A stretch of DNA of 64,000 nucleotides from contig CANHRI010000006.1 in NCBI GenBank assembly GCA_947463515.1, positions 1-64,000 on the forward strand, given 5' to 3'. The notes under the pieces are model-generated. The model had not been told where the DNA came from, searched no databases, and worked only from the letters and a program-made list of their open reading frames with translations. Shown piece after piece: positions 1 through 64,000 of this stretch (positions within the stretch are counted from its first letter, which is position 1; each line of letters opens with the position of its first letter). The stretch comes from Flavobacteriaceae bacterium (lineage in GTDB: Bacteria > Bacteroidota > Bacteroidia > Flavobacteriales > Flavobacteriaceae). The translations under genes were made by a program, and so were the position numbers.

Positions 1-1
1 G

Positions 2-268
2 CTTGAACAAATGGATGTAATTGAACTAAACGAGGCGTTCGCCGCACAAAGCATCGCTTGTATTCGCGCCCTAGGTTTAGCCGATAACGATCCGCGCATC
101 AACCCAAACGGAGGAGCTATCGCCATCGGTCACCCACTGGGAGTAACGGGTGCACGTATTGCCTACTCTGCGGCTTTGGAATTGCAACAAACAGGCAAAC
201 AATACGCCTTGATTACCATGTGTATTGGTGTAGGCCAAGGCTATGCAGTAATCATTGAACGCGCGTAA
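2..268 (+). CDS. Acetyl-CoA acetyltransferase (thiolase), C-terminal fragment, PaaJ/PcaF-like
   Basis: The frame is open at the left edge and ends at TAA 266-268, so only about the last 88 residues are present. They contain the thiolase signatures NEAFA, the active-site His region GHPLG and the C-terminal active-site Cys region MCIGVGQG. Thiolases cleave 3-oxoacyl-CoA with CoA in the cytoplasm. The neighbouring paaZ and paaY make a 3-oxoadipyl-CoA thiolase of phenylacetate degradation the likeliest role, but other thiolases share these motifs, so the substrate is an inference. The 156-base gap to paaZ holds an interspersed repeat. Confidence 0.85.
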
Positions 269-273
269 AAAAT

Positions 274-375
274 AGGACGTGACGGTTTAGCCCCGATAGG
301 AGCGGCATCCCCGGAACGCAGTGGAGGGATACAGCGGATAGCGGGACAATGCGTGTAAAGAATACTAAACGTCCT
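274..375 (+). repeat. Interspersed repeat, copy A, between thiolase and paaZ
   Basis: This non-coding stretch starts with GGACG and ends with the inverse CGTCC, and its middle contains TTTAGCCCCGATAGGAGCGG, GGAGGGATACAGCGGATAGC and GGGAC. The same core, TTAGCCCCGATAG, recurs in opposite orientation after paaZ (about 2930-3007). From memory, repeats of this type are common between genes in Flavobacteriaceae. No open frame or transposase is associated. It may fold into a stem-loop in the mRNA between the two genes. Confidence 0.65.
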
Positions 376-424
376 GCTCCAAAAAAATAAAAATCAAACG
401 ACGTCAAACGTCAAAAGAAAGTAT

Positions 425-2923
425 ATGAATACAATTCAACATTACGTTTTGGGTCAATGGACCACCGCCAACGGGTCGGGAACACCCACTTACGATGCGG
501 TTACCGGCGAATTCATCGCGGAGACTTCCGTAGAAGGATTGGACATCCCTGCCATTTTGCATTATGGTCGCACCAAAGGCGGTGAGCAACTCCGCAAAAT
601 GACCTTTCAGGAGCGCGGGAATCGACTCAAAAGTTTGGCGCTCTACCTGAACAAACGCAAAGAACAATTTTATGACCTGAGTTACCGCACAGGAGCTACC
701 CGCGTGGATAGCTGGATCGATATTGAAGGGGGCTTCGGGAACCTGTTTGCCAATGCTTCGTTGCGCAAATTATTCCCCAACCAACCCTATCACGTAGAAG
801 GGGATCCCATTGACTTGTCGCGTGGCGGGCGCTTCATGGCGCACCACATTATGGTGCCCAAAAAAGGGGTTGCCATTCACATCAATGCCTTTAACTTCCC
901 GATTTGGGGAATGTTGGAAAAATGTGCGGTCAACTGGATGGCGGGCATGCCTGCCGTGGTGTTACCAGCACCGTCGACGTCGTATTTGACCGAAGCGGTG
1001 GTGCGCGAAATCATCGCGTCCAATATTCTTCCGGAAGGGGCCTTGCAACTGATTTGCGGTACCGTGACCAACATTTTTGATACGGTTGAGAGTCAGGATG
1101 TAATTACCTTCACGGGTTCGGCAGCCACCGGACGTAAATTGAAAGCCCATCCACGCATCATCCAAGAAGCGGTTCCATTTACTATGGAAGCCGACTCACT
1201 CAACGCGTCTATTTTGGGCGCAGATGCCGTGCCAGGAACCCCGGAATTTGATTTGTTTATCAACCAAGCGCGTAGCGAAATAACCGTGAAGGCCGGACAG
1301 AAATGTACCGCTATTCGCCGTATGATTGTCCCCGAAAATTTGATGGACGACGTGCAAAATGCCTTGGCCAAATCCTTAGATAAAGTAACCATTGGCGACC
1401 CACGCCTCAAAGAAGTTCGCATGGGCGCTTTGGTGAGTAAACACCAAGTCGAAGTGCTGAAAGGTCGCGTGAACGAACTCGCCCAACACAGTCAGATCGT
1501 GTACGGTGGCGATTGGGATGCGGTTTCCTTAGTAGGTGCCGATACCCAAGGGGCGTTTGTCGCGCCTGTCGTATTGCGTCAAGACCGACCTTTCGAACAT
1601 ACTGCTGTGCACGAAATCGAGGCTTTTGGTCCCGTGTCGACGCTCATGCCGTATAAAAACCTCGACGAAGCCATCGAATTGGCCCAAATGGGGAAAGGTT
1701 CGTTGGTGTCTTCGATCGTCACCAACTCCGATGACATCGCCAAAGACTATGTGGTCAACGCGGCGTCGCACCACGGTCGTATTCTCGTACTCAACCGCGA
1801 AAACGCCAAACAAAGCACCGGTCACGGTTCGCCACTCCCATTACTCGTTCACGGCGGTCCCGGACGCGCTGGTGGCGGTGAAGAAATGGGCGGAGTGCGC
1901 GGTATCAAACACTATATGCAACGCTGCGCAATTCAGGGTTCGCCTACTACCTTAACCGAAATCACGGGCATCTACCAAGCGAATGCGAAATACAAGGAAG
2001 TGGACCAACATCCGTTCCAGTACCATTGGGAAGATATCCAACCCGGAATGTCGTTGAAAACACACAAGCGAACCATCACCGACACCGATATCATTAACTT
2101 TGCAAACCTTACGTGGGATCATTTCTATGCCCATACCGATATCACCTCCTTGGACGGCAGTATTTTTGAAAAACGTACCGCCCACGGGTATTTCATTCTT
2201 TCGGCTGCCGCCGGGTTATTCGTGTACCCCAACAAGGGACCGGTAGCCGCCAACTACGGTTTGGAAGAATGCCGTTTCTTACGTCCGTTGTACCATAACG
2301 ATACGGTGTATGTGCGCTTGACGTGCAAACAAAAAATCGAGCGCGATGTCGCTTCGGCCGAACATCCAAGTGGTATTGTGAAATGGTTTGTCGAAGTTTT
2401 TGATAGCGAAGACGAATTGGTAGCCGTGGCGACGATTCTCACCATGGTAGAGAAAAAACAAACCGTTTTTGTGGAAATGACTACCGAGAAAATCCAAGCC
2501 TGTTTGGACAAATTAACGGAAGCGTCCCAACCGAAATGGGGGATACTCACCGCGCAACATTTGATCGAACATTTGGAAGAAGGCTACCGCATCATGTCGG
2601 GCGAAAAGCAAGATTTCGAGATTGCCACCCCCGAGAAGATTTTGGATAAAGTCCACCATTCGTTATACAACTATGAGCCCTTCCCGAAAGGAACCGCGTT
2701 CCCTACGATGAAGAAAGGCGAGTTGGAAGACTTGATCCATCCAGATCTCGCTACCGCAAAAGCCAAATTATGGGAAGCGCGCGAGGCCTATGTAAGCTTC
2801 TTCAAGCAAAATCCCGAAGCTGTGATGAAAAATATGGTCTTTGGTCATCTGAACCGCTACGAGAGTTATTTGCTCGAACGCAAACATTTGAACCACCATT
2901 TTGAACAGTTTGATGTACTGTAA
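425..2923 (+). CDS. paaZ: Phenylacetate degradation bifunctional protein PaaZ with extra C-terminal DinB-like domain
   Basis: PaaZ hydrolyses oxepin-CoA and oxidises the resulting semialdehyde to 3-oxo-5,6-dehydrosuberyl-CoA with NADP+. Residues 1 to about 520 are an aldehyde dehydrogenase domain with Glu255 (TMEAD) and Cys294 (GQKCTAI), matching the catalytic Glu and Cys of the E. coli enzyme. Residues about 540-685 are a MaoC-type hydratase domain with Asp565 and His570 (WDHFYAH). E. coli PaaZ is about 680 residues long; this one has 832. The extra roughly 140 residues contain TAQHLIEHLEEGYR near the start and a His-rich helix at the end, resembling the DinB/DUF1569 four-helix fold. The ATG at 425 begins a normal ALDH N-terminus. 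The gene is bracketed by inverted repeat copies. Confidence 0.95.
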   Translation: MNTIQHYVLGQWTTANGSGTPTYDAVTGEFIAETSVEGLDIPAILHYGRTKGGEQLRKMTFQERGNRLKSLALYLNKRKEQFYDLSYRTGATRVDSWIDIEGGFGNLFANASLRKLFPNQPYHVEGDPIDLSRGGRFMAHHIMVPKKGVAIHINAFNFPIWGMLEKCAVNWMAGMPAVVLPAPSTSYLTEAVVREIIASNILPEGALQLICGTVTNIFDTVESQDVITFTGSAATGRKLKAHPRIIQEAVPFTMEADSLNASILGADAVPGTPEFDLFINQARSEITVKAGQKCTAIRRMIVPENLMDDVQNALAKSLDKVTIGDPRLKEVRMGALVSKHQVEVLKGRVNELAQHSQIVYGGDWDAVSLVGADTQGAFVAPVVLRQDRPFEHTAVHEIEAFGPVSTLMPYKNLDEAIELAQMGKGSLVSSIVTNSDDIAKDYVVNAASHHGRILVLNRENAKQSTGHGSPLPLLVHGGPGRAGGGEEMGGVRGIKHYMQRCAIQGSPTTLTEITGIYQANAKYKEVDQHPFQYHWEDIQPGMSLKTHKRTITDTDIINFANLTWDHFYAHTDITSLDGSIFEKRTAHGYFILSAAAGLFVYPNKGPVAANYGLEECRFLRPLYHNDTVYVRLTCKQKIERDVASAEHPSGIVKWFVEVFDSEDELVAVATILTMVEKKQTVFVEMTTEKIQACLDKLTEASQPKWGILTAQHLIEHLEEGYRIMSGEKQDFEIATPEKILDKVHHSLYNYEPFPKGTAFPTMKKGELEDLIHPDLATAKAKLWEAREAYVSFFKQNPEAVMKNMVFGHLNRYESYLLERKHLNHHFEQFDVL

Positions 2924-2927
2924 GAAT

Positions 2928-3007
2928 GAGGAGCTATTTCCCGCTTTCGCCTTTATCTCTCCGCTCCGCTACGAGGATATCGGCTCTATCGGGGCTAATG
3001 CTTTAGC
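2928..3007 (-). repeat. Interspersed repeat, copy B, inverted relative to copy A
   Basis: Read on the minus strand from about 3007 downward, the sequence contains TTAGCCCCGATAG, then GAGCCGATATCC, AGCGGAGCGGAG and GGCGAAAGCGGG. This follows the order of motifs in copy A at 274-375. The two copies are in opposite orientation on either side of paaZ. It lies wholly in the 146-base gap before the crotonase gene. Confidence 0.6.
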
Positions 3008-3069
3008 GAAGCAAGAAGATAGATGCTATTAACTGAATACAGAATACTTATCACTGAACACTGAAAGAA

Positions 3070-3819
3070 ATGGAACCTTACGTAAAACACCACATACAAG
3101 AAAATATCGCGACTATTGAGTTTTTTCATCCGGAGCAAAATTCACTGCCTGGGGCGGTTTTAGCCGAATTGGCACAAACGATTACCGAAGTAGGACTACG
3201 CGACGACGTCAAAGTCATCATCCTGCAAAGCGGCGGCGACCGTACGTTTTGTGCGGGGGCAAGTTTCAAGGAACTCATCGCCATCAACGATGCCGCCACT
3301 GGAAAAGTATTTTTCTCTGGCTTTGCCAACGTGATCAATGCCATGCGCAAATGTCCGAAGTTCATCATCGGACGTATTCAAGGAAAAACCGTAGGCGGTG
3401 GCGTGGGTATTGCTGCAGCAACCGATTATTGTATGGCGACCCAGTTTGCCGCGATTAAGTTGAGCGAACTCAATGTAGGGATTGGACCCTTTGTGGTGTC
3501 GCCCGCCATTGAACGCAAAATGGGTGTTTCCGCAACGTCGCAGATTGCTATAGATGCCAATACGTTTTATGAAGCGTCTTGGGCCCGCGAAAAAGGATTA
3601 TTTGCACAAGTATTCCCGTCGTTAGAAGAGTTGGATGCTGCGGTATGGGCTTTTGCACAACACCTATGCACCTACAATCCCGAAGCCATGCTCGAAATGA
3701 AGAAAGTCTTCTGGCGCGGCACCGACGATTGGGATACCTTACTCGCCGAACGCGCAGCCATCAGCGGCCGTTTGGTGCTGAGTGATTTTACGAAACAAAA
3801 ACTGGAAAAGTTTAAATAG
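3070..3819 (+). CDS. Enoyl-CoA hydratase/isomerase family protein
   Basis: This 249-residue protein has the crotonase fold: the oxyanion-hole segments AGASFKEL and VGGGVGIAAATDY are visible. It probably hydrates or isomerises an enoyl-CoA in the cytoplasm. In classical enoyl-CoA hydratase two glutamates are catalytic. The second is present here (LSELNVGIGP), but the first position, in GGGxE, is Gly. The position between paaZ and paaY suggests a PaaF-like role in phenylacetate breakdown. A hydratase of leucine or valine degradation is equally possible given the nearby branched-chain dehydrogenase genes. The family is certain, the substrate is not. Confidence 0.85.
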   Translation: MEPYVKHHIQENIATIEFFHPEQNSLPGAVLAELAQTITEVGLRDDVKVIILQSGGDRTFCAGASFKELIAINDAATGKVFFSGFANVINAMRKCPKFIIGRIQGKTVGGGVGIAAATDYCMATQFAAIKLSELNVGIGPFVVSPAIERKMGVSATSQIAIDANTFYEASWAREKGLFAQVFPSLEELDAAVWAFAQHLCTYNPEAMLEMKKVFWRGTDDWDTLLAERAAISGRLVLSDFTKQKLEKFK

Positions 3820-3938
3820 AAGCAAGACCGCTTCGCTGCAAGAGCAAAGACCGCTTCGCTGAAAGAACAAAGTGGTTGCGATACTAAGATTTCTTTTTTC
3901 TTGCAATGCAATGGTCTTTATTCTTTAATCTAAAAAAA

Positions 3939-4535
3939 ATGATTTACGCATTCAAAGGATTCATTCCAGTCATTCACGAGAGTAGCTTTATCCACCCGCA
4001 GGCTTCGGTTACGGGGAATGTGATTATTGGGAAAAACGTGTATGTCGGACCCGGTGCTGCCATCCGTGGGGATTGGGGCGAAATCATCATCGAAGACGGA
4101 TGTAACGTGCAAGAAAACTGCACGCTGCACATGTTTCCGGGAAAGACGATGGTTTTAAAAGCGGGGGCTCATATCGGGCATGGTGCGATTATTCATGGCG
4201 CGAATGTTGGGGCCAACTGCCTCATCGGAATGAATGCCGTATTGATGGATGATGTGAATGTCGGCGACGAATGCATCATTGGCGCGTTGGCGTTTGTGAA
4301 AGCCGGAATGCAAATTCCCAACCGAAAAATGGTCGTGGGAAATCCGGCCGAGATCATCAAAGACGTTTCCGACGACATGATCGCCTGGAAAACCAAAGGG
4401 ACCCAATTGTACCAACAATTGCCCCAAGAATGTTATGAAACGCTACAGGTGGTCGAACCTTTACGGGAAATCCCCAAAGACCGACCCACACAAGAAGCGT
4501 TTTATGCCACCTTACAAGAATTTAAAAAAAAGTAA
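3939..4535 (+). CDS. paaY: PaaY-like hexapeptide-repeat protein (gamma-carbonic anhydrase fold)
   Basis: From the ATG at 3939 the product is 198 residues, close to the roughly 196 of E. coli PaaY. An upstream in-frame ATG at 3906 would add 11 poorly conserved residues. The protein is a left-handed beta-helix built of hexapeptide repeats, with gamma-carbonic-anhydrase-like segments IRGDWGEIIIEDG, ENCTLHMFPG and AHIGHGAIIHGA carrying the metal-binding His residues. PaaY acts as a thioesterase that clears dead-end CoA esters during phenylacetate catabolism. The neighbouring paaZ supports PaaY rather than a general carbonic anhydrase homologue. Confidence 0.88.
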   Translation: MIYAFKGFIPVIHESSFIHPQASVTGNVIIGKNVYVGPGAAIRGDWGEIIIEDGCNVQENCTLHMFPGKTMVLKAGAHIGHGAIIHGANVGANCLIGMNAVLMDDVNVGDECIIGALAFVKAGMQIPNRKMVVGNPAEIIKDVSDDMIAWKTKGTQLYQQLPQECYETLQVVEPLREIPKDRPTQEAFYATLQEFKKK

Positions 4536-4597
4536 GCAGTCGCAGTAGCAGTGTTCAGTGAATACTGCTACTGTTCATGCAACTGAATAGAATAGCA
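4536..4597. repeat. CAGT-rich degenerate simple repeat upstream of the E2 gene
   Basis: The short gap between paaY and the E2 gene reads as an imperfect chain of GCAGT/TCAGT units followed by an approximate inverse (ACTGCTACTG). It is similar in composition to the hexamer repeats inside the E2 linker and downstream of the E1 gene. Confidence 0.4.
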
Positions 4598-5944
4598 ATG
4601 ATTATAGAGTTTAAAATGCCCAAATTGGGGGAGAGTATTGCTGAAGCGACGGTAATTAGCTGGTTGAAAAATGTCGGGGACTTTATCGCGGCCGAAGAGA
4701 CCCTTTTGGAAGTCGCCACCGACAAAGTAGACAGCGAGGTGCCATCACCCGTTTCGGGAATTATTAAAGAAATTCGTTTCCAAAAAAACGATGTGGTACC
4801 CGTGGGAACCGTGATGGCGTTGATTGAAGCGTCTGAAGGGGAGTCTCAGTCTCAGTCTTCAGTTACTCCCGAGACTTCGGGACTGCCTGCCGATCAAGGC
4901 AGGTCGCAGTCACAGTCACAGTCTCAGACGCAGCAGTCCGCACAAGTAGCAGAACCGAGTTCGCCCTATGCCTCCGCCGCACCTTCATCTGTGGCGCAAT
5001 TGCGTCAGGGTGGCACCACCTTTTTGTCGCCGCTCATCATTAGCATAGCACAAAAAGAAAACCTATCGATAGAAGAATTGCAGTTGATCCCGGGCTCAGG
5101 GGCTGACGGTCGTTTGCAAAAAAGCGATGTGTACCAGTATTTGAAAAACCGAAAATACCCAGTGCAAAGCAAACCCGTGGTTCAAAACCCACCGACGTCT
5201 TCTTATCCCAAACCCAAAATCAATTATACCGAAGGGAAAGATTATATCATCGAAATGGACCGTATGCGCAAGATGATTGCCGATCATATGGTGTATTCAA
5301 AACAAACCTCACCCCACGTTACGTCCTATCTCGAAGTGGATGTGACCGATCTCGTGGCGTGGCGCAATAACCACAAAGAGGCCTTTCAAGCCAAAACGGG
5401 GCAGAAGCTTACCTTCACGCCGCTTTTTGTTGAGGCTGTTGCCAAAGCAATTCAAGCATATCCGTTGATTAATGTGGCTGTAGAAGATACCAAAATTTAT
5501 GTCCGCAAAGACATCAACATCGGGATGGCGACCGCTTTACCAACGGGGAATTTGATTGTGCCCGTAGTGCGCAATGCCGATACCAAAGATTTAGCTGCCT
5601 TAGCTTCTGATGTGAATCAACTCGCCGAAAGTGCGCGCACCAATACCTTAAAACCCGAACAAATTCAAGGGAGTACCTTCACCATTTCTAATGTGGGTAC
5701 GTTTGGGAGTTTGATGGGAACACCCATTATAAACCAACCCGAAGTGGCCATTTTAGCCTTTGGCATCATCAAAAAACGTCCCGAGGTGATTACCACCGAT
5801 AAAGGGGATGAGATTGCCATTCGCAGTATGATGTTCCTTTCATTATCGTTTGACCACCGTGTGGTGGATGGCTTCCTCGGGGGCTCGTTCCTGCGTAAGG
5901 TGGGCGATTACCTCGAACAATTTGACACCAATACAACCTACTAA
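4598..5944 (+). CDS. bkdB: Dihydrolipoamide acyltransferase E2 (branched-chain 2-oxoacid dehydrogenase type)
   Basis: This E2 subunit transfers the acyl group from lipoate to CoA in a 2-oxoacid dehydrogenase complex. From the ATG at 4598 the 448-residue protein has a lipoyl domain (about 1-80, lipoyl Lys43 in ATDKVDSE), a linker rich in Ser-Gln, a peripheral subunit-binding domain (about 138-178, FLSPLI...GADGRLQKSDV) and a catalytic domain ending with the DHRVVDG active-site motif. The linker is unusual: it is encoded by CAGTCN hexamers and two small palindromes (4868-4881 and 4886-4903) inserted in frame. A neighbouring fused E1 gene and an aminotransferase point to branched-chain 2-oxoacids. 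An earlier ATG at 4577 is less likely because it precedes the normal lipoyl N-terminus. Confidence 0.92.
   Translation: MIIEFKMPKLGESIAEATVISWLKNVGDFIAAEETLLEVATDKVDSEVPSPVSGIIKEIRFQKNDVVPVGTVMALIEASEGESQSQSSVTPETSGLPADQGRSQSQSQSQTQQSAQVAEPSSPYASAAPSSVAQLRQGGTTFLSPLIISIAQKENLSIEELQLIPGSGADGRLQKSDVYQYLKNRKYPVQSKPVVQNPPTSSYPKPKINYTEGKDYIIEMDRMRKMIADHMVYSKQTSPHVTSYLEVDVTDLVAWRNNHKEAFQAKTGQKLTFTPLFVEAVAKAIQAYPLINVAVEDTKIYVRKDINIGMATALPTGNLIVPVVRNADTKDLAALASDVNQLAESARTNTLKPEQIQGSTFTISNVGTFGSLMGTPIINQPEVAILAFGIIKKRPEVITTDKGDEIAIRSMMFLSLSFDHRVVDGFLGGSFLRKVGDYLEQFDTNTTY
4838..4936 (+). repeat. Hexamer repeat and mini-palindromes inside the E2 linker
   Basis: The coding stretch has TCTCAGTCTCAGTC-type units at 4843-4862 and GTCGCAGTCACAGTCACAGT-type units at 4903-4936, giving alternating Ser and Gln. 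Between them lie CCCGA-gact-TCGGG (4868-4881) and CCTGCC-gatcaa-GGCAGG (4886-4903). All keep the reading frame and lie between the lipoyl and subunit-binding domains, where length variation is tolerated. Confidence 0.75.
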
Positions 5945-5953
5945 ATAATAAGA

Positions 5954-7018
5954 ATGATACCAATGACGCAAGAAATAAAAATTACGAAAGTAGCGCAGTC
6001 GCAAGCGGCCAGTGTGGATTTTCACAACATTGTTATGGGAACGCGATTTAGCGACCATATGTTTATCTGTGACTATGAAAATGGCGCGTGGCACAACCCG
6101 CGTATCGAACCCCTCGCTTTGATTCCGACGCACCCTGCTGCCATGGCTTTGCATTACGGTCAGGCGATTTTTGAAGGAATGAAAGCCACCCTTGGACAAG
6201 ACGGAACCCCCTTATTGTTTCGCCCCGAAGAAAATGCCAAGCGCTTAAACCACAGTGCCGATCGTATGGGCATGCCCGCATTTCCTGTGGACTTGTTCGT
6301 GGAGGCCTTGAAGCAATTTGTGGCTATTGAAAAAGAATGGATTCCAACCCAAGAAGGAAGTGCGTTGTACTTGCGTCCGTTTATGTATGCTGATGAGGCC
6401 TTTATCGGAATGCGTGCCGCGACTTCGTATAAATTTATCATCATGGCTTCGCCGGCCGGACCCTTTTTCAGTCGTAAAATCAAATTGTACGCGGAGAAAA
6501 AATACGTACGTGCCGTTAACGGGGGAACTGGAGAAGCGAAAGCAGCAGGGAACTACGCTGCAGCCATTCGCCCCACCGAATATGCCAAAGCCCAAGGCTA
6601 CGACCAAGTTTTATGGTTGGATGCCCACGATTTCAATTATATCCAAGAAGTGGGGACCATGAACATCTTCTTTAAAGTGGATGGGAAATTCATCACGCCG
6701 AGTTTGAGTGGTTCTATTCTCAACGGAATTACCCGCATGAGTGTAATCGATTTGTTACGTCACAAAGGGTATGAAGTGACCGAGCGTCCGATTACGATGG
6801 ATGAAATCAAAGCAGCCCATGCAGCCGGACTCCTCGAAGAAGCCTTCGGAACCGGAACAGCAGTAGGCATCGCGATGGTGGAAGCTATAGGGAATAACGA
6901 TTTCACGTTGACCTTGCCAGAAGCCAATCCCGTTTCGCACATGGTCAACGATACCTTGAATGCGATGAAAGTACAACAAGAAGCCGATCCGTTTGGATGG
7001 ATTGTGCCCGCTCAATAA
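5954..7018 (+). CDS. ilvE: Branched-chain amino acid aminotransferase
   Basis: This PLP enzyme of fold type IV exchanges the amino group between leucine, isoleucine or valine and 2-oxoglutarate. The 354-residue length fits the bacterial/eukaryotic long form. Visible motifs are the substrate region HYGQAIFEGMKA, the PLP-lysine region GTGEAKAAGNYAA and the C-terminal EAFGTGTAVGI. The gene starts 10 bases after the E2 stop; the ATG at 5963 is an alternative start. The following E1 gene begins 20-26 bases after its stop, so E2, aminotransferase and E1 are probably one operon doing transamination then oxidative decarboxylation. Confidence 0.95.
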   Translation: MIPMTQEIKITKVAQSQAASVDFHNIVMGTRFSDHMFICDYENGAWHNPRIEPLALIPTHPAAMALHYGQAIFEGMKATLGQDGTPLLFRPEENAKRLNHSADRMGMPAFPVDLFVEALKQFVAIEKEWIPTQEGSALYLRPFMYADEAFIGMRAATSYKFIIMASPAGPFFSRKIKLYAEKKYVRAVNGGTGEAKAAGNYAAAIRPTEYAKAQGYDQVLWLDAHDFNYIQEVGTMNIFFKVDGKFITPSLSGSILNGITRMSVIDLLRHKGYEVTERPITMDEIKAAHAAGLLEEAFGTGTAVGIAMVEAIGNNDFTLTLPEANPVSHMVNDTLNAMKVQQEADPFGWIVPAQ

Positions 7019-7037
7019 TTTGCGTTTGACGCACCCC

Positions 7038-9119
7038 ATGGATATGTTAGATAAAAAAATACTTGAAAAAGCGTTTACGACCTTAGTGACCGCCAAAACA
7101 ATGGCCGAATGGTACGAAGCGAATTTTAAAACCGTTTCCAAATACGTACACGCCACCTCACGCGGTCATGAAGCGATACAGATTGCGGTAGCCATGCAAT
7201 TGGGACCCCAAGATTATGCGTTTCCTTATTACCGTGACGACGCCATGTTGTTGGGAATCGGGATGCAGCCGTATGATTTGATGTTGCAATTGTTGGCGAA
7301 GCGTGACGATCCGTTTTCGGGGGGACGCACCTACTATTGCCACCCGAGTTTGCGCGATGTCGACAAACCCAAGATTCCGCACCAGTCGTCTGCGACAGGG
7401 ATGCAAGCGATTCCCGCAACGGGGGCGGCCATGGGATTTTGGTACAAAGAAAATTATCCTTCAACGACTGAAGGGGTAGGATTCGAAGGCGAGATTCCCC
7501 CATTGGGGGCTAGGGGGCTGGTCGTTTGTTCGCTCGGCGATGCGTCGGTTACCGAGGGTGAAATTGCTGAGGCGTTTCAAATGGCGGCCTTAAAGCAATT
7601 GCCGATACTGTATTTGGTACAAGATAACGGCTGGGATATTTCGGCGAATGCTAAAGAAACCCGTGCCCAAAATGCCTTTGAGTATGCCAAAGGATTCCAT
7701 GGTTTGGAAGCCATTAGTATTGATGGGGCCAACTTTATAGAAAGTTATACCGCACTGGAACAGGTGATCCAGACGATACGTACCGAACGCCGTCCGTTTT
7801 TGGTACACGCCAAAGTACCGTTGCTTAACCACCACACTTCTGGTGTACGAATGGAATGGTACCGTGACGATTTGGACGAAGCCCGTTCGCGCGATCCGTA
7901 TCCCGTTTTGTGGCAGCAAATGCTAGAAGCCGGATTCACATCAAGTGAATTACAAGCGATTGAAGCCACCGTGCTGCAACAAGTGGAAGCTGATTATGAA
8001 AAGGCGATGGCCGCAGAAGATCCGCGTCCTGAAGATTTATTTACACATGATTTTGCTCCAACACCCGTTACGGAAGAAGTCGGGGAGCGCTCCCCCCAAC
8101 GCGAAGATAAAGTCGTCATGGTCGATTGCGCCTTATTTGCGGTCGAAGAACTCATGAAGAAACATCCCGAATGTTTGCTTTACGGTCAAGACGTAGGCGG
8201 ACGATTGGGAGGGGTTTTCCGTGAGGCAGCCACCTTGGCCCAGAAATTTGGCGACAACCGCGTATTCAATACCCCCATTCAAGAAGCCTTTATTGTAGGA
8301 TCTACGGTGGGAATGTCGGCGGTAGGGTTAAAGCCCATCGTTGAAGTACAGTTTGCTGATTATATTTGGCCAGGCTTGAACCAATTGTTTACCGAGGTTA
8401 GTCGTTCCAATTACTTAACCAACGGGAAATGGCCCGTGAGTATGATCTTGCGCGTTCCGATTGGAGCGTATGGCAGTGGCGGACCCTATCACTCCTCGTC
8501 GGTGGAGAGTGTGTTGACGAATATTCGCGGGATTAAGATTGCCTATCCGAGTAATGGTGCCGACCTGAAGGGCTTGCTAAAAGCGGCCTATTACGACCCG
8601 AATCCGGTCGTGATTTTGGAACACAAAGGCTTGTACTGGAGTAAGGTGAAAGGCACGGATATGGCACGCGTAAACGAACCGTCTGAAGACTACCTATTGC
8701 CATTTGGAAAAGCGAATGTCGTACAAGAAATATGGCCCCAAGAAACCCAAGAAACCCTTACGGTGATTACGTACGGTATGGGCGTACATTGGGCGCTGAA
8801 TGCTTCAGCAGGCATGGCGTCGCAGGTGGAAATTGTCGACTTGCGCACCTTATACCCGTTGGATGAAGAAACGATATTCAAATCGGTTCGCAAAGCCAAG
8901 AAATGTTTGGTCGTGACCGAAGAGCCAGTGAACAACTCGTTTGCGCGCAGCTTGGCGGGTCGTATTCAAGAAGAATGTTTCCGCGACTTGGATGCGCCTG
9001 TGATGGTCATCGGTTCCGAAAACCTACCTGCGATCCCGTTGAACAGCACGCTGGAACAAACCATGATCCCGAATGCGGAGAAGGTACGGGCGAAGATGGA
9101 GGAATTATTACGTTATTAG
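7038..9119 (+). CDS. 2-oxoacid dehydrogenase E1, fused alpha and beta subunits
   Basis: E1 uses thiamine diphosphate to decarboxylate a branched-chain 2-oxoacid and acylate the E2 lipoyl group. The 693-residue protein joins an alpha subunit (about 1-330; ThDP motif starting GDASVTEGE and ending QDNGW) and a beta subunit (about 360-693; QDVGGRLGGVF, NTPIQEAFIVG, VEVQFADYIWP). Fusions like this are known in Bacteroidota. Two places look inserted: 7497-7518, a CCCCC/GGGGG palindrome region encoding PPLGARGL just before the ThDP motif, and a perfect 14-base palindrome at 8082-8095 in the alpha-beta linker. The ATG at 7038 (or 7044) fits better than the in-frame ATG at 6993, which overlaps ilvE by 26 bases. 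Confidence 0.93.
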   Translation: MDMLDKKILEKAFTTLVTAKTMAEWYEANFKTVSKYVHATSRGHEAIQIAVAMQLGPQDYAFPYYRDDAMLLGIGMQPYDLMLQLLAKRDDPFSGGRTYYCHPSLRDVDKPKIPHQSSATGMQAIPATGAAMGFWYKENYPSTTEGVGFEGEIPPLGARGLVVCSLGDASVTEGEIAEAFQMAALKQLPILYLVQDNGWDISANAKETRAQNAFEYAKGFHGLEAISIDGANFIESYTALEQVIQTIRTERRPFLVHAKVPLLNHHTSGVRMEWYRDDLDEARSRDPYPVLWQQMLEAGFTSSELQAIEATVLQQVEADYEKAMAAEDPRPEDLFTHDFAPTPVTEEVGERSPQREDKVVMVDCALFAVEELMKKHPECLLYGQDVGGRLGGVFREAATLAQKFGDNRVFNTPIQEAFIVGSTVGMSAVGLKPIVEVQFADYIWPGLNQLFTEVSRSNYLTNGKWPVSMILRVPIGAYGSGGPYHSSSVESVLTNIRGIKIAYPSNGADLKGLLKAAYYDPNPVVILEHKGLYWSKVKGTDMARVNEPSEDYLLPFGKANVVQEIWPQETQETLTVITYGMGVHWALNASAGMASQVEIVDLRTLYPLDEETIFKSVRKAKKCLVVTEEPVNNSFARSLAGRIQEECFRDLDAPVMVIGSENLPAIPLNSTLEQTMIPNAEKVRAKMEELLRY

Positions 9120-9501
9120 TTTCTTTTGTAGTTTTCTGTCGCAGTCGCAGTCGCAGTCGCAGTCGCAGTTTCAGTCGCAGTCGCAGTCTCAGTCTCAGTC
9201 TCAGTCTCAGTAGCTGTGCTAATGACAAGTTTTTTTAAGCAACAGCTAAAGTATATTTTTACAATCCCGAGGGCGATTAGAAATGATGGTTCACGGGAAT
9301 TTGTTTTTTGTTTCAGGTTTCTCCCGAAATTTCGGGATCAAGTCTAAAGTTATTCGGAGTAAATTGAGGTTTTGGATGGCTCAGGAGCTCGGGAGCTCAG
9401 CGTCTTTAAACGTCCTTTCAACGATAGGAGAAATCCCATTCCTTTCTTCACGCCCAGAACCTGAATCCTGAATCCTGAATCCTGAAACTTTAAACCTGAA
9501 A
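9120..9501. repeat. Gene-free stretch with hexamer, palindrome and heptamer repeats
   Basis: No convincing gene was seen in these 382 bases. At 9138-9211 there are about a dozen CAGTCG/CAGTCT hexamers in a row. At 9322-9337 lies a perfect 16-base palindrome, TCCCGAAATTTCGGGA. At 9385-9398 GAGCTC occurs twice. At 9463-9486 there are TGAATCC heptamers, followed by TTTAAACCTGAAACT, which also occurs near 48928. Short open frames here are low complexity (Leu-Arg or Arg-Ser runs) and are not credible proteins. Confidence 0.7.
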
Positions 9502-10266
9502 CTATTTAATATACCTCTCCATATCCCGCAACGTGTAAAACTTCATCTTGTTTAGTTTCATATAATTGCACACAAACTCAAGGGTTTCGAGTTGGGTTTG
9601 GTAGTTGCCTGTCACGTTGTCGACAACGTTGTGGGCGCACAGCACTAGGATTTTGTTGTTTTTCTTGGCGTAGTCAAGGAGTTCGAGCAAGTAGTGGTAA
9701 CTGAAGTGCTTGTGGCTCTTGTCGATGTCAAAGGCATACATAAACTTCGTGCCCCGAAAGTAGCAGCCTTCCTTCTCGGGTTGGTTCTCGCAAAAGGCGC
9801 GTCCACGGATGATGTGGAACCGTTTGGTGAGCGTCGAGTCCAAAGCATCGCTGCGTTCGCCATAGGGATAAGTGAAGGTGGTTACGTTGAACTTACGGCG
9901 TTTCATCGCGGCCATCATGGGGTCAATTTCTTGCTGGAGGTAGGCTTTCATCCCGTTTTGTTCGACAAACTTTACCGCATTATAGTGGTGGTACCCATGT
10001 CCGGCGATCTCGTGTCCTTCGTTTTGGAGTTGTTGTAACATCCGCTGTTGAGGTTCGCCAATCGAGTCGATGCGGCACACATTGAAGGTGGCTTTCCAGT
10101 GGTATTTTTTCAAAACTTGGTTGGCGCGGTACCATTCGTTTACATAGGCATCGTCAAAGGTAAGGATGACACCCGCTTCGGGTGGGGTTTCTTTTTTTGA
10201 AGTACACCCCAAAAAGGAGCTGAGACAAAGGAGTAGGGCAAAAGTCGATTGAAGTCGTTTAATCAT
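9502..10266 (-). CDS. Polysaccharide deacetylase family lipoprotein
   Basis: The 254-residue protein begins with a lipoprotein signal (SSFLGC, lipid-bearing Cys about residue 21). It then has NodB-fold motifs: TFDDAY (catalytic and metal Asp), the His motif in GHGYHHYNA and YPYGERSD. The family hydrolyses N- or O-acetyl groups on polysaccharides such as chitin, peptidoglycan or xylan. The lipid anchor places it in the periplasm or on the outer membrane. The substrate cannot be told from sequence. It is read from the minus strand, 83 bases after the DUF4136 gene and separated from it by a terminator-like hairpin. Confidence 0.88.
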   Translation of the reverse strand: MIKRLQSTFALLLCLSSFLGCTSKKETPPEAGVILTFDDAYVNEWYRANQVLKKYHWKATFNVCRIDSIGEPQQRMLQQLQNEGHEIAGHGYHHYNAVKFVEQNGMKAYLQQEIDPMMAAMKRRKFNVTTFTYPYGERSDALDSTLTKRFHIIRGRAFCENQPEKEGCYFRGTKFMYAFDIDKSHKHFSYHYLLELLDYAKKNNKILVLCAHNVVDNVTGNYQTQLETLEFVCNYMKLNKMKFYTLRDMERYIK

Positions 10267-10292
10267 GGCTAGGTATTGGTTCTTAAAAGTAC

Positions 10293-10331
10293 AAAAAAAA
10301 CCGGAGCAAAGTTTCCCTTGTTCCGGTTCGA
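10293..10331 (-). terminator. Rho-independent terminator of the DUF4136 gene
   Basis: On the plus strand AACCGGAGCAA (10299-10309) can pair with TTGTTCCGGTT (10318-10328), and a run of eight A precedes it. Read on the minus strand this is a GC-containing hairpin followed by a T run, 20-50 bases after the DUF4136 stop codon. Confidence 0.75.
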
Positions 10332-10349
10332 ATTATACGCTTGTATACT

Positions 10350-10889
10350 TTATTCTTTCAATATAGGAGGATAATGTTCGAGAATCTTGGTTACAAATTC
10401 CTTGATGTTCGCATCCTTTTTCTCCATACGCTGGGTGAGCTCGCCTTCGCCCACACCTTGCCAAATCAGTTCTTTCGTTTTGGCATCACGGAAATCAATG
10501 GTCAGTTTACCTTCCACATATTGGTACACCGAATTGAAGCCACCCCAAGCCCAAGGACTCCAACCCCAGCCCCAACCCCAACCCCAACCCCACATGGGTG
10601 ATTGGATGACATCGACTTGCTCTTTTTCTTGGGTGAAAATGGAAACAATTAAGTCGGGCGTCTCACTTTTGGTAAAGCCTTTGGTAGCCATCACTTCGTC
10701 AATCGATCGTAAAATACGCCGCTTATCCAAGTCCGAAATGGCCGCTTTGTCAATGGCCGCTTTTTGATAGGCATAGGTCTTGTACTGACTAAATGTGACA
10801 TCTTTGTCATAGTCAGCATTCACACGAATCGTACTACAGGACGTTAAGCATAACGCCAAAACTGCGGTGAGTAAAAATAGTTTTTTCAT
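10350..10889 (-). CDS. DUF4136 lipoprotein with Gly-Trp repeat
   Basis: The 179-residue protein has a lipobox (LTSC) after a short hydrophobic signal. Then follows the DUF4136 pattern: IRVNADYDKDVTFSQYKTYAY near the N-terminus, a central loop, and a strand GKLTIDFRDAKTKELIWQG near the C-terminus. The role of this family of envelope lipoproteins is not known. The central loop here holds a run of alternating Gly and Trp (about residues 101-109), encoded by GGGGTT-type repeats on the coding strand. The start ATG follows the hutU stop by 45 bases, so co-transcription with hutU is possible. Confidence 0.85.
   Translation of the reverse strand: MKKLFLLTAVLALCLTSCSTIRVNADYDKDVTFSQYKTYAYQKAAIDKAAISDLDKRRILRSIDEVMATKGFTKSETPDLIVSIFTQEKEQVDVIQSPMWGWGWGWGWGWSPWAWGGFNSVYQYVEGKLTIDFRDAKTKELIWQGVGEGELTQRMEKKDANIKEFVTKILEHYPPILKE
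10564..10591 (-). repeat. Five G4 tracts in the DUF4136 coding strand (possible G-quadruplex)
   Basis: The plus strand has five CCCC runs spaced by two bases (10564-67, 10570-73, 10576-79, 10582-85, 10588-91). The coding minus strand is therefore GGGG repeated with TT or CT spacers, like a telomere-type repeat. The tract encodes the Gly-Trp run. Confidence 0.85.
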
Positions 10890-10934
10890 AACAATTGGTA
10901 TTTATAGTGCAGCTTCTTTCGGAGTGGAAATCGG

Positions 10935-12920
10935 CTACAACAAGGTTTCGTCTACCAAATGGGGAAGGGTTACTTTCAACAAAGGTTCCACTTCCATGGC
11001 CCGTTTGATGGCAAAAATAGCACCTTCATTGCGGGCCCAACTGCGACGGGAAATTCCGTTGTTCACGTCCCAGAACAGCATGGATTTCAGGCGTCTATCG
11101 CTATCGGCAGAACCATCAAGAACCATACCAAAGCCACCGTTCATCACTTCGCCCCAACCAACACCACCACCGTTGTGAATCGACACCCATGTTGCCCCAC
11201 GGAAACTATCGCCAATTACGTTGTGAATCGCCATATCCGAGGTAAAACGAGAACCGTCATAGATGTTGGAGGTTTCGCGATAGGGGGAATCCGTTCCCGA
11301 AACATCGTGGTGATCGCGGCCTAAAATCACGTAACCGATTTCGCCACGAGCAATCGCTTGGTTAAAGGCTTCGGCAATTTTCATACGCCCTTCCGCATCG
11401 GCATAAAGGATGCGGGCTTGCGAACCTACCACTAATTTATTTTCTTGGGCGCCTTTGATCCATTGGATGTTATCGGCCATTTGTTGGCGAATTTCCTCAG
11501 GAGCGGTTTCCATTATTTTTTCTAAAACTCCACAAGCAATCGCGTCGGTTTTCTTCAAATCTTCGGGATCACCCGAGGCACACACCCATCGGAAGGGGCC
11601 AAATCCATAATCAAAACACATCGGTCCCATAATGTCTTGAACGTAGCTTGGGAATTTAAATTCGCGGCCCAACGTAGGATGGTCGTTCATCACATCGGCC
11701 CCAGCGCGAGACGCTTCGAGTAAGAAGGCGTTGCCGTAATCAAAGAAATAGGTGCCTTTGGCGGTATGTTTGTTGATGGCTGCGGCATGACGACGCAGGG
11801 TTTTTTGGACTTCCTCGCGGAACTTTTCAGGATGGTTGGCCATCAAATCGTTGGATTCCTCAAAACTGTACCCCATCGGATAATAGCCGCCCGCCCACGG
11901 ATTGTGCAGCGAGGTTTGGTCGGAACCCAAGTCGATATGCAGGTTTTCTTCATCAAAACGTTCCCATACGTCTACAATATTCCCGAGGTAAGCGATAGAT
12001 ACCGCTTCTTTGGTTTCTTGGGCTTTCCGCACGCGAGTGACGAGTGCGTCAATATTTTCAATAATCTCATGAATCCATCCTTGTTCGTGACGGATACGGG
12101 TGATTTTGGGGTTGACCTCGGCACAAACCGTTATACAACCAGCAATGGTGCCCGCTTTGGGTTGTGCACCGCTCATGCCGCCGAGACCTGAGGTGACAAA
12201 AAGGTTGCCGCTCGGACTCTTTTTGATTTTTCGAAAACCGTTGAGTACAGTGATGGTGGTGCCATGCACGATACCTTGGGGTCCGATGTACATATAACTT
12301 CCTGCGGTCATTTGCCCGTATTGGGTAACGCCCAAGGCATTGAATTTTTCCCAATCATCGGGTTTGGAGTAGTTCGGGATCATCATGCCGTTGGTCACCA
12401 CTACGCGCGGGGCATCTTTGTGCGAGGGGAAGAGTCCCATAGGGTGGCCCGAATACATGACGAGCGTTTGTTCATCGGTCATTTCGGCCAAATATTGCAT
12501 GGTTAGGCGGTATTGGGCCCAGTTTTGAAACACGGCTCCGTTACCCCCGTAGGTAATTAATTCATGGGGGTGTTGCGCCACGGCATAATCCAAGTTGTTT
12601 TGAATCATGAGCATGATGGCTTTGGCTTGTTCGCTTTTGCTTGGGTATTCCGAAATGGGTCGGGCATACATGCGGTAATCGGGGCGTAGGCGGTACATGT
12701 AAATACGACCGTAGGTTTCCAATTCTTGCTTGAATTCAGGAATGAGTTCGGCATGTTGCTGCGGTTCAAAATAGCGCAAGGCATTTTGTAGCGCCAACTT
12801 TTTCTCTTCGTCGTTTAGAATTTCTTTGCGTTTGGGCGCATGATTGATAGCAGGATCATACGGTTTTGGTTGGGGTAAAACCTTTGGGATTCCCTCGAGT
12901 ATTTGTTCGTGAAAGGTCAT
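10935..12920 (-). CDS. hutU: Urocanate hydratase
   Basis: HutU adds water to urocanate to give imidazolone propionate, the second step of histidine degradation, using tightly bound NAD+. The product from the ATG at 12918-12920 is 661 residues. Typical HutU has about 555, and Flavobacteriaceae usually have this longer form. The NAD-binding region TSGLGGMSGAQPKAG and the segments MYSGHPMGLFPS and NGGGVGWGEVMNGGFG are visible. An upstream ATG at 12989 would add 23 residues and overlap the DUF5522 gene, so 12920 is chosen. No other hut gene lies next to it. Confidence 0.95.
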   Translation of the reverse strand: MTFHEQILEGIPKVLPQPKPYDPAINHAPKRKEILNDEEKKLALQNALRYFEPQQHAELIPEFKQELETYGRIYMYRLRPDYRMYARPISEYPSKSEQAKAIMLMIQNNLDYAVAQHPHELITYGGNGAVFQNWAQYRLTMQYLAEMTDEQTLVMYSGHPMGLFPSHKDAPRVVVTNGMMIPNYSKPDDWEKFNALGVTQYGQMTAGSYMYIGPQGIVHGTTITVLNGFRKIKKSPSGNLFVTSGLGGMSGAQPKAGTIAGCITVCAEVNPKITRIRHEQGWIHEIIENIDALVTRVRKAQETKEAVSIAYLGNIVDVWERFDEENLHIDLGSDQTSLHNPWAGGYYPMGYSFEESNDLMANHPEKFREEVQKTLRRHAAAINKHTAKGTYFFDYGNAFLLEASRAGADVMNDHPTLGREFKFPSYVQDIMGPMCFDYGFGPFRWVCASGDPEDLKKTDAIACGVLEKIMETAPEEIRQQMADNIQWIKGAQENKLVVGSQARILYADAEGRMKIAEAFNQAIARGEIGYVILGRDHHDVSGTDSPYRETSNIYDGSRFTSDMAIHNVIGDSFRGATWVSIHNGGGVGWGEVMNGGFGMVLDGSADSDRRLKSMLFWDVNNGISRRSWARNEGAIFAIKRAMEVEPLLKVTLPHLVDETLL

Positions 12921-12924
12921 TAAC

Positions 12925-13128
12925 TTAATGTCTTGGTTTGTTGGTTTGTTTGTTTTGTCGAATGTCGCCCGTGCTTTTATCAAAACCAAAGGGGCAATGA
13001 CGGCAACCCGATTTGCAACAATACCCGCGCTTTAAATGATAGCGTTCGGTAAAAACACGAAATCCTTCGGGACTCAGATAAAAATCTTCGCCTTCTTTAA
13101 GATTATTCGGGTGGAGTGCGTCATTCAT
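12925..13128 (-). CDS. DUF5522 small Cys-rich protein
   Basis: The 67-residue protein has the conserved block GYCCKSGCRHCPFGF, typical of DUF5522, preceded by DFYLSPEGFRVFTERYHL. The four clustered cysteines suggest metal or cluster binding, but no function is known. It ends 5 bases before the hutU start, so the two genes probably form one transcript. A TANNTTTG-type -7 element (CAAAATTA on the plus strand, 13134-13141) lies 6 bases upstream of the start. Confidence 0.85.
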   Translation of the reverse strand: MNDALHPNNLKEGEDFYLSPEGFRVFTERYHLKRGYCCKSGCRHCPFGFDKSTGDIRQNKQTNKPRH

Positions 13129-13133
13129 ACGTA

Positions 13134-13150
13134 CAAAATTAACAACTTTG
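13134..13150. promoter_or_regulatory. Back-to-back -7 elements for DUF5522 (minus) and the HEXXH protein gene (plus)
   Basis: CAAAATTA at 13134-13141 is TAATTTTG on the minus strand, a match to the Bacteroidota -7 consensus TANNTTTG, for the DUF5522-hutU transcript. CAACTTTG at 13143-13150 is a near match on the plus strand, 5 bases before the ATG at 13156. No clear -33 TTTG was found for either, so this is tentative. Confidence 0.4.
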
Positions 13151-13155
13151 CAGGA

Positions 13156-13482
13156 ATGAAAGTCATCGTTGCCAAATATTTAACGCCTGTTGGATTTCGG
13201 GCCATTACGATTTTTCCTTTTGTCATCGTACGATCAAAAGAAGCCCTGATGGATCCGCATTTGCTTTCTCACGAGCGTATTCATATCCACCAACAACGCG
13301 AATTGCTCGTGGTGTTTTTTTATGTTTGGTATGTTCTTGAATTTTTAGTGCGTTGGATGCTATTGCGCGACCGTATGGCGGCGTATCGAGCTATCTCCTT
13401 TGAACGAGAGGCTTATGCAAACGAAAACGACCCTCACTATCTCAAGCGAAGGTCGTTATTTTTATTTATCTCTTATTTTTAA
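13156..13482 (+). CDS. Small membrane-associated HEXXH protein (putative mini-metallopeptidase)
   Basis: From the ATG at 13156 the protein is 108 residues; an upstream in-frame ATG at 13036 would run through the divergent DUF5522 gene. It contains H39-E40-R-I-H43, a zinc-peptidase HEXXH motif, followed by a hydrophobic helix (about 51-70) and then FEREAY (Glu83, Glu85), a possible third zinc ligand as in gluzincins. It is much shorter than usual peptidases and resembles minimal gluzincin or DUF4157-type domains. I do not recognise a named family. The last 35 bases of coding sequence contain a terminator-like hairpin, and its stop overlaps the stop of the convergent T9SS gene by 3-4 bases. Confidence 0.7.
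   Translation: MKVIVAKYLTPVGFRAITIFPFVIVRSKEALMDPHLLSHERIHIHQQRELLVVFFYVWYVLEFLVRWMLLRDRMAAYRAISFEREAYANENDPHYLKRRSLFLFISYF
13426..13470 (+). terminator. Terminator-like hairpin inside the 3' end of the HEXXH gene
   Basis: AACGACC at 13426-13432 pairs with GGTCGTT at 13451-13457 and is followed by ATTTTTATTTAT. The structure lies before the TAA at 13480-13482, so a transcript ending here would lack a stop codon. The real end may therefore lie further on, or the hairpin may be weak. Confidence 0.45.
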
Positions 13483-16400
13483 AAAATAATCTTGGTAGCA
13501 GTAATTATTCCATTAGCCAATCGGGTTTGCACCAATAATGGGGTTTGGTTGCGTGTTAAATGGGGTACTTCAAATTGTGAAGCATTGATTTGATCATATT
13601 GACCAATAACGCGACCCAACATATCCAAAACCGTGACTGAGGCAATTACTTCGCGGGCAGAACTTACTTGTATGGTTTCTTGTGTAACGACAGTCACTTC
13701 ATCTTCAGCCTCAATGGATTGTTTCAGTCCATTGTTGTAAATGATGATAAAGCGATTCAAGCGTGTTCCAGCCGAAGTTGTAAAGCGATATGGACTTACT
13801 TTTAAATTATGTACAATGTTCAAATCTTTATCACGGATAAAAATATCTTGATCGTTAAACATTCCATCGACGGCGGCCAAAGCAATATGGTATTGTCCTG
13901 TGGCAGGAGCATGGAAACCTACGGGAACTTCATCCATCGGGTTGAAAGGTAAAGCCCGTCCTTGAATTTGGAATTTTTCGGTATCGATAAGTGAAAAAAT
14001 ACTCATGGATCCTAAAATCGCTGTGTTGCTGTCAAAGAAGTTATCTTTTCCGTTGCTTGCGCTTTGTACGTAACCTACCAATGTGCGATCTGATTGTCGG
14101 CTGCTATTTACAATGTCGAGCCAGAAGCGGTGGCGTTCAAGGTCAACATTTACTGGTGGTTCGATGATATAATCACTACTGCGGTAGAAGTTGGTGTTGT
14201 CAAAAGAGTTGCTTCGTAAACCATTGTTGAAAGCTACGATATCGGTAGTTGTTGGGCCATCAATCATTTGAACAAAGAACCCTTGTCCCGCGCCTACAAA
14301 ATAATCATCAGAGGCTGCTGGACAGCAAGACGTACCGGTGAAGTTATAGGTCAAGTAATCACTAGGATTATAATTGTATATGTACGAATTGTAAAACGGA
14401 CTCGCTATTTGAGATGGTAAAGTGCCATGGGTCCAAATTTTGATGTTCCCCATGATTTTTGTTCGGTTATTGAACAAAAACTGACTCGCGCGTATCGCTG
14501 AAGGGTAGGGGTTTCCAATCAGATTCCAGTTGTCACTATAATTAGTTATTTCAGTGCCATTTAATCCCGATTGGTACGCGGTATTTGTATTAGACCCGCG
14601 TGAAACAACTGTGGTAATATTTCCATTATTCGGAACGCCTCTGAATGTGTTAACCAGTGTTTGTGGTGTTACATTACCAAATGAATCAGGACCGCGAACA
14701 ATGTATCCTCTACCAGCAGTCATTGTGTTGCCTACAGCCATTTCCCAGTTACCTTGCCCACCGTTTGTATTGGTAATGGTTGGATTCCAACGCCAAATTA
14801 ATCCAGAGGTGGTAGGCGCTCCAATGTTACTGGTGTTAAAACCAGCCACCGGTGATGACCAATACACATAGTCTTGACGACGTATACTTGCATTACGGGT
14901 GTAGTTGATGGATCCTGTATTGGCTACGTTATTGATTTGAACCAGACTTGAGTTGTTAAATAGGTTAAATTGAGCTCCTGTTTCAACATTTACCCAATCG
15001 GTAACAGTAATTGTGTTGGATGCATTTACGGTTAAGGTAGCGCCTGTTTGCACGATCAAGTTCCCAGCAAAGGCATGGTATGAACTGCCCGAAACGATAG
15101 GATTATTAGCAGTAATCGGTATAATTACACAATCCGTATTGTTAGGGATACTGGTGTTGGGAGTCCAGTTGTTGGTTTTGTTCCAATCGTTGTCAATTGA
15201 GCCATTCCATATTTTTCGACTGTTAACGGTAATGGTTGTATCGTCGGTAACATCCATGATCACCCCATTACAGAAAGTATATCGAATACGAGCGGTATAG
15301 GTAGTGGTTTGGTTTGGACAGACATTAAGGGTTGGCGATGTGCCTACTACGGGGCCAGAAGTACCCACGCCTTCAAACCAAGTGATGGTGGTAATCGAAG
15401 GTCCAGCAGGCATAAAACGCCACGCTTCGTTGGTAGTGGTCCAATCGGGATCTAATGAGTTACGATTGGGGGCAGCAGTTCCCACAGTTCCAGTATTATT
15501 TTGAATACCAATAACCGCATTTCCGCTATTCCAAGAAGCACATACGCGTTTTTCTTTAATATACACTTCAATAATATTGGTGTTTTCATACAAAATAATC
15601 ATTCCGGTGTACATCAAGTTATTACAAGTTGCCGAGAACATCGGTACCTCGTTCCATCCGATAACCATGGCGCGACATCCGGAAGGCATAGTTACTAATT
15701 CCCAACCTACTTCACCACCTATACTTGGGTCGATATCGTGATAGGCACCAAAAATGGTGTTTAGAAACAAAGAAGCACTGGGTAAGTTGTTGCTAAAAGC
15801 CCAATTGTTATAGCCACCAGGGGTATTGTTGGTGGTATTAAACGAAACAACCCCATTAGATCCAATCAACATTTGGTTATAGGTGTTTCCATAGTAGCAG
15901 AAGTTGAAAGGTATAGATACCAAACCAGACCAAACATCATCCACGTTAACACTCACCGAATTGGCTAAACATCCAAATTGATAGGGGGGAGCGTAAGGAA
16001 TAGATTCTACAGTATACGAAGAGGTATCTCCTAAGTTTTTATAGGTAGCCTCCAAAGTAGTGCACGTTGAAGTTCCACAGGATGTGATAGGCGCTGGATC
16101 TAACCCACTTAACCCTAATCCTCCTGTTACATTAGTAGGACAGCCCGTAGAGACTGTTCCAACTCCTGTTCCAGGAGAACAAGTTGTTGTTACGCAAATA
16201 TTGAAGGTGCCTTGGCCAATGCCATTAGCAAAACTATAGACACGAATGTAATAGGTAGCCCCTACAGTAAGACCTGTAAGTGTTGTTGTTTCAGTTAAGC
16301 TTCCCGTAGTGGCGTTTATACAAGCTAAAGAGGTTAGCCCTAAACATGAGCCACTATACACTTGAAGAACGGCATTGGCTAAAGTCCCCGGGGTTACCGT

Positions 16401-17852
16401 TATCGTGTGGGAAGGTTCATAAGCTTCAAAGGTATACCAAACATCATCATCGGCATTCCCTGCACAACCAGCAGAAGAAAGTGTTGCTAAGGTTGTAGTG
16501 CCATTTGAGGATAGTGTACATACAGATGTAGGATTTGTATTTAAAGCTATGGCCGTAGCACAACTATCATTAACTGGTGGGCCAGGGGTGGTCACACAGA
16601 TGCCAAAAGTACCTGGGTTAAAGTTTCCAAAAGCCCATAAGCGAATAAAAAGAGTAATTCCAGGGGTCAACCCTGTCAGATTGATGCTTGACATGAGTCC
16701 ATTTGCACTAGAATCGTCATCACAGGTAATTAAACTTAACGATCCACACGTTCCTGAGTACACCGCCATTCCACTGTCGGTCATAACTCCTGTTTGGGTG
16801 TCAATATTCAAAATACCTGACGCGGGTACGGTTACGCGAAACCAAACATCTCCTCCTGCATAACTTGCACAGCCAGGTCCTGGTGGTCCAACCGAATTTG
16901 TAGCGCCAAGGGTTGAGTAAGTTGTGTAAGTACAATTCGTTGTAGGGGTTAGCGTAATTGCTCCACTACAATTATCATTGGCTGGAGGTGCAGAGCAAGT
17001 TCTAGATATAGTAAATCCGCCAGTTGCAATGCTGGATGAGTCCCAATGCGCTATGTATACGTAATAATTTGTACCTAAAACGGTGTTAAATGAAAATGTT
17101 TCAGTACCTCCTGCTGATCCAACATCTTGACAAGTAATGTTGGTTAAACTTCCACAAGAGCCGCTAGCGATTGCCATTTCATGATCATAACCACTATTCG
17201 CAGTTGAGGTTATAGTAGTAGCTTGGCCATCTCCAACAAAGGTATACCATACGCCACGATTACTCATTGTACATCCGGTGTTATGATTTGTCAAACCATT
17301 GGTTCCGATATTAGTACCATTCAAATTAGTTGTGCCACATGGGAGTGATGTTGCTGAAGCACAACTATTGTTAGAAGGCGGAGTAGTTGATACACATAAA
17401 GAGCTCAAATTCATATTATTGTTGTTCCCTACATTGACTACTTTTATATAATAAATCCCATTGGGAAGTGGAGCCGATGTTATTGTCTCTGTTTGGGCTG
17501 AATTGGTTGTAGTATTTGCATTGGCACAAGTAATAGTAGTTAGTCCAGCACATGAAGAAGTTGAACCAATTAGTTGAAGCATCAAATTTTGATTAGAGGT
17601 AACACCAACGATAGTTACTGCTGTTGGTCCTCCTGTAATTGTAAAAGTATACCAACGATCCCTTCTGAATGTCAAAGTCCCCCCACAAGTACTAATTGCT
17701 GGAGTGTCGTCAGCAATATTGGACACTGAACCACTTAGACAACTACCATTTATAGTTATTGGTAATGCATTTCCACAATTATCCTGCGCACCCACAAAGT
17801 GAGAAAAACTCAAAAGTGTAAAAATTAATAAGCAATTGTAAATTTGTTTCAT
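13479..17852 (-). CDS. Large secreted protein with Cys-rich PPC-like repeats and T9SS type A sorting domain
   Basis: The 1457-residue protein begins with a signal peptide (cleavage near FVGAQ). Four related repeats of about 130 residues follow (about 25-157, 158-287, 291-425, 428-557), each starting with NxxCxxA and including DVWFxFT-like and VYSGTCGSLxxxxC segments, as in pre-peptidase C-terminal-like domains. A region about 610-830 resembles a nidogen-like beta domain (GSNGVVSFNT, GAYHDIDPS). The C-terminal part has beta-rich domains and ends with a T9SS type A sorting signal (VTVLDMLGRVIGQYDQ). It is probably exported across the outer membrane and attached to the surface; no catalytic motif was seen. 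Its C-terminal half resembles that of the divergent gene at 18340. Confidence 0.85.
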   Translation of the reverse strand: MKQIYNCLLIFTLLSFSHFVGAQDNCGNALPITINGSCLSGSVSNIADDTPAISTCGGTLTFRRDRWYTFTITGGPTAVTIVGVTSNQNLMLQLIGSTSSCAGLTTITCANANTTTNSAQTETITSAPLPNGIYYIKVVNVGNNNNMNLSSLCVSTTPPSNNSCASATSLPCGTTNLNGTNIGTNGLTNHNTGCTMSNRGVWYTFVGDGQATTITSTANSGYDHEMAIASGSCGSLTNITCQDVGSAGGTETFSFNTVLGTNYYVYIAHWDSSSIATGGFTISRTCSAPPANDNCSGAITLTPTTNCTYTTYSTLGATNSVGPPGPGCASYAGGDVWFRVTVPASGILNIDTQTGVMTDSGMAVYSGTCGSLSLITCDDDSSANGLMSSINLTGLTPGITLFIRLWAFGNFNPGTFGICVTTPGPPVNDSCATAIALNTNPTSVCTLSSNGTTTLATLSSAGCAGNADDDVWYTFEAYEPSHTITVTPGTLANAVLQVYSGSCLGLTSLACINATTGSLTETTTLTGLTVGATYYIRVYSFANGIGQGTFNICVTTTCSPGTGVGTVSTGCPTNVTGGLGLSGLDPAPITSCGTSTCTTLEATYKNLGDTSSYTVESIPYAPPYQFGCLANSVSVNVDDVWSGLVSIPFNFCYYGNTYNQMLIGSNGVVSFNTTNNTPGGYNNWAFSNNLPSASLFLNTIFGAYHDIDPSIGGEVGWELVTMPSGCRAMVIGWNEVPMFSATCNNLMYTGMIILYENTNIIEVYIKEKRVCASWNSGNAVIGIQNNTGTVGTAAPNRNSLDPDWTTTNEAWRFMPAGPSITTITWFEGVGTSGPVVGTSPTLNVCPNQTTTYTARIRYTFCNGVIMDVTDDTTITVNSRKIWNGSIDNDWNKTNNWTPNTSIPNNTDCVIIPITANNPIVSGSSYHAFAGNLIVQTGATLTVNASNTITVTDWVNVETGAQFNLFNNSSLVQINNVANTGSINYTRNASIRRQDYVYWSSPVAGFNTSNIGAPTTSGLIWRWNPTITNTNGGQGNWEMAVGNTMTAGRGYIVRGPDSFGNVTPQTLVNTFRGVPNNGNITTVVSRGSNTNTAYQSGLNGTEITNYSDNWNLIGNPYPSAIRASQFLFNNRTKIMGNIKIWTHGTLPSQIASPFYNSYIYNYNPSDYLTYNFTGTSCCPAASDDYFVGAGQGFFVQMIDGPTTTDIVAFNNGLRSNSFDNTNFYRSSDYIIEPPVNVDLERHRFWLDIVNSSRQSDRTLVGYVQSASNGKDNFFDSNTAILGSMSIFSLIDTEKFQIQGRALPFNPMDEVPVGFHAPATGQYHIALAAVDGMFNDQDIFIRDKDLNIVHNLKVSPYRFTTSAGTRLNRFIIIYNNGLKQSIEAEDEVTVVTQETIQVSSAREVIASVTVLDMLGRVIGQYDQINASQFEVPHLTRNQTPLLVQTRLANGIITATKIIF

Positions 17853-18339
17853 ACTTTTTGTTTTTTGTGCTTAAACGATTACAAATTTTCTACAAAAAAA
17901 TGGGATTGAATGATAAAGTCGATTAACTGTTAGATTTTCAGTTGAAATGCAATAACTGTGTATTTTCGCACAAATATCACATTTTTAAATACCTGCTCTT
18001 TTGGTAAAATGTTGATAAACAAATAATAAATAAATCTTTTTTAAACATTTAAAAGTTTGCTATTAAAAAAAAATTATTATTAAAAATTTAAGTGCAACTA
18101 AACTGAGTTAGTTTTACAATGGCATCTCTTTTTTTTCTTTTATTTATCATGAGATTAATATATACTGATAAAACGTTCATTTTCAATCCTTAATTTGTTA
18201 AATTTGAAATCGAAGTTACACAAGGAATGGTGAGGAAAACAAGTTTTTTATTCAAAAACATGCATTTCATCGATTTTTTTGATATTTACGTCGATTATAA
18301 GGAGTATATTCTTACATTTACAGCATAAACTTTTTGAAT
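17853..18339. other. AT-rich intergenic region between two divergent T9SS genes
   Basis: This 487-base stretch is strongly A+T rich and has no credible gene. It must contain the promoters for the two divergent genes. The best plus-strand candidate is TACATTTA at 18313-18320, a near match to TANNTTTG, but without a clear -33 element. No convincing inverted-repeat operator or tRNA was seen. Confidence 0.7.
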
Positions 18340-20169
18340 ATGAAAAAAATAGTACTATTATTTGTTTTTTTAGTGTCGTCTGCGACCTATGTTAGCGCAC
18401 AATTGTATGTATCTAATAATAGCTATGTTTTCAACAAAGGTGCTTTGTTGTTTGCGCGTGGTAATTTGGAGCTCAATGGTGCCAATAGCTTATTATACTT
18501 ACGAAATGAAGCCCAATTTCTCCAAGGAACTTCCGGGTCTTCAACCAACAGAGGTTTGGGCCGATTATCGGTGTTTCAAGAAGGTACGAGTAATGCTTTT
18601 GCCTACAATTATTGGTGTGCTCCTGTAGGTAATGCTTCAGCTGGTTCGGGTAATGAAAATTTTGGCGTAAGTATGTTAGGTACTCCAATTTCATTAATAA
18701 CCACTACCCCAGCTACCTTGTCTTCTGCAACATATAATGGGGCATCATCTGCGGGTTCTCTGACCATTGCAACCTATTGGATTTGGCGTTTTTTGTCGTC
18801 AACAAACTATTCGCAATGGGTACAATCTGCAGCTACAGCCAATATTGCCCCCGGAGAAGGCTTTACCATGAAAGGGGTTTCAGGGTCCGATGCTACCAAC
18901 CCAGGAGAATCCGTTGTAAATAATCCAGGGAATGCCCAGCGTTATGATTTTAGGGGTAAGCCCAATGATGGAACTATAGTAATCAATGTTGGAAATGGAG
19001 CTTCAACACTCATGGGTAACCCCTATCCGTCTACGATTGACCTCAATTTATTTTTGAACGATCCTGCCAATTCTTCAATAGATGGCACTGCTTTGTTTTG
19101 GGAACACGATAAAACGGTCAATTCTCATAATATCGTTGACTACCGAGGAGGTTATGGCGTTTACAACGGTACCACAAGTGTGTATACCCCAGCTACATTT
19201 TATACCTATGATTTAGGAGGTAACCAAGGATCTGTTTTCAGTTCTCCCAACAATGTTTATCAGCGTCGCTTTTCTCCTATAGGACAAGGTTTCATGGTGC
19301 GTGGTGTAACAAATGGTTCGGTCATTATGCGTAATTCACACCGAGTATTTGTTAAAGAAGGTGCCGCCAATTTCTCACAATTTGAACGCTTGAACAATGA
19401 ATCTAATTCTGTAGGAGTTTCCAATTTTGGAAATATTCCCAATGTTGCCGGTATTGATTATACACAGTTGAGTGCCCAACCTACACCTCATTTTACCGTG
19501 AATACTTCCTTGGGAGGAAATGCTGTGCGACAAGTCGCCTTATGCTTTTTACCTAATGCGATTGATGGCGTTGATCGTGCCGATTCGAAATCCCCCGATG
19601 CAACGACAAATTTGCCCATGGACATGTATCTCGTCCTAGATAATGAGCCTTATGTGCATGCGACCACGGCATTTGATATCAGCAAACGAATCAATGTTGG
19701 ATTCAAATGCAATGCTTCGACAACGTTCACTATGATGGTTAAAGATTTGGTGAATTTTGATATGGCGGAAGATATTTTCCTCTACGATGCCGAAACAGGA
19801 TTGTATCATGACATCAAAAATCAACCCTATGCTTTCACCTTGCAACCTGGGGTAATCAACAATCGTTATCAAATCACGTTTACCGATCAAGCCCTTTCTA
19901 ATGGCGAATTTAACGGAGGCCGATTGGATATTCTTCAAAATAATCAAGAACAGCTTTTGGTGATCAGTAATCCAACGCAATACGAGCTTTCCGAAGTGAG
20001 CCTCTATGATATGCTTGGTAAAAATGTATTTACCAAAAAAGGATTAGGTAGTCAAAATCAATATGAATTTGCTACAGGTTCTCTCTCTGAAGGAATCTAC
20101 ATTGCTCGTATAAAAACTATAGAAGGGCATTCGCTCAGTAAAAAAGTCGTTATCGAGCGTGTTCGCTAA
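18340..20169 (+). CDS. Secreted protein with T9SS type A sorting domain
   Basis: From the ATG at 18340 the protein has 609 residues with a signal peptide (SSATYVSAQ). The central part is beta-rich and includes the segment LMGNPYPSTIDLNLFL and a GQGFMVRG motif, also seen as LIGNPYPSAI and GQGFFVQ in the divergent neighbour. It ends in a T9SS type A sorting domain (VSLYDMLGKNVFTKKG...GIYIARIKT). It is expected to be secreted through T9SS and to sit on the surface, possibly as an adhesin or structural protein. No enzymatic motif was seen. A TTG two codons earlier is not needed. A terminator follows at 20172. Confidence 0.85.
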   Translation: MKKIVLLFVFLVSSATYVSAQLYVSNNSYVFNKGALLFARGNLELNGANSLLYLRNEAQFLQGTSGSSTNRGLGRLSVFQEGTSNAFAYNYWCAPVGNASAGSGNENFGVSMLGTPISLITTTPATLSSATYNGASSAGSLTIATYWIWRFLSSTNYSQWVQSAATANIAPGEGFTMKGVSGSDATNPGESVVNNPGNAQRYDFRGKPNDGTIVINVGNGASTLMGNPYPSTIDLNLFLNDPANSSIDGTALFWEHDKTVNSHNIVDYRGGYGVYNGTTSVYTPATFYTYDLGGNQGSVFSSPNNVYQRRFSPIGQGFMVRGVTNGSVIMRNSHRVFVKEGAANFSQFERLNNESNSVGVSNFGNIPNVAGIDYTQLSAQPTPHFTVNTSLGGNAVRQVALCFLPNAIDGVDRADSKSPDATTNLPMDMYLVLDNEPYVHATTAFDISKRINVGFKCNASTTFTMMVKDLVNFDMAEDIFLYDAETGLYHDIKNQPYAFTLQPGVINNRYQITFTDQALSNGEFNGGRLDILQNNQEQLLVISNPTQYELSEVSLYDMLGKNVFTKKGLGSQNQYEFATGSLSEGIYIARIKTIEGHSLSKKVVIERVR

Positions 20170-20171
20170 TA

Positions 20172-20199
20172 CCAAAGGGGCCTTAAGGCTCCTTTTTTT
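20172..20199 (+). terminator. Rho-independent terminator after the T9SS gene
   Basis: AAGGGGCC and GGCTCCTT form a stem of about eight pairs (one G-T) around a TTAA loop, followed by seven T. It lies just after the stop codon at 20167-20169. Confidence 0.85.
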
Positions 20200-20202
20200 A
20201 TG

Positions 20203-20210
20203 TACTTTTG
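20203..20210 (+). promoter_or_regulatory. Candidate -7 element for the desulfhydrase gene
   Basis: TACTTTTG matches TANNTTTG and ends 4 bases before the ATG at 20215. If it is used, transcription would start at or next to the start codon, giving an almost leaderless mRNA. No strong -33 TTTG was found upstream because the terminator occupies that region. Confidence 0.45.
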
Positions 20211-20214
20211 TAGG

Positions 20215-21108
20215 ATGCAAGCGATTTCTCAAAAACTCGATTTACATGAAACTATCTCCGTGACCATTCGTCGTGAAGACCTTCTGCATCCAGAGATTTC
20301 GGGAAATAAATGGCGAAAACTGAAATACAATATCCAACACATTCTTCAAGCGGGTTTTGAAGGCGTGCTAACTTTCGGTGGCGCTCATTCCAATCATATC
20401 GCTGCAACTGCATATGCTGCAAAAAAGTACGGTTTTAAAGCGATAGGAATAATCCGTGGCGAAGAACTTCAACAAACCACTCAATGGAGCCCTACACTTC
20501 AATCGGCACAGCAATGGGGCATGGAGTTGAAGTTTTTATCGCGAGAGACTTTTCGTGTTGTAAAATCAGATTTAACGTATTGGAGCGATCGTTATCCCAA
20601 TTATTTCATTTTACCCGAAGGAGGAACCGGCGAATTAGCCATTCAGGGATGCACAGAAATTATTTTACCCGAAGACGAATCATTTACGCATATTGTGTGT
20701 GCAGTGGGGACAGGAGGAACACTTTCTGGATTGAGTCAGGGTGCTTTTGCACATCAAAAAATTTTAGGATTTCCTGCATTAATTGGGGATTTTTTAAGAG
20801 AAGATATTCGTAATTTTGCAAAAAAGGAAAATTGGGAATTAATTCAAGGCTATACGTTTGGAGGTTACGCCAAAACAAGTCCTGATTTAATACGTTTTAT
20901 CAATCAATTTAATCAAATGCATCAAGTTCCTTTAGAGCCGATTTACACGGGTAAAATGATGTATGGTTTAGTTGATTTATTGGCAAACGATTATTTTCCA
21001 AAGACAGCAAATATACTAGTCATTCACACGGGAGGGTTACAAGGTATTCCCGCGATGAATGAAAGGCTCAAACAAAAAAATCAAATTACGCTTCAAATTC
21101 ATGTATAA
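20215..21108 (+). CDS. 1-aminocyclopropane-1-carboxylate deaminase / D-cysteine desulfhydrase family protein
   Basis: This 297-residue PLP enzyme of fold type II has the PLP-lysine motif SGNKWRKLKYN near the N-terminus, GGAHSNHIAATAYAA for substrate and phosphate binding, and VGTGGTLSG near residue 170. The family includes D-cysteine desulfhydrase (D-cysteine to pyruvate, sulfide and ammonia) and ACC deaminase. Bacteroidota members are usually annotated at family level, and the substrate is not decided here. The ATG at 20215 is preferred over 20200, which is inside the terminator/promoter. The gene overlaps the next start by eight bases (ATGTATAA). Confidence 0.88.
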   Translation: MQAISQKLDLHETISVTIRREDLLHPEISGNKWRKLKYNIQHILQAGFEGVLTFGGAHSNHIAATAYAAKKYGFKAIGIIRGEELQQTTQWSPTLQSAQQWGMELKFLSRETFRVVKSDLTYWSDRYPNYFILPEGGTGELAIQGCTEIILPEDESFTHIVCAVGTGGTLSGLSQGAFAHQKILGFPALIGDFLREDIRNFAKKENWELIQGYTFGGYAKTSPDLIRFINQFNQMHQVPLEPIYTGKMMYGLVDLLANDYFPKTANILVIHTGGLQGIPAMNERLKQKNQITLQIHV

Positions 21109-22021
21109 ATTCATCTTTATTTTTGTCGTGTTCTTAGTCTTAACCGCTTGTGGTTCTTCGCGTCCTGTCGTTCGAACGACCAAGCCAACAGCACAGTCAG
21201 CTAAAACTGATCCGCGAAAAACCAAGCGACCCGTCGCAACCACTTCACCGACAACTCCGTCACCCTCAAGACCGGTTCAAATCGATACTACGCCCGCTCC
21301 TACTTCGCAAGCGAATAAATCCACAACCGAAGTTTTAGAGGCCACTACAGCCGTGAAAGTGACTACAGCGATGGTGCTGGAATATATTGAAAAGTATAAG
21401 GAAATTGCCAAAAAAGAAATGGTCGATTACGGTATTCCTGCGAGTATTACTTTAGGGCAGGGTATTTTAGAATCGGGGGCTGGAACGGGTCCTCTTAGCG
21501 TTCAAGCCAACAATCATTTTGGAATCAAATGCCATAAGGAATGGAAAGGATCGAGTGTAAGTTATGACGATGATGCGGTAGGGGAGTGCTTTCGAAAATA
21601 CAGCGACCCCTATGAGTCTTTCAAAGATCATTCGGTTTTTCTTGTGACACGGGAACGCTATGCCAATTTATTTCGTTTGGATATTGCCGATTACAAAGGC
21701 TGGGCTAAAGGTCTCAAAGCCGCAGGGTATGCCACTGATCCAGCGTATCCTACTAAGTTAATTGGATTGATTGAACGCTACCAATTGCAGCGTTTTGATG
21801 TCGAAGTACTCGGAGCAAGTTCAATAACAAATACGATTAGTTCAAGTGCAACACTCCCAATTAAAAGTGATTACACAACTGAAAAACAGCATGTTGTGGC
21901 GAAAGGCGATACGTTGTATTCTATTTCCAAGAAATATAGTATTCCGGTAGAGGTGTTAAAATCAAAAAATAACTTAAAAGATACCGCATTAGCCATCGGT
22001 CAAATTTTACGCATAGATTAA
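21101..22021 (+). CDS. Glucosaminidase-domain lipoprotein with C-terminal LysM
   Basis: From the ATG at 21101 the protein is 306 residues. It has a lipoprotein signal (VLTACGSS), a Thr/Pro/Ser-rich spacer (about 20-85), a glucosaminidase domain of the FlgJ type (about 95-235; [18 protein letters not shown] with the catalytic Glu, and NNHFGIKCH) and a LysM domain at the end ([18 protein letters not shown]). It should cut the glycan strands of peptidoglycan from the periplasmic face of the outer membrane. An earlier in-frame ATG at 21059 lies deep inside the upstream gene and would spoil the signal. It starts within the preceding gene and hemL follows two bases after its stop. Confidence 0.93.
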
Positions 22022-22022
22022 A

Positions 22023-23312
22023 ATGATATACCAAAGAAGTAGTGCGCTGTTTGCAGCCGCCGAAAAAGTAATTCCTGGAGGCGTAAACTCGCCAGTAAGA
22101 GCATTCAAAGGAGTAGGGGGTACTCCGATTTTTGTTAAATCGGCAAAAGGAGCCTATTTGTATGACGAAGATGGCCATCGTTTGATCGATTACATCAATT
22201 CGTGGGGGCCAATGATATTAGGACATGCTTTTGAACCTGTAATCACTGCCATCAAAGAACGCGCTGAAAAAGGAACCTCTTTTGGAATGCCGACCGAATT
22301 GGAAACTCAAATTGCGGCGTTAGCCATTGCTATGGTGCCCAATATTGATAAAATTCGTTTTGTAAATTCAGGAACAGAAGCCTGTATGAGCGCCATTCGT
22401 TTAGCGCGTGGGTTTACAAAACGCGATAAGATTATCAAATTTGCAGGCTGTTATCATGGTCATTCGGATTCATTTTTAATTCAAGCCGGTAGTGGTGCGA
22501 GTACATTTGGGACTCCCAACAGTCCCGGAGTCACACAAGGAACCGCCAAAGATACCTTATTGGCGCCTTACAATAACTTAGCTGCGGTTGCTGATTTATT
22601 TGCGGCCAATCCGCAACAAATTGCCGCCATTATTGTGGAACCCGTTGCCGGAAATATGGGGTGTGTACCTCCTTTGCCTGGATTTCTAGAAGGACTCCGT
22701 GAACTATGCTCACAACAGGGTGTCCTGTTGATTTTTGATGAAGTTATGACCGGATTTCGACTTGCTGCTGGTGGAGTACAAGAACGTTTATCCATTGCAG
22801 CCGATATCGTTTGTTTTGGTAAAGTAATTGGAGGTGGACTTCCTGTGGGGGCTTTTGCAGCAAGAGAAGAGATTATGGATTACTTAGCCCCAGTCGGTCC
22901 TGTGTATCAAGCGGGAACCTTAAGCGGTAATCCGTTAGCCATGGCTGCGGGTCTGGCGATGTTGACCGCTTTACACGAAGACAGTGATGTTTTTAATCGT
23001 ATTGATCAAAAAACAGCCTATTTACATGAGGGGATGGCATCCGTTTTACAAAAAACAGGACTACCACATACCATTAATCGATTAGGGTCGATGATTTCAG
23101 TTCACTTTGACGAAACTCCAGTTATAGATTTTGAAACCGCTAAAAAAGGAGATAACGAACGGTTTAAAGCGTTTTTCCATGGCATGTTGCAAGAAGGTAT
23201 CTACATTGCTCCGTCTGCTTATGAAACATGGTTTATCACCGATGCACTCACCTATGAAGATATAGACAAAACAGTAGAAGCTGTCGCCAAAGTATCCACA
23301 GTATTGAAATAA
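22023..23312 (+). CDS. hemL: Glutamate-1-semialdehyde 2,1-aminomutase
   Basis: HemL moves the amino group of glutamate-1-semialdehyde to give 5-aminolevulinate, the first dedicated tetrapyrrole precursor. The 429-residue length and motifs fit: [13 protein letters not shown] at the N-terminus, [20 protein letters not shown] and the PLP-lysine motif [15 protein letters not shown]. It starts one base after the TAA of the LysM gene, so the three genes from 20215 are probably co-transcribed. A hairpin terminator follows directly. Confidence 0.97.
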
Positions 23313-23314
23313 AA

Positions 23315-23341
23315 AAAGCTCCGAAAGGAGCTTTGCTTTTT
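23315..23341. terminator. Terminator between hemL and the convergent small secreted protein gene
   Basis: AAAGCTCC and GGAGCTTT pair around a GAAA loop (about 23316-23334). A T run follows on the plus strand and an A run precedes, so it can serve both convergent transcripts. Confidence 0.85.
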
Positions 23342-23679
23342 TACTTTATTTTCTTGCCGATGAGTCGGTTTAAAAGTTCTGGATTGGCTTCCAACTGCGC
23401 CATTTGTTGTGGTGATAGTGTGCCTCGAATCTTTGCTTCAATCACACGACTCATTTCAATCTTTCGCTCAGCAGAAAGATTTTTGTTGTCCAATACTTCG
23501 TATTTCATTTCGAAAAGTCTGAAAAAATCTTCATGTTGATTTTCGGGTAAATTTACCGCTTGAGCTAAAGCAATCATATCGTTTTTCGCTTTGGCTTGTA
23601 GCGATAATTCTGTTTCTTGAGCCGACATGCTTAGCGTCGCAACCATACAGAAAGCAACAGCAAGGAGTAATTTTTTCAT
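23341..23679 (-). CDS. Small secreted protein of unknown function (helical)
   Basis: The 112-residue protein has a clear signal peptide (cleavage near SMSAQ) and a helical mature part of about 90 residues. The end, LSPQQMAQLEANPELLNRLIG, resembles LNDEQRQALKANTELYQKLIF in the gene at 27612, so they are probably paralogues. The plan resembles periplasmic Spy/CpxP-like helical proteins, but the LTxxQ motif is only approximate. No function can be assigned. A good promoter lies upstream at 23706-23736. Confidence 0.75.
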   Translation of the reverse strand: MKKLLLAVAFCMVATLSMSAQETELSLQAKAKNDMIALAQAVNLPENQHEDFFRLFEMKYEVLDNKNLSAERKIEMSRVIEAKIRGTLSPQQMAQLEANPELLNRLIGKKIK

Positions 23680-23705
23680 GACTATAAATTTCTAAAAATG
23701 ATAAC

Positions 23706-23736
23706 CAAAGGTAAACTATTTTGCTATAAATCCAAA
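23706..23736 (-). promoter_or_regulatory. Bacteroidota-type promoter of the small secreted protein gene
   Basis: On the minus strand TTTG (plus 23733-23736) is followed after 19 bases by TACCTTTG (plus 23706-23713), matching the consensus TTTG-N17-19-TANNTTTG. The start codon lies about 27 bases further on. Confidence 0.7.
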
Positions 23737-23757
23737 AAAAATCAAAAGATTGAACAC

Positions 23758-24177
23758 TTAGTTCTTAATTTCAAGTGAATTTTCGGATTCTGGTGTTCGT
23801 TTACGCTTTAATCCCGCCTCAAATTTTTGGTATTGAGCTTTTGAAAGAATCTTTTTCATCTCGGCTTTAAAAGCATCCTCCTCGGCTTGTCTTTTCTCGC
23901 GACGTTCTTGTAATTGTTCTTTGGTCATCAAACGGCCATCGTCTTTTTTGCCTTTTAATTCAGCAACACGGGCTTCACGGTCACGAACAATTTTTTCAAC
24001 ATGGGGTCTAATTTTTTCTGCTTGTCCCGGTTCCAAAACAACGTCTTTGGTTAAACGGTTGAAGAGGACTGTAACTTTTTCTTCAAAAGTTAATTTCTGG
24101 GGTGTACCTGATTTTTGCAATTGAGCAGTGACCGGTAGAAAAAAAAGGAATAGTCCTAAAATTGTGAAAGCTTTCAT
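23758..24177 (-). CDS. Small secreted charged helical protein, Spy/CpxP-like
   Basis: The 139-residue protein has a signal peptide (FFLPVTAQ) and a highly charged helical mature region (KKDDGRLMTKEQLQERREKR) ending with LSKAQYQKFEAGLKRKR. The LSxxQYxxF segment resembles the LTxxQ motif of Spy/CpxP-like periplasmic proteins that sense or buffer envelope stress. The function is an inference. A -7-like TATTTTTG lies upstream on the minus strand (24200-24207), back to back with the promoter of the plus-strand cluster. Confidence 0.75.
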   Translation of the reverse strand: MKAFTILGLFLFFLPVTAQLQKSGTPQKLTFEEKVTVLFNRLTKDVVLEPGQAEKIRPHVEKIVRDREARVAELKGKKDDGRLMTKEQLQERREKRQAEEDAFKAEMKKILSKAQYQKFEAGLKRKRTPESENSLEIKN

Positions 24178-24217
24178 TTGAACTCATTTTTCTTTAGTCC
24201 AAAAATAATAAATTAGG

Positions 24218-24247
24218 TTTAATTAGCGTGTGGAATTTGTATCTTTG
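24218..24247 (+). promoter_or_regulatory. Promoter of the MbnP/MbnH-like cluster
   Basis: TTTA at 24218-24221 is followed after 18 bases by TATCTTTG at 24240-24247, a close match to the Bacteroidota consensus. Transcription would begin near 24252-24254, at the GTG codon proposed as start of the first gene, so that mRNA may be nearly leaderless. Confidence 0.65.
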
Positions 24248-24251
24248 TAGC

Positions 24252-24623
24252 GTGAAAATTGGTGTAATCATAATCGTATTTGTTTTTCTTTTTCGCCCCG
24301 TATTACCTGTGCTAGAATACGTGTTGAATTACGATTATATTCGTACTGTTTTGTGTGAAAATAAAGCCAAACCCAAGTTGTCTTGTAATGGTAAATGTCA
24401 TTTGATGAAGCAGTTGGCAAAAGCTTCAGAACAAGAAGATACCAATTCAAAAAACAATAAAAGCCAAGTCAAAGCGGAATGGGAATTTCCATTTTTGCAA
24501 ACAAATGTTCTCGAAAGTAGCACTCCTTTTTGCCAAATGGCTTATCGTCATTCAATCTTTTCATATTCCAATTTATATCAGTTTTCGGCTGTAATTAGCG
24601 TTTTTCATCCCCCAGCGGTTTAA
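24252..24623 (+). CDS. Small Cys-rich membrane protein, first gene of a probable copper cluster
   Basis: I do not recognise a named family. From the GTG at 24252 the product is 123 residues; the in-frame ATG at 24228 lies upstream of the probable transcription start and is rejected. An N-terminal hydrophobic helix (about 3-21) is followed by Cys35, then SCNGKCHL (Cys45, Cys49, His50), then a charged Lys/Ser/Asn stretch and a C-terminal aromatic region. The CxxxCH group could bind a metal. It stands 101 bases before the MbnP-like gene in the same direction, and similar small proteins occur with metal or haem genes in Flavobacteriaceae as far as I recall. A role in copper handling is an inference. 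Confidence 0.65.
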   Translation: MKIGVIIIVFVFLFRPVLPVLEYVLNYDYIRTVLCENKAKPKLSCNGKCHLMKQLAKASEQEDTNSKNNKSQVKAEWEFPFLQTNVLESSTPFCQMAYRHSIFSYSNLYQFSAVISVFHPPAV

Positions 24624-24724
24624 TTTACATTTTTCGATTCTTACAGCTTTGTGCTGGACTTTTTGATGTGTTTTACATATAAAACTCATCAACAAATGAC
24701 TATTGTTTAAATTTAAATTAAATC

Positions 24725-25534
24725 ATGAAAAATATTTTAAAAAAAGCAGCCCTTTGTATGGTTGCCCTTACTGCTTTGTCACTAACTTCTTGTTCCAATG
24801 ACGACGATACCAACAACAAAATCACGGGTGAAGGGACCTTAAAATTAGAGTTCGATAATATCTATAAAACGGCCAATTTGGCAATGAACACGCCTTATAC
24901 CAATACAAATGGGGAGGTAGTAAAGGTGTCAAAAATGAAATACATCGTAAGTAACATCAAACTTACTAAAGATGATGGCACCGTGTTTACGTATCCTAAA
25001 AGTCAGAGTTATTTTATTGTAGATGAATTAACACCAGCGTCATTGCTTCTTAATTTGCCTAATGTTCCAGCGGGAAATTACACCAAAGTTACTTTTGGTA
25101 TTGGAGTTGATCAAGAGCAGTTTAATCTGGGTGCAGCCGGACAAGGAGATTTCTTAACCCAAGCGCAAAGTGCTGGCATGATGTGGTCATGGAGTGCAGG
25201 TTATAAATTTGTCAATTTTGAAGGTACCTTTACTTCCTCAACCGTAACGACCGACACAAATTTTAAAGTGCACACGGGACAAACGGGTACAGATTACAAC
25301 TATACAACGGTAACTTTAAACTTACCATCCAATGCTCTAGTTCGTACCAACATCACGCCACAAGTGCATATCATGGCGGATGTTTCGCATTTGATCGATG
25401 GCACCAACAAAATTTCGTTGACAGCAGCCAAAGGTTCTGGCGCAGCAGCTAACATTATGGGGGGACCAAGTTTAGCGCTTGTTACAGCCAATATCGCCAA
25501 CATGTTTACTGTAGATCATGTTCATAATGACTAA
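24725..25534 (+). CDS. MbnP-like lipoprotein (probable copper-binding)
   Basis: The 269-residue protein has a lipobox (LTSCSND, Cys23) and the beta-rich MbnP fold: KLEFDNI near the start, KMKYIVSNIKL at about 70-80, and VPAGNYTKVTFGIGVD at about 114-129. The segment MMWSWSAGYKF (Trp154, Trp156) matches the region in which MbnP proteins carry the tryptophan that the partner MbnH oxidises to kynurenine, needed for copper binding. Several His (183, 215, 222, 265, 267, ending VDHVHND) could be ligands. The next gene encodes an MbnH-like di-haem protein, so the two fit the known pair, although no methanobactin genes are seen. A terminator-like hairpin lies between them. Confidence 0.85.
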   Translation: MKNILKKAALCMVALTALSLTSCSNDDDTNNKITGEGTLKLEFDNIYKTANLAMNTPYTNTNGEVVKVSKMKYIVSNIKLTKDDGTVFTYPKSQSYFIVDELTPASLLLNLPNVPAGNYTKVTFGIGVDQEQFNLGAAGQGDFLTQAQSAGMMWSWSAGYKFVNFEGTFTSSTVTTDTNFKVHTGQTGTDYNYTTVTLNLPSNALVRTNITPQVHIMADVSHLIDGTNKISLTAAKGSGAAANIMGGPSLALVTANIANMFTVDHVHND

Positions 25535-25541
25535 ATAAATC

Positions 25542-25573
25542 AAAGGCGTTCGTCTTTTCGGGCGCCTTTTTGA
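25542..25573 (+). terminator. Terminator or attenuator between the MbnP- and MbnH-like genes
   Basis: AAAGGCG at 25542-25548 pairs with CGCCTTT at 25563-25569 and is followed by T-rich sequence. It lies 8 bases after the MbnP stop and 18 before the MbnH start. It may reduce expression of the downstream genes relative to MbnP. Confidence 0.7.
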
Positions 25574-25586
25574 TCTTCTTTATACC

Positions 25587-26627
25587 ATGAAAAAGGTGAT
25601 AATAGGGCTATTAGTCCTTAAACTTTTTACGGCCTGTTCTTCCAATGAGGAAGCGCAATATATTGATGTTCCTTTAGCCACTTCAAAACCTAGTAATTTT
25701 CCAGATGCGGTTTATAATTATGGAAATAATCCTCCAACACAGGCAGGGTTTGAGTTAGGAAAGAAACTGTTTTATGAGGGGCGTTTGTCCTCTGATGGTC
25801 TGGTCTCTTGCGGATTTTGCCATATTCAAGCCGATGCATTTACCCATCACGGACATAGTGTGAGTCATGGAGTAGATAATTTGACAGGAACCCGCAACAC
25901 GCCTCCCATTCAAAATATGGCCTTTCAATCCGTTTACATGTGGGATGGCGCAACGAATCATTTGGATTTACTTTCCATCATTCCCTTTACGAGTCCCATA
26001 GAAATGAATGGTAATTTTGAAACTGCTCTCAATATGATGCGTCAAGATAATACGTATCGTACCCTTTTCAAAAGAGCCTTTCCCGATGGATTAATAAACG
26101 CCGAGAATATGTTAAAGGCCTTGGGACAATTTATGGCAATGATGGTTTCCTCTAATTCGCGTTTTGATCATTACCGACGTGGCGAAAGTGGTGGCCTATT
26201 AACCTCCATTGAGTTGGAAGGGTATGCAATTTTTAATCAAAAATGTGCAAGCTGTCACGCAACGGACTTGTTTACGGACCATTCTTTTCGAAATAATGGC
26301 CTTCCTATCAATCCTCAAATCAATGATGTTGGTCGTTACCGTGTTACCGAATTAGAACAAGACCGCTATAAGTTTAAAGTGCCTAGTTTGCGCAATATCG
26401 AATTCACGGCGCCCTACATGCATGATGGACGGTTTTTTACCCTTGAAGCGGTATTAGATCACTACAGTTCGGGCGTGACACAAACACCAAACTTAGATCC
26501 GTTGTTGGTTAATGGAACAACCCTTGGAATTCCGCTAACGGCCTCAGAAAAATCCAAACTCATTGCGTTCCTAAAAACTCTAACCGATCATCAGTATTTA
26601 AATGATCCCCGATTTGCAGAATTTTAA
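25587..26627 (+). CDS. Di-haem cytochrome c peroxidase family protein, MbnH/MauG-like
   Basis: The 346-residue lipoprotein (LFTACSSN, Cys17) has two c-type haem motifs: CGFCH (Cys75-His79) and CASCH (Cys220-His224). MauG and MbnH proteins use two haems to form a bis-Fe(IV) state that oxidises tryptophan in a partner protein; cytochrome c peroxidases instead reduce H2O2. The MbnP-like gene just upstream favours the MbnH role. It should act in the periplasm, anchored by lipid. The next gene starts one base after its stop codon. Confidence 0.88.
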   Translation: MKKVIIGLLVLKLFTACSSNEEAQYIDVPLATSKPSNFPDAVYNYGNNPPTQAGFELGKKLFYEGRLSSDGLVSCGFCHIQADAFTHHGHSVSHGVDNLTGTRNTPPIQNMAFQSVYMWDGATNHLDLLSIIPFTSPIEMNGNFETALNMMRQDNTYRTLFKRAFPDGLINAENMLKALGQFMAMMVSSNSRFDHYRRGESGGLLTSIELEGYAIFNQKCASCHATDLFTDHSFRNNGLPINPQINDVGRYRVTELEQDRYKFKVPSLRNIEFTAPYMHDGRFFTLEAVLDHYSSGVTQTPNLDPLLVNGTTLGIPLTASEKSKLIAFLKTLTDHQYLNDPRFAEF

Positions 26628-26628
26628 G

Positions 26629-27585
26629 ATGAAAAATATTCTATTTATCCTGTTTTCAACATTTGTAATGGCTTCACCAAAAGATACGCTGCCTTCACCG
26701 AATTGGATTTACAGCTTTAAATTACCCAATGCTGCGCTTGAAGATTGTGATTCCTGTGGCTGTTCAGCAAGTGGAGGAAGTATGGGATTTGCCTCGTTGC
26801 TGAATTCCAATTTTATTGGAGTGCGGTATTTTTACCAACATTATAAAACCAATGATGGATTGTATTCCAATTCACCCTGGTATGATGAATATTATCAAAC
26901 TACACAATTGTGGACACGAATTCCCATCACGTCAAAAATTCAAATTTCTGCCATTGTGCCCTATCATTTTCATCAACGTCAAACGGTAAATGGCACAGAA
27001 CCTATTTCTGGATTGGGCGATGTAACGGTTATGGGTTTGTATCAGGTATATCAAAGTGTAAAAAAAGATTCGACTGCTTTCTCCCATACCTGGCATTTGG
27101 GAGGGGGAGTTAAAGCCCCAACGGGAACTTATGATATCCGCAACAACGGCAGTATCAATCCAGGCTATCAATTGGGAACAGGAAGTTGGGATGGTTTGAT
27201 TTTGACCGAATACACTCTTCGTAAAAACGCTTTTGGGCTAAATCTAATGGCCAATTATACTGTAAAATCAGAAAATGATAAAGGATACCGGTTTGGCAAC
27301 CAATGGAATTATGGCGGAACGGTTTTTTATTTGTGGGAACGAAACCAAAATACTTTTTCACCGCAGTTGGGCCTCAATGGAGAGGTATATGCATATAATT
27401 TCCAACACGGACAAAAGGTGCAAGAAACAGCAGGCTCCATCCTTTTTTCAAAAATTGGTTTTGAATGGGGGATAGGAAAATGGTCGTTGGGAAGTAATTT
27501 GTTGGTGCCTTTGTGGCAAAATTTAATCGCGGGCAACGTTGAGGCTAAGTTACGCTTCGCCTTAAACGTTAATTATGCATTATAA
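26629..27585 (+). CDS. Probable outer-membrane beta-barrel protein with Cys cluster, linked to MbnP/MbnH
   Basis: From the ATG at 26629 the protein is 318 residues with an N-terminal signal. Near residues 39-48 it has DCDSCGCSASGGSMG, a Cys-rich motif seen in proteins that accompany MbnP/MbnH in Bacteroidota, as far as I recall. The rest is made of alternating hydrophobic and aromatic strands (FIGVRYFYQHYKT, YHFHQRQTV, LGGGVKAPTGTYD), typical of a transporter-type beta-barrel. It probably sits in the outer membrane and may pass or bind metal with the two lipoproteins. The function is an inference. It is one base from the MbnH-like stop, so translation is tightly linked. Confidence 0.75.
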   Translation: MKNILFILFSTFVMASPKDTLPSPNWIYSFKLPNAALEDCDSCGCSASGGSMGFASLLNSNFIGVRYFYQHYKTNDGLYSNSPWYDEYYQTTQLWTRIPITSKIQISAIVPYHFHQRQTVNGTEPISGLGDVTVMGLYQVYQSVKKDSTAFSHTWHLGGGVKAPTGTYDIRNNGSINPGYQLGTGSWDGLILTEYTLRKNAFGLNLMANYTVKSENDKGYRFGNQWNYGGTVFYLWERNQNTFSPQLGLNGEVYAYNFQHGQKVQETAGSILFSKIGFEWGIGKWSLGSNLLVPLWQNLIAGNVEAKLRFALNVNYAL

Positions 27586-27610
27586 AAAAAGAGGTCTTAT
27601 GACCTCTTTT
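27586..27610. terminator. Terminator between the copper cluster and the convergent gene
   Basis: AAAAGAGGTC and GACCTCTTTT pair around TTAT, giving a hairpin with T runs in both directions. It can end both convergent transcripts. Confidence 0.88.
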
Positions 27611-27611
27611 C

Positions 27612-27953
27612 TTATCCTTTATAGAATATCAATTTCTGATATAATTCTGTGTTGGCTTTCAGCGCCTGACGTTGCTCGTCGTTTAATCCTGAAAGTAGTT
27701 TAGTGCCATACCGCTCATAGATGGCTTTTTTAGTCGATTCATCGGCAGCACTTTGAACTTGTTCCGCGCGCATGATGAAAAGTTGGGTAAAACTCGTCTT
27801 TAAGTTGTCGTCTAATTTAACCACTTTTAATAAAGCCTCTATTTCGGTAGCGGCTACTTCTTTGGGTTGTAATGCAACCGTGTTTTGTTTATCTTGAGCC
27901 ATGCTCAACTGAACTGCCAAGAAAGCGAATAATGCAAAGACAATTTTTTTCAT
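27612..27953 (-). CDS. Small secreted protein, paralogue of the 23341 gene product
   Basis: The 113-residue protein has a signal peptide (QLSMAQ) and a helical mature region. Its end, LNDEQRQALKANTELYQKLIF, matches the pattern LSPQQMAQLEANPELLNRLIG of the product at 23341-23679. The length and signal are alike too. It lies next to the copper cluster on the other strand. Its function is unknown; a periplasmic helical stress or chaperone role is a guess from its similarity in plan to Spy-like proteins. Confidence 0.75.
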   Translation of the reverse strand: MKKIVFALFAFLAVQLSMAQDKQNTVALQPKEVAATEIEALLKVVKLDDNLKTSFTQLFIMRAEQVQSAADESTKKAIYERYGTKLLSGLNDEQRQALKANTELYQKLIFYKG

Positions 27954-28016
27954 AATGTTAGAATTTAGAAAGCGAATATAACAATATATTTCGTACTATC
28001 CATCGGTTTCAAGGAT

Positions 28017-29705
28017 TTAAGTCAAATGAACAGTTTTTGATTCACCATCAACGATTACTTTAACCACGCCTAATTTACTCAATCCTTTCATGGCAGCATC
28101 CCATTTTTTACCGCTCAACTGCGATTGCTCTTTCAATTGGGCTAAGGGTTGACCGTCTTCTGATTTGAGAAGCTGTAGAATTACTTTTTCTTCCTCGGTA
28201 AGCTCAAGGGCTTTCTTTTCGGGACGCATTTGTGGAAAAAACAATACTTCTTGAATCGAGGCATTATTGGTAAGGAACATGATTAAGCGGTCCATTCCGA
28301 TACCCAATCCAGAAGTGGGAGGCATACCAAATTCAAGTGCACGCAAAAAGTCCTGATCAATAAACATGGCTTCATCGTCACCTTTTTCGGCCAATTTCAT
28401 TTGCGCTTCAAAACGTTCCCGTTGGTCGATAGGGTCATTTAATTCAGAATATGCATTGGCGATTTCTTTGCCGCACACCATCAATTCAAAGCGTTCGGTC
28501 AATTCAGGATTATCGCGATGCGATTTACACAAGGGCGACATTTCTTTGGGGTAATCGGTGATAAAAGTGGGTTGGATAAAGTTGCCTTCACATTTTGCTC
28601 CAAAAATTTCATCGATGAGCTTTCCTTTCCCCATGGTCTCATTGACTTCGATACCCATCGATTGGGCAGCTTCACGCAATTCATCTTCTGATTTACCTGT
28701 GATGTCAAAGCCTGTAAACTTTTGAATAGCCTCAGTCATCGAAATGCGTGCATAAGGCGCTTTAAAATCCACAGTATGTTCTCCAAAGGTGGCTTGCGTT
28801 ATTCCATTGACTTGTAAAGCACAGTATTCCAGCAATTTCTCTGTGAATTCCATCATCCAATGATAATCTTTGTAAGCGACATAAATTTCCATGGCTGTAA
28901 ATTCAGGATTGTGTGTACGATCCATTCCTTCATTTCTGAAATTTTTAGAAAATTCATAAACGCCATCAAAACCGCCAACAATCAATCGTTTTAAATACAA
29001 TTCATTGGCGATACGCATGTATAAAGGGATGTCCAATGAGTTGTGGTGTGTAATAAAAGGACGCGCGGCAGCTCCCCCAGGAATGGATTGTAAAATGGGT
29101 GTTTCCACCTCCAAATAACCTGCATCGTTAAAAAACGTTCGCATGGCTTGAAACAACTTGGTTCGTTTTACAAAAACATCTTTCACCTGCGGATTTACGA
29201 CCAAATCGACATAGCGCATTCGGTAGCGAAGCTCAGGGTCGGTAAAGGCGTCGTATGTTTTTCCTTGATCATCCGTTTTTGGCATCGGTAAGGGGCGAAG
29301 TGTTTTACTTAAAAAAGTAAATTGCTGAACAAGGATTGATTTTTCCCCTACTTTAGTGTAAAACAATTCCCCTTCCACACCGACAAAATCTCCTAAGTCA
29401 GTGAGTTTTCGAAAAACGGTTGTATACAAGGTTTTGTCTTCCTCAGGGCAAAGGGTGTCCCGGTTAAAGTACAACTGAATGCGTCCTTCACTGTCTTGTA
29501 ATTCAGCAAATGCCGCTTTTCCTTGGTCACGAACACTCATTAAGCGCCCCGCAACAACCACTTTTTTGCCTTCTACAAAGGATTCCTTGACCTGTTTAGA
29601 CGTATGGTCAACAGGAAAAAGGTGGGCCGGGTAGGGGTTAATACCTAAATTGCGTAATTGATTGAGTTTTTCTCTGCGAATTTGCTCTTGTTCGGACAGT
29701 TGCAT
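28017..29705 (-). CDS. lysS: Lysyl-tRNA synthetase, class II
   Basis: LysS attaches lysine to tRNA-Lys. The 562-residue protein has an OB-fold anticodon-binding domain (about 50-160) and the class II catalytic core with motif 2 FRNEGMDRTHNPEFT and motif 3 GLGIGMDRLIMFLT. E. coli LysS is about 505 residues; here an extra C-terminal stretch of about 65 residues after the core (LELTEEEKVILQLLKSE...) looks like a small winged-helix-like domain. The start ATG at 29705 follows a TATCTTTG -7 element on the minus strand at 29726-29733. Confidence 0.97.
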   Translation of the reverse strand: MQLSEQEQIRREKLNQLRNLGINPYPAHLFPVDHTSKQVKESFVEGKKVVVAGRLMSVRDQGKAAFAELQDSEGRIQLYFNRDTLCPEEDKTLYTTVFRKLTDLGDFVGVEGELFYTKVGEKSILVQQFTFLSKTLRPLPMPKTDDQGKTYDAFTDPELRYRMRYVDLVVNPQVKDVFVKRTKLFQAMRTFFNDAGYLEVETPILQSIPGGAAARPFITHHNSLDIPLYMRIANELYLKRLIVGGFDGVYEFSKNFRNEGMDRTHNPEFTAMEIYVAYKDYHWMMEFTEKLLEYCALQVNGITQATFGEHTVDFKAPYARISMTEAIQKFTGFDITGKSEDELREAAQSMGIEVNETMGKGKLIDEIFGAKCEGNFIQPTFITDYPKEMSPLCKSHRDNPELTERFELMVCGKEIANAYSELNDPIDQRERFEAQMKLAEKGDDEAMFIDQDFLRALEFGMPPTSGLGIGMDRLIMFLTNNASIQEVLFFPQMRPEKKALELTEEEKVILQLLKSEDGQPLAQLKEQSQLSGKKWDAAMKGLSKLGVVKVIVDGESKTVHLT

Positions 29706-29725
29706 AAATGGAAAATTAAGGGAGC

Positions 29726-29733
29726 AAAGATAA
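29726..29733 (-). promoter_or_regulatory. Candidate -7 element for lysS
   Basis: CAAAGATA on the plus strand reads TATCTTTG on the minus strand, a full match to TANNTTTG, 21 bases before the lysS ATG. A clear -33 element at the right spacing was not found. Confidence 0.5.
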
Positions 29734-29812
29734 TTTATTGTTCAAAAACTACCAACTGACCTGTCGATTTAATAAACCCATGCAAATTCATGCTCATTGT
29801 CTTGCTCCTTTG

Positions 29813-29820
29813 TATCTTTG
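29813..29820 (+). promoter_or_regulatory. Candidate -7 element for lipB
   Basis: TATCTTTG at 29813-29820 matches TANNTTTG, 25 bases before the lipB ATG. TTG occurs upstream at 29797, but with only 13 bases of spacing, so the -33 element is uncertain. Confidence 0.5.
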
Positions 29821-29844
29821 TGAGATAAAAGGAACCTTCACGGG

Positions 29845-30540
29845 ATGAATAAAGAAGTACATTTTCAAAACTTAGGCATACGCGATTATAAAGATACGTG
29901 GGATTATCAGGAAAAATTGTTTGTGGACATTGTGGCCAATAAAATGAAAAAACGAACAAATCCTGAACAACGTACTGAAAATTATTTTTTAACGGTGTCA
30001 CATCCGCATGTGTATACCTTAGGGAAGAGCGGTGATTTGTCCAATCTTTTATTGAATGAAAAGCAACTTGAATCAAAAGGGGCTACCTTTTATAAAATTA
30101 ATAGAGGAGGAGACATTACCTATCATGGTCCTGGTCAACTGGTAGGGTATCCGATTTTAGATTTAGAAAATTTTTTTACCGATATACATAAATATTTACG
30201 ACTTCTAGAAGAAACGATCATTCTTGTTTTGGCTGAGTATGGGTTGAAAGGTGAACGAAGCCCCGGCGAAACAGGAGTTTGGCTCGATGTAGGAACGCCA
30301 TTTGCACGAAAAATTTGTGCCATGGGGGTGCGTGCGAGTCGTTGGGTAACCATGCATGGTTTTGCCTTAAATGTTAATACCGACTTAGGTTATTTTGATC
30401 ATATTATTCCATGTGGTATTCGAGGCAAAGGAGTAACATCATTACATGTTGAATTGCAAAGAGTAGTAGACGAAAGAGAGATAGAGCATCATGTTCTTCG
30501 CTATTTTTCGCAATTATTTGAAGCCGAAATCGTAGGTTAG
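29845..30540 (+). CDS. lipB: Octanoyl-(acyl carrier protein)-protein N-octanoyltransferase
   Basis: LipB moves octanoate from acyl carrier protein to the lipoyl domains of 2-oxoacid dehydrogenases and GcvH, so it serves the E2 protein encoded at 4598. The 231-residue protein has the LipB signature [18 protein letters not shown] and the catalytic-lysine region [25 protein letters not shown]; the expected active-site Cys is in [15 protein letters not shown]. The start codon gives the usual N-terminus. Its stop overlaps the convergent rnhB stop by a few bases. Confidence 0.96.
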
Positions 30541-31142
30541 AAATCAAAGTCCAAAGTTAGCTGGTCGGGTAAAAGGCGAAAGCTTTTGCGATGGAAAGGT
30601 GTTATTCCGAATTGGCGAATAGCTTCGCGATGTTCTTGGGTTGGATATCCTTTGTTTTTATTCCACTGATACATCGGATACTCTTCATGGATTCGATCCA
30701 TATATGCATCTCTATATGTTTTTGCTAAAATGGAAGCCGCAGCAATACTTAAATATTTTCCATCACCTTTAATTACAGTTTGGTAAGGAATTTCGCCTAT
30801 GGGTTTAAATCGGTTGCCGTCTACAATAATAAACTCTGGTTGAGGCGCTAGTTGAAGAATGCTTTCTTGCATGGCTTTAATAGATGCATTTAAAATATTA
30901 ATTTCATCAATGATTTTGGGTTCTAAATGAACTACATGAAAACTGATGGCTTCTTTTTCAATGATTGGAGCTAAGGTAATTCGCTGTTTCTCGGTTAACT
31001 TTTTTGAGTCATTTAGAAGCGAGTTTACGAAATCTGTTGGCAGTATAACGGCAGCTGCGGTTACAGGTCCTGCCAAGCAACCCCTCCCTGCTTCATCGGT
31101 TCCACATTCCAAGATATAATTCGAAAATTGTTTGGCTAACAT
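30537..31142 (-). CDS. rnhB: Ribonuclease HII
   Basis: RNase HII cuts the RNA strand of RNA-DNA hybrids and removes single ribonucleotides from DNA. The 201-residue protein has the metal-binding motif [15 protein letters not shown] at the N-terminus and IVDGNRF in the middle, with further acidic residues in [16 protein letters not shown]. It is read on the minus strand, tail to tail with lipB, overlapping by four bases. No strong promoter was identified in the 197-base region shared with the SusC gene. Confidence 0.96.
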
Positions 31143-31204
31143 CGTGTTAAATTAAAATTAATTAAAAGTTAACGCAACTTTTTGAATTAGGTTGCATCTA
31201 TCAA

Positions 31205-31216
31205 TTGGGTTGCAAC
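31205..31216. promoter_or_regulatory. Palindrome GGTTGCAACC with upstream half-site before the SusC gene
   Basis: The intergenic region between rnhB and the SusC gene contains GGTTGCA near 31190 and, after about 11 bases, GGTTGCAACC, which is a perfect 10-base palindrome. The spacing of one half-site and one full palindrome is compatible with an operator, but no regulator gene is nearby. Confidence 0.4.
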
Positions 31217-31339
31217 CACAAAGTTATACCAAAGCCGTTGAACTTTAACAAATGTAAACGCTAATATTCCGAAGTATTATTTGTTTATTTAAGAAATTAT
31301 TAAGAAGTTTGCGGAATAACTAACTCAAATAAATTTAAT

Positions 31340-34300
31340 ATGAGATCGAAGTTCAAATGGATTTTTACGCTTTTATTGGCGTTTACAATGCAGTTTTCAT
31401 TTGCACAGGAGAAAACTGTTACTGGTACAGTTACCGATGGTAAGGTGTCATTGCCTATGGCCAACGTAACTATTAAAGGTACCAAAAACGGGGTGCAAAC
31501 CGACATGGATGGTAAATTCTCCATCAAAGCCAAACAAGGTGACGTTCTTGTAGTGTCGTACCAAGGGTATGATTCTAAAGAAGTCAAAGTAGGTGCTGCC
31601 AACAACTACGGCGTAGTGTTGAAGGAGGAGGCAAAAATCTTGGATGAAGTAGTTATCACCCAAGGGTACCGTTTGGTTACTAAAAAGACAGCAGTTGCTG
31701 CTACGGCATCTGTGACCAACAAGACTATTGAAAACCGTCCTAATGCTAACGTGATGAACACGCTTCAAGGGCAGTTAGCTGGGGTGAACATTACAGCAGG
31801 AACAGGACAGCCTGGTGCTAAGTCAACGGTAATCATCCGTGGACAAGGTACTATTTCAGGTAACACTGACCCGTTGTATGTGATCGATGGTTTTCCAACC
31901 AATGCGGATAACTTCCGTTCATTGAACCCTAACGATATTTCTTCTGTTGAGGTATTGAAAGATGCTTCTGCTATTACGGAATATGGTTCTCGTGGGGCGA
32001 ATGGGGTAATTGTAATTAAAACTAAAAAAGGATCTTTTGGGGATGCTAAAACAAGTTTCCGTTACACCTCGGCTGTTGGTTTTACTGAATTGCAAACACC
32101 ACGTTATGACTATGCAGATTCTCGTCAGTTGTTAACTATCGAGAAAGCAGCAGGTGCTGGTTTGGGAGCTACTCTTACTGATGCTGAAATTGCAGCTTTC
32201 AATGTGAATACAAACTGGGTAAATGAGTTCTTTGGAAAAGGTACTTTCACCTCTCACAACTTAAATATTGAGAACAGCTCTAAGAACTTAAATTCTTTCA
32301 CTTCTGTTGGGTATTTTGACCAAGAAGGGGTGTTAAAAACAACAGGATTAAAGCGTTTTACTGTACGTAATAACATTAACGGTAAATCCGATAATGAGAA
32401 ATTTAAGTACATGGTAAATTCTTTTGTTGGTTTCTCTAAAAACAATGAGGCTACAAACTTAGGAGGAGGAGCGGTAAACCGTAACTATGTATTAGGTGCT
32501 TATATTTCTGCGCCTTATGTATCTCCTTCTACTTATGAAAATCCTCAGCAATTGTTTGATTTGTATCAAGCAGATGGTACATTATTGTACACGCCATTGT
32601 TCTTGATTGACAAGTTGAAAACATACACCAACTTAACCGATGAAATTCGTGCGAGTGTTAATACCGAGTATTCTTATAAATTATTAAAAGATTTAACTGT
32701 TCGTGGAAGAACTTCTGGAGAGTTGTTGCAGACTCGTTTTACTCAGTCTGAGCATCCGATTTCTTTCAATGCTTTCTTATTCTTAGGAGCTGGTCAGCAG
32801 TTTGGTGGGTTTGAAGACGTAAATGCGCGTCGTGAATTCCGTTTTAACCAATTATGGCAAGCGGATTATTCAAAAACATTCGGAAAACATACTGTTGATT
32901 TAGCAGGAAGTATCGAGTACAACCATGCGCGAGTTGAAGCAAATAACTTCCGTCAGCGTGGTTTGAATCCTCAGACTTTTGTACCAGGTACAGGGGCAGG
33001 ATATTTAGTAGACACATCGGCGAATGACTTTTATGTACCTCAAGTTTCTGCTTCTAATTTGCGTTTGAACCGTATTTCATACTTTGGTTCTTTGAACTAC
33101 GATTACAACAAAAAATATGGGGTAGCCTTATCGCTTCGTAGTGACCAAACAAGCCGTTTCTTGAATGCCTCTAAAGCATTTTACTCAATTGGTGGACGTT
33201 GGAATATCGATGAAGAAGCCTTCATGAAAAAATTAGAGTTTGTAAAAACATTGAAAATCCGTGGTTCTTACGGTACGGTAGGTAACGAGCGTATCATTGC
33301 TGGTACTGAGTTTGCCGGTTTAGTACCTCCAGGGTTCTTTGATGTGTATTCTGCGGCAAACAACGTTTACAACAACGGTCTAGGTTTCGGAATTAACTTT
33401 GGATATCCTGATTTACGTTGGGAAACTACCACAATTTCAAACATCGGTTTTGACTTTGAATTGTTCAAAGGAAAACGTCTTCGTGGAACATTTGATTATT
33501 ACACCAAAAAATCATCGGATCAATACTTGTCTAAACCAGTATCTCCCTATGTAGGAACAACAAGTATTGTCCAGAATACGGATACTTTTGTTAAAAACTC
33601 TGGTATCGAATTGAACTTGGCGTATGATTTAATCAACAACCAAGAGAAAGGAATGGTATTAACGCTACGTGGTAACGGAAGTATCAACAAGCAAGAAGTT
33701 GGTGGTTTAACTTCTCCAATTTTTGACGGTTCTGCTCCTGCTTATATCACTCAAAATGGAGGTATGTTGGATGAGCCTTTCGTTTATCAATATGCTGGTG
33801 TAAACCCTGACAACGGTAACATGTTGTTTGTGGCTGCCGATGGTACATTGACTGAAACTCCAACTGATGCTGACCGTAGAGCTACAGGTAAAAACAGATT
33901 GCCACAAATTCAAGGTGGTTTCGGTTTTGACTTTGACTATAAAGGTTTCTTTACTTCTGCTACTTTCACCTATGCTTTCAAAGTATGGCGTTATGACTAC
34001 GATTTGAACAACTTGTATGATCCATCTAACTTAGGTCAGTTTACTGTAGGTGCTGATTTATTAAATGCATGGACACCAACGAACACAAATACAGATGTTC
34101 CTTCTTTGACAGCTACTAACTACGGTTTCGTAGATCAGTCTGATCGTTTCTTATGGGATGCTTCTTATATTCGTTTGCGTAACTTACAAGTAGGTTACCG
34201 CGTTCCTAAGAAATTCTTAGAGAAAACATTTATTCGTGACGCTTCGATTACACTTCAAGGTGAGAACTTATTCAACATTACTCGTTGGCAAGGTTTCGAT

Positions 34301-34381
34301 CCAGAAAGTGATCGTGATGCGGATGTATACCAGTATCCAACACCAAGAATTTATACGTTAACGTTAGATGTTAGATTCTAA
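31340..34381 (+). CDS. SusC/RagA family TonB-linked outer membrane protein
   Basis: The 1013-residue protein has a signal peptide (FSFAQ), a carboxypeptidase-regulatory-like N-terminal domain (about 24-100; VTGTVTDGKVSLPMANVTIKG), a TonB-dependent plug (about 105-230; the IDGFP, SSVEVLKDASAITEYGSRGANGVI motifs) and a C-terminal beta-barrel ending in a Phe residue. SusC forms the outer-membrane channel for a nutrient captured by SusD on the surface and uses TonB energy. The substrate is unknown; a downstream secreted subtilase hints at peptides rather than glycans. The SusD gene follows 13 bases after the stop. Confidence 0.96.
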   Translation: MRSKFKWIFTLLLAFTMQFSFAQEKTVTGTVTDGKVSLPMANVTIKGTKNGVQTDMDGKFSIKAKQGDVLVVSYQGYDSKEVKVGAANNYGVVLKEEAKILDEVVITQGYRLVTKKTAVAATASVTNKTIENRPNANVMNTLQGQLAGVNITAGTGQPGAKSTVIIRGQGTISGNTDPLYVIDGFPTNADNFRSLNPNDISSVEVLKDASAITEYGSRGANGVIVIKTKKGSFGDAKTSFRYTSAVGFTELQTPRYDYADSRQLLTIEKAAGAGLGATLTDAEIAAFNVNTNWVNEFFGKGTFTSHNLNIENSSKNLNSFTSVGYFDQEGVLKTTGLKRFTVRNNINGKSDNEKFKYMVNSFVGFSKNNEATNLGGGAVNRNYVLGAYISAPYVSPSTYENPQQLFDLYQADGTLLYTPLFLIDKLKTYTNLTDEIRASVNTEYSYKLLKDLTVRGRTSGELLQTRFTQSEHPISFNAFLFLGAGQQFGGFEDVNARREFRFNQLWQADYSKTFGKHTVDLAGSIEYNHARVEANNFRQRGLNPQTFVPGTGAGYLVDTSANDFYVPQVSASNLRLNRISYFGSLNYDYNKKYGVALSLRSDQTSRFLNASKAFYSIGGRWNIDEEAFMKKLEFVKTLKIRGSYGTVGNERIIAGTEFAGLVPPGFFDVYSAANNVYNNGLGFGINFGYPDLRWETTTISNIGFDFELFKGKRLRGTFDYYTKKSSDQYLSKPVSPYVGTTSIVQNTDTFVKNSGIELNLAYDLINNQEKGMVLTLRGNGSINKQEVGGLTSPIFDGSAPAYITQNGGMLDEPFVYQYAGVNPDNGNMLFVAADGTLTETPTDADRRATGKNRLPQIQGGFGFDFDYKGFFTSATFTYAFKVWRYDYDLNNLYDPSNLGQFTVGADLLNAWTPTNTNTDVPSLTATNYGFVDQSDRFLWDASYIRLRNLQVGYRVPKKFLEKTFIRDASITLQGENLFNITRWQGFDPESDRDADVYQYPTPRIYTLTLDVRF

Positions 34382-34394
34382 AAAAAAATTGAAG

Positions 34395-36011
34395 ATGAAA
34401 AAAGTATTTTTATTATTATCCGCTTGTGCAGGTACACTTTTTGTATCCTGTGATGATAGTTTGATCGAGCCTTTTGCACCTGGTGCTTTAACTGAATCTG
34501 TTGCGATCCAAACTTCAAACGACTTGCAAGGATTGATGAATTCAACCTATGCTAACTTGTACAACCGTGAAGACGCTGTCTTTACTTCAGTTTTCACAGA
34601 TGAAGCCGGTATCGGTTTTGCTAATGGTGGTCAAGGTATTACTGAGGAGTATGTTTTCTTTTTGAACTCGACTTCTGCTGCTCCAAATGCAATATGGAAT
34701 AGTATGTATTTTGCATTATCACGTGCAAACCGTGTGATTACTTTTGCTGATCGTATTACTCCAGTAGATGCTGCAGATACTGAAAAAATTCAGCGTATTA
34801 AAGCTGAGGCTCTTGTTGTGCGTGCATTTTGTCACTTAAAGTTAATGTCTTATTTTTCAACTGATTTGAAAAATGACGGAGCTTTGGCTGCTATTTTGTC
34901 GGATCGAATCATTCCTTCTACAGAGACTAACTTGCAACGTTCTACTAACGGTGTATTTTATCAGTCAATCCACAGTGATTTAGATGCTGCTTTGACTATT
35001 TATAATGCGTTAACAACAAACCCTTATACAGGTATTGTTAGAACATATTATGCGAGTGATGTGTTGGCAAAAGCGCTTAAAGCACGTGCTTATGCATACA
35101 AAGGAGATTATACCAATGCTGAAACTTGGGCTGACAATGTAATTTCTACTTCTGGAATTACTTTGGCAAATACTACACAGTATACTCAAATTTTCTGGAC
35201 TGATAACGAACCTGCAAACGTAGAGGTTATCTGGAGATTGAAAAGAACTCCTGCTCAAAATGGTCAAGGGGTAAACATGCACAACGGTTGGTGTTCGGTT
35301 CGTCCTAACGCTGCTGGTTCTCCATTCTATGAAGTGGGTCGTTCTTTGTTCAATGTAATGAACCCAACAAACATTCCATCAGCAACTTCCCCTGCAAATG
35401 GAGGTTGGCCGTTGACAGGTGCTATCAAAGATGTACGTTTCCGTACTTTAGTAGCTCCTTCATCAACTGCGGCTGCTAACTGGGATACTTCTTCAGACTA
35501 TATTAATGCAGATAAGTTAATTATTCACAAATATGGTGGGGTAGGAACAGGAACAAGTACATTTGCTTCTACTGCTGCTAATGGTAATAGTAATGACTAT
35601 AAACTAGTTCGTTTATCTGAAATGTATTTCATCAAAGCAGAAGCACGTGCTAATGCAAACGACCTTACAGGGGCTGCTACAGCTTTAGAAGCTGTTTTGG
35701 ATGCACGTAATGCAGTTAATATGTCAGCGCCAGTATTTGCTAACGCAACTCAAGCTTGGGCTGAAATCTTAAACCAACGTCGTCTAGAGTTCTGTTTTGA
35801 AGGGTACCGCTATATCGACATAAAGCGTTTGGCTTCTTTAGCTAATTTTACCGCTTTAGATCGTCATCCTCAAGATTACTCTTCGAGCACTACAAATTAT
35901 CCTGGTGCGAATCCTGCTAACTTGCCTATGAATAGTTACAAGTTTACGTTCCCAATTCCAATTTCAGAAACCAATGCGAATACTACGATTACACAAAATC
36001 CTGGTTACTAA
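34395..36011 (+). CDS. SusD/RagB family nutrient-binding outer membrane lipoprotein
   Basis: From the ATG at 34395 the protein is 538 residues; the in-frame ATG at 34368 overlaps the SusC gene and precedes the signal. The lipobox is LFVSCDD. The body has the SusD helical (TPR-like) pattern: RIKAEALVVRAFCHLKLM, ALKARAYAYKGDYTNAETW, and the end with NQRRLEFCFEGYRYIDIKR. It binds the nutrient and forms a lid over the SusC channel. A strong terminator follows at 36035. Confidence 0.95.
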   Translation: MKKVFLLLSACAGTLFVSCDDSLIEPFAPGALTESVAIQTSNDLQGLMNSTYANLYNREDAVFTSVFTDEAGIGFANGGQGITEEYVFFLNSTSAAPNAIWNSMYFALSRANRVITFADRITPVDAADTEKIQRIKAEALVVRAFCHLKLMSYFSTDLKNDGALAAILSDRIIPSTETNLQRSTNGVFYQSIHSDLDAALTIYNALTTNPYTGIVRTYYASDVLAKALKARAYAYKGDYTNAETWADNVISTSGITLANTTQYTQIFWTDNEPANVEVIWRLKRTPAQNGQGVNMHNGWCSVRPNAAGSPFYEVGRSLFNVMNPTNIPSATSPANGGWPLTGAIKDVRFRTLVAPSSTAAANWDTSSDYINADKLIIHKYGGVGTGTSTFASTAANGNSNDYKLVRLSEMYFIKAEARANANDLTGAATALEAVLDARNAVNMSAPVFANATQAWAEILNQRRLEFCFEGYRYIDIKRLASLANFTALDRHPQDYSSSTTNYPGANPANLPMNSYKFTFPIPISETNANTTITQNPGY

Positions 36012-36034
36012 TCGTTTCTGTTAATGCAAATACT

Positions 36035-36066
36035 AAAGACCGAAAGTTTTCTTTCGGTCTTTTTTG
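36035..36066 (+). terminator. Rho-independent terminator after the SusC-SusD operon
   Basis: AAAGACCGAAAG and CTTTCGGTCTTT pair around TTTT in a long stem followed by a T run, 24 bases after the SusD stop. The subtilase gene starts 57 bases later and so probably has its own promoter. Confidence 0.92.
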
Positions 36067-36122
36067 TTTTTATTAACGCAGGATACACTCCAATTTTTTT
36101 ATATTTGAAAAAAAATAGTTTT

Positions 36123-37979
36123 ATGAAAAGTTTGTTACCTTTTTTGTTTGTAGTAGGCTCTGTCTGTGCTCAGTCCGTAAATGAGCGCGAAAAGATCTTG
36201 CAAAAAACAGATGCAGTTGCTCGCGAAACACTTACACAGCAAATAACCGAAACTCAAAATGCTAACAAGGCAGCCGTTCAAGCGTATTTACAGCAACATC
36301 CTGAAACACCCAATCCGCAAAATATACAGTTTATTTTAAACGGAAAACCGATCTATTATGGGGTTGATTTTAATGCTGATTCTGTGGCTTCCTTACGTGC
36401 GAATACCATGTATCCTGGGGGTACATTAGGTTTAAATGTTACGGGAAATGGGATTACTATAGGTATATGGGACTCAGAGAAAGTTCGTACAACGCATGTA
36501 GAACTTGCAGGAAGAGTTGTAAGTTCTGATGCAGCTACGGTTTCAAATACGCATGCCACCCATGTGGCGGGGACTATTTTGGCGAGTGGTGTAAGCGCAA
36601 CACGTAGAGGATTTGCCTATCAAGCCAATGGACGTACCTACGATTTTGGTAGTGATATCGGTGAAATGAATGGGTTTGCAGGGGAAGGCTTTTTGGTTTC
36701 TAACCATTCTTATGGACTAGTCGCCTCCAATTTAACCAATGCTTTTTTTGGTCAATACACGTCGCAATCGCAAGCAGTTGACGAGGTGATGTACAATTAT
36801 CCGTATTATCAAGTCGTTAAATCTGCGGGGAATGATCGTGCCACCACTTCTTTATCACAGGTTCAAAATAAAGCAGGATACGATTTGTTGACCGGGATGT
36901 CTTGTTCCAAAAATGTTTTAACAATTGCTGCGGTTAATCAAGTTACATCATTCAACGGGCCAGAAAGTGTTGTATATTCTACGTTTACCAACTTTGGTCC
37001 TACCGATGATGGTCGCGTGAAACCCGATTTATCAGCTGTCGGGGTGCAAGTAAACTCTTCAATTGCTACAACGGATCAAGCCTATGGCCCTTTAAGTGGA
37101 ACCTCAATGTCGGCACCTGCCATTACGGGATTGATTGCCTTATTACAGAAACATTACAATAATTTAAATCCAGAAACCTATATGCTTTCTTCGACCGTTC
37201 GTGCTTTGCTTTGTCAATCTGTGCGCGAAGCAGGAGGAAATCCAGGGCCTGACTATGAATTTGGTTGGGGACTTGCCGATGGGTTTAATGCGGCTCGTGT
37301 AATTTCAGGACGAAACACTTCAACAATTTTAGATGAATTGACATTAAATAATGGGCAAACTTACACGCGAACCTTTACCATTACGCAACCGCAAGATTTA
37401 AACATTGTAGTAGGCTGGACCGACCCTGCGGGAACGATCAACTCAACAACGGTAGCCGATAATCGCACACCACGCTTGGTAAACAATTTAGATTTAAAAG
37501 TGATCAAAGATGGGGTAACATACTATCCTTGGAAACTTAATCCAGAAGATGTATATGCAGGGGCTACCAATGATTCAGATAATAACGTAGATAACCTTGA
37601 AAAAGTTGAAATTTTAAACGCTACTCCCGGAGTATATACGATTCAAGTATCGCATAAAGGTTCTTTACAAGGGGGGGCACAAGATTTTTCTCTAGTTGCA
37701 TCTGGAACTTCAGGCTTAAGTTTATCCAATGCCAATTTTGATAACGACAATACCTTCTTTGTGTATCCTAATCCTGCACAAAATGAAATTCATTTCAATA
37801 ACCCCAAAGCATTAAGTTTGGATGAAGTGTCCATTTTTGATATTACAGGTAAATTAGTGTTAAGTGCGCAAGGTGTGGTTAACAATACCTTGGATGTGTC
37901 CCGTTTACAAAGTGGGGTGTATATGGTTAAAATAGCTTCACAAGGGGCAACTTTTGTGCGCAAGTTCACCAAAAATTAA
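36123..37979 (+). CDS. S8 family serine peptidase (subtilase) with T9SS type A sorting domain
   Basis: From the ATG at 36123 the protein is 618 residues; the in-frame ATG at 36024 would run through the terminator. It has a signal peptide (GSVCAQ), a subtilase catalytic domain with Asp117 (GIWDSEKV), His147 (HATHVAG) and Ser328 (SGTSMSAPA), a beta-sandwich P-type domain (about 430-530), and a T9SS type A sorting domain at the end (VYPNPAQNEIHF...SGVYMVKI). It is likely secreted and attached to the cell surface, where it cuts proteins. The neighbouring SusC/SusD could take up the peptides; this link is an inference. Confidence 0.95.
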   Translation: MKSLLPFLFVVGSVCAQSVNEREKILQKTDAVARETLTQQITETQNANKAAVQAYLQQHPETPNPQNIQFILNGKPIYYGVDFNADSVASLRANTMYPGGTLGLNVTGNGITIGIWDSEKVRTTHVELAGRVVSSDAATVSNTHATHVAGTILASGVSATRRGFAYQANGRTYDFGSDIGEMNGFAGEGFLVSNHSYGLVASNLTNAFFGQYTSQSQAVDEVMYNYPYYQVVKSAGNDRATTSLSQVQNKAGYDLLTGMSCSKNVLTIAAVNQVTSFNGPESVVYSTFTNFGPTDDGRVKPDLSAVGVQVNSSIATTDQAYGPLSGTSMSAPAITGLIALLQKHYNNLNPETYMLSSTVRALLCQSVREAGGNPGPDYEFGWGLADGFNAARVISGRNTSTILDELTLNNGQTYTRTFTITQPQDLNIVVGWTDPAGTINSTTVADNRTPRLVNNLDLKVIKDGVTYYPWKLNPEDVYAGATNDSDNNVDNLEKVEILNATPGVYTIQVSHKGSLQGGAQDFSLVASGTSGLSLSNANFDNDNTFFVYPNPAQNEIHFNNPKALSLDEVSIFDITGKLVLSAQGVVNNTLDVSRLQSGVYMVKIASQGATFVRKFTKN

Positions 37980-38002
37980 TCCCAAAAAATAAATAAGATA
38001 AG

Positions 38003-38031
38003 AACGCCTTCCTTTGAGGGCGTTTTTTTAT
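38003..38031 (+). terminator. Rho-independent terminator after the subtilase gene
   Basis: AACGCC and its inverse GGCGTT flank a short A/T- and C-rich loop, with further pairing toward TTC/GAG, followed by seven T. It is 24 bases after the stop codon. Confidence 0.85.
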
Positions 38032-38092
38032 CGATTTTCATGTATACGTCCAAACATTCTCTATTTTTGTGGCCTCTTTGAATCCTTTTACT

Positions 38093-40030
38093 ATGCGATT
38101 ATTCTTTTTGGTTGCTTTTATGTGTATCACTTTAGGTGCTTTTTCCCAACAAATTGGGGATAAGCCACCCAAGAGCCTTATTAAAACAGCCGAAGATAAA
38201 GCCAAAGAAGCCGCACGTAAAGCTCCTATCGCCTGGTACAAAATTTATACGGTTGAAAAAGATACCGTAATCGCCGATACTTCGTTGACGCTACAACGCT
38301 ATTACCAATACAACTATCTGCGTAAAGATCGTTTCGGTCACTTGCAATATCCCAATGAAGGTCAGGTGTTTAATTTGTTGGATTACACTCAAGCAAAATC
38401 TTCAGTATTTCCAGCTATGGGTTATCAAGCCAAGCATTATGCTTTTTTAGAAGCTGAGGATATTCGTTATTACCACGTACCTACCCCATATTCCGATATT
38501 TATTTTAAAACGGTTATGGAACAAGGCCAAAATGTTGATGCTTTGGTTGCCTTAAATACCTCTAAAAATTTCAATATTTCAATTGCATTCAAAGGGTTAC
38601 GGTCACTGGGACGCTATACCAATCAATTGGCAAGTACCGGTAATTTTAGATTGACCTCTTCCTATCGAACTACCTCAGGGCGTTATGCGATAAATTTTCA
38701 TTATACAGGACAGGATTTTTTGAATGGTGAAAATGGGGGATTAGCGAATCCTGCCGAATTTGAAAGTGGCGAAGCTATTTTTAACAACCGAGCACGTTTG
38801 CAAGTGATGCTCACCGATGCCCAGTCGGTTTTAAAAAGTAAACGCTTTTTCTTTGATCACGCCTTTCGAATCAATCCCAACGATAGCCAAAATAATCTAT
38901 CTGTTTTTCATCGATTCAATTACGAGCATAAGTTTTTCGAGTTCAATCAAAAGACCTTAGCCACCACTGTTCAATCGGAAACATTTAATCGTTTTGGTGA
39001 TGCAGTAGTCAATGCCAATATCAATGACCACACGAATTACGACAAGTTCTATAATCGCGCAGGAATAGCTTATGAAAATAAAACCCTGGGGACGGTTCGT
39101 TTTTATATCGAACATTTCTTCAACCGTTTTGGTTTTCAATCCGAGCGTACCATTAACTCTATTGTTACTCCACGTAAGCGGGACGTAAATGTAGCTACCG
39201 TGGGAGGGGTTTACGAATACCGCAAAGGAAATTGGCGTGGAACCGCTACCTTAGCCAATGCGCTTGGTACTGAAACAGTGCGCTATGCCGAAGCTAAAGC
39301 CGCTTATAAGTTTAATGAGCGTACACATTTTAACTTTCAATTCACCAATCAAAGTAAATTACCCAACAACAACTTCTTATTGCATCAAAGTAGTTACGTT
39401 GCTTATAATTGGGTAAATAATTTTAAAAATGAAAAGTACAATGCATTCCAATTCGAAGCACAAACACCTTGGCTTAATGCATCAGTTCAGTGGTCAAATA
39501 GCACCGACAAATTGTATTTTACCGATGTTCAAAATGTAGCCAATCAACAGTTAATAACACCACAACAATTTTCGGGGAGTATCAATTATCTAGCGATAAA
39601 AGTAGCGCGCGAGTTTCGTTACAAACGTTTCGGACTCGAGGCTACCGTTTTGTATCAAAATGTAACACAAAGTCAAGCCATTCTTAACCTTCCTGAATTT
39701 ACAGCACGAGGAAGTCTCTATTACCAAGACCATTGGTTCAAAAAAGCTATGTTTATCCAAACCGGAGCAACCATCAATTATTTTACGTCCTATTTTGCCG
39801 ACGACTTTAATCCTGTACTTGGAGAGTTTTTTGTGCAAACACAAAAGAAAATAGGGGACTTTCCCGTGGTTGATATATTTTTCAATGCTCGGGTGCGTCA
39901 AACGCGAATTTTCCTGATTGCCGAACACGTAAACGGCCTTTTGCGCAACAATGATTTTTATGCTTCGCCCAGTATGCCGTATCGCGATTTTATCATCCGA
40001 TTTGGGTTGGTTTGGAACTTTTTCCAGTAA
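38093..40030 (+). CDS. Putative porin of the Bacteroidota Porin_10 type
   Basis: From the ATG at 38093 the 645-residue protein has a signal peptide (LGAFSQQ) and then many amphipathic beta-strands typical of a barrel (FNISIAFKGLRSLGRY, RYAINFHYTGQDFL, ARVRQTRIFLIAEHVNG), ending with VWNFFQ. The pattern fits the putative-porin family common in Bacteroidota. It should sit in the outer membrane; the transported compound is unknown. A GTG at 38069 gives an unneeded extension. Confidence 0.85.
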   Translation: MRLFFLVAFMCITLGAFSQQIGDKPPKSLIKTAEDKAKEAARKAPIAWYKIYTVEKDTVIADTSLTLQRYYQYNYLRKDRFGHLQYPNEGQVFNLLDYTQAKSSVFPAMGYQAKHYAFLEAEDIRYYHVPTPYSDIYFKTVMEQGQNVDALVALNTSKNFNISIAFKGLRSLGRYTNQLASTGNFRLTSSYRTTSGRYAINFHYTGQDFLNGENGGLANPAEFESGEAIFNNRARLQVMLTDAQSVLKSKRFFFDHAFRINPNDSQNNLSVFHRFNYEHKFFEFNQKTLATTVQSETFNRFGDAVVNANINDHTNYDKFYNRAGIAYENKTLGTVRFYIEHFFNRFGFQSERTINSIVTPRKRDVNVATVGGVYEYRKGNWRGTATLANALGTETVRYAEAKAAYKFNERTHFNFQFTNQSKLPNNNFLLHQSSYVAYNWVNNFKNEKYNAFQFEAQTPWLNASVQWSNSTDKLYFTDVQNVANQQLITPQQFSGSINYLAIKVAREFRYKRFGLEATVLYQNVTQSQAILNLPEFTARGSLYYQDHWFKKAMFIQTGATINYFTSYFADDFNPVLGEFFVQTQKKIGDFPVVDIFFNARVRQTRIFLIAEHVNGLLRNNDFYASPSMPYRDFIIRFGLVWNFFQ

Positions 40031-40145
40031 CCAAACCTCTTACGTATCCTATTCTCAGGTCATTTATTTTTATTCTCGACAAAAAAAGATGTTTGCCAAA
40101 AAGAATCATAATGGCAATTCAATACCGTATTTGGGGTAAAAAAAG

Positions 40146-40153
40146 TATCTTTG
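40146..40153 (+). promoter_or_regulatory. Candidate -7 element for the cystathionine beta-synthase-like gene
   Basis: TATCTTTG at 40146-40153 matches TANNTTTG, 21 bases before the ATG at 40175. No TTTG at the right distance was found. Confidence 0.5.
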
Positions 40154-40174
40154 TGCCCTAAATTTTCCATAATA

Positions 40175-41536
40175 ATGAATTATTCTGAAAATATATTGGG
40201 GACCATCGGAAATACGCCTTTGGTTAAATTGAATAAGGTTGTTGAAGGAATTGATGCCTTGGTTTTGGCCAAAGTTGAAACATTCAATCCCGGAAATTCC
40301 GTCAAAGACCGAATGGCGCTCAAAATGGTTGAAGATGCGGAAGCCGATGGACGATTGAAACCCGGCGGTACCATTATTGAAGGAACTTCGGGGAACACGG
40401 GTATGGGTCTCGCTTTGGCAGCAATTGTAAAAGGCTATAAGCTTATTTGTGTGATAACCGATAAACAATCGAAAGAGAAAATGGATATACTTCGTGCTGT
40501 TGGCGCCAAAGTAGTCGTTTGTCCTACGGATGTTGAACCCGATGATCCTCGTTCGTATTACTCTGTTTCCCGTCGCCTAGCGGAAGAAACGGACAATGCA
40601 TGGTATGTGAATCAATACGATAATCCAAGCAATGCCCAAGCCCATTACGAGCAAACCGGACCCGAAATTTGGGCCCAAACCGAAGGGAAAGTAACCCATT
40701 TTGTGGTCGGTGTTGGTACAGGGGGAACCATCTCAGGGGTGGCCAAATATTTGAAAGAAAAAAATCCCAACATTAAAGTTTGGGGCATTGACACCTATGG
40801 TTCTGTTTTTAAAAAATACCACGAGACAGGAATTTTTGATGAAAACGAAATTTATCCCTACATCACTGAAGGGATTGGGGAAGATATTTTACCCAAGAAC
40901 GTTGATTTTAGTTTGATTGACGGATTTACCAAAGTAACCGATAAAGATGCCGCGGTGTACACCCGAAAAATTGCTTTGGAAGAAGGGATCTTTGTGGGGA
41001 ATTCAGCAGGCTCTTGTATCAAAGGATTACACCAATTGAAAGAACATTTCAAACCGGAAGATGTTGTGGTCGTATTATTCCACGATTCAGGCAGTCGGTA
41101 TGTCGGTAAAATGTTCAACGACGATTGGATGCGTGAGCGCGGTTTCTTGGAAGAAGAAGTAACCAAAGCTGAAGATGTTATTAAGGATCATTTGGACAAA
41201 CCATTGGTTACCGTTCGTACCGAAGAATTGGTGTCACACGCTATAGATCGCATGCGCAAATACAAAATCTCACAAATTCCTGTTGTAGATATTCACGGTT
41301 TTGTAGGGTCGGTTGATGAAACCGATTTGTTCCGAAGCTATGTGGCCGATAAAGAGGTGGCGCAAAAACCGGTTCGTGAAGTGATGGGGCAGCCTTATCC
41401 TATTGTAAAAGCGACGACCCCTATTGAAGAGGTTTCCAAATTGTTTACCAAAGATAACCAAGCTGTTTTGGTTGATCTTGGGAATCAGAAACATCATATT
41501 ATCACCAAGTACGATATTATTGGTTCTATCAAATAA
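40175..41536 (+). CDS. Cystathionine beta-synthase-like PLP enzyme with CBS domain pair
   Basis: From the ATG at 40175 the protein is 453 residues; the TTG at 40151 overlaps the -7 element. Residues about 1-320 are a fold type II PLP domain with the lysine motif FNPGNSVKDRMALKM, GTSGNTGMGLALAA and GVGTGGTISGVAKYL. Residues about 330-453 are a CBS pair (VRTEELVSHAIDRMRKYKI...VVDIHGFVGSVDETDLF). This layout is that of cystathionine beta-synthase, which joins serine and homocysteine; a cysteine synthase activity cannot be excluded. No haem-binding N-terminal extension is seen. Confidence 0.9.
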   Translation: MNYSENILGTIGNTPLVKLNKVVEGIDALVLAKVETFNPGNSVKDRMALKMVEDAEADGRLKPGGTIIEGTSGNTGMGLALAAIVKGYKLICVITDKQSKEKMDILRAVGAKVVVCPTDVEPDDPRSYYSVSRRLAEETDNAWYVNQYDNPSNAQAHYEQTGPEIWAQTEGKVTHFVVGVGTGGTISGVAKYLKEKNPNIKVWGIDTYGSVFKKYHETGIFDENEIYPYITEGIGEDILPKNVDFSLIDGFTKVTDKDAAVYTRKIALEEGIFVGNSAGSCIKGLHQLKEHFKPEDVVVVLFHDSGSRYVGKMFNDDWMRERGFLEEEVTKAEDVIKDHLDKPLVTVRTEELVSHAIDRMRKYKISQIPVVDIHGFVGSVDETDLFRSYVADKEVAQKPVREVMGQPYPIVKATTPIEEVSKLFTKDNQAVLVDLGNQKHHIITKYDIIGSIK

Positions 41537-41540
41537 ACCA

Positions 41541-41571
41541 AAGGGCTGTCTTAATCGACAGCCCTTTTTTA
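41541..41571. terminator. Bidirectional terminator between the CBS gene and the convergent PNGase gene
   Basis: AAGGGCTGTC at 41541-41550 is exactly complementary to GACAGCCCTT at 41557-41566, with a TTAATC loop and six T after. It separates two convergent genes; its right end touches the last codons of the minus-strand gene. Confidence 0.92.
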
Positions 41572-43221
41572 ATGGCCTAATAGCACTCCCGAAACGTTCC
41601 AAGCACTAAAACTGCTTCCCTCTGGAGCGCCTTGTGGTATTTTCACTTGAAGCGTATGGGTACCCGCTTTCAAATCGCCCAAATCGATGTAATAGGGATA
41701 GGTAACCATTCCAGGACACCAGTTGGATCGACTGTAGTCGGAAGAGGATAATCCGTTTGGAAAGTTGCCTGAAGCAGGATTGAACAAACGGTACGAGCCG
41801 CAATCTTCACGCCATGGTACAATGCTAAAAACTTCTTTTCCATCCAATACAAGGGTATTTTTCTTGGGAACAAATTCGTCACCGTTTTCCCAACCGCCAT
41901 GTCCTGTTGTAAGGTAACGTAAACGCGCGCCACGGAGGTCCTGTGTCAAAGTAAAGGTAACTTCAAGTCCTTTTTCATGGTTAAACATCGTTCCATATTC
42001 TTGCCCAGCCATTTCCATCACATTCACCGTATTGAAAAGTGGCATGACCAAAGGAGACGCTGCACTACTTTGCTCTTCGGGATGAATGGTAATGTTCATC
42101 GAAATGCGATGTCCACCTTTGTCATAATTTCCTATAAAAGCACCGAGGTAGACTTCTTTTCCTGAAAAGGCCGTAGCAAGTTCACTAATATCTTGTCGAT
42201 AGGGCACTTGCGTATACCATGTCTTGTCCTTGAGGCTGATGTGATTGAAATGGGAAATGCCAAAGGGTGTGAAAAATCGCATTAACTCCAGCAAAGGACT
42301 GTAGGAATTTGTAGCCACAACACCCTGGTATTTCTTTCCGTTGCCATTTTCGTAGAGGGGTAATGAATTGGCCCCTTGGGTTAGTCCGTTCCAGAAGGTA
42401 TTGGTCTTGTCGGTTGGGATTAAAAAAACTGAGCCCGTCCGGTCATAGGCATCACCATTGGATTGCTCGATTAAGTCAATAAAAACTTTACTGCCTGGGT
42501 TAATCACAGGGAACTTTATTTTTCGAACGGCGATCGTACCATTGGCAAAACGGAGGATACTATCGTTAGATTTAGCTTGGTCGGAGAAGTTTATAATTTC
42601 TTTCTCAAAAACGGGAAGGGTAATAAAGCGACTTTTCCAAACAAGATCGCGGTAGGAAAGTAGATCTACTCCATTTTTAGTATCGGGAAGTACAACAGCA
42701 GTTTTTTGTTTTTCCTTTTCAATGGATATCGCCGTAGTCACAAAATTTCCGTTACGCACAATTTCAAGAACCATCCCGAGGTTCTGCCCCAAGACCGTCG
42801 GTGAGCCTTTAACCCCCAACGCATCGGTATACCAAAGTTCTAAGGTATTTGAGTTGATACTTGTCACGGCCTTTTTACATACATAGCCAAGGATGGTTTT
42901 GGTTTCCGAGCTGAATTCAAATTGTTGTTTCTCAAGACTCACACTGTCAATACTAACGACAAATCGTTGCGCATTCAATTGTGCTTTTTGTACCAACGCA
43001 TTTCGTTTTCGGTCGACAAAAGTTTCCTCTCTCGGGTAACTGGCTTTTTGTTGTAACATTTGCGCCGAACTGATTAAGGTCAAATGCGGTGCTGCCAACA
43101 CGATTACAGGATCTTGATTGGGGATAATGGTTCCGTTGGATGATTTTTGATAAGTGATACGAAACGATTGAGCGGAAAGACATTGCAAGGAAAGTAGTCC
43201 GATGAGGATCCATTTTTTCAT
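41569..43221 (-). CDS. PNGase F-like peptide-N-glycosidase with long GLPGLI-type N-terminal domain
   Basis: The 550-residue protein has a signal peptide (CLSAQS). Residues about 60-230 have GLPGLI-family features (ETKTILGYVCKKAVT, ELWYTDALGVKGSP). The rest, about 235-550, resembles the two jelly-roll domains of PNGase F, including GHGGWENGDEFVPKKNT and DCGSYRLFNPASGNFP. PNGase F cuts the bond between asparagine and N-glycans on glycoproteins. The longer layout recalls the PNGF-II type of Elizabethkingia, which has an extra N-terminal domain. The enzyme would be secreted; no T9SS sorting domain is obvious. Catalytic Asp/Glu positions were not confirmed. Confidence 0.8.
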   Translation of the reverse strand: MKKWILIGLLSLQCLSAQSFRITYQKSSNGTIIPNQDPVIVLAAPHLTLISSAQMLQQKASYPREETFVDRKRNALVQKAQLNAQRFVVSIDSVSLEKQQFEFSSETKTILGYVCKKAVTSINSNTLELWYTDALGVKGSPTVLGQNLGMVLEIVRNGNFVTTAISIEKEKQKTAVVLPDTKNGVDLLSYRDLVWKSRFITLPVFEKEIINFSDQAKSNDSILRFANGTIAVRKIKFPVINPGSKVFIDLIEQSNGDAYDRTGSVFLIPTDKTNTFWNGLTQGANSLPLYENGNGKKYQGVVATNSYSPLLELMRFFTPFGISHFNHISLKDKTWYTQVPYRQDISELATAFSGKEVYLGAFIGNYDKGGHRISMNITIHPEEQSSAASPLVMPLFNTVNVMEMAGQEYGTMFNHEKGLEVTFTLTQDLRGARLRYLTTGHGGWENGDEFVPKKNTLVLDGKEVFSIVPWREDCGSYRLFNPASGNFPNGLSSSDYSRSNWCPGMVTYPYYIDLGDLKAGTHTLQVKIPQGAPEGSSFSAWNVSGVLLGH

Positions 43222-43235
43222 ATATTTGATTTTTA

Positions 43236-43243
43236 CAAAGATA
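43236..43243 (-). promoter_or_regulatory. Candidate -7 element for the PNGase-like gene
   Basis: CAAAGATA on the plus strand reads TATCTTTG on the minus strand, 15 bases before the ATG. A plus-strand near match TATCTTCG at 43272-43279 may serve the divergent DUF2851 gene. Confidence 0.5.
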
Positions 43244-43313
43244 AAAATTAGTCCACGAATTGAATTTTTTTTATCTTCGTAGTATCTCCACCAAACCGAA
43301 TTGTATATGCCTT

Positions 43314-44585
43314 ATGAAAGAAGATTTTCTGCACTATGTGTGGCGTTTTACTTGTTTTGACGTTACCCAATTACAAACCACTGCCGGCGAACCGATTGTT
43401 CTCATTCGAACTGGCGATTACCTTCAAACAGAAGGGCCTGATTTTTTTAATGCACAGCTGCAAATTGGAACCCAAAAGTGGGTAGGGAATGTAGAAATTC
43501 ATCTCCGCTCCTCCGATTGGTATGCCCATCATCACGAACGCGATTCCCGTTACGACAATGTGATTTTACATGTGGTTTGGGAACATGATGCACCTGTGTT
43601 TCGCAAGGACAATAGTGAACTCCCGGTTTTGGAATTAAAAGGGAGTGTTCCTCCCGATTTGATAAGCGATTATGAGAAATTAATGACACGAAAAGAAGGG
43701 TTGTATTGTTCCCATTCGTTACGCCAATTTCCGCAGCAACTGATTGTCTTATGGCTTGAGAAATTATACATCGCGCGACTCGAACATAAAGCAACGGGCA
43801 TCTTGGATTTACTTCAGGGTTGTCAAAACGATTGGGAGGCGGTTTTATTTGTTGTATTGGCCAAAAACTTTGGTCTCAATTCCAACGGGGAACCCTTTGC
43901 AGCTCTGGCACAATCGATTTCCTTTTCCATTTTTCGAAAGGAAATTTTGGAGGTGCATTTGGTGGAAGCCCTCTTGTTGGGGCAAGCGGGATTAATTCCA
44001 GAACACCCTTTGGATACCTATACAGTCGAGTTGCAATCCTGGTATGATTATTTAAAAGTGAAATATCATCTTGAGCCACCTGAAATTTCGGTTCGTTTTT
44101 TCAAATTACGACCGGATAATTTTCCAACGATAAGACTGGCCCAATTAGCCATGCTGTACCACCAACGCAAACAGCTTTTTCAATCGGTATGCGAGGCGCG
44201 ATCGATTCATGATTTTTATACCCTGTTTGGGGTTTCCACGAGTCCGTATTGGGAAACGCATTATCAATTGGATAAATCTTCGCGAAAACGAAGTAGGCGG
44301 GTGTCGGAGGCGTTTATTCAGCTTTTAATAATCAATGCGCTCGTTCCCATTCGTTTTGTTTATGCCCAGCATTTGGGGCGCCCCGATGCTGAAGCGCAAA
44401 TGGGTTTGCTCCACTTGATTCCTCCCGAGCAAAATGCCATTGTTCAAAAATTTAAGCATTGGGGGATTTCAGCACAAGATGCCCTTCAATCGCAAGCCAT
44501 ATTGCAGTTGAAGCAACAGTATTGCGATCGAAAACAATGTTTGAATTGCGCCATTGGCGTGGAGTTGTTAAAAAGAAAATCGTAA
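43314..44585 (+). CDS. DUF2851 family protein
   Basis: From the ATG at 43314 the protein is 423 residues; an earlier in-frame ATG at 43260 is not supported. The conserved block GNVEIHLRSSDWYAHHHE followed by YDNVILHVVWEHD is the DUF2851 signature, and a C-terminal Cys-containing segment (CDRKQCLNCAIG) is typical too. The conserved E-x-H and D/H residues suggest a nuclease-like metal site, but no function has been shown that I know of. The PspC and HhH genes follow in the same direction, an arrangement I recall as common in Flavobacteriaceae. Confidence 0.88.
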   Translation: MKEDFLHYVWRFTCFDVTQLQTTAGEPIVLIRTGDYLQTEGPDFFNAQLQIGTQKWVGNVEIHLRSSDWYAHHHERDSRYDNVILHVVWEHDAPVFRKDNSELPVLELKGSVPPDLISDYEKLMTRKEGLYCSHSLRQFPQQLIVLWLEKLYIARLEHKATGILDLLQGCQNDWEAVLFVVLAKNFGLNSNGEPFAALAQSISFSIFRKEILEVHLVEALLLGQAGLIPEHPLDTYTVELQSWYDYLKVKYHLEPPEISVRFFKLRPDNFPTIRLAQLAMLYHQRKQLFQSVCEARSIHDFYTLFGVSTSPYWETHYQLDKSSRKRSRRVSEAFIQLLIINALVPIRFVYAQHLGRPDAEAQMGLLHLIPPEQNAIVQKFKHWGISAQDALQSQAILQLKQQYCDRKQCLNCAIGVELLKRKS

Positions 44586-44610
44586 CTTTAAACCCTGAAA
44601 ATTGAGGGTT

Positions 44611-44832
44611 ATGATCACTGAATTACGTCATTTTTTTGAACGACACGGATTTTATGTTTGCTCGCGTTTGGCCGATAAGTTGGGGATGCGCGCCACTAAT
44701 GTTCGTTTGTTTTTCATATACATATCGTTTGTTACAGCAGGCTTGGGATTTGGGTTGTACCTGACCATGGCTTTTGTCATTCGATTGAAAGACTTGATTC
44801 GTGGCAAACGATCCTCCGTTTTCGATCTCTGA
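44611..44832 (+). CDS. PspC domain small membrane protein
   Basis: From the ATG at 44611 the protein is 73 residues; a TTG at 44602 is less likely. A soluble start (RHGFYVCSRLADKLGMRATNVRLFF) is followed by a hydrophobic stretch (IYISFVTAGLGFGLYLTMAFV) as in PspC proteins, which take part in envelope stress responses in other bacteria. Here it is short and stands alone without pspA or pspB. It ends 7 bases before the start of the HhH gene. Confidence 0.85.
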   Translation: MITELRHFFERHGFYVCSRLADKLGMRATNVRLFFIYISFVTAGLGFGLYLTMAFVIRLKDLIRGKRSSVFDL

Positions 44833-44839
44833 ACTAGTC

Positions 44840-45709
44840 ATGAAATTATTATTTATACGCCCATTCATTCATTTTACAAAAAGCCAACGCCTCGGATTAT
44901 TTACACTCATCAGTCTTATTGTAGTTTTGCAAGCGATCCTTTGGTATCAACCGCTTTGGTATGCCCCTGATGCCCTTCCTAAGGAGGCCCAAATTTGGTT
45001 GCAAGATACCTCAAGCGAGCGCCTTGTTCAAGCCTACAAATCCTATCCGATTCAGCCTTTTAATCCCAATTTTATAACCGAATATAAAGCCTTTCGTTGG
45101 GGGATGAGTGCCGCATCGTACCAACGTTTACAGGCCTTTCGGGCTCAAGGAAAGTTTGTCAACTCGGCTCGGGAATTTCAAGAAATCACTAAGGTTCCCG
45201 ATACTATTCTTGAAAAAATGGCGCCTTACTTTAAGTTCCCGGCCTGGGTGAACACCTTTAAAAAAGGGAATTCCCGGCCTTTTATGTTCACGCAAGAGAC
45301 CCCAAAAAAAATTGTAAAAAAAGACATCAATTCGGCTACCGCTGAGGATTTGATTTTAGTTCGTGGCATTGGGCCCGTTTTATCGGAACGTATTTTAAAG
45401 TATCGAACGGCTTTGGGTGCCTTTGTAGCGATGGCGCAATTGCAAGAAGTGTATGGTTTAAAGGAGGAAGTTTTTGATACATTGCTCGAGCATTTTGCAG
45501 TTGTACACCCTCCTGTATTGGAGAAAATTAAAATTAATGAAATGACCATCAAGGAGTTAGGTTCGTTTCCGTATTTTCGGTATCCTGTTTCCAGAAATAT
45601 TGTAGCCTATCGCAGCATGAATGGTCCTATTCGTTTTGAGGATTTAACAAATGTAAAGGGGATAAGTGTCGAAAAAATAAAAATTATTGCCTTATATTTG
45701 GAATTCTAA
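44840..45709 (+). CDS. Helix-hairpin-helix membrane-anchored protein, ComEA-like
   Basis: From the ATG at 44840 the protein is 289 residues with an N-terminal transmembrane helix (LGLFTLISLIVVLQAILW). Two or three helix-hairpin-helix segments follow: KFVNSAREFQEITKVPDTIL, DINSATAEDLILVRGIGPVLSERIL (about 156-200) and LTNVKGISVEKIKII at the end. HhH motifs bind DNA without sequence preference; ComEA-type proteins act in DNA uptake at the membrane. This one has an unusual length and is widely distributed in Flavobacteriaceae. A role in DNA uptake is an inference. Confidence 0.85.
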   Translation: MKLLFIRPFIHFTKSQRLGLFTLISLIVVLQAILWYQPLWYAPDALPKEAQIWLQDTSSERLVQAYKSYPIQPFNPNFITEYKAFRWGMSAASYQRLQAFRAQGKFVNSAREFQEITKVPDTILEKMAPYFKFPAWVNTFKKGNSRPFMFTQETPKKIVKKDINSATAEDLILVRGIGPVLSERILKYRTALGAFVAMAQLQEVYGLKEEVFDTLLEHFAVVHPPVLEKIKINEMTIKELGSFPYFRYPVSRNIVAYRSMNGPIRFEDLTNVKGISVEKIKIIALYLEF

Positions 45710-45733
45710 AAAAAAGACTAAAAAAAGACCTCT

Positions 45734-46903
45734 ATGAGTTCAATTTACTTTACCGAAGAACACGAATTGTTTCGTGCGAGTTTTAAGGATTTTTTGCACA
45801 AAGAAGTAGTGCCACATATTGAAAAATGGGAAAAAACGGGAACAATTGAACGTTTTATCTGGAAGAAGTTCGGAGAAATGGGCTTTTTCGGCTTGTCTTA
45901 TCCAGAGGCGTATGGAGGGATGAATTTGGATTTGTTCTATACGGTGGTTTTTTTGGAAGAATTGCAAAAAATACATTCTTCGGGATTTGCGGCGGCCATG
46001 TGGGCCCATGCATATTTGGCGATGACCCATTTGAATGCTGAGGGAAGTGAGCGCATTAAACAAGACTATTTGGCACCGAGTATAGCGGGAGAAAAAATTG
46101 GAGCGTTGTGTATTACCGAACCTTTTGGGGGAAGTGATGTGGCGGGCATGAAAACGACTGCCGTTAAACAAGGTGATAAGTATATCCTTAACGGTTCAAA
46201 AACCTTTATTACCAATGGAGTGTATGCCGACTATTATGTGGTGGCGGCCAAAACCAGTCCCGAGAAAGGGAATAAAGGCATTAGTATTTTCTTGATGGAT
46301 ACGAATACTCCTGGTGTTTCGGCTACCAAATTGGATAAATTGGGTTGGCGCGCTTCTGATACTGCAGAAATTGCTTTTGATAATGTAGTGATTCCAGCAG
46401 ATAATTTGATGGGTGAGGAAGGGAAAGGATTTCCCTATATCATGCAGCATTTTGCGTTAGAGCGATTGATTATGGCGATTAATGCCCATGCGCGTGCTGA
46501 GTATGCCTTGGATTACACCATTGATTATATGTCCAAACGGGAAGCTTTTGGAACAACGATTAATAAATTTCAAGCCTTACGTCATACGCTGGTCAATCAT
46601 GCTACTGATGTGGAGCATTGTAAGATTTTTAATTACGCTGCTACAGCTCGTTTGAATAAGGGCGAGTATGTGGTCAAAGAAGCTACGATGGCCAAATTGA
46701 AGTCGACTAAAGTTGCTGACGAAACGATCTACAGTTGTTTGCAGATGTTGGGTGGTTATGGGTACATGGAAGAATATCCGTTGGCTCGTTTATTGCGAGA
46801 CAGTCGTTTGGGTCCGATTGGCGGAGGGACATCCGAGATTTTACGCGAAATTTTATCAAAGATGATTATCGATCAAAAAGACTATCAACCGGCGGTAAAA
46901 TAG
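45734..46903 (+). CDS. Acyl-CoA dehydrogenase
   Basis: The 389-residue FAD enzyme has acyl-CoA dehydrogenase signatures: GALCITEPFGGSDVAGMKTTA near residue 120, and QMLGGYGYMEEYPLARLLRDSR near 345. In most short/medium-chain enzymes the catalytic Glu lies in a motif E-G-T near the C-terminus; here this is IGGGTSEI without the Glu. A Glu in HFALERLIMAI matches the position used by isovaleryl-CoA and long-chain enzymes. It may therefore act in leucine or branched-chain fatty acid breakdown, which fits the 2-oxoacid dehydrogenase genes at 4.6-9.1 kb. The substrate is an inference. Confidence 0.92.
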   Translation: MSSIYFTEEHELFRASFKDFLHKEVVPHIEKWEKTGTIERFIWKKFGEMGFFGLSYPEAYGGMNLDLFYTVVFLEELQKIHSSGFAAAMWAHAYLAMTHLNAEGSERIKQDYLAPSIAGEKIGALCITEPFGGSDVAGMKTTAVKQGDKYILNGSKTFITNGVYADYYVVAAKTSPEKGNKGISIFLMDTNTPGVSATKLDKLGWRASDTAEIAFDNVVIPADNLMGEEGKGFPYIMQHFALERLIMAINAHARAEYALDYTIDYMSKREAFGTTINKFQALRHTLVNHATDVEHCKIFNYAATARLNKGEYVVKEATMAKLKSTKVADETIYSCLQMLGGYGYMEEYPLARLLRDSRLGPIGGGTSEILREILSKMIIDQKDYQPAVK

Positions 46904-47005
46904 CACAGGGATTGCGTGAGGGGTGGAAGTGGAAAGCCCGGCTGCGGAGCAACGGACTTGCAGCGGACGACCCGACCCCGACGCGGGCTTGATGGGAGCT
47001 GTGGG
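46904..47005 (+). repeat. Interspersed repeat, copy C, G+C-rich, upstream of rpsU
   Basis: This non-coding stretch is much richer in G+C than its surroundings. It has GTGAGGGGTGGAAGTGG, AAAGCCCGG, AACGGACTTGCAGCGGAC and CCCGACCCCGACGCGGGC. The order of motifs resembles copies A and B (GGAG-GCGG, CCCGG, GGAxxTACAGCGGA, CGGGAC), so it probably belongs to the same flavobacterial repeat family. A small open frame through it is an artefact of the high G+C. Confidence 0.6.
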
Positions 47006-47046
47006 TTAATTTCGGGGGCACGCCAAAATTATTTTAAAATTTATAA

Positions 47047-47075
47047 TTTATAATTCAAAATTAATTTTACCTTTG
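47047..47075 (+). promoter_or_regulatory. Promoter of rpsU
   Basis: TTTA at 47047-47050 is followed after 17 bases by TACCTTTG at 47068-47075, matching the Bacteroidota consensus. Transcription would start near 47080, giving a leader of about 25 bases that includes the Shine-Dalgarno sequence. Confidence 0.65.
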
Positions 47076-47091
47076 CGCCCACTAAATGAAG

Positions 47092-47098
47092 GGAGGTG
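47092..47098 (+). promoter_or_regulatory. Strong Shine-Dalgarno sequence of rpsU
   Basis: GGAGGTG at 47092-47098, with another G before it, is complementary to the 3' end of 16S rRNA (anti-SD CACCTCC) over seven bases, about 8-10 bases before the ATG at 47107. Almost no other gene in this window has such a site. Published work on Flavobacterium johnsoniae ribosomes shows that bS21 helps hide the anti-SD and that rpsU itself keeps a strong SD, allowing feedback control. Confidence 0.85.
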
Positions 47099-47106
47099 TC
47101 CTGCTT

Positions 47107-47301
47107 ATGTTAATTATACCTATTAAAGACGGAGAAAACATTGATAGAGCTTTAAAGCGCTACAAGAGAAAATTTGATAAAACTGGAACGGTTCGTCAGT
47201 TACGCGCGCGTCAAGCGTTTACGAAGCCTTCTGTAGTGCGTCGTGCACAAATCCAGAAAGCACAGTATATCCAAGGATTGCGTGATGCGATGGAAGGATA
47301 G
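47107..47301 (+). CDS. rpsU: 30S ribosomal protein bS21
   Basis: The 64-residue basic protein (MLIIPIKDGENIDRALKRYKRKF) is bS21, a protein of the small subunit near the anti-Shine-Dalgarno site of 16S rRNA. In Flavobacteriia it takes part in blocking SD pairing. The start at 47107 gives the normal N-terminus; an upstream ATG at 47086 would lie before the SD. The gene has its own promoter and a strong SD, so it is probably controlled by its own product. It is followed by a hairpin shared with the xerC promoter region. Confidence 0.97.
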   Translation: MLIIPIKDGENIDRALKRYKRKFDKTGTVRQLRARQAFTKPSVVRRAQIQKAQYIQGLRDAMEG

Positions 47302-47324
47302 GACTTAGTTTCTCATCAAAATAC

Positions 47325-47370
47325 AACTGCTGTAAGGAAGTTTTTATAACTTTGTTACAGCAGTTTTTTT
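47325..47370 (+). terminator. rpsU terminator hairpin whose loop contains a xerC -7 element
   Basis: AACTGCTGTAA at 47325-47335 pairs perfectly with TTACAGCAGTT at 47355-47365, followed by a run of seven T. The loop includes TAACTTTG at 47347-47354, a match to the -7 consensus TANNTTTG, 17 bases before the xerC ATG at 47371. Confidence 0.8.
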
Positions 47371-48264
47371 ATGGTCTATTTGCAAGCATTTCAGGAGTAT
47401 TTGGCGTTGGAGAAAAAGTATTCTCCGCATACGGTTTTGGCGTACCACAAAGATTTGCTTTTTTTTCAGCAGTTTTTAAAATCGGTTTATGAAATGGAGT
47501 CCTTGGAGGCGGCGCACTACCCGATGATTCGGAGTTGGATTGTTTCGATGGTTGATGCGGGGATGAGTGCGACTTCGGTAAACCGTAAAGTATCTTCTTT
47601 AAAAGCGTTTTATAAATTTTTGATGAAAATGGGGGTGTTGCAAAGCAGTCCTTTGGCGCAACATAAGGCGCTCAAAACCCCCAAGAAAGTACAGGTTCCT
47701 TTTTCGGAAGTGGAGTTGGACAACGTATTGAATACACTTGAATATCCTGAAGGTTTTGAGGGGGTGCGCGATAAATTAGTCATTGATTTGTTTTACACTA
47801 CGGGAATCCGTCGGGCGGAGTTGATAGGGTTGCGTATGCATCAAGTGGATCTTGCGGGTGGAATGCTCAAGGTGATGGGGAAGCGCAATAAAGAGCGGAT
47901 TGTGCCATTATTGCCTGTGGTGGTGAAGCAAATGCAGGTGTATATAAAGGAACGCGCTGGAATTGAAAACCTTATTGATGCAGACTACTTTTTTTTGATG
48001 TTAAAAGGCGTTAAATTAAACGAATCGTTTGTTTATCGGTTGATAAATTCGTACTTTAGTAATGTTTCCGAGAAGGTAAAAAAGAGTCCTCATGTGCTTC
48101 GGCATACGTTTGCGACGCATTTGCTGAATCAGGGAGCGGACATAAATTCAGTAAAGGAGTTGTTGGGGCATTCCAGTTTGGCGTCGACTCAAGTGTATAC
48201 GCACAGCAGTTTGGCAGAGTTGCAGCACGTTCATCGAGCGGCTCATCCACGGAATCGAAAATAG
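47371..48264 (+). CDS. xerC: Site-specific tyrosine recombinase XerC
   Basis: XerC with XerD resolves chromosome dimers at dif. The 297-residue protein has a SAM-like N-terminal domain (about 1-85) and a catalytic domain with Arg in TTGIRRAELIGLR, HVLRHTFATHLL (His-x-x-Arg) and the end LLGHSSLASTQVYTH with the nucleophilic Tyr. It stands between rpsU and hpf, an order common in Flavobacteriaceae, and is not part of a mobile element. Confidence 0.95.
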   Translation: MVYLQAFQEYLALEKKYSPHTVLAYHKDLLFFQQFLKSVYEMESLEAAHYPMIRSWIVSMVDAGMSATSVNRKVSSLKAFYKFLMKMGVLQSSPLAQHKALKTPKKVQVPFSEVELDNVLNTLEYPEGFEGVRDKLVIDLFYTTGIRRAELIGLRMHQVDLAGGMLKVMGKRNKERIVPLLPVVVKQMQVYIKERAGIENLIDADYFFLMLKGVKLNESFVYRLINSYFSNVSEKVKKSPHVLRHTFATHLLNQGADINSVKELLGHSSLASTQVYTHSSLAELQHVHRAAHPRNRK

Positions 48265-48292
48265 CGCAACGTTTAATTTAAAATTTTGAAGT

Positions 48293-48595
48293 ATGAAGGT
48301 AAATGTTAATGCTGTAAATTTTTCAGTAGATCGAAAGTTGGTTGATTTCATTCAGGTTCGTTTGGATAAATTGGAAAAGTATTTTGATAAAATTGTGAGT
48401 TCGGATGTTTTTTTGAAGGTCGACAATACGAGTGAAAAAGAGAACAAGATTGTGGAGGTTAAAATTCATGTTCCGGGCGATGATTTTTTGGTCAAAAAAC
48501 AATGCAAAACATTTGAGGAAGCTGTCGAGTTGGCGGCCGAATCTTTAGAGCGTTTGTTGGTAAAACGCAAGGAGAAAATCCGTTCCCATATTTGA
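48293..48595 (+). CDS. hpf: Ribosome hibernation-promoting factor, short form (HPF/RaiA family)
   Basis: The 100-residue protein has the beta-alpha-beta-beta-beta-alpha pattern of HPF/RaiA: MKVNVNAVNFSVDRKL, LDKLEKYFDKIVSSDVFL and IHVPGDDFLVKKQCKTFEEAVELAAESLERLLVKR. It binds the 30S subunit in stationary phase and blocks the tRNA and mRNA sites. It follows xerC by 28 bases. The long C-terminal dimerisation domain of long HPF is absent. Confidence 0.95.
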   Translation: MKVNVNAVNFSVDRKLVDFIQVRLDKLEKYFDKIVSSDVFLKVDNTSEKENKIVEVKIHVPGDDFLVKKQCKTFEEAVELAAESLERLLVKRKEKIRSHI

Positions 48596-48618
48596 TTAAA
48601 TTTTTTTCAAAAAAATAT

Positions 48619-48648
48619 TTTGATAGAAAAATAAATTGCCTACATTTG
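48619..48648 (+). promoter_or_regulatory. Promoter of the tRNA-tuf operon
   Basis: TTTG at 48619-48622 is followed after 18 bases by TACATTTG at 48641-48648. This is a full match to the Bacteroidota consensus TTTG-N17-19-TANNTTTG and lies 39 bases before tRNA-Thr. Confidence 0.85.
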
Positions 48649-48686
48649 CAGTCCGTTAGAAATAGCGGACTTTTTTATTGCATATT

Positions 48687-48760
48687 GCCGGTGTAGCTCA
48701 GCTGGCTAGAGCAGCTGATTTGTAATCAGCAGGTCGTGGGTTCGAGTCCCTCCATCGGCT
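48687..48760 (+). tRNA. tRNA-Thr (anticodon TGT)
   Basis: The acceptor arms GCCGGTG and CATCGGC pair. The D arm, the anticodon stem GCTGA/TCAGC with loop TTTGTAA (anticodon TGT) and the T arm (GGGTTCGAGTCCC) are all visible. CCA is not encoded. Confidence 0.95.
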
Positions 48761-48807
48761 CTTTGAAATTTTGAATGTATTGTTTTGGTACTACCGAAGC
48801 ATGGCTA

Positions 48808-48890
48808 GGGGAGATACTCAAGCGGCCAACGAGGGCAGACTGTAAATCTGCTGGTTTTCACCTTCGCAGGTTCGAATCCTGCTCTCCCCA
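48808..48890 (+). tRNA. tRNA-Tyr (anticodon GTA)
   Basis: GGGGAGA and TCTCCCC form the acceptor stem. The anticodon stem GCAGA/TCTGC holds the loop CTGTAAA (anticodon GTA), and a long variable arm follows, as expected for tRNA-Tyr. Confidence 0.95.
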
Positions 48891-48967
48891 CAATTGAAAG
48901 TTTAATCGTTTCAAGTTTCAAGTGGTTTTAAACCTGAAACTTCAAACCTGAAACAGAAAACTTTACC
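48891..48967. repeat. Dispersed AAACCTGAAAC repeat between tRNA-Tyr and tRNA-Thr
   Basis: Two AAACCTGAAAC units (about 48930-48940 and 48945-48955) and an approximate inverse (GTTTCAAGTTTCA at 48908-48920) fill this spacer. The same TTTAAACCTGAAACT string occurs at about 9488-9502. In many bacteria a tRNA-Gly sits here, but none was found. Confidence 0.65.
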
Positions 48968-49039
48968 GCCGGTGTAGCTCAGGGGTAGAGTGCTTCCTTG
49001 GTAAGGAAGAGGTCACGGGTTCAAATCCCGTCATTGGCT
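48968..49039 (+). tRNA. tRNA-Thr (anticodon GGT)
   Basis: The acceptor arms GCCGGTG and CATTGGC pair with G-T pairs. The anticodon stem CTTCC/GGAAG holds the loop TTGGTAA (anticodon GGT). The T arm CGGGTTCAAATCCCG is present. Confidence 0.94.
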
Positions 49040-49094
49040 CAAAATTGAATATTTGAACACTAATAAATATAACTAAGTTTAAAAATTAATTAAA

Positions 49095-50282
49095 ATGGCA
49101 AAAGAAAATTTTAGTCGTACCAAGCCACACCTTAATATTGGTACGATTGGTCACGTTGACCACGGTAAAACTACATTGACTGCTGCAATCACTAAAGTAT
49201 TAGCAGATGCTGGTTACTGTCAAGCAAAATCTTTCGACCAGATTGACAATGCTCCAGAGGAAAAAGAAAGAGGTATTACAATCAACACTTCTCACGTAGA
49301 ATATGAAACTGCTAACCGTCACTACGCTCACGTTGACTGTCCAGGTCACGCGGATTACGTAAAGAACATGGTTACAGGTGCTGCTCAGATGGACGGTGCG
49401 ATTTTGGTTGTAGCTGCTACTGACGGACCAATGCCACAAACACGTGAGCACATCCTTTTAGGACGTCAGGTAGGTATTCCAAGAATCGTTGTGTTCATGA
49501 ACAAAGTGGACATGGTTGATGATGCGGAATTATTAGAATTGGTTGAAATGGAAATCCGTGACTTATTGTCTTTCTACGAGTATGATGGAGACAATGGTCC
49601 AGTAGTTCAAGGTTCTGCTTTAGGTGGATTGAACGGAGATCCAAACTGGGTTCCAAAAATTCTTGAATTGATGGAAGCAGTTGACTCTTGGATTGAAGAG
49701 CCAGTTCGTGACAACGCGAAGCCTTTCTTGATGCCTGTGGAAGACGTATTCACGATTACAGGTCGTGGTACTGTAGCTACAGGACGTATTGAAACAGGTG
49801 TTGCAAACACAGGTGATCCAGTTGAAATCATTGGTATGGGTGCTGACAAATTGACTTCTACAATTACAGGGGTTGAGATGTTCCGTAAAATCCTTGACCG
49901 TGGTGAAGCGGGTGACAACGTAGGTTTGTTGTTACGTGGTATTGACAAAGCGGATATCCGTCGTGGTATGGTTATTTGTAAGCCAGGTTCAGTGAAGCCA
50001 CATGCTAAATTCAAAGCTGAGGTGTATATCTTGAAAAAAGAAGAAGGTGGACGTCACACTCCATTCCACAATAACTACCGTCCACAGTTCTACGTACGTA
50101 CAACTGACGTAACAGGTACTATTTCTTTACCTGCTGGTGTTGAGATGGTAATGCCTGGGGATAACTTAACAATCACTGTTGATTTGTTGAGCCCAATTGC
50201 TCTTAACGTAGGTTTACGTTTCGCTATCCGTGAGGGTGGTCGTACAGTAGGAGCAGGTCAGGTTACTGAAATCTTAGACTAA
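49095..50282 (+). CDS. tuf: Elongation factor Tu
   Basis: EF-Tu brings aminoacyl-tRNA to the ribosome using GTP. The 395-residue protein has the G motifs [16 protein letters not shown] and NKVD in the GTPase domain (about 1-205), and beta-barrel domains 2 and 3 that end with [14 protein letters not shown]. It is transcribed with the upstream tRNAs; a tRNA-Trp lies downstream after a hairpin, the classical order near rplKAJL-rpoBC. Confidence 0.99.
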
Positions 50283-50305
50283 TTCTAACGAATTAAAGGA
50301 TATAG

Positions 50306-50342
50306 CCAGCAGAGTGTCTACGGATTACTCTGCTGGTTTTTA
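50306..50342 (+). terminator. Terminator after tuf
   Basis: CCAGCAGAGT at 50306-50315 pairs with ACTCTGCTGG at 50327-50336, followed by TTTTTAA. It lies before tRNA-Trp, so the distal genes may depend on readthrough or another promoter. Confidence 0.85.
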
Positions 50343-50347
50343 ATGAA

Positions 50348-50418
50348 ACGGGTGTAGTTCAAGGGTAGAATAGCGGTCTCCAAAACCGTTGATGGGGGTT
50401 CGAATCCCTCCACCCGTG
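50348..50418 (+). tRNA. tRNA-Trp (anticodon CCA)
   Basis: ACGGGTG and CACCCGT form the acceptor stem; the anticodon loop CTCCAAA has anticodon CCA, and the T arm GGGGTTCGAATCCCT is visible. secE follows 18 bases later. Confidence 0.95.
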
Positions 50419-50436
50419 CAAATAAGAAATAAAACG

Positions 50437-50631
50437 ATGAAAGTATTTCAATATTTTTCGGAGTCTTTTGAGGAATTGAAAACTAATGTGACTTGGCCAG
50501 AATGGGCAGAAGTACAAAAGTTCACGGTTATCGTGGCGTTGTTCTCTGTAATTTTTGCTTTGGCTACTTGGGGCGTGGACGAGTTATGTTCTCGTGCCAT
50601 TACTGGTTTTTTCAATTTAATTAAAGGATAA
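50437..50631 (+). CDS. secE: Preprotein translocase subunit SecE
   Basis: From the ATG at 50437 the protein is 64 residues, the short SecE form with one transmembrane helix (FTVIVALFSVIFALATWGVDEL). The preceding motif TNVTWPEWAEVQKFT is typical. SecE is a core subunit of the SecYEG channel. The in-frame ATG at 50389 lies within tRNA-Trp and is rejected. nusG follows 14 bases later, as in many bacteria. Confidence 0.94.
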   Translation: MKVFQYFSESFEELKTNVTWPEWAEVQKFTVIVALFSVIFALATWGVDELCSRAITGFFNLIKG

Positions 50632-50645
50632 TACACGTTAGTAAA

Positions 50646-51197
50646 ATGGCTGATACGAGTGTGAAAAAATGGTATGTAGTACGTGCTGTAAGCGGACAGG
50701 AAAATAAAGTTAAAAACTATATTGAGACTGAGATTAACCGTTTAGGCATGGCGGATTATATTTCCCAAGTTTTGGTGCCTACTGAAAAGGTGGTTCAGAT
50801 TCGTGATGGAAAAAAAATAGCTAAAGACCGTGTTTATTTTCCAGGATACGTGATGATCGAAGCCAATTTAACGGGTGAAATTCCACACATCATTAAATCG
50901 ATTACCGGTGTGATTGGTTTCTTAGGGGAAGTTAAAGGAGGTGATCCTGTGCCACTTCGTCAATCCGAAGTAAACCGTATGCTTGGTAAGGTAGATGAAT
51001 TGGCGATCAATGTGGATACCCAATCGATTCCTTACAAAGCAGGTGAGACTGTAAAAGTGGTCGATGGTCCTTTCAATGGGTTCAATGGTACCATTGAGAA
51101 GATCAACGAAGAAAAGCGTAAACTTGAAGTAATGGTGAAAATTTTCGGAAGAAAGACTCCATTAGAGTTAAGTTTTATGCAAGTTGAAAAAGTATAA
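50646..51197 (+). CDS. nusG: Transcription termination/antitermination protein NusG
   Basis: NusG binds RNA polymerase, aids elongation and couples it to Rho or the ribosome. The 183-residue protein has the NGN domain (about 8-110; KWYVVRAVSGQENKVKNYIE and FPGYVMIEA) and a KOW domain (about 130-180; ETVKVVDGPFNGFNGTIEKIN). It follows secE with a short gap. Confidence 0.98.
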   Translation: MADTSVKKWYVVRAVSGQENKVKNYIETEINRLGMADYISQVLVPTEKVVQIRDGKKIAKDRVYFPGYVMIEANLTGEIPHIIKSITGVIGFLGEVKGGDPVPLRQSEVNRMLGKVDELAINVDTQSIPYKAGETVKVVDGPFNGFNGTIEKINEEKRKLEVMVKIFGRKTPLELSFMQVEKV

Positions 51198-51217
51198 TCA
51201 CAATTAATTATAATCCT

Positions 51218-51244
51218 ACATCTACGCTTCCAACTGTTAGATGT
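51218..51244 (+). promoter_or_regulatory. Hairpin upstream of rplK, possible ribosomal-protein leader
   Basis: ACATCTA at 51218-51224 pairs with TAGATGT at 51238-51244 around a 13-base loop, 18 bases before the rplK ATG. In other bacteria the L11-L1 operon is controlled by L1 binding to such a leader. It lacks a T run just after the stem and so does not look like a terminator. Confidence 0.5.
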
Positions 51245-51261
51245 GCTAAATTTTGTAAAAA

Positions 51262-51705
51262 ATGGCAAAAGAAATTAGTAAAGTAGTTAAACTACAAGTT
51301 AAGGGAGGTGCTGCGAATCCTTCGCCACCGGTTGGACCTGCTTTGGGAGCTGCTGGGGTTAACATCATGGAGTTTTGTAAGCAATTTAATGCACGAACTC
51401 AAGATCAACCCGGCAAAGTATTACCTGTACAAATTACAGTTTACAAAGACAAATCATTTGATTTTGTCGTCAAAACTCCTCCAGCTGCGGTGCAATTAAT
51501 GGATGCTGCTAAAATCAAATCGGGATCAGGGCAACCTAACCGTAAGAAAGTAGCCAATGTCTCTTGGGATCAAATCAAAACGATCGCTGAAGACAAAATG
51601 CCTGATTTGAATTCGTTCACGATTGAATCAGCAATGAGTATGATTGCCGGTACTGCTCGTTCAATGGGTATTACCGTAACCGGGGATTCTCCGCTAAAAA
51701 AATAA
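51262..51705 (+). CDS. rplK: 50S ribosomal protein uL11
   Basis: The 147-residue protein has the L11 sequence [23 protein letters not shown] near the start and the C-terminal RNA-binding part ending [11 protein letters not shown]11 binds the GTPase-associated region of 23S rRNA with the L10/L7-L12 stalk encoded downstream. rplA begins 6 bases after its stop. Confidence 0.99.
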
Positions 51706-51711
51706 TGAGTT

Positions 51712-52401
51712 ATGGCAAAATTGACGAAAAAACAAAAAGAAGCTGCCTCTAAAATCGAGAAGAATAAATTATATTCTTTGAAAGATGCGTCTGCTTTATT
51801 GAAGCAGGTTTCTTACGCAAAATTTGATGAGTCGGTAGATATTGCTGTTCGTTTGGGCGTTGATCCTCGAAAAGCAAATCAAATGGTTCGTGGAGTAGTT
51901 ACGTTACCACACGGGACAGGTAAAGATGTACGTGTGTTGGCTTTGGTTACTCCAGATAAAGAAGCAGAAGCAAAAGCAGCAGGTGCTGATTACGTAGGTT
52001 TAGACGAATTCCTTCAAAAAATTAAAGACGGTTGGACGGATGTGGATGTTATCATCACGATGCCTGCCGTTATGGGTAAATTAGGTCCTTTAGGTCGTAT
52101 TTTAGGTCCTCGCGGTTTGATGCCTAACCCCAAAACAGGTACGGTAACTATGGAAGTAGGGAAAGCCGTTCAAGAAGTGAAAGCGGGTAAAATCGATTTT
52201 AAAGTAGACAAAACGGGTATCGTACATGCTGGAATCGGAAAAGTATCTTTCGAAGCAGACAAGATTGTCGATAACGCTCACGAAATTATTCAAACATTAA
52301 TCAAATTAAAACCAACTGCAGCTAAAGGTACTTACATCAAGTCTATCCACTTGTCAAGTACAATGAGTCCTGCTATTGCTTTAGATCCTAAAGCAGTTTA
52401 A
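51712..52401 (+). CDS. rplA: 50S ribosomal protein uL1
   Basis: The 229-residue protein has the L1 signature [25 protein letters not shown] and the two-domain layout. L1 binds 23S rRNA at the L1 stalk and often represses its own operon by binding the mRNA leader; the hairpin before rplK is the candidate site. Confidence 0.99.
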
Positions 52402-52424
52402 TTGGGTAGTTAAAAAGTTTTATT

Positions 52425-52925
52425 ATGACTAGAGAAGAAAAATCAATCGCGATAAAAGACTTAACTGCAAAATTAGCAGAGGCGAATATCCTTTACATTG
52501 CAGATACGTCAGGTTTAGATGCTGAAACAACATCTAACTTACGCAGAGCTTGTTTTAAAGCAGGAATCAAATTAGAAGTGGTAAAAAACACCTTGTTGGA
52601 GAAAGCGATGGAAGCTTCAGAAAACGAGTACGGTGAATTACCAACAATCCTTAAAGGAAACTCTTCTATCTTAATTGCTTCTGTGGCAAATCAACCTGCG
52701 AAAATCATCAAAGATTTCCGTAAAAAGTCGGATAAGCCTCTTTTAAAAGGTGCTTATATCAACCAAGAAATCTATATCGGTGATAACCAGTTGGATTCAT
52801 TAGCAGCGTTAAAATCGAAAGAAGAAGTTATTGGAGAAATCATCGGATTACTTCAATCTCCTGCAAAACGCGTACTTTCTGCTTTGTTAAACAATGCAGA
52901 GCAAAAAGGCGAAGCTGCAGAATAA
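52425..52925 (+). CDS. rplJ: 50S ribosomal protein uL10
   Basis: The 166-residue protein has the L10 sequence EANILYIADTSGLDAETTSNLRR and ALKSKEEVIGEIIGLLQSPAKRVLSALL. It anchors the L7/L12 dimers to the ribosomal stalk. The 23-base space before it leaves little room for a long L10 leader as in E. coli. Confidence 0.98.
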   Translation: MTREEKSIAIKDLTAKLAEANILYIADTSGLDAETTSNLRRACFKAGIKLEVVKNTLLEKAMEASENEYGELPTILKGNSSILIASVANQPAKIIKDFRKKSDKPLLKGAYINQEIYIGDNQLDSLAALKSKEEVIGEIIGLLQSPAKRVLSALLNNAEQKGEAAE

Positions 52926-52980
52926 TTGAACGCACTTAATAAATAAAATAAATTTAAAAACATTTTAAACGATAGAAAAA

Positions 52981-53352
52981 ATGGCAGATTTGAAACAATT
53001 CGCAGAACAATTAGTTAACTTGACTGTTAAAGAAGTTAACGATTTAGCTACAATCTTAAAAGAGGAGTACGGTATCGAGCCTGCTGCTGCTGCAGTAGTC
53101 GTTGCTGCTGGTGGAGGTGCTGCTGATGCTGCTGAAGAGCAAACAGAATTCACAGTAGTATTGAAAGATGCTGGTGCTTCTAAGTTAGCGGTAGTTAAAG
53201 CAGTTAAAGAATTAACTGGATTGGGTCTTAAAGAAGCGAAAGATATCGTAGACGGAGCTCCATCTAACATTAAAGAAGCAGTTTCTAAAGCAGAAGCTGA
53301 AGGCTTGAAAAAAGCTTTAGAAGAAGCTGGAGCTGTAGTTGAATTGAAATAA
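52981..53352 (+). CDS. rplL: 50S ribosomal protein bL7/L12
   Basis: The 123-residue acidic protein has an N-terminal dimerisation domain, an Ala/Gly-rich hinge ([19 protein letters not shown]) and the C-terminal domain [27 protein letters not shown]. It forms the mobile stalk that recruits translation GTPases. A hairpin terminator follows. Confidence 0.99.
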
Positions 53353-53374
53353 TTCTATTACGGTTTAAGAATTA

Positions 53375-53418
53375 GGTTTAGGTCCTGAGTAAGCTCTCAG
53401 CGGCCTAAACCCTTTTTC
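53375..53418 (+). terminator. Terminator or attenuator between rplL and rpoB
   Basis: GGTTTAGG at 53375-53382 pairs with CCTAAACC at about 53404-53411, with inner pairing CTGAG/CTCAG, and TTTTT follows. As in E. coli, a partial terminator here can lower rpoBC expression relative to ribosomal proteins. Confidence 0.88.
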
Positions 53419-53619
53419 GTATAATAAATTTATCTTTTTTTGAATGTGTTCATAGACGTTCAAATCCAAAAAAAACTATAGCCCTTACGAAGAAAGAAAT
53501 AAACGGTTTTCTTGGTTTATTTTAAAAGATGTAACGGTTATTTATTCAAGAAAAGTTACAAAATCAACGTGTTTTACACAAAAAAGTACTTTTTTTAAAA
53601 ATCAAAATTTTGTCCATTG

Positions 53620-56600
53620 ATGATAACTAATCAGACTGAAAGATTGAATTTTGCCTCGACGAAGAATATTCCACAGTATCCCGATTTCTTGGATGTTCAA
53701 ATTAAGTCGTTCAAAGATTTCTTCCAACTAGAAACGAAATCTGACGAAAGAGGTAACGAAGGGCTCTACAATACCTTCATGGAAAACTTTCCAATCACTG
53801 ATACCAGAAATCAATTTGTGTTGGAATTCCTCGATTATTTCGTGGATCCACCGCGTTACACCATCCAAGAGTGTATTGAAAGAGGTCTAACCTACAGCGT
53901 GCCTCTGAAAGCCCGTTTAAAATTATACTGTACCGATCCGGAACATGAAGATTTCGAAACGATCGTACAGGATGTGTATTTAGGAACTATCCCTTACATG
54001 ACCCCTAGTGGTACTTTCGTAATTAACGGCGCTGAGCGAGTAGTTGTATCGCAATTACACCGTTCACCTGGGGTGTTCTTTGGACAATCGTTCCACGCCA
54101 ACGGAACAAAATTATATTCTGCTCGTGTTATTCCTTTCAAAGGATCATGGATTGAGTTTGCTACCGATATCAACAACGTGATGTATGCATACATCGATCG
54201 TAAAAAGAAATTACCGGTAACAACCCTTTTCCGTGCGATTGGATTTGAACGCGATAAAGATATTTTAGAAATCTTTGACCTTGCAGAAGAAATCAAAGTT
54301 TCTAAAACCGGATTGAAAAAATACGCAGGTCGTAAATTAGCCGCTCGTGTTTTGAACACATGGCATGAAGACTTCGTAGATGAAGATACCGGTGAAGTAG
54401 TGTCTATTGAACGTAATGAAATTATCTTGGATCGTGATACGATTTTGGATAAAGACAATATTGAAGAAATTATCGATGCGAATGTAAAATCGATCTTACT
54501 TCACAAAGAGGATAACAACCAAGCGGATTACGCCATTATCCACAATACGTTACAAAAAGACCCCACCAACTCTGAAAAAGAAGCCGTTGAGCATATCTAC
54601 CGTCAGTTGCGTAATGCAGAACCGCCTGATGAAGAAACCGCTCGTGGTATAATCGATAAATTGTTCTTCTCGGACCAACGCTACAACTTAGGAGAAGTAG
54701 GTCGTTACCGTATGAACAAAAAATTAAACTTAGATATCCCAATGGAAAAGCAAGTGCTTACCAAAGAGGATATCATCACCATTGTGAAATATTTGATCGA
54801 ATTGATTAACTCCAAAGCAGAGATTGATGATATCGACCACTTGTCCAACCGTCGTGTTCGTACAGTTGGTGAGCAACTTTCACAACAATTCGGCGTAGGT
54901 CTTGCGCGTATGGCGAGAACCATTCGTGAGCGTATGAATGTACGTGACAACGAGGTATTCACCCCAATCGACTTGATCAATGCAAAAACCTTGTCATCGG
55001 TAATCAACTCCTTCTTCGGAACCAACCAGTTATCGCAGTTTATGGATCAAACCAATCCATTAGCTGAGATTACACACAAACGTCGTCTTTCTGCATTAGG
55101 TCCTGGTGGTCTTTCTAGAGAGCGCGCTGGTTTCGAGGTTCGTGACGTTCACTATACGCACTACGGTCGTTTATGTCCGATTGAAACCCCTGAGGGACCC
55201 AACATTGGTTTGATTTCTTCGTTAGGAGTTTTCGCCAAAGTAAACGGGATGGGATTCATTGAAACACCTTATCGCAAGGTAGCCAATGGTAAAGTAGATT
55301 TAGTTTCTGAACCTATTTACCTAAGCGCTGAAGAAGAAGAAGGTAAAATGATTGCGCAAGCAAACATTGAAATGGATGATCAAGGTACGATTACAGCTGA
55401 AAAAGTTATTGCTCGTGAGGAAGGTGACTTCCCAGTAGTAGAACCAACAGTTGTTCATTATACTGATGTGGCTCCTAACCAGATTGCCTCGATTTCGGCA
55501 TCGTTGATTCCGTTCTTGGAACACGATGATGCGAACCGTGCGTTGATGGGATCCAACATGATGCGTCAGGCCGTACCACTATTACGTCCTGAATCACCAA
55601 TCGTTGGAACAGGATTAGAGCGTCAAGTAGCTTCGGATTCACGTGTATTGATTAATGCTGAAGGCAATGGTGTGGTGGAGTATGTTGATGCGGATAAAAT
55701 TACCATCAAATACGACCGTACGGAGGAAGAGCGCATGGTAAGCTTTGATACCGATGATAAAACCTATCAGTTGATTAAGTTTAGAAAAACCAACCAAAGT
55801 ACCTGTATCAACTTAAAACCGATTGTTCGTAAAGGCGATCGCGTTGTAAAAGGACAAGTGCTTTGTGAAGGATACGCAACGCAAGCTGGTGAATTAGCTA
55901 TCGGACGTAACTTGAAAGTAGCGTTTATGCCATGGAAAGGGTACAACTTTGAGGATGCGATTGTAATTTCTGAAAAAGTAGTACGCGACGATATCTTTAC
56001 TTCTATCCACATCGATGACTATTCGTTGGAAGTTCGTGATACCAAATTAGGTAACGAAGAATTAACGAATGACATTCCTAACGTTTCTGAAGAAGCGACA
56101 AAAGATTTGGATGAAAACGGTATGATTCGTATCGGTGCAGAGGTAAAACCTGGCGATATTTTGATTGGTAAGATTACTCCAAAAGGAGAATCCGATCCTA
56201 CGCCAGAAGAAAAATTACTTCGCGCGATCTTCGGTGATAAAGCCGGTGATGTGAAAGATGCCTCGTTAAAAGCTTCCCCTTCTTTAAGTGGTGTCGTTTT
56301 AGATAAAAAATTATTCGCTCGTGCGGTGAAAGATAAACGTAAACGCACGAAAGATAAAGACGATTTGACAGCATTAGAAATGGAATTCGAAGTGCGTTTC
56401 GTTGAATTGAAAGATAAATTGGTTGAGAAATTATTCGCTATCGTTGACGGGAAAACATCGCAAGGGGTAATGAATGATTTGGGTGAAGAAGTATTGCCAA
56501 AAGGGAAGAAGTATACCAAGAAAATGCTTCAAGCTGTGGAAGACTTTGCTCACTTAACCAAAGGACAATGGGTGGCGGATGAAGATACCAACCGTTTGGT

Positions 56601-57432
56601 AAACGACTTAATCCACAACTATAAAATCAAATTAAATGACCTTCAAGGAGCGTTACGTCGTGAGAAGTTTACCATTACAGTAGGTGACGAGTTACCCGCA
56701 GGTATCTTGAAACTGGCTAAGGTGTATATCGCGAAGAAACGTAAATTGAAAGTAGGAGATAAGATGGCAGGTCGCCACGGTAACAAAGGTATCGTAGCGC
56801 GTATCGTTCGCCAAGAAGATATGCCATTCTTAGAAGATGGAACACCTGTGGATATCGTATTGAATCCGCTTGGGGTACCTTCGCGTATGAACATCGGTCA
56901 GATTTATGAAACCGTATTGGGTTGGGCTGGTTTGAAATTAGGGAAGAAATTTGCGACCCCAATTTTTGACGGTGCTACCTTAGACCAAATTAATGCATTA
57001 ACAGATGAAGCGGGTATCCCACGTTTCGGTCATACATACTTGTATGATGGGGGCACTGGAGAGCGTTTCCACCAACCGGCTACGGTAGGGGTAATCTACA
57101 TGCTGAAATTAGGTCACATGGTGGATGACAAAATGCACGCACGTTCGATCGGTCCATACTCCTTGATTACGCAACAACCGTTAGGAGGTAAAGCTCAATT
57201 CGGAGGTCAGCGTTTTGGAGAGATGGAGGTTTGGGCACTCGAAGCCTACGGGGCATCAAGTACCTTACGTGAAATCTTGACGGTTAAATCGGATGACGTT
57301 ATTGGTAGAGCTAAAACTTACGAAGCTATCGTTAAGGGTGAAGCGATGCCAGAACCAGGATTACCTGAATCATTCAATGTATTAATGCATGAATTGAAAG
57401 GTCTTGGACTTGACATTCGATTAGAAGAATAA
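53620..57432 (+). CDS. rpoB: DNA-directed RNA polymerase subunit beta
   Basis: The 1270-residue protein is RpoB, which with RpoC forms the active site and RNA exit channel. Typical motifs include the rifampicin region ([29 protein letters not shown] with [15 protein letters not shown]), [11 protein letters not shown] and [13 protein letters not shown] at 53617 adds one residue; ATG 53620 is chosen. The 267 bases upstream hold the attenuator and an A+T-rich stretch with no other gene. Confidence 0.99.
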
Positions 57433-57441
57433 TATCAGTAC

Positions 57442-57473
57442 CGGAAGGCCGATGCTGAGAAGGATCGGCTCCG
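57442..57473 (+). promoter_or_regulatory. Hairpin in the rpoB-rpoC intercistronic region
   Basis: CGGA (57442-57445) and GCCGAT (57448-57453) pair with ATCGGC (57464-57469) and TCCG (57470-57473), with a two-base AG bulge and a 10-base loop. No T run follows, so it is not a terminator. It could be an RNA processing or stabilising element. Confidence 0.6.
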
Positions 57474-57503
57474 TTAACTGTAACTATTTTAAAAACGACT
57501 AAG

Positions 57504-60500
57504 ATGAACAATAGAAATAAAGATAAAAATACCATTAAACGATTTGACAAAATCACAATCGGACTTGCGTCTCCAGAATCGATTTTGGCAGAATCAAGAG
57601 GTGAGGTTTTAAAACCTGAAACCATCAATTATCGTACCCATAAACCGGAACGTGACGGGTTGTTCTGTGAGCGTATCTTCGGACCCGTAAAGGATTTCGA
57701 ATGTGCTTGTGGAAAATACAAACGCATCCGTTACAAAGGCATCGTGTGTGACCGTTGTGGGGTGGAAGTAACCGAGAAAAAAGTACGTCGTGACCGTGTG
57801 GGACATATCAATTTAGTGGTGCCCATTGCGCACATTTGGTATTTCCGTTCCTTACCTAACAAAATTGGTTATATCCTTGGATTACCTTCCAAAAAATTGG
57901 ATATGATCATCTACTACGAGCGTTATGTGGTGATTCAAGCCGGTATCGCTAAAAATGTAGATGGCGAACCCTTACAAAAATTAGATTTCTTAACGGAAGA
58001 GGAGTATTTGAATATTTTGGATACCCTTCCGATGGAGAACCAATATTTAGACGATTCAGATCCGAATAAATTCATCGCCAAAATGGGTGCCGAATGTATT
58101 ATGGACTTGTTAGCGCGTACCGATTTGGATGCATTGTCCTACGAATTACGTCACTCTGCCAACAATGAAACGTCGAAACAACGTAAAACAGAAGCGTTAA
58201 AACGTCTTCAAGTGGTGGAGTCCTTCCGTGATTCTAACTTGAACCGTGAGAATCGTCCCGAGTGGATGATTTTGAAAGTAATTCCGGTTATCCCACCAGA
58301 ATTACGTCCGTTAGTGCCACTAGATGGGGGTCGTTTTGCGACATCCGACTTGAATGACTTGTACCGTCGTGTGATTATCCGTAACAACCGTTTAAAGCGA
58401 TTGATGGAAATCAAAGCGCCTGAGGTTATCTTACGTAACGAAAAACGTATGTTGCAAGAGGCTGTTGACTCCTTGTTCGATAATACACGTAAAGCTTCTG
58501 CAGTTAAGACAGAATCTAACCGTCCTTTGAAATCCCTTTCGGATTCCTTGAAAGGTAAACAAGGTCGTTTCCGTCAAAACTTATTGGGTAAACGTGTGGA
58601 TTATTCTGCTCGTTCGGTAATTGTCGTTGGACCTGAATTAAAAATGTATGAATGTGGTTTGCCAAAAGATATGGCGGCTGAATTGTACAAACCATTCGTT
58701 ATCCGTAAGTTGATTGAGCGTGGAATCGTGAAAACGGTTAAATCGGCGAAGAAAATCATCGATAAAAAAGAACCTGTCGTATGGGATATCCTTGAAAATG
58801 TAATCAAAGGTCACCCTGTATTACTAAACCGTGCCCCCACCTTGCACCGTTTGGGAATTCAAGCGTTTCAGCCGAAATTGATTGAAGGAAAAGCGATTCA
58901 GTTGCACCCGTTAACTTGTACGGCGTTTAATGCCGACTTTGACGGGGACCAGATGGCGGTTCACTTGCCGTTAGGACCTGAAGCGATTTTGGAAGCACAA
59001 TTGTTAATGTTGGCTTCTCACAATATTTTGAACCCGGCCAATGGTGCGCCCATCACCGTTCCTTCTCAGGACATGGTACTTGGGTTGTACTACATGACCA
59101 AAGAGCGTTTGTCTACGCCTGAATTACCAATTAAAGGAGAAGGTTTAACTTTCTATTCGGCGCAAGAAGTCAATATTGCTTTGAATGAAGGACGATTAGA
59201 ATTGAATGCACGCGTAAAAATCAGAACCAAAGATTTTAATGAAAATGGCGAATTGGTGTATAAAATCATCCAAACAACTGCCGGACGTGTATTGTTTAAC
59301 GAAGTGGTACCTGAAGCGGCGGGATACATCAATGAAGTCTTAACGAAAAAATCGTTACGCGATATTATTGGTAAAATTTTAGCCACTACGAATGTACCTA
59401 CTACGGCTGCCTTCTTGGATGATATTAAAGATATGGGGTATAAATTTGCCTTCCAAGGTGGTTTATCCTTCTCCTTAGGAGATATTAAAGTTCCTGAGAA
59501 AAAAGACGAATTGATTGCCGATGCACGCGAGCAAGTGGACGGTATTACCATGAATTATAACATGGGTCTTATCACCAACAATGAGCGTTACAATCAGGTA
59601 ATCGACGTATGGACTTCTACCAATGCTTTGTTGACTGAATTGGCGATGAAGAATATTCGTGAAGACCAACAAGGATTCAACTCGGTATACATGATGTTGG
59701 ATTCAGGAGCGCGTGGTTCGAAAGAGCAGATCCGTCAGTTAACCGGTATGCGTGGATTGATGGCGAAGCCGAAAAAATCAACTGCAGGTGGTGGAGAGAT
59801 TATCGAAAACCCGATTCTTTCTAACTTTAAAGAAGGTCTTTCGATTTTGGAATACTTCATTTCTACGCACGGTGCTCGTAAAGGTCTTGCGGATACGGCG
59901 TTGAAAACAGCGGATGCGGGTTACTTAACACGTCGTCTACACGATGTATCGCAAGATGTAATTGTAAACTCTGTTGACTGTGGTACCTTACGCGGTATTG
60001 AAGTTACAGCCTTGAAGAAAAACGAAGAAGTGGTGGAAACCCTAGGGGAGCGCATCTTAGGACGTGTGACTTTGCAAGATGTAGTCAATCCGTTGACTTC
60101 GCAAGTAATCATTGCTGCAGGGGAAGAAATCACCGAAGCTGTAGTTCGTGAAATCGAAGAATCACCAATTGAAAGAGTAGAGGTACGTTCTCCATTAACG
60201 TGTGAGGCTACGAAAGGAATCTGTGCAAAATGTTACGGTAGAAATTTAGCCACCGGTAAAATGACCCAAAAAGGGGAAGCGGTTGGTGTAATTGCAGCGC
60301 AGTCGATCGGGGAGCCCGGTACACAGTTGACACTTCGTACGTTCCACGTAGGAGGGGTTGCAGGAGGTGTTTCGGAAGAATCATCGATTGTAGCACGTTT
60401 CGGGGGTCGTCTTGAAATTGAAGACTTAAAAACCGTTAAAGGGGAAGACTCTGAAGGGAATGAAGTTGATATCGTTATCTCACGTTCTACCGAATTAAAA

Positions 60501-61805
60501 TTAGTTGATGCTACCACAGGTATCGTTTTAAATACCCACAATATTCCTTATGGATCGAGTATTTTCGTGAAAGACGGTGATGTGGTTGAAAAAGGAACAA
60601 CATTGTGTAAATGGGATCCTTATAACGGGGTAATTGTATCTGAATTTACAGGTAAAATTGCTTATGAAGATTTAGAACAAGGACAAACGTTCCAAGTTGA
60701 AATCGACGAACAAACTGGATTCCAAGAGAAAGTAATTTCAGAAGGAAGAAACAAGAAATTGATTCCAACCTTATTGATTTATGGAAAAGATGGTGAATTA
60801 ATTCGTTCGTACAACTTACCGGTAGGGGCACACCTTATGGTTGAGGATGGCGAGAAAATTAAGGCGGGTAAAATCTTAGTGAAGATTCCACGTCGTTCTT
60901 CAAAAGCAGGCGATATCACGGGAGGTCTTCCACGTATTACCGAGTTGTTAGAGGCGCGTAATCCTTCAAACCCAGCAGTAGTTTCTGAAATTGACGGGGT
61001 AGTTTCTTTCGGTAAAATCAAACGCGGTAACCGTGAGATTATTATCGAATCGAAGTTTGGTGAAATCCGTAAATACTTAGTGAAATTATCAAGTCAGATT
61101 TTGGTTCAAGAAAATGACTTCGTAAAAGCAGGTATGCCCTTGTCGGATGGTGCCATTACTCCTGAAGATATTTTACGTATTCAAGGACCATCTGCGGTAC
61201 AACAATACTTGGTGAATGAAATTCAAGAAGTTTACCGTTTACAAGGGGTAAAAATCAATGACAAGCACTTTGAAGTGGTGATTCGTCAAATGATGCGTAA
61301 GGTACAAATTGAAGATCCAGGAGACACCTTGTTCTTGGAAGAGCAATTGGTACACACCAGCGATTTTATGGTTGAAAACGACAAGTTATACGGTATGAAA
61401 GTGGTAGAAGATGCGGGCGATTCCGAAAATCTAAAACCGGGACAAATCGTAAGTCCACGTGACCTTCGTGATGAGAATTCTGTGTTGAAACGTAATGATA
61501 AAAACTTAGTGGTGGCTCGTGATGCAGTTATGGCTACGGCTACTCCAGTACTTCAGGGTATTACAAGAGCTTCGTTGCAAACCAAATCATTCATTTCGGC
61601 GGCTTCGTTCCAAGAGACTACAAAAGTATTGAATGAAGCGGCAGTAGCGGGTAAAGTCGATAACCTTGAAGGTTTGAAAGAAAACGTTATTGTAGGACAC
61701 CGAATTCCAGCTGGTACGGGTATGCGCGATTACGATCATATTATTGTAGGGTCGAAAGATGATTACAATGAGTTAATGGCCAACAAAGAAGAATACGTTT
61801 ACTAG
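57504..61805 (+). CDS. rpoC: DNA-directed RNA polymerase subunit beta prime
   Basis: The 1433-residue RpoC has the N-terminal zinc motif [20 protein letters not shown], the catalytic [12 protein letters not shown] with three Asp that hold Mg2+, and the second zinc motif [19 protein letters not shown]. It is co-transcribed with rpoB. The DUF3467 gene starts 2 bases after its stop. Confidence 0.99.
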
Positions 61806-61807
61806 TT

Positions 61808-62116
61808 ATGAGCGAAGAATTGCAACCCGGACAAATCAACATCGAGTTGGATGAGAAAACGGCTGAAGGGATTTACTCCAATTTGGCCATCATTAATCAT
61901 TCCCCCTCAGAGTTTGTGTTGGATTTTGTGACCATCATGCCTGGTGTGCCAAAATCCAAAGTGAAGTCTAGAATTATTCTGACCCCACAACACGCCAAAC
62001 GTTTCTTAAATGCCTTGGCCGAAAACATTCACCGTTTTGAAGCCGCTCATGGTGTGATCAAAGAGACGGATGTTCCTCCCGTTCCGTTGAATTTCGGACC
62101 GACTGGACAAGCTTAA
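61808..62116 (+). CDS. DUF3467 family protein
   Basis: The 102-residue protein (NIELDEKTAEGIYSNLAIINHSPSEFVLDF, then SRIILTPQHAKRFLNALAENI) is a DUF3467 member, a small family common after rpoC in Bacteroidota. It has no known function, but the two-base gap to rpoC means coupled translation and hints at a role linked to transcription or the ribosome. A terminator follows. Confidence 0.92.
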   Translation: MSEELQPGQINIELDEKTAEGIYSNLAIINHSPSEFVLDFVTIMPGVPKSKVKSRIILTPQHAKRFLNALAENIHRFEAAHGVIKETDVPPVPLNFGPTGQA

Positions 62117-62125
62117 AAATGTAAG

Positions 62126-62158
62126 AAACTCCGCTAGAAATAGTGGAGTTTTTTTTTA
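62126..62158 (+). terminator. Terminator after rpoC-DUF3467
   Basis: AAACTCCGCTA pairs with TAGTGGAGTTT (one G-T) around a GAAA tetraloop, followed by nine T. It is the end of the rpoBC operon. Confidence 0.92.
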
Positions 62159-62268
62159 TAAAAAAACTAAAATAACCGACTAAAAACCGATTTATCCGAT
62201 GAATGAAATAATAGGTTGATGTTAACAAAAAGCTAACATAAAATGTCTGTTTTCAGGGTTTTAGTTTT

Positions 62269-62276
62269 TAATTTTG
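62269..62276 (+). promoter_or_regulatory. Candidate -7 element for the large secreted protein gene
   Basis: TAATTTTG at 62269-62276 matches TANNTTTG, 18 bases before the first ATG at 62294. A convincing -33 element was not found. Confidence 0.45.
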
Positions 62277-62293
62277 TCTCACAAAAAAAAACA

Positions 62294-64000
62294 ATGATGA
62301 AAACATTACAAATTGAAAGTAAGCACTTTTTGCTAAAATTCTTATTAATTGTTTTTCTATCTGTTTATAGTTTGTCTCATAGTCAGTCTTTGTATGAGAA
62401 TTTTAATTATACGGCAGGTGGAAATATTGGTGGCAGTACTTCTTCTGCTGGTACTAACAACAATTCATGGACAACTCACAGTAATTCACAAGCTGGAACC
62501 ATTAATGTGTTATCTGGGAACTTAACTTATTCAGGATTACAAAGTTCGGTAGGAAATCGCGTTTTTATACCAGGTTCAAACTCTACTGTTTCAAGAGATG
62601 TTAATCGATCAGCAGGTTTGCCTGCAAATCAAAATGTAACTTATTATTCTTTTCTCTTAAATGTTGTTGACAATACTCAACTAGCATCAACTTTTGGGAC
62701 AGGTGGTAATGGTTATTTTATACACTTGTCCTCGACAAATGGAACATCTGCTGCAAATTTTACTGCTAAAGTTTATGCAAGAAGTTCTAATACTGGGTCA
62801 AATTTTAGATTAGGAATTTCTGAAACTGGTAATACTCCTGTAGAAGTTACAGGTGATTTAAATTTTGGTACAACTTATTTGATTGTTGTGAAGTATGTCT
62901 ATAATGCTTCAGTTAGTGATCTTGCAACCATGTGGGTCAATCCTACTAGTTTAGGCGGCTCTGAACCTTCTGGTGGAGTGAATGGTCCAGGATCAGCTAA
63001 CGTAGCATCCTATAATTCCTCAAATACTGGTATTTGTATTCGAAATGCAAGTGCAACACCAAAAGCAGAAATTGACGAAATACGTGTAGGGACAACTTGG
63101 GCAAGTGTTACTCCAGCAGCTGCAGGTACAATCACGGGTGCAGCTACTACTGCTGCATTTACAACAACCTATGGTACTGCTTCTGCCACTCAATCTTTTG
63201 CGGTTTCGGGCACTAATTTAACGGCCAATTTGGTGGCTACTGCCCCTGCAGGATTTGAAGTGTCTTCTGATAATATTACCTTCGGTTCTACTGCAATTTT
63301 TGCACCAACTGGAGGAAACGCTTCGGGAACGCTTCGTATTCGCTTAAGTGCAACGGCACTTGTTTCAGGGAATTATAATAGTCAAACTATCGTATTGTCT
63401 TCTACAGGAGCAACAGCTCAAAATATCACTACTCCCGCTACAGGGAATGCTGTATCTCCCGCTTCGTTGACGATAACGGCTAATAATCAAGCTGTAGCTT
63501 TTGGAACACCTGTCGCGACAGTTATTGCAGCGGGTTCGTATACGCCCTCTGGGTTTGTAAATGGTGAGACAGCTTCGGTTATTTCTGGAACGGCCACCTA
63601 TACTACAACGTATACCGATACTACTCCAGCGGGTACATCAGGGGTAACGATTACGCCTAATGTTGGTGGTTTGACCGCCGCTAATTATACGTTTACACCT
63701 GCCAACGGAACGATTACTATTACTTCGTCACCGGTGCCTTCGATCACCAGTGCATTAACCGCTTCGGCTACCTATGGAACATCATTTACATATCAAATTA
63801 CTACCGATAATGCGCCAACTTCATTCAACGCTGTTAACTTGCCTACAGGCTTAACTATTAACACGGTTACGGGGGAGATTAGTGGTATACCTACCGCAGC
63901 ACCTGGTGCCTATTCAGTTGGACTCGTAGCTACAAATGCTGGTGGCGATGGAACCGCTACCTTAAGCTTATCGATTGCTGCCAAAGGATTAACTATTAAT
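62294..64000 (+). CDS. Large secreted protein with beta-sandwich/MBG-type repeats, 3' end outside the window
   Basis: The frame runs open from ATG 62294 (or ATG 62297) to the window edge, 569 codons. It has a signal peptide (VYSLSHSQS). Residues about 35-275 look like a lectin-like sandwich domain. At about 277-390 a domain starts GTITGAATTAAFTTTYGTAS and has APAGFEVSSDNITFG; at about 391-475 is an MBG-like domain (SLTITANNQAVAFGTPV, TPNVGGLTAANYTFTPANGTITI); at about 478-565 is a putative Ig domain (GLTINTVTGEISGIPTAAPGAYSV). Such repeats occur in surface adhesins of Bacteroidota, usually ending in a T9SS signal, which would lie beyond the edge. The exact role is unknown. Confidence 0.85.
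   Translation, partial: MMKTLQIESKHFLLKFLLIVFLSVYSLSHSQSLYENFNYTAGGNIGGSTSSAGTNNNSWTTHSNSQAGTINVLSGNLTYSGLQSSVGNRVFIPGSNSTVSRDVNRSAGLPANQNVTYYSFLLNVVDNTQLASTFGTGGNGYFIHLSSTNGTSAANFTAKVYARSSNTGSNFRLGISETGNTPVEVTGDLNFGTTYLIVVKYVYNASVSDLATMWVNPTSLGGSEPSGGVNGPGSANVASYNSSNTGICIRNASATPKAEIDEIRVGTTWASVTPAAAGTITGAATTAAFTTTYGTASATQSFAVSGTNLTANLVATAPAGFEVSSDNITFGSTAIFAPTGGNASGTLRIRLSATALVSGNYNSQTIVLSSTGATAQNITTPATGNAVSPASLTITANNQAVAFGTPVATVIAAGSYTPSGFVNGETASVISGTATYTTTYTDTTPAGTSGVTITPNVGGLTAANYTFTPANGTITITSSPVPSITSALTASATYGTSFTYQITTDNAPTSFNAVNLPTGLTINTVTGEISGIPTAAPGAYSVGLVATNAGGDGTATLSLSIAAKGLTIN

Follow-up and report, generated by a model that had tools for sequence, protein, structure and literature searches.

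The window analysed here, a stretch of 64,000 nucleotides from a Flavobacteriaceae bacterium (contig CANHRI010000006.1), contains four genes in a row on the forward strand, which encode a small Cys protein (SC), a lipoprotein of the MbnP family, an MbnH-like di-haem lipoprotein and a predicted outer-membrane channel (Table 1). All four reading frames had been proposed in a first-pass annotation made from the DNA letters, and we could confirm them together with the SC residues C35, C45, C49 and H50; profile matches for the second and third gene and invariant alignment columns for the first and fourth show that they are more than chance frames. According to the frames, 101 nt separate the SC stop codon from the mbnP start on the same strand. 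A scan with the sigma-70 consensus is uninformative for Bacteroidota, and we took TAnnTTTG to be the Bacteroidota-type -7 promoter consensus. The terminator-like hairpins are weak as a class, with 4 sites versus 3.2 in shuffles. A known RNA family at the locus was set aside, as an Rfam scan of positions 23000-28500 (E ≤0.5) gave two matches, both on the minus strand at 27578-27673 and both below their gathering scores.

Table 1: Features of the SC-mbnP-mbnH-barrel locus (positions within the window).
Feature	Position	Strand	Remarks
Promoter -7-like box TATCTTTG (TAnnTTTG)	24240..24247	+	4 nt ahead of the SC GTG start
Small Cys protein (SC) gene	24252..24623	+	GTG start, 123 aa, read as a copper-sensing leader peptide
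Cys motif C35-x9-C45-x-G-K-C49-H50 of SC	24354..24401	+	presumed metal site
5' helix arm	24600..24635	+	SC last codons, stop and bases beyond; pairs at 24600-24608 and within 24617-24635
Pro120-Pro121 codons of SC	24609..24614	+	presumed stall site, two residues ahead of the stop
3' helix arm	24705..24733	+	bases ahead of mbnP and its ATG
MbnP-family lipoprotein gene	24725..25534	+	WSW = W154, W156; PF20243 match
Terminator-like hairpin between mbnP and mbnH	25542..25569	+	weak as a class
MbnH-like di-haem lipoprotein gene	25587..26627	+	two CxxCH, Tyr277 and Tyr293
Outer-membrane channel (barrel) gene	26629..27585	+	predicted; alternative longer frame from 26602
Terminator-like hairpin 3' of the operon	27587..27610	+	weak as a class

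The second gene product had been called MbnP-like, and indeed it matched PF20243 with 159 bits (Pfam gathering cut-off 27, E = 1.3e-46) and contains both tryptophans named before, W154 and W156. Its score for the four-Cys equivalog TIGR04052 was 49 bits, which is under the NCBIfam cut-off of 140, and its only cysteines are C11 and the lipobox C23. Kynurenine derived from a Trp of the WxW motif is needed for copper binding by MbnP, and this motif is present in 21 of 21 MbnP of the window class; in MbnP from suf clusters the alignment column of its second Trp is occupied by Val in 19 and by Trp in 11 of 30 sequences. The di-haem protein carries CGFCH at residues 75-79 and CASCH at 220-224 and matches CCP_MauG (E = 5.4e-50). 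With TIGR04039 as the best of the nine families listed (221 bits) and 6e1c as the nearest solved structure, it is placed nearer to MbnH, and further from MauG and ordinary peroxidases, but the curated MbnH cut-off of 363 was missed. In MbnH a Tyr replaces the Met ligand of the peroxidases; Tyr293 was found in 21/21 proteins of the window class, and F or L in 7/7 of the receptor class.

From its AlphaFold2 model (pLDDT 80, pTM 0.76) the fourth protein is predicted to be an outer-membrane channel, with FapF and COG4313 channels as nearest folds (best Foldseek hits 5o65, 5o67, 5o68 and 4rl8). No Pfam or NCBIfam family matched the window barrel; an alignment of 15 barrels, of which 14 are sister barrels from other SC operons, gave PF13557 matches for 14. 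The protein shares the predicted barrel with the PF13557-type FapF and COG4313 proteins but differs from them by a CDxCxC motif close to its N-terminus (CDSCGC within DCDSCGC, encoded at 26746-26763), the C, D, C and C of which are invariant in 21 barrels; in the sister barrels a Met/His-rich N-terminal stretch takes its place.

The four genes also occur together elsewhere, as had been expected of a common system. Among the best 80 of 383 loci found with an MbnP alignment, which represent close relatives and no random draw, profile matches on one strand revealed the order SC-MbnP-MbnH-barrel in 77, three of these with a repeated MbnH or MbnP-MbnH in between, and SC was present in 78. The same order was found in 20 of 60 MbnP regions from other genomes of the family, these 60 being a part of the family's MbnP matches. 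Another 30 of them are suf clusters without SC, which counts against the reading of SC as a leader that we develop below, and in the phylum sample SC lies at most 1 kb upstream of only 34 of 89 MbnP matches.

For SC no match in Pfam or NCBIfam was found (Pfam E 0.1), and we read 113 ORFs from most, not all, of the SC matches. In an alignment of 111 relatives only C35, C45, G47, C49, P120 and P121 are invariant, and the stretch after the Cys motif is mostly variable. Pro-Pro is located inside the last 15 residues of 110/113 SC relatives (P120-P121 of 123 residues in the window) and inside the last 22 residues of 111/113, compared to 25 of 1552 background ORFs; outside the family-level set 61 of 62 SC possess it, and the distance from the last Cys amounts to 63-73 residues. 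The first-pass annotation does not mention this terminal Pro-Pro. Structure prediction resulted in a hydrophobic N-terminal helix with good confidence and a C-terminal half without ordered domain. The helix, the three invariant cysteines and the constant presence of SC in the operons of close relatives (78 of the best 80 of 383) would suit a membrane-anchored periplasmic copper chaperone, whose Cys motif would hand copper over to, or take it from, MbnP and the barrel and whose conserved Pro-Pro end would dock a partner. This is close to the earlier view of SC, but we consider such a function quite improbable, since Pro-Pro is invariant at the end of a mostly variable and unordered stretch and further observations described below are nothing a chaperone would need.

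One of them is the position of the promoter box, which was found directly ahead of SC in 85 of 113 relatives (5.7 in mononucleotide shuffles) and in the gap after SC in 4 of 106 (9.3 expected), an arrangement that a chaperone would not require. The gene after SC is on the same strand in 112/113 loci, the remaining SC lying at a contig end, and follows within less than 150 nt in 82/112; spacings of up to about 300 nt occur as well, and start codons were assigned by rule, so that some of these intergenic gaps are wrong. In 14/113 loci a same-strand gene is found less than 50 nt upstream of SC, which again counts against a leader. The next genes are of unrelated but copper-like types, in most cases encoding an OprC-like TonB receptor, MbnP, a YtkA-like lipoprotein or a barrel, in some operons a Met/His-rich one. 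For the 48 TonB receptors OprC is the nearest solved structure (E = 6.5e-78), followed by the next receptor with 1.4e-51. Because these sister operons led by SC carry OprC-like receptors, the copper role originally suggested for the locus is likely by company.

The second observation is an RNA helix between the end of SC and the start of mbnP. In a single fold 25 pairs connect the 5' arm of the window with the mbnP start region, and the fold has a z-score of -4.14, with none of 200 shuffles equally stable. Because the alignment columns of the 3' arm vary from one species group to another, we used partner swapping and not column covariation. In the 97 of 113 SC loci with gaps of 45-330 nt the pairing with the own partner reached -7.74 kcal/mol versus -5.31 kcal/mol for swapped partners (0/5000 permutations), the signal being weaker by class for YtkA-like lipoproteins (23/5000) and barrels (82/5000). 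Ordinary neighbour genes also pair above swapped ones (-6.65 versus -5.55), and stop-start pairing as a general trait of neighbouring genes is therefore partly true, but in the 416 controls the pairing falls beyond the stop and spares the last codons and the stop itself. On the last codons and stop the pairing excess was -3.06 for SC versus -0.29 in these ordinary gene pairs (p = 1.6e-12); mononucleotide shuffles were used in the own-arm test. The excess was repeated outside the family (the 45 of 62 loci with gaps of 45-400 nt, p = 5e-4) and in close relatives (73 of the 78 SC loci among the best 80 of 383, gaps of 45-330 nt, p = 2e-8). At least eight stop-start pairs were present in single folds of 61/76 SC loci (of 113, gaps of 45-160 nt) versus 109/318 controls, but an own pairing of -10 kcal/mol or below was seen in only 40/97 SC loci versus 69/416 controls, and in 15 of the 73 close-relative loci. 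A chaperone would have no need for a helix on its stop and last codons. The helix might also be a by-product if SC were a leader acting on transcription, with Rho-dependent termination between SC and mbnP as in CruR (PMC9426467), and the spacings of some 300 nt would allow for this. We nevertheless regard Rho control as unlikely, as it would not need pairing exactly on the SC last codons and stop and the next start, and as 82 of the 112 spacings are below 150 nt.

The conservation pattern with its invariant Cys and Pro-Pro, the first position in operons with several unrelated next genes, the promoter ahead and the stop-to-start helix, which emerge from sequence statistics, lead us to read SC as a copper-sensing nascent-chain leader (upstream ORF) that works like CruR and CutF and is no structural part, with a probability of about 0.78. 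The additional working part that had been seen in SC is thus disfavoured, and SC is probably not one. A point against the leader is that Pro-Pro alone does not stall ribosomes if EF-P is present.

In the mechanism that we propose, SC, mbnP, mbnH and the barrel gene would be co-transcribed from the promoter directly ahead of SC. During SC synthesis the N-terminal helix would move to the membrane and the Cys motif would emerge, able to bind copper, and the ribosome would be prone to stall when it reaches Pro-Pro, two residues ahead of the stop. A stalled ribosome would mask the last codons and stop, otherwise paired with the mbnP start region, so that the mbnP start is open, and after normal termination the helix would form and close it. 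Bacteroidota hardly use Shine-Dalgarno sequences. Copper on the nascent Cys motif would choose between stall and release, presumably with the CruR-like sign for import genes, in which low copper leads to stalling and switches the operon on and copper leads to release and switches it off. The products may represent a copper acquisition set, where MbnP, perhaps surface-exposed, would bind copper once MbnH has oxidised its Trp to kynurenine, and the CDxCxC channel would work with MbnP in the outer membrane. The sign might also be reversed, copper causing the stall and turning the operon on as proposed for CutF with its start-shielding stem-loop (PMC9973294), and the products protecting the envelope instead of importing copper. 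The window helix is of the same kind as this stem-loop, but we view a copper-induced operon as doubtful, since OprC-like receptors as the commonest next genes would then be harmful and since CorA/CorB, a comparable di-haem pair, is down-regulated by copper (PMC3621798), although MbnP was described as not markedly similar to CorA in the same source.

With more caution than for SC itself, we lean towards a wider reading, in which a single family of nascent-chain copper sensors regulates copper supply at the outer membrane across much of Bacteroidota, the last codons and stop of the leader acting as anti-start and a stall at a generic xPP opening the next start. The supply meant here includes OprC-like receptors, MbnP-MbnH, YtkA-like lipoproteins and Met/His-rich as well as CDxCxC channels. 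To our knowledge, little is known about copper uptake and its control in Bacteroidota. A 2025 survey describes copper-related genes with RAPP/RGPP leaders from many lineages, Bacteroidota not among them, and TonB-class leaders across Gram-negatives (PMC12992588). With its other motif the SC family might fill the place of the missing copper leader in Bacteroidota. It also joins MbnP-MbnH and the OprC-like receptors into one likely regulon, in support of a role of this pair in copper acquisition. Simple reporter tests in Flavobacterium could now be applied to the proposed leader.

Compared to CutF from Rhodobacter capsulatus (PMC9973294), SC is likewise short and encoded by the first gene, has a Cys metal motif and a terminal Pro-Pro, and is followed by a same-strand gene with RNA structure across its start; it differs in the motif C-x9-C-x-G-K-C and in a 5' arm made of its own last codons and stop. 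SC has fewer than 150 aa, PP in its last 15 residues and a same-strand gene within 1,000 nt, as in the filters for CutF-like proteins (PMC9973294), and also shows their trait of RNA structure across the next start; for the signal-peptide criterion, a hydrophobic N-terminal helix is predicted from structure. As Bacteroidota account for 19% (40% normalised) of the 5,334 CutF-like proteins, the SC family may be among them, the main text of that work making no mention of Mbn proteins (PMC9973294). With CruR from Bordetella pertussis (DUF2946, PF11162), which leads copper import operons that also include MbnPH-like genes, SC shares the role as a copper-operon leader and a Cys motif at a fixed distance from a C-terminal Pro motif, but these are CxGKC and xPP, 63-73 residues apart, instead of CXXC and RAPP at about 45 (PMC9426467). 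In genome G384 a DUF2946 protein ending in IRGPPGLLA occupies the SC slot ahead of MbnP and MbnH. PF11162 was not found in G000, hhalign against the few (three) DUF2946 sequences gave a probability of 0.1, and with neither a profile match nor profile-profile similarity we rejected SC as a DUF2946 member. The locus resembles known MbnP-MbnH pairs in the matched profiles (PF20243, TIGR04052, TIGR04039), the gene order, 6e1c as nearest structure and WxW, and differs from them by scores under both curated TIGR cut-offs and by an MbnP with no cysteines other than C11 and C23. Our searches of open-access literature turned up no paper describing a Bacteroidota copper leader that carries the SC Cys motif, or one ahead of MbnP-MbnH in Flavobacteria. 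CutF-like proteins in Bacteroidota and CruR ahead of MbnPH-like genes are already published (PMC9973294, PMC9426467); what is new is the anatomy of the SC leader, the set of copper operons that it heads and the helix between its stop and the next start.

We read the small Cys protein (SC) encoded ahead of mbnP as a regulatory leader, with a probability of about 0.78. Across 111 sequences with a mean column identity of 29% the invariant columns are C35, C45, G47, C49, P120 and P121, and of 113 SC, 102 carry a Pro-Pro in their final 8 residues and 111 in their final 22, compared with 7 and 25 of 1552 other ORFs; the two proteins that lack it are cut by a contig end or have a short frame. The same ending is present in 61/62 SC beyond the family-level set and in all 78 from close relatives of the window. 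The last Cys is separated from the Pro-Pro by 63–73 residues. Ahead of the Pro-Pro, positions −15 and −11 favour Y, −2 favours F and −1 favours H, K, R or P, preferences that would fit contacts with the ribosome tunnel. The structure model of SC (pTM 0.30) shows helices up to residue 64 and no order beyond.

The stop region of SC pairs with the bases ahead of the next start, with a mean of −7.74 kcal/mol for own and −5.31 for swapped partners in 97 loci, and this observed mean was reached by none of 5000 permutations. When loci were divided by the following gene, no permutation reached it for the 21 MbnP and the 41 receptor loci, compared with 23 permutations for the 17 loci of YtkA-like lipoproteins and 82 for the 15 of barrels. 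As ordinary same-strand neighbours also pair above the swapped level (−6.65 versus −5.55, 456 pairs), it is the position of the pairing that decides: a window from −15, on the last codons and the stop, gives an excess of −3.06 for leaders versus −0.29 in 416 controls (p 1.6e-12), and one from +5, 3' of the stop, gives −0.20 versus −1.09. The 5' arm starts about 8 nt before the ORF end, immediately after the position where the Pro-Pro codons usually lie. The 3' arm spans about 25 nt ahead of the next start and often the start itself. The 45 loci beyond the family-level set gave an excess of −3.20 versus −0.02 in 54 controls (p 5e-4), and 73 loci of close relatives gave −7.60 for own versus −5.55 for swapped partners (p 2e-8). 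In single folds at least 8 long-range pairs between leader end and next start were found for 61/76 leaders versus 109/318 controls, and the stop codon was paired in 54/76 versus 60/318. In the window the segment 24600-24736 folds with z −4.14 (none of 200 dinucleotide shuffles as stable), and 25 pairs join the end of SC with the start of mbnP including its ATG. The strength is uneven among loci, −10 kcal/mol being reached in 40/97 leader loci (controls 69/416) and in 15/73 of the close relatives.

TAnnTTTG, the promoter box consensus of Bacteroidota, is located directly upstream of SC in 85 of 113 loci (5.7 expected); the interval that separates SC from the following gene has it in 4 of 106 (9.3 expected). 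Since the box stands before SC and is rare behind it, the next gene seems to depend on transcription running through SC. The upstream neighbour (n=113) lies on the opposite strand in 46 cases, on the same strand at a distance of at least 100 nt in 31, of 50–99 nt in 20 and of less than 50 nt in 14, and is missing in 2. The next gene is on the same strand in 112 of the 113 copies read, the remaining one being at a contig end.

SC was found in more genomes than MbnP, with 88 versus 71 among 149 of the family and 101 versus 67 among 247 of the phylum sample. The next genes encode 48 TonB receptors, 21 MbnP (including that of the window), 20 YtkA-like lipoproteins and 16 barrels (two of them short pieces). 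Less frequent are small lipoproteins (4), a second SC copy (1), an AraC-like protein (1) and a cytochrome-bd-like protein (1); the small lipoproteins and the last two were identified by eye or lack a significant family match. At E 0.001 the plug domain was found in 45 and the TonB barrel in 39 of the 48 receptors, and the copper receptor OprC tops the matches of their profile (E 6.5e-78; next receptor 1.4e-51). Each of the 20 lipoproteins has a YtkA match at E up to 0.1 (best 3.3e-10), and sister barrels begin with the Met/His-rich RPDGHAPISVMGDHxHxKGE followed by MxM repeats. Because of these OprC-like receptors, YtkA-like lipoproteins and Met/His-rich barrels, copper is, judged by company and motif, the common theme of SC-led operons. 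The Met/His-rich barrels (L124, L128, L131, L132, L134, L137 and other loci of the barrel alignment A2) match PF13557 only and are candidates for an unrecognised copper channel. The gene resembling cytochrome bd subunit I, a copper-free oxidase, is a single case about 300 nt downstream of SC (L153:5322-7442).

We propose that a ribosome arrested while Pro-Pro occupies its active sites would cover the 5' arm and leave the next start open, and that a ribosome which finishes would leave, allowing the helix to form and close that start. Going by general dimensions, the Cys motif some 65–70 residues back would be outside the ribosome during the stall, and the N-terminal helix could place it on the outer side of the inner membrane. 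For the DUF2946 leader CruR from Bordetella pertussis, in vitro stalling at the RAPP motif has been shown (PMC12992588), and copper has been proposed to relieve this stall and thereby shut an import operon (PMC9426467). For importer genes behind SC the same sign of control would be expected, and copper would rather probably turn the SC-led operon off.

All four genes of the first-pass annotation are present in the window sequence (Table), and their proposed co-occurrence was borne out, the full order being found in 77 of the 80 best MbnP loci of named genomes, mostly Flavobacterium. SC lies 24–226 nt upstream of MbnP in 78 of these, and the two remaining loci lie at a contig edge. The 60 MbnP regions retrieved from further genomes of the family fall into 20 with the gene order of the window, 7 with the order SC, YtkA-like lipoprotein, TonB receptor, MbnP, MbnH (for L090, SC was recovered only among the SC ORFs read), 30 with the MbnP-MbnH pair but no SC in an Fe-S assembly (suf) cluster and 3 arranged otherwise. 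In the phylum sample SC is located on the same strand at most 1 kb upstream of 34 of 89 MbnP matches, and within 5 kb of 37. Thus, the SC-MbnP-MbnH-barrel unit is real, yet SC does not accompany MbnP-MbnH everywhere. In the suf-type loci (L062, L076, L078, L085, L087, L094, L095, L098-L120), whose suf genes were named from their sequences without a profile scan, the pair sits between repeat-type genes and the suf cluster. In L069, L073 and L080 a lipoprotein-like gene of about 145 aa separates two SC copies, and MbnP-MbnH-barrel follows.

Features of the operon and its flanks in the window
Feature	Position	Strand	Remark
Short ORF	23341-23679	−	signal-peptide-like start
Short ORF	23758-24177	−	signal-peptide-like start
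Promoter box TATCTTTG	24240-24247	+	4 nt ahead of the GTG of SC
SC	24252-24623	+	123 aa
Folded leader end and mbnP start	24600-24736		
mbnP	24725-25534	+	
Terminator-like hairpin	25542-25569		mbnP/mbnH interval
mbnH-like di-haem gene	25587-26627	+	
Barrel gene	26629-27585	+	
Short ORF	27612-27953	−	signal-peptide-like start

The MbnP of the window shares 96% identity with its counterpart in Flavobacterium sp. assembly LE19-388.1A and 80% with the one in Flavobacterium stagni, so the host of this 2.45 Mb genome very likely belongs to Flavobacterium. The naming of this protein as MbnP-like is confirmed by PF20243 (E 1.3e-46), with TIGR04052 below cut-off (49 of 140 bits), and its only Cys are C11 and the lipobox C23. 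For the di-haem protein, the assignment to MbnH stood as to the best family (TIGR04039, 221 bits versus 180 for MauG) and fell short of the cut-off of 363; among solved structures the di-haem enzyme 6e1c comes nearest (E 4.7e-43; best bacterial peroxidase 5.5e-38). Gene 4 showed no family match in the Pfam and NCBIfam profile search and is predicted as an outer-membrane barrel (pLDDT 80, pTM 0.76) similar in fold to FapF and COG4313 channels, with CDSCGC carried by an unordered N-terminus; all four specified residues of CDxCxC are unchanged in 21 barrel relatives. The hairpin behind mbnP could lead to more MbnP than MbnH being made. The three flanking ORFs gave sub-threshold matches only in Pfam and NCBIfam.

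Directly after the lipobox Cys, 11 of 19 MbnP of the window class carry SSDDD and 7 more near variants, one not being parsed. This resembles the reported surface-export signals SDDDD of Bacteroides fragilis and SDDFE of F. johnsoniae (PMC5080379), and MbnP may therefore face outward. W154, W156, H183, H215, H265 and H267 are kept in 21/21 aligned MbnP of this class and are candidates for its copper site; H215, H265 and H267 are missing from all 30 suf-cluster copies, 19 of which have Val for the second Trp of WxW. MbnH converts a Trp of MbnP to kynurenine, for which our literature search found no paper. The copper site of MopE is described as two His and one kynurenine (PMC3423442). In the class SC, YtkA-like, receptor, MbnP, MbnH (L088, L089, L090, L091, L093, L096, L097) MbnP has WEW, and in 7/7 loci MbnH replaces Tyr293 by F or L and His279 by Ser, substitutions by which its haem site is changed.

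In G384, a genome of another Bacteroidota family, the slot before MbnP and MbnH (both profile-confirmed) holds a leader of the CruR type, a DUF2946 protein ending in IRGPPGLLA (L322, L260). Elsewhere in the phylum sample DUF2946 is rare (6/247 genomes, 3 above cut-off), and profile-profile comparison with few sequences detected no similarity between it and SC. Two dissimilar leader types in one slot support the regulatory reading. CutF-like proteins have been described as common in Bacteroidota, and the mechanism proposed for CutF is close to the SC switch (PMC9973294); MbnPH-like genes are mentioned among CruR operons (PMC9426467), and Pro-ending leaders of Sec genes are the type reported from Bacteroidota only (PMC10987492). 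SC passes those CutF-like filters that could be applied, and with these precedents the kind of leader is already known. As far as the searched literature shows, what is new is the SC family, characterised by its Cys motif and xPP end, together with the association of SC with MbnP-MbnH-CDxCxC and with OprC-like receptors in Flavobacteria, and a helix by which the stop region of the leader itself closes the start that follows.
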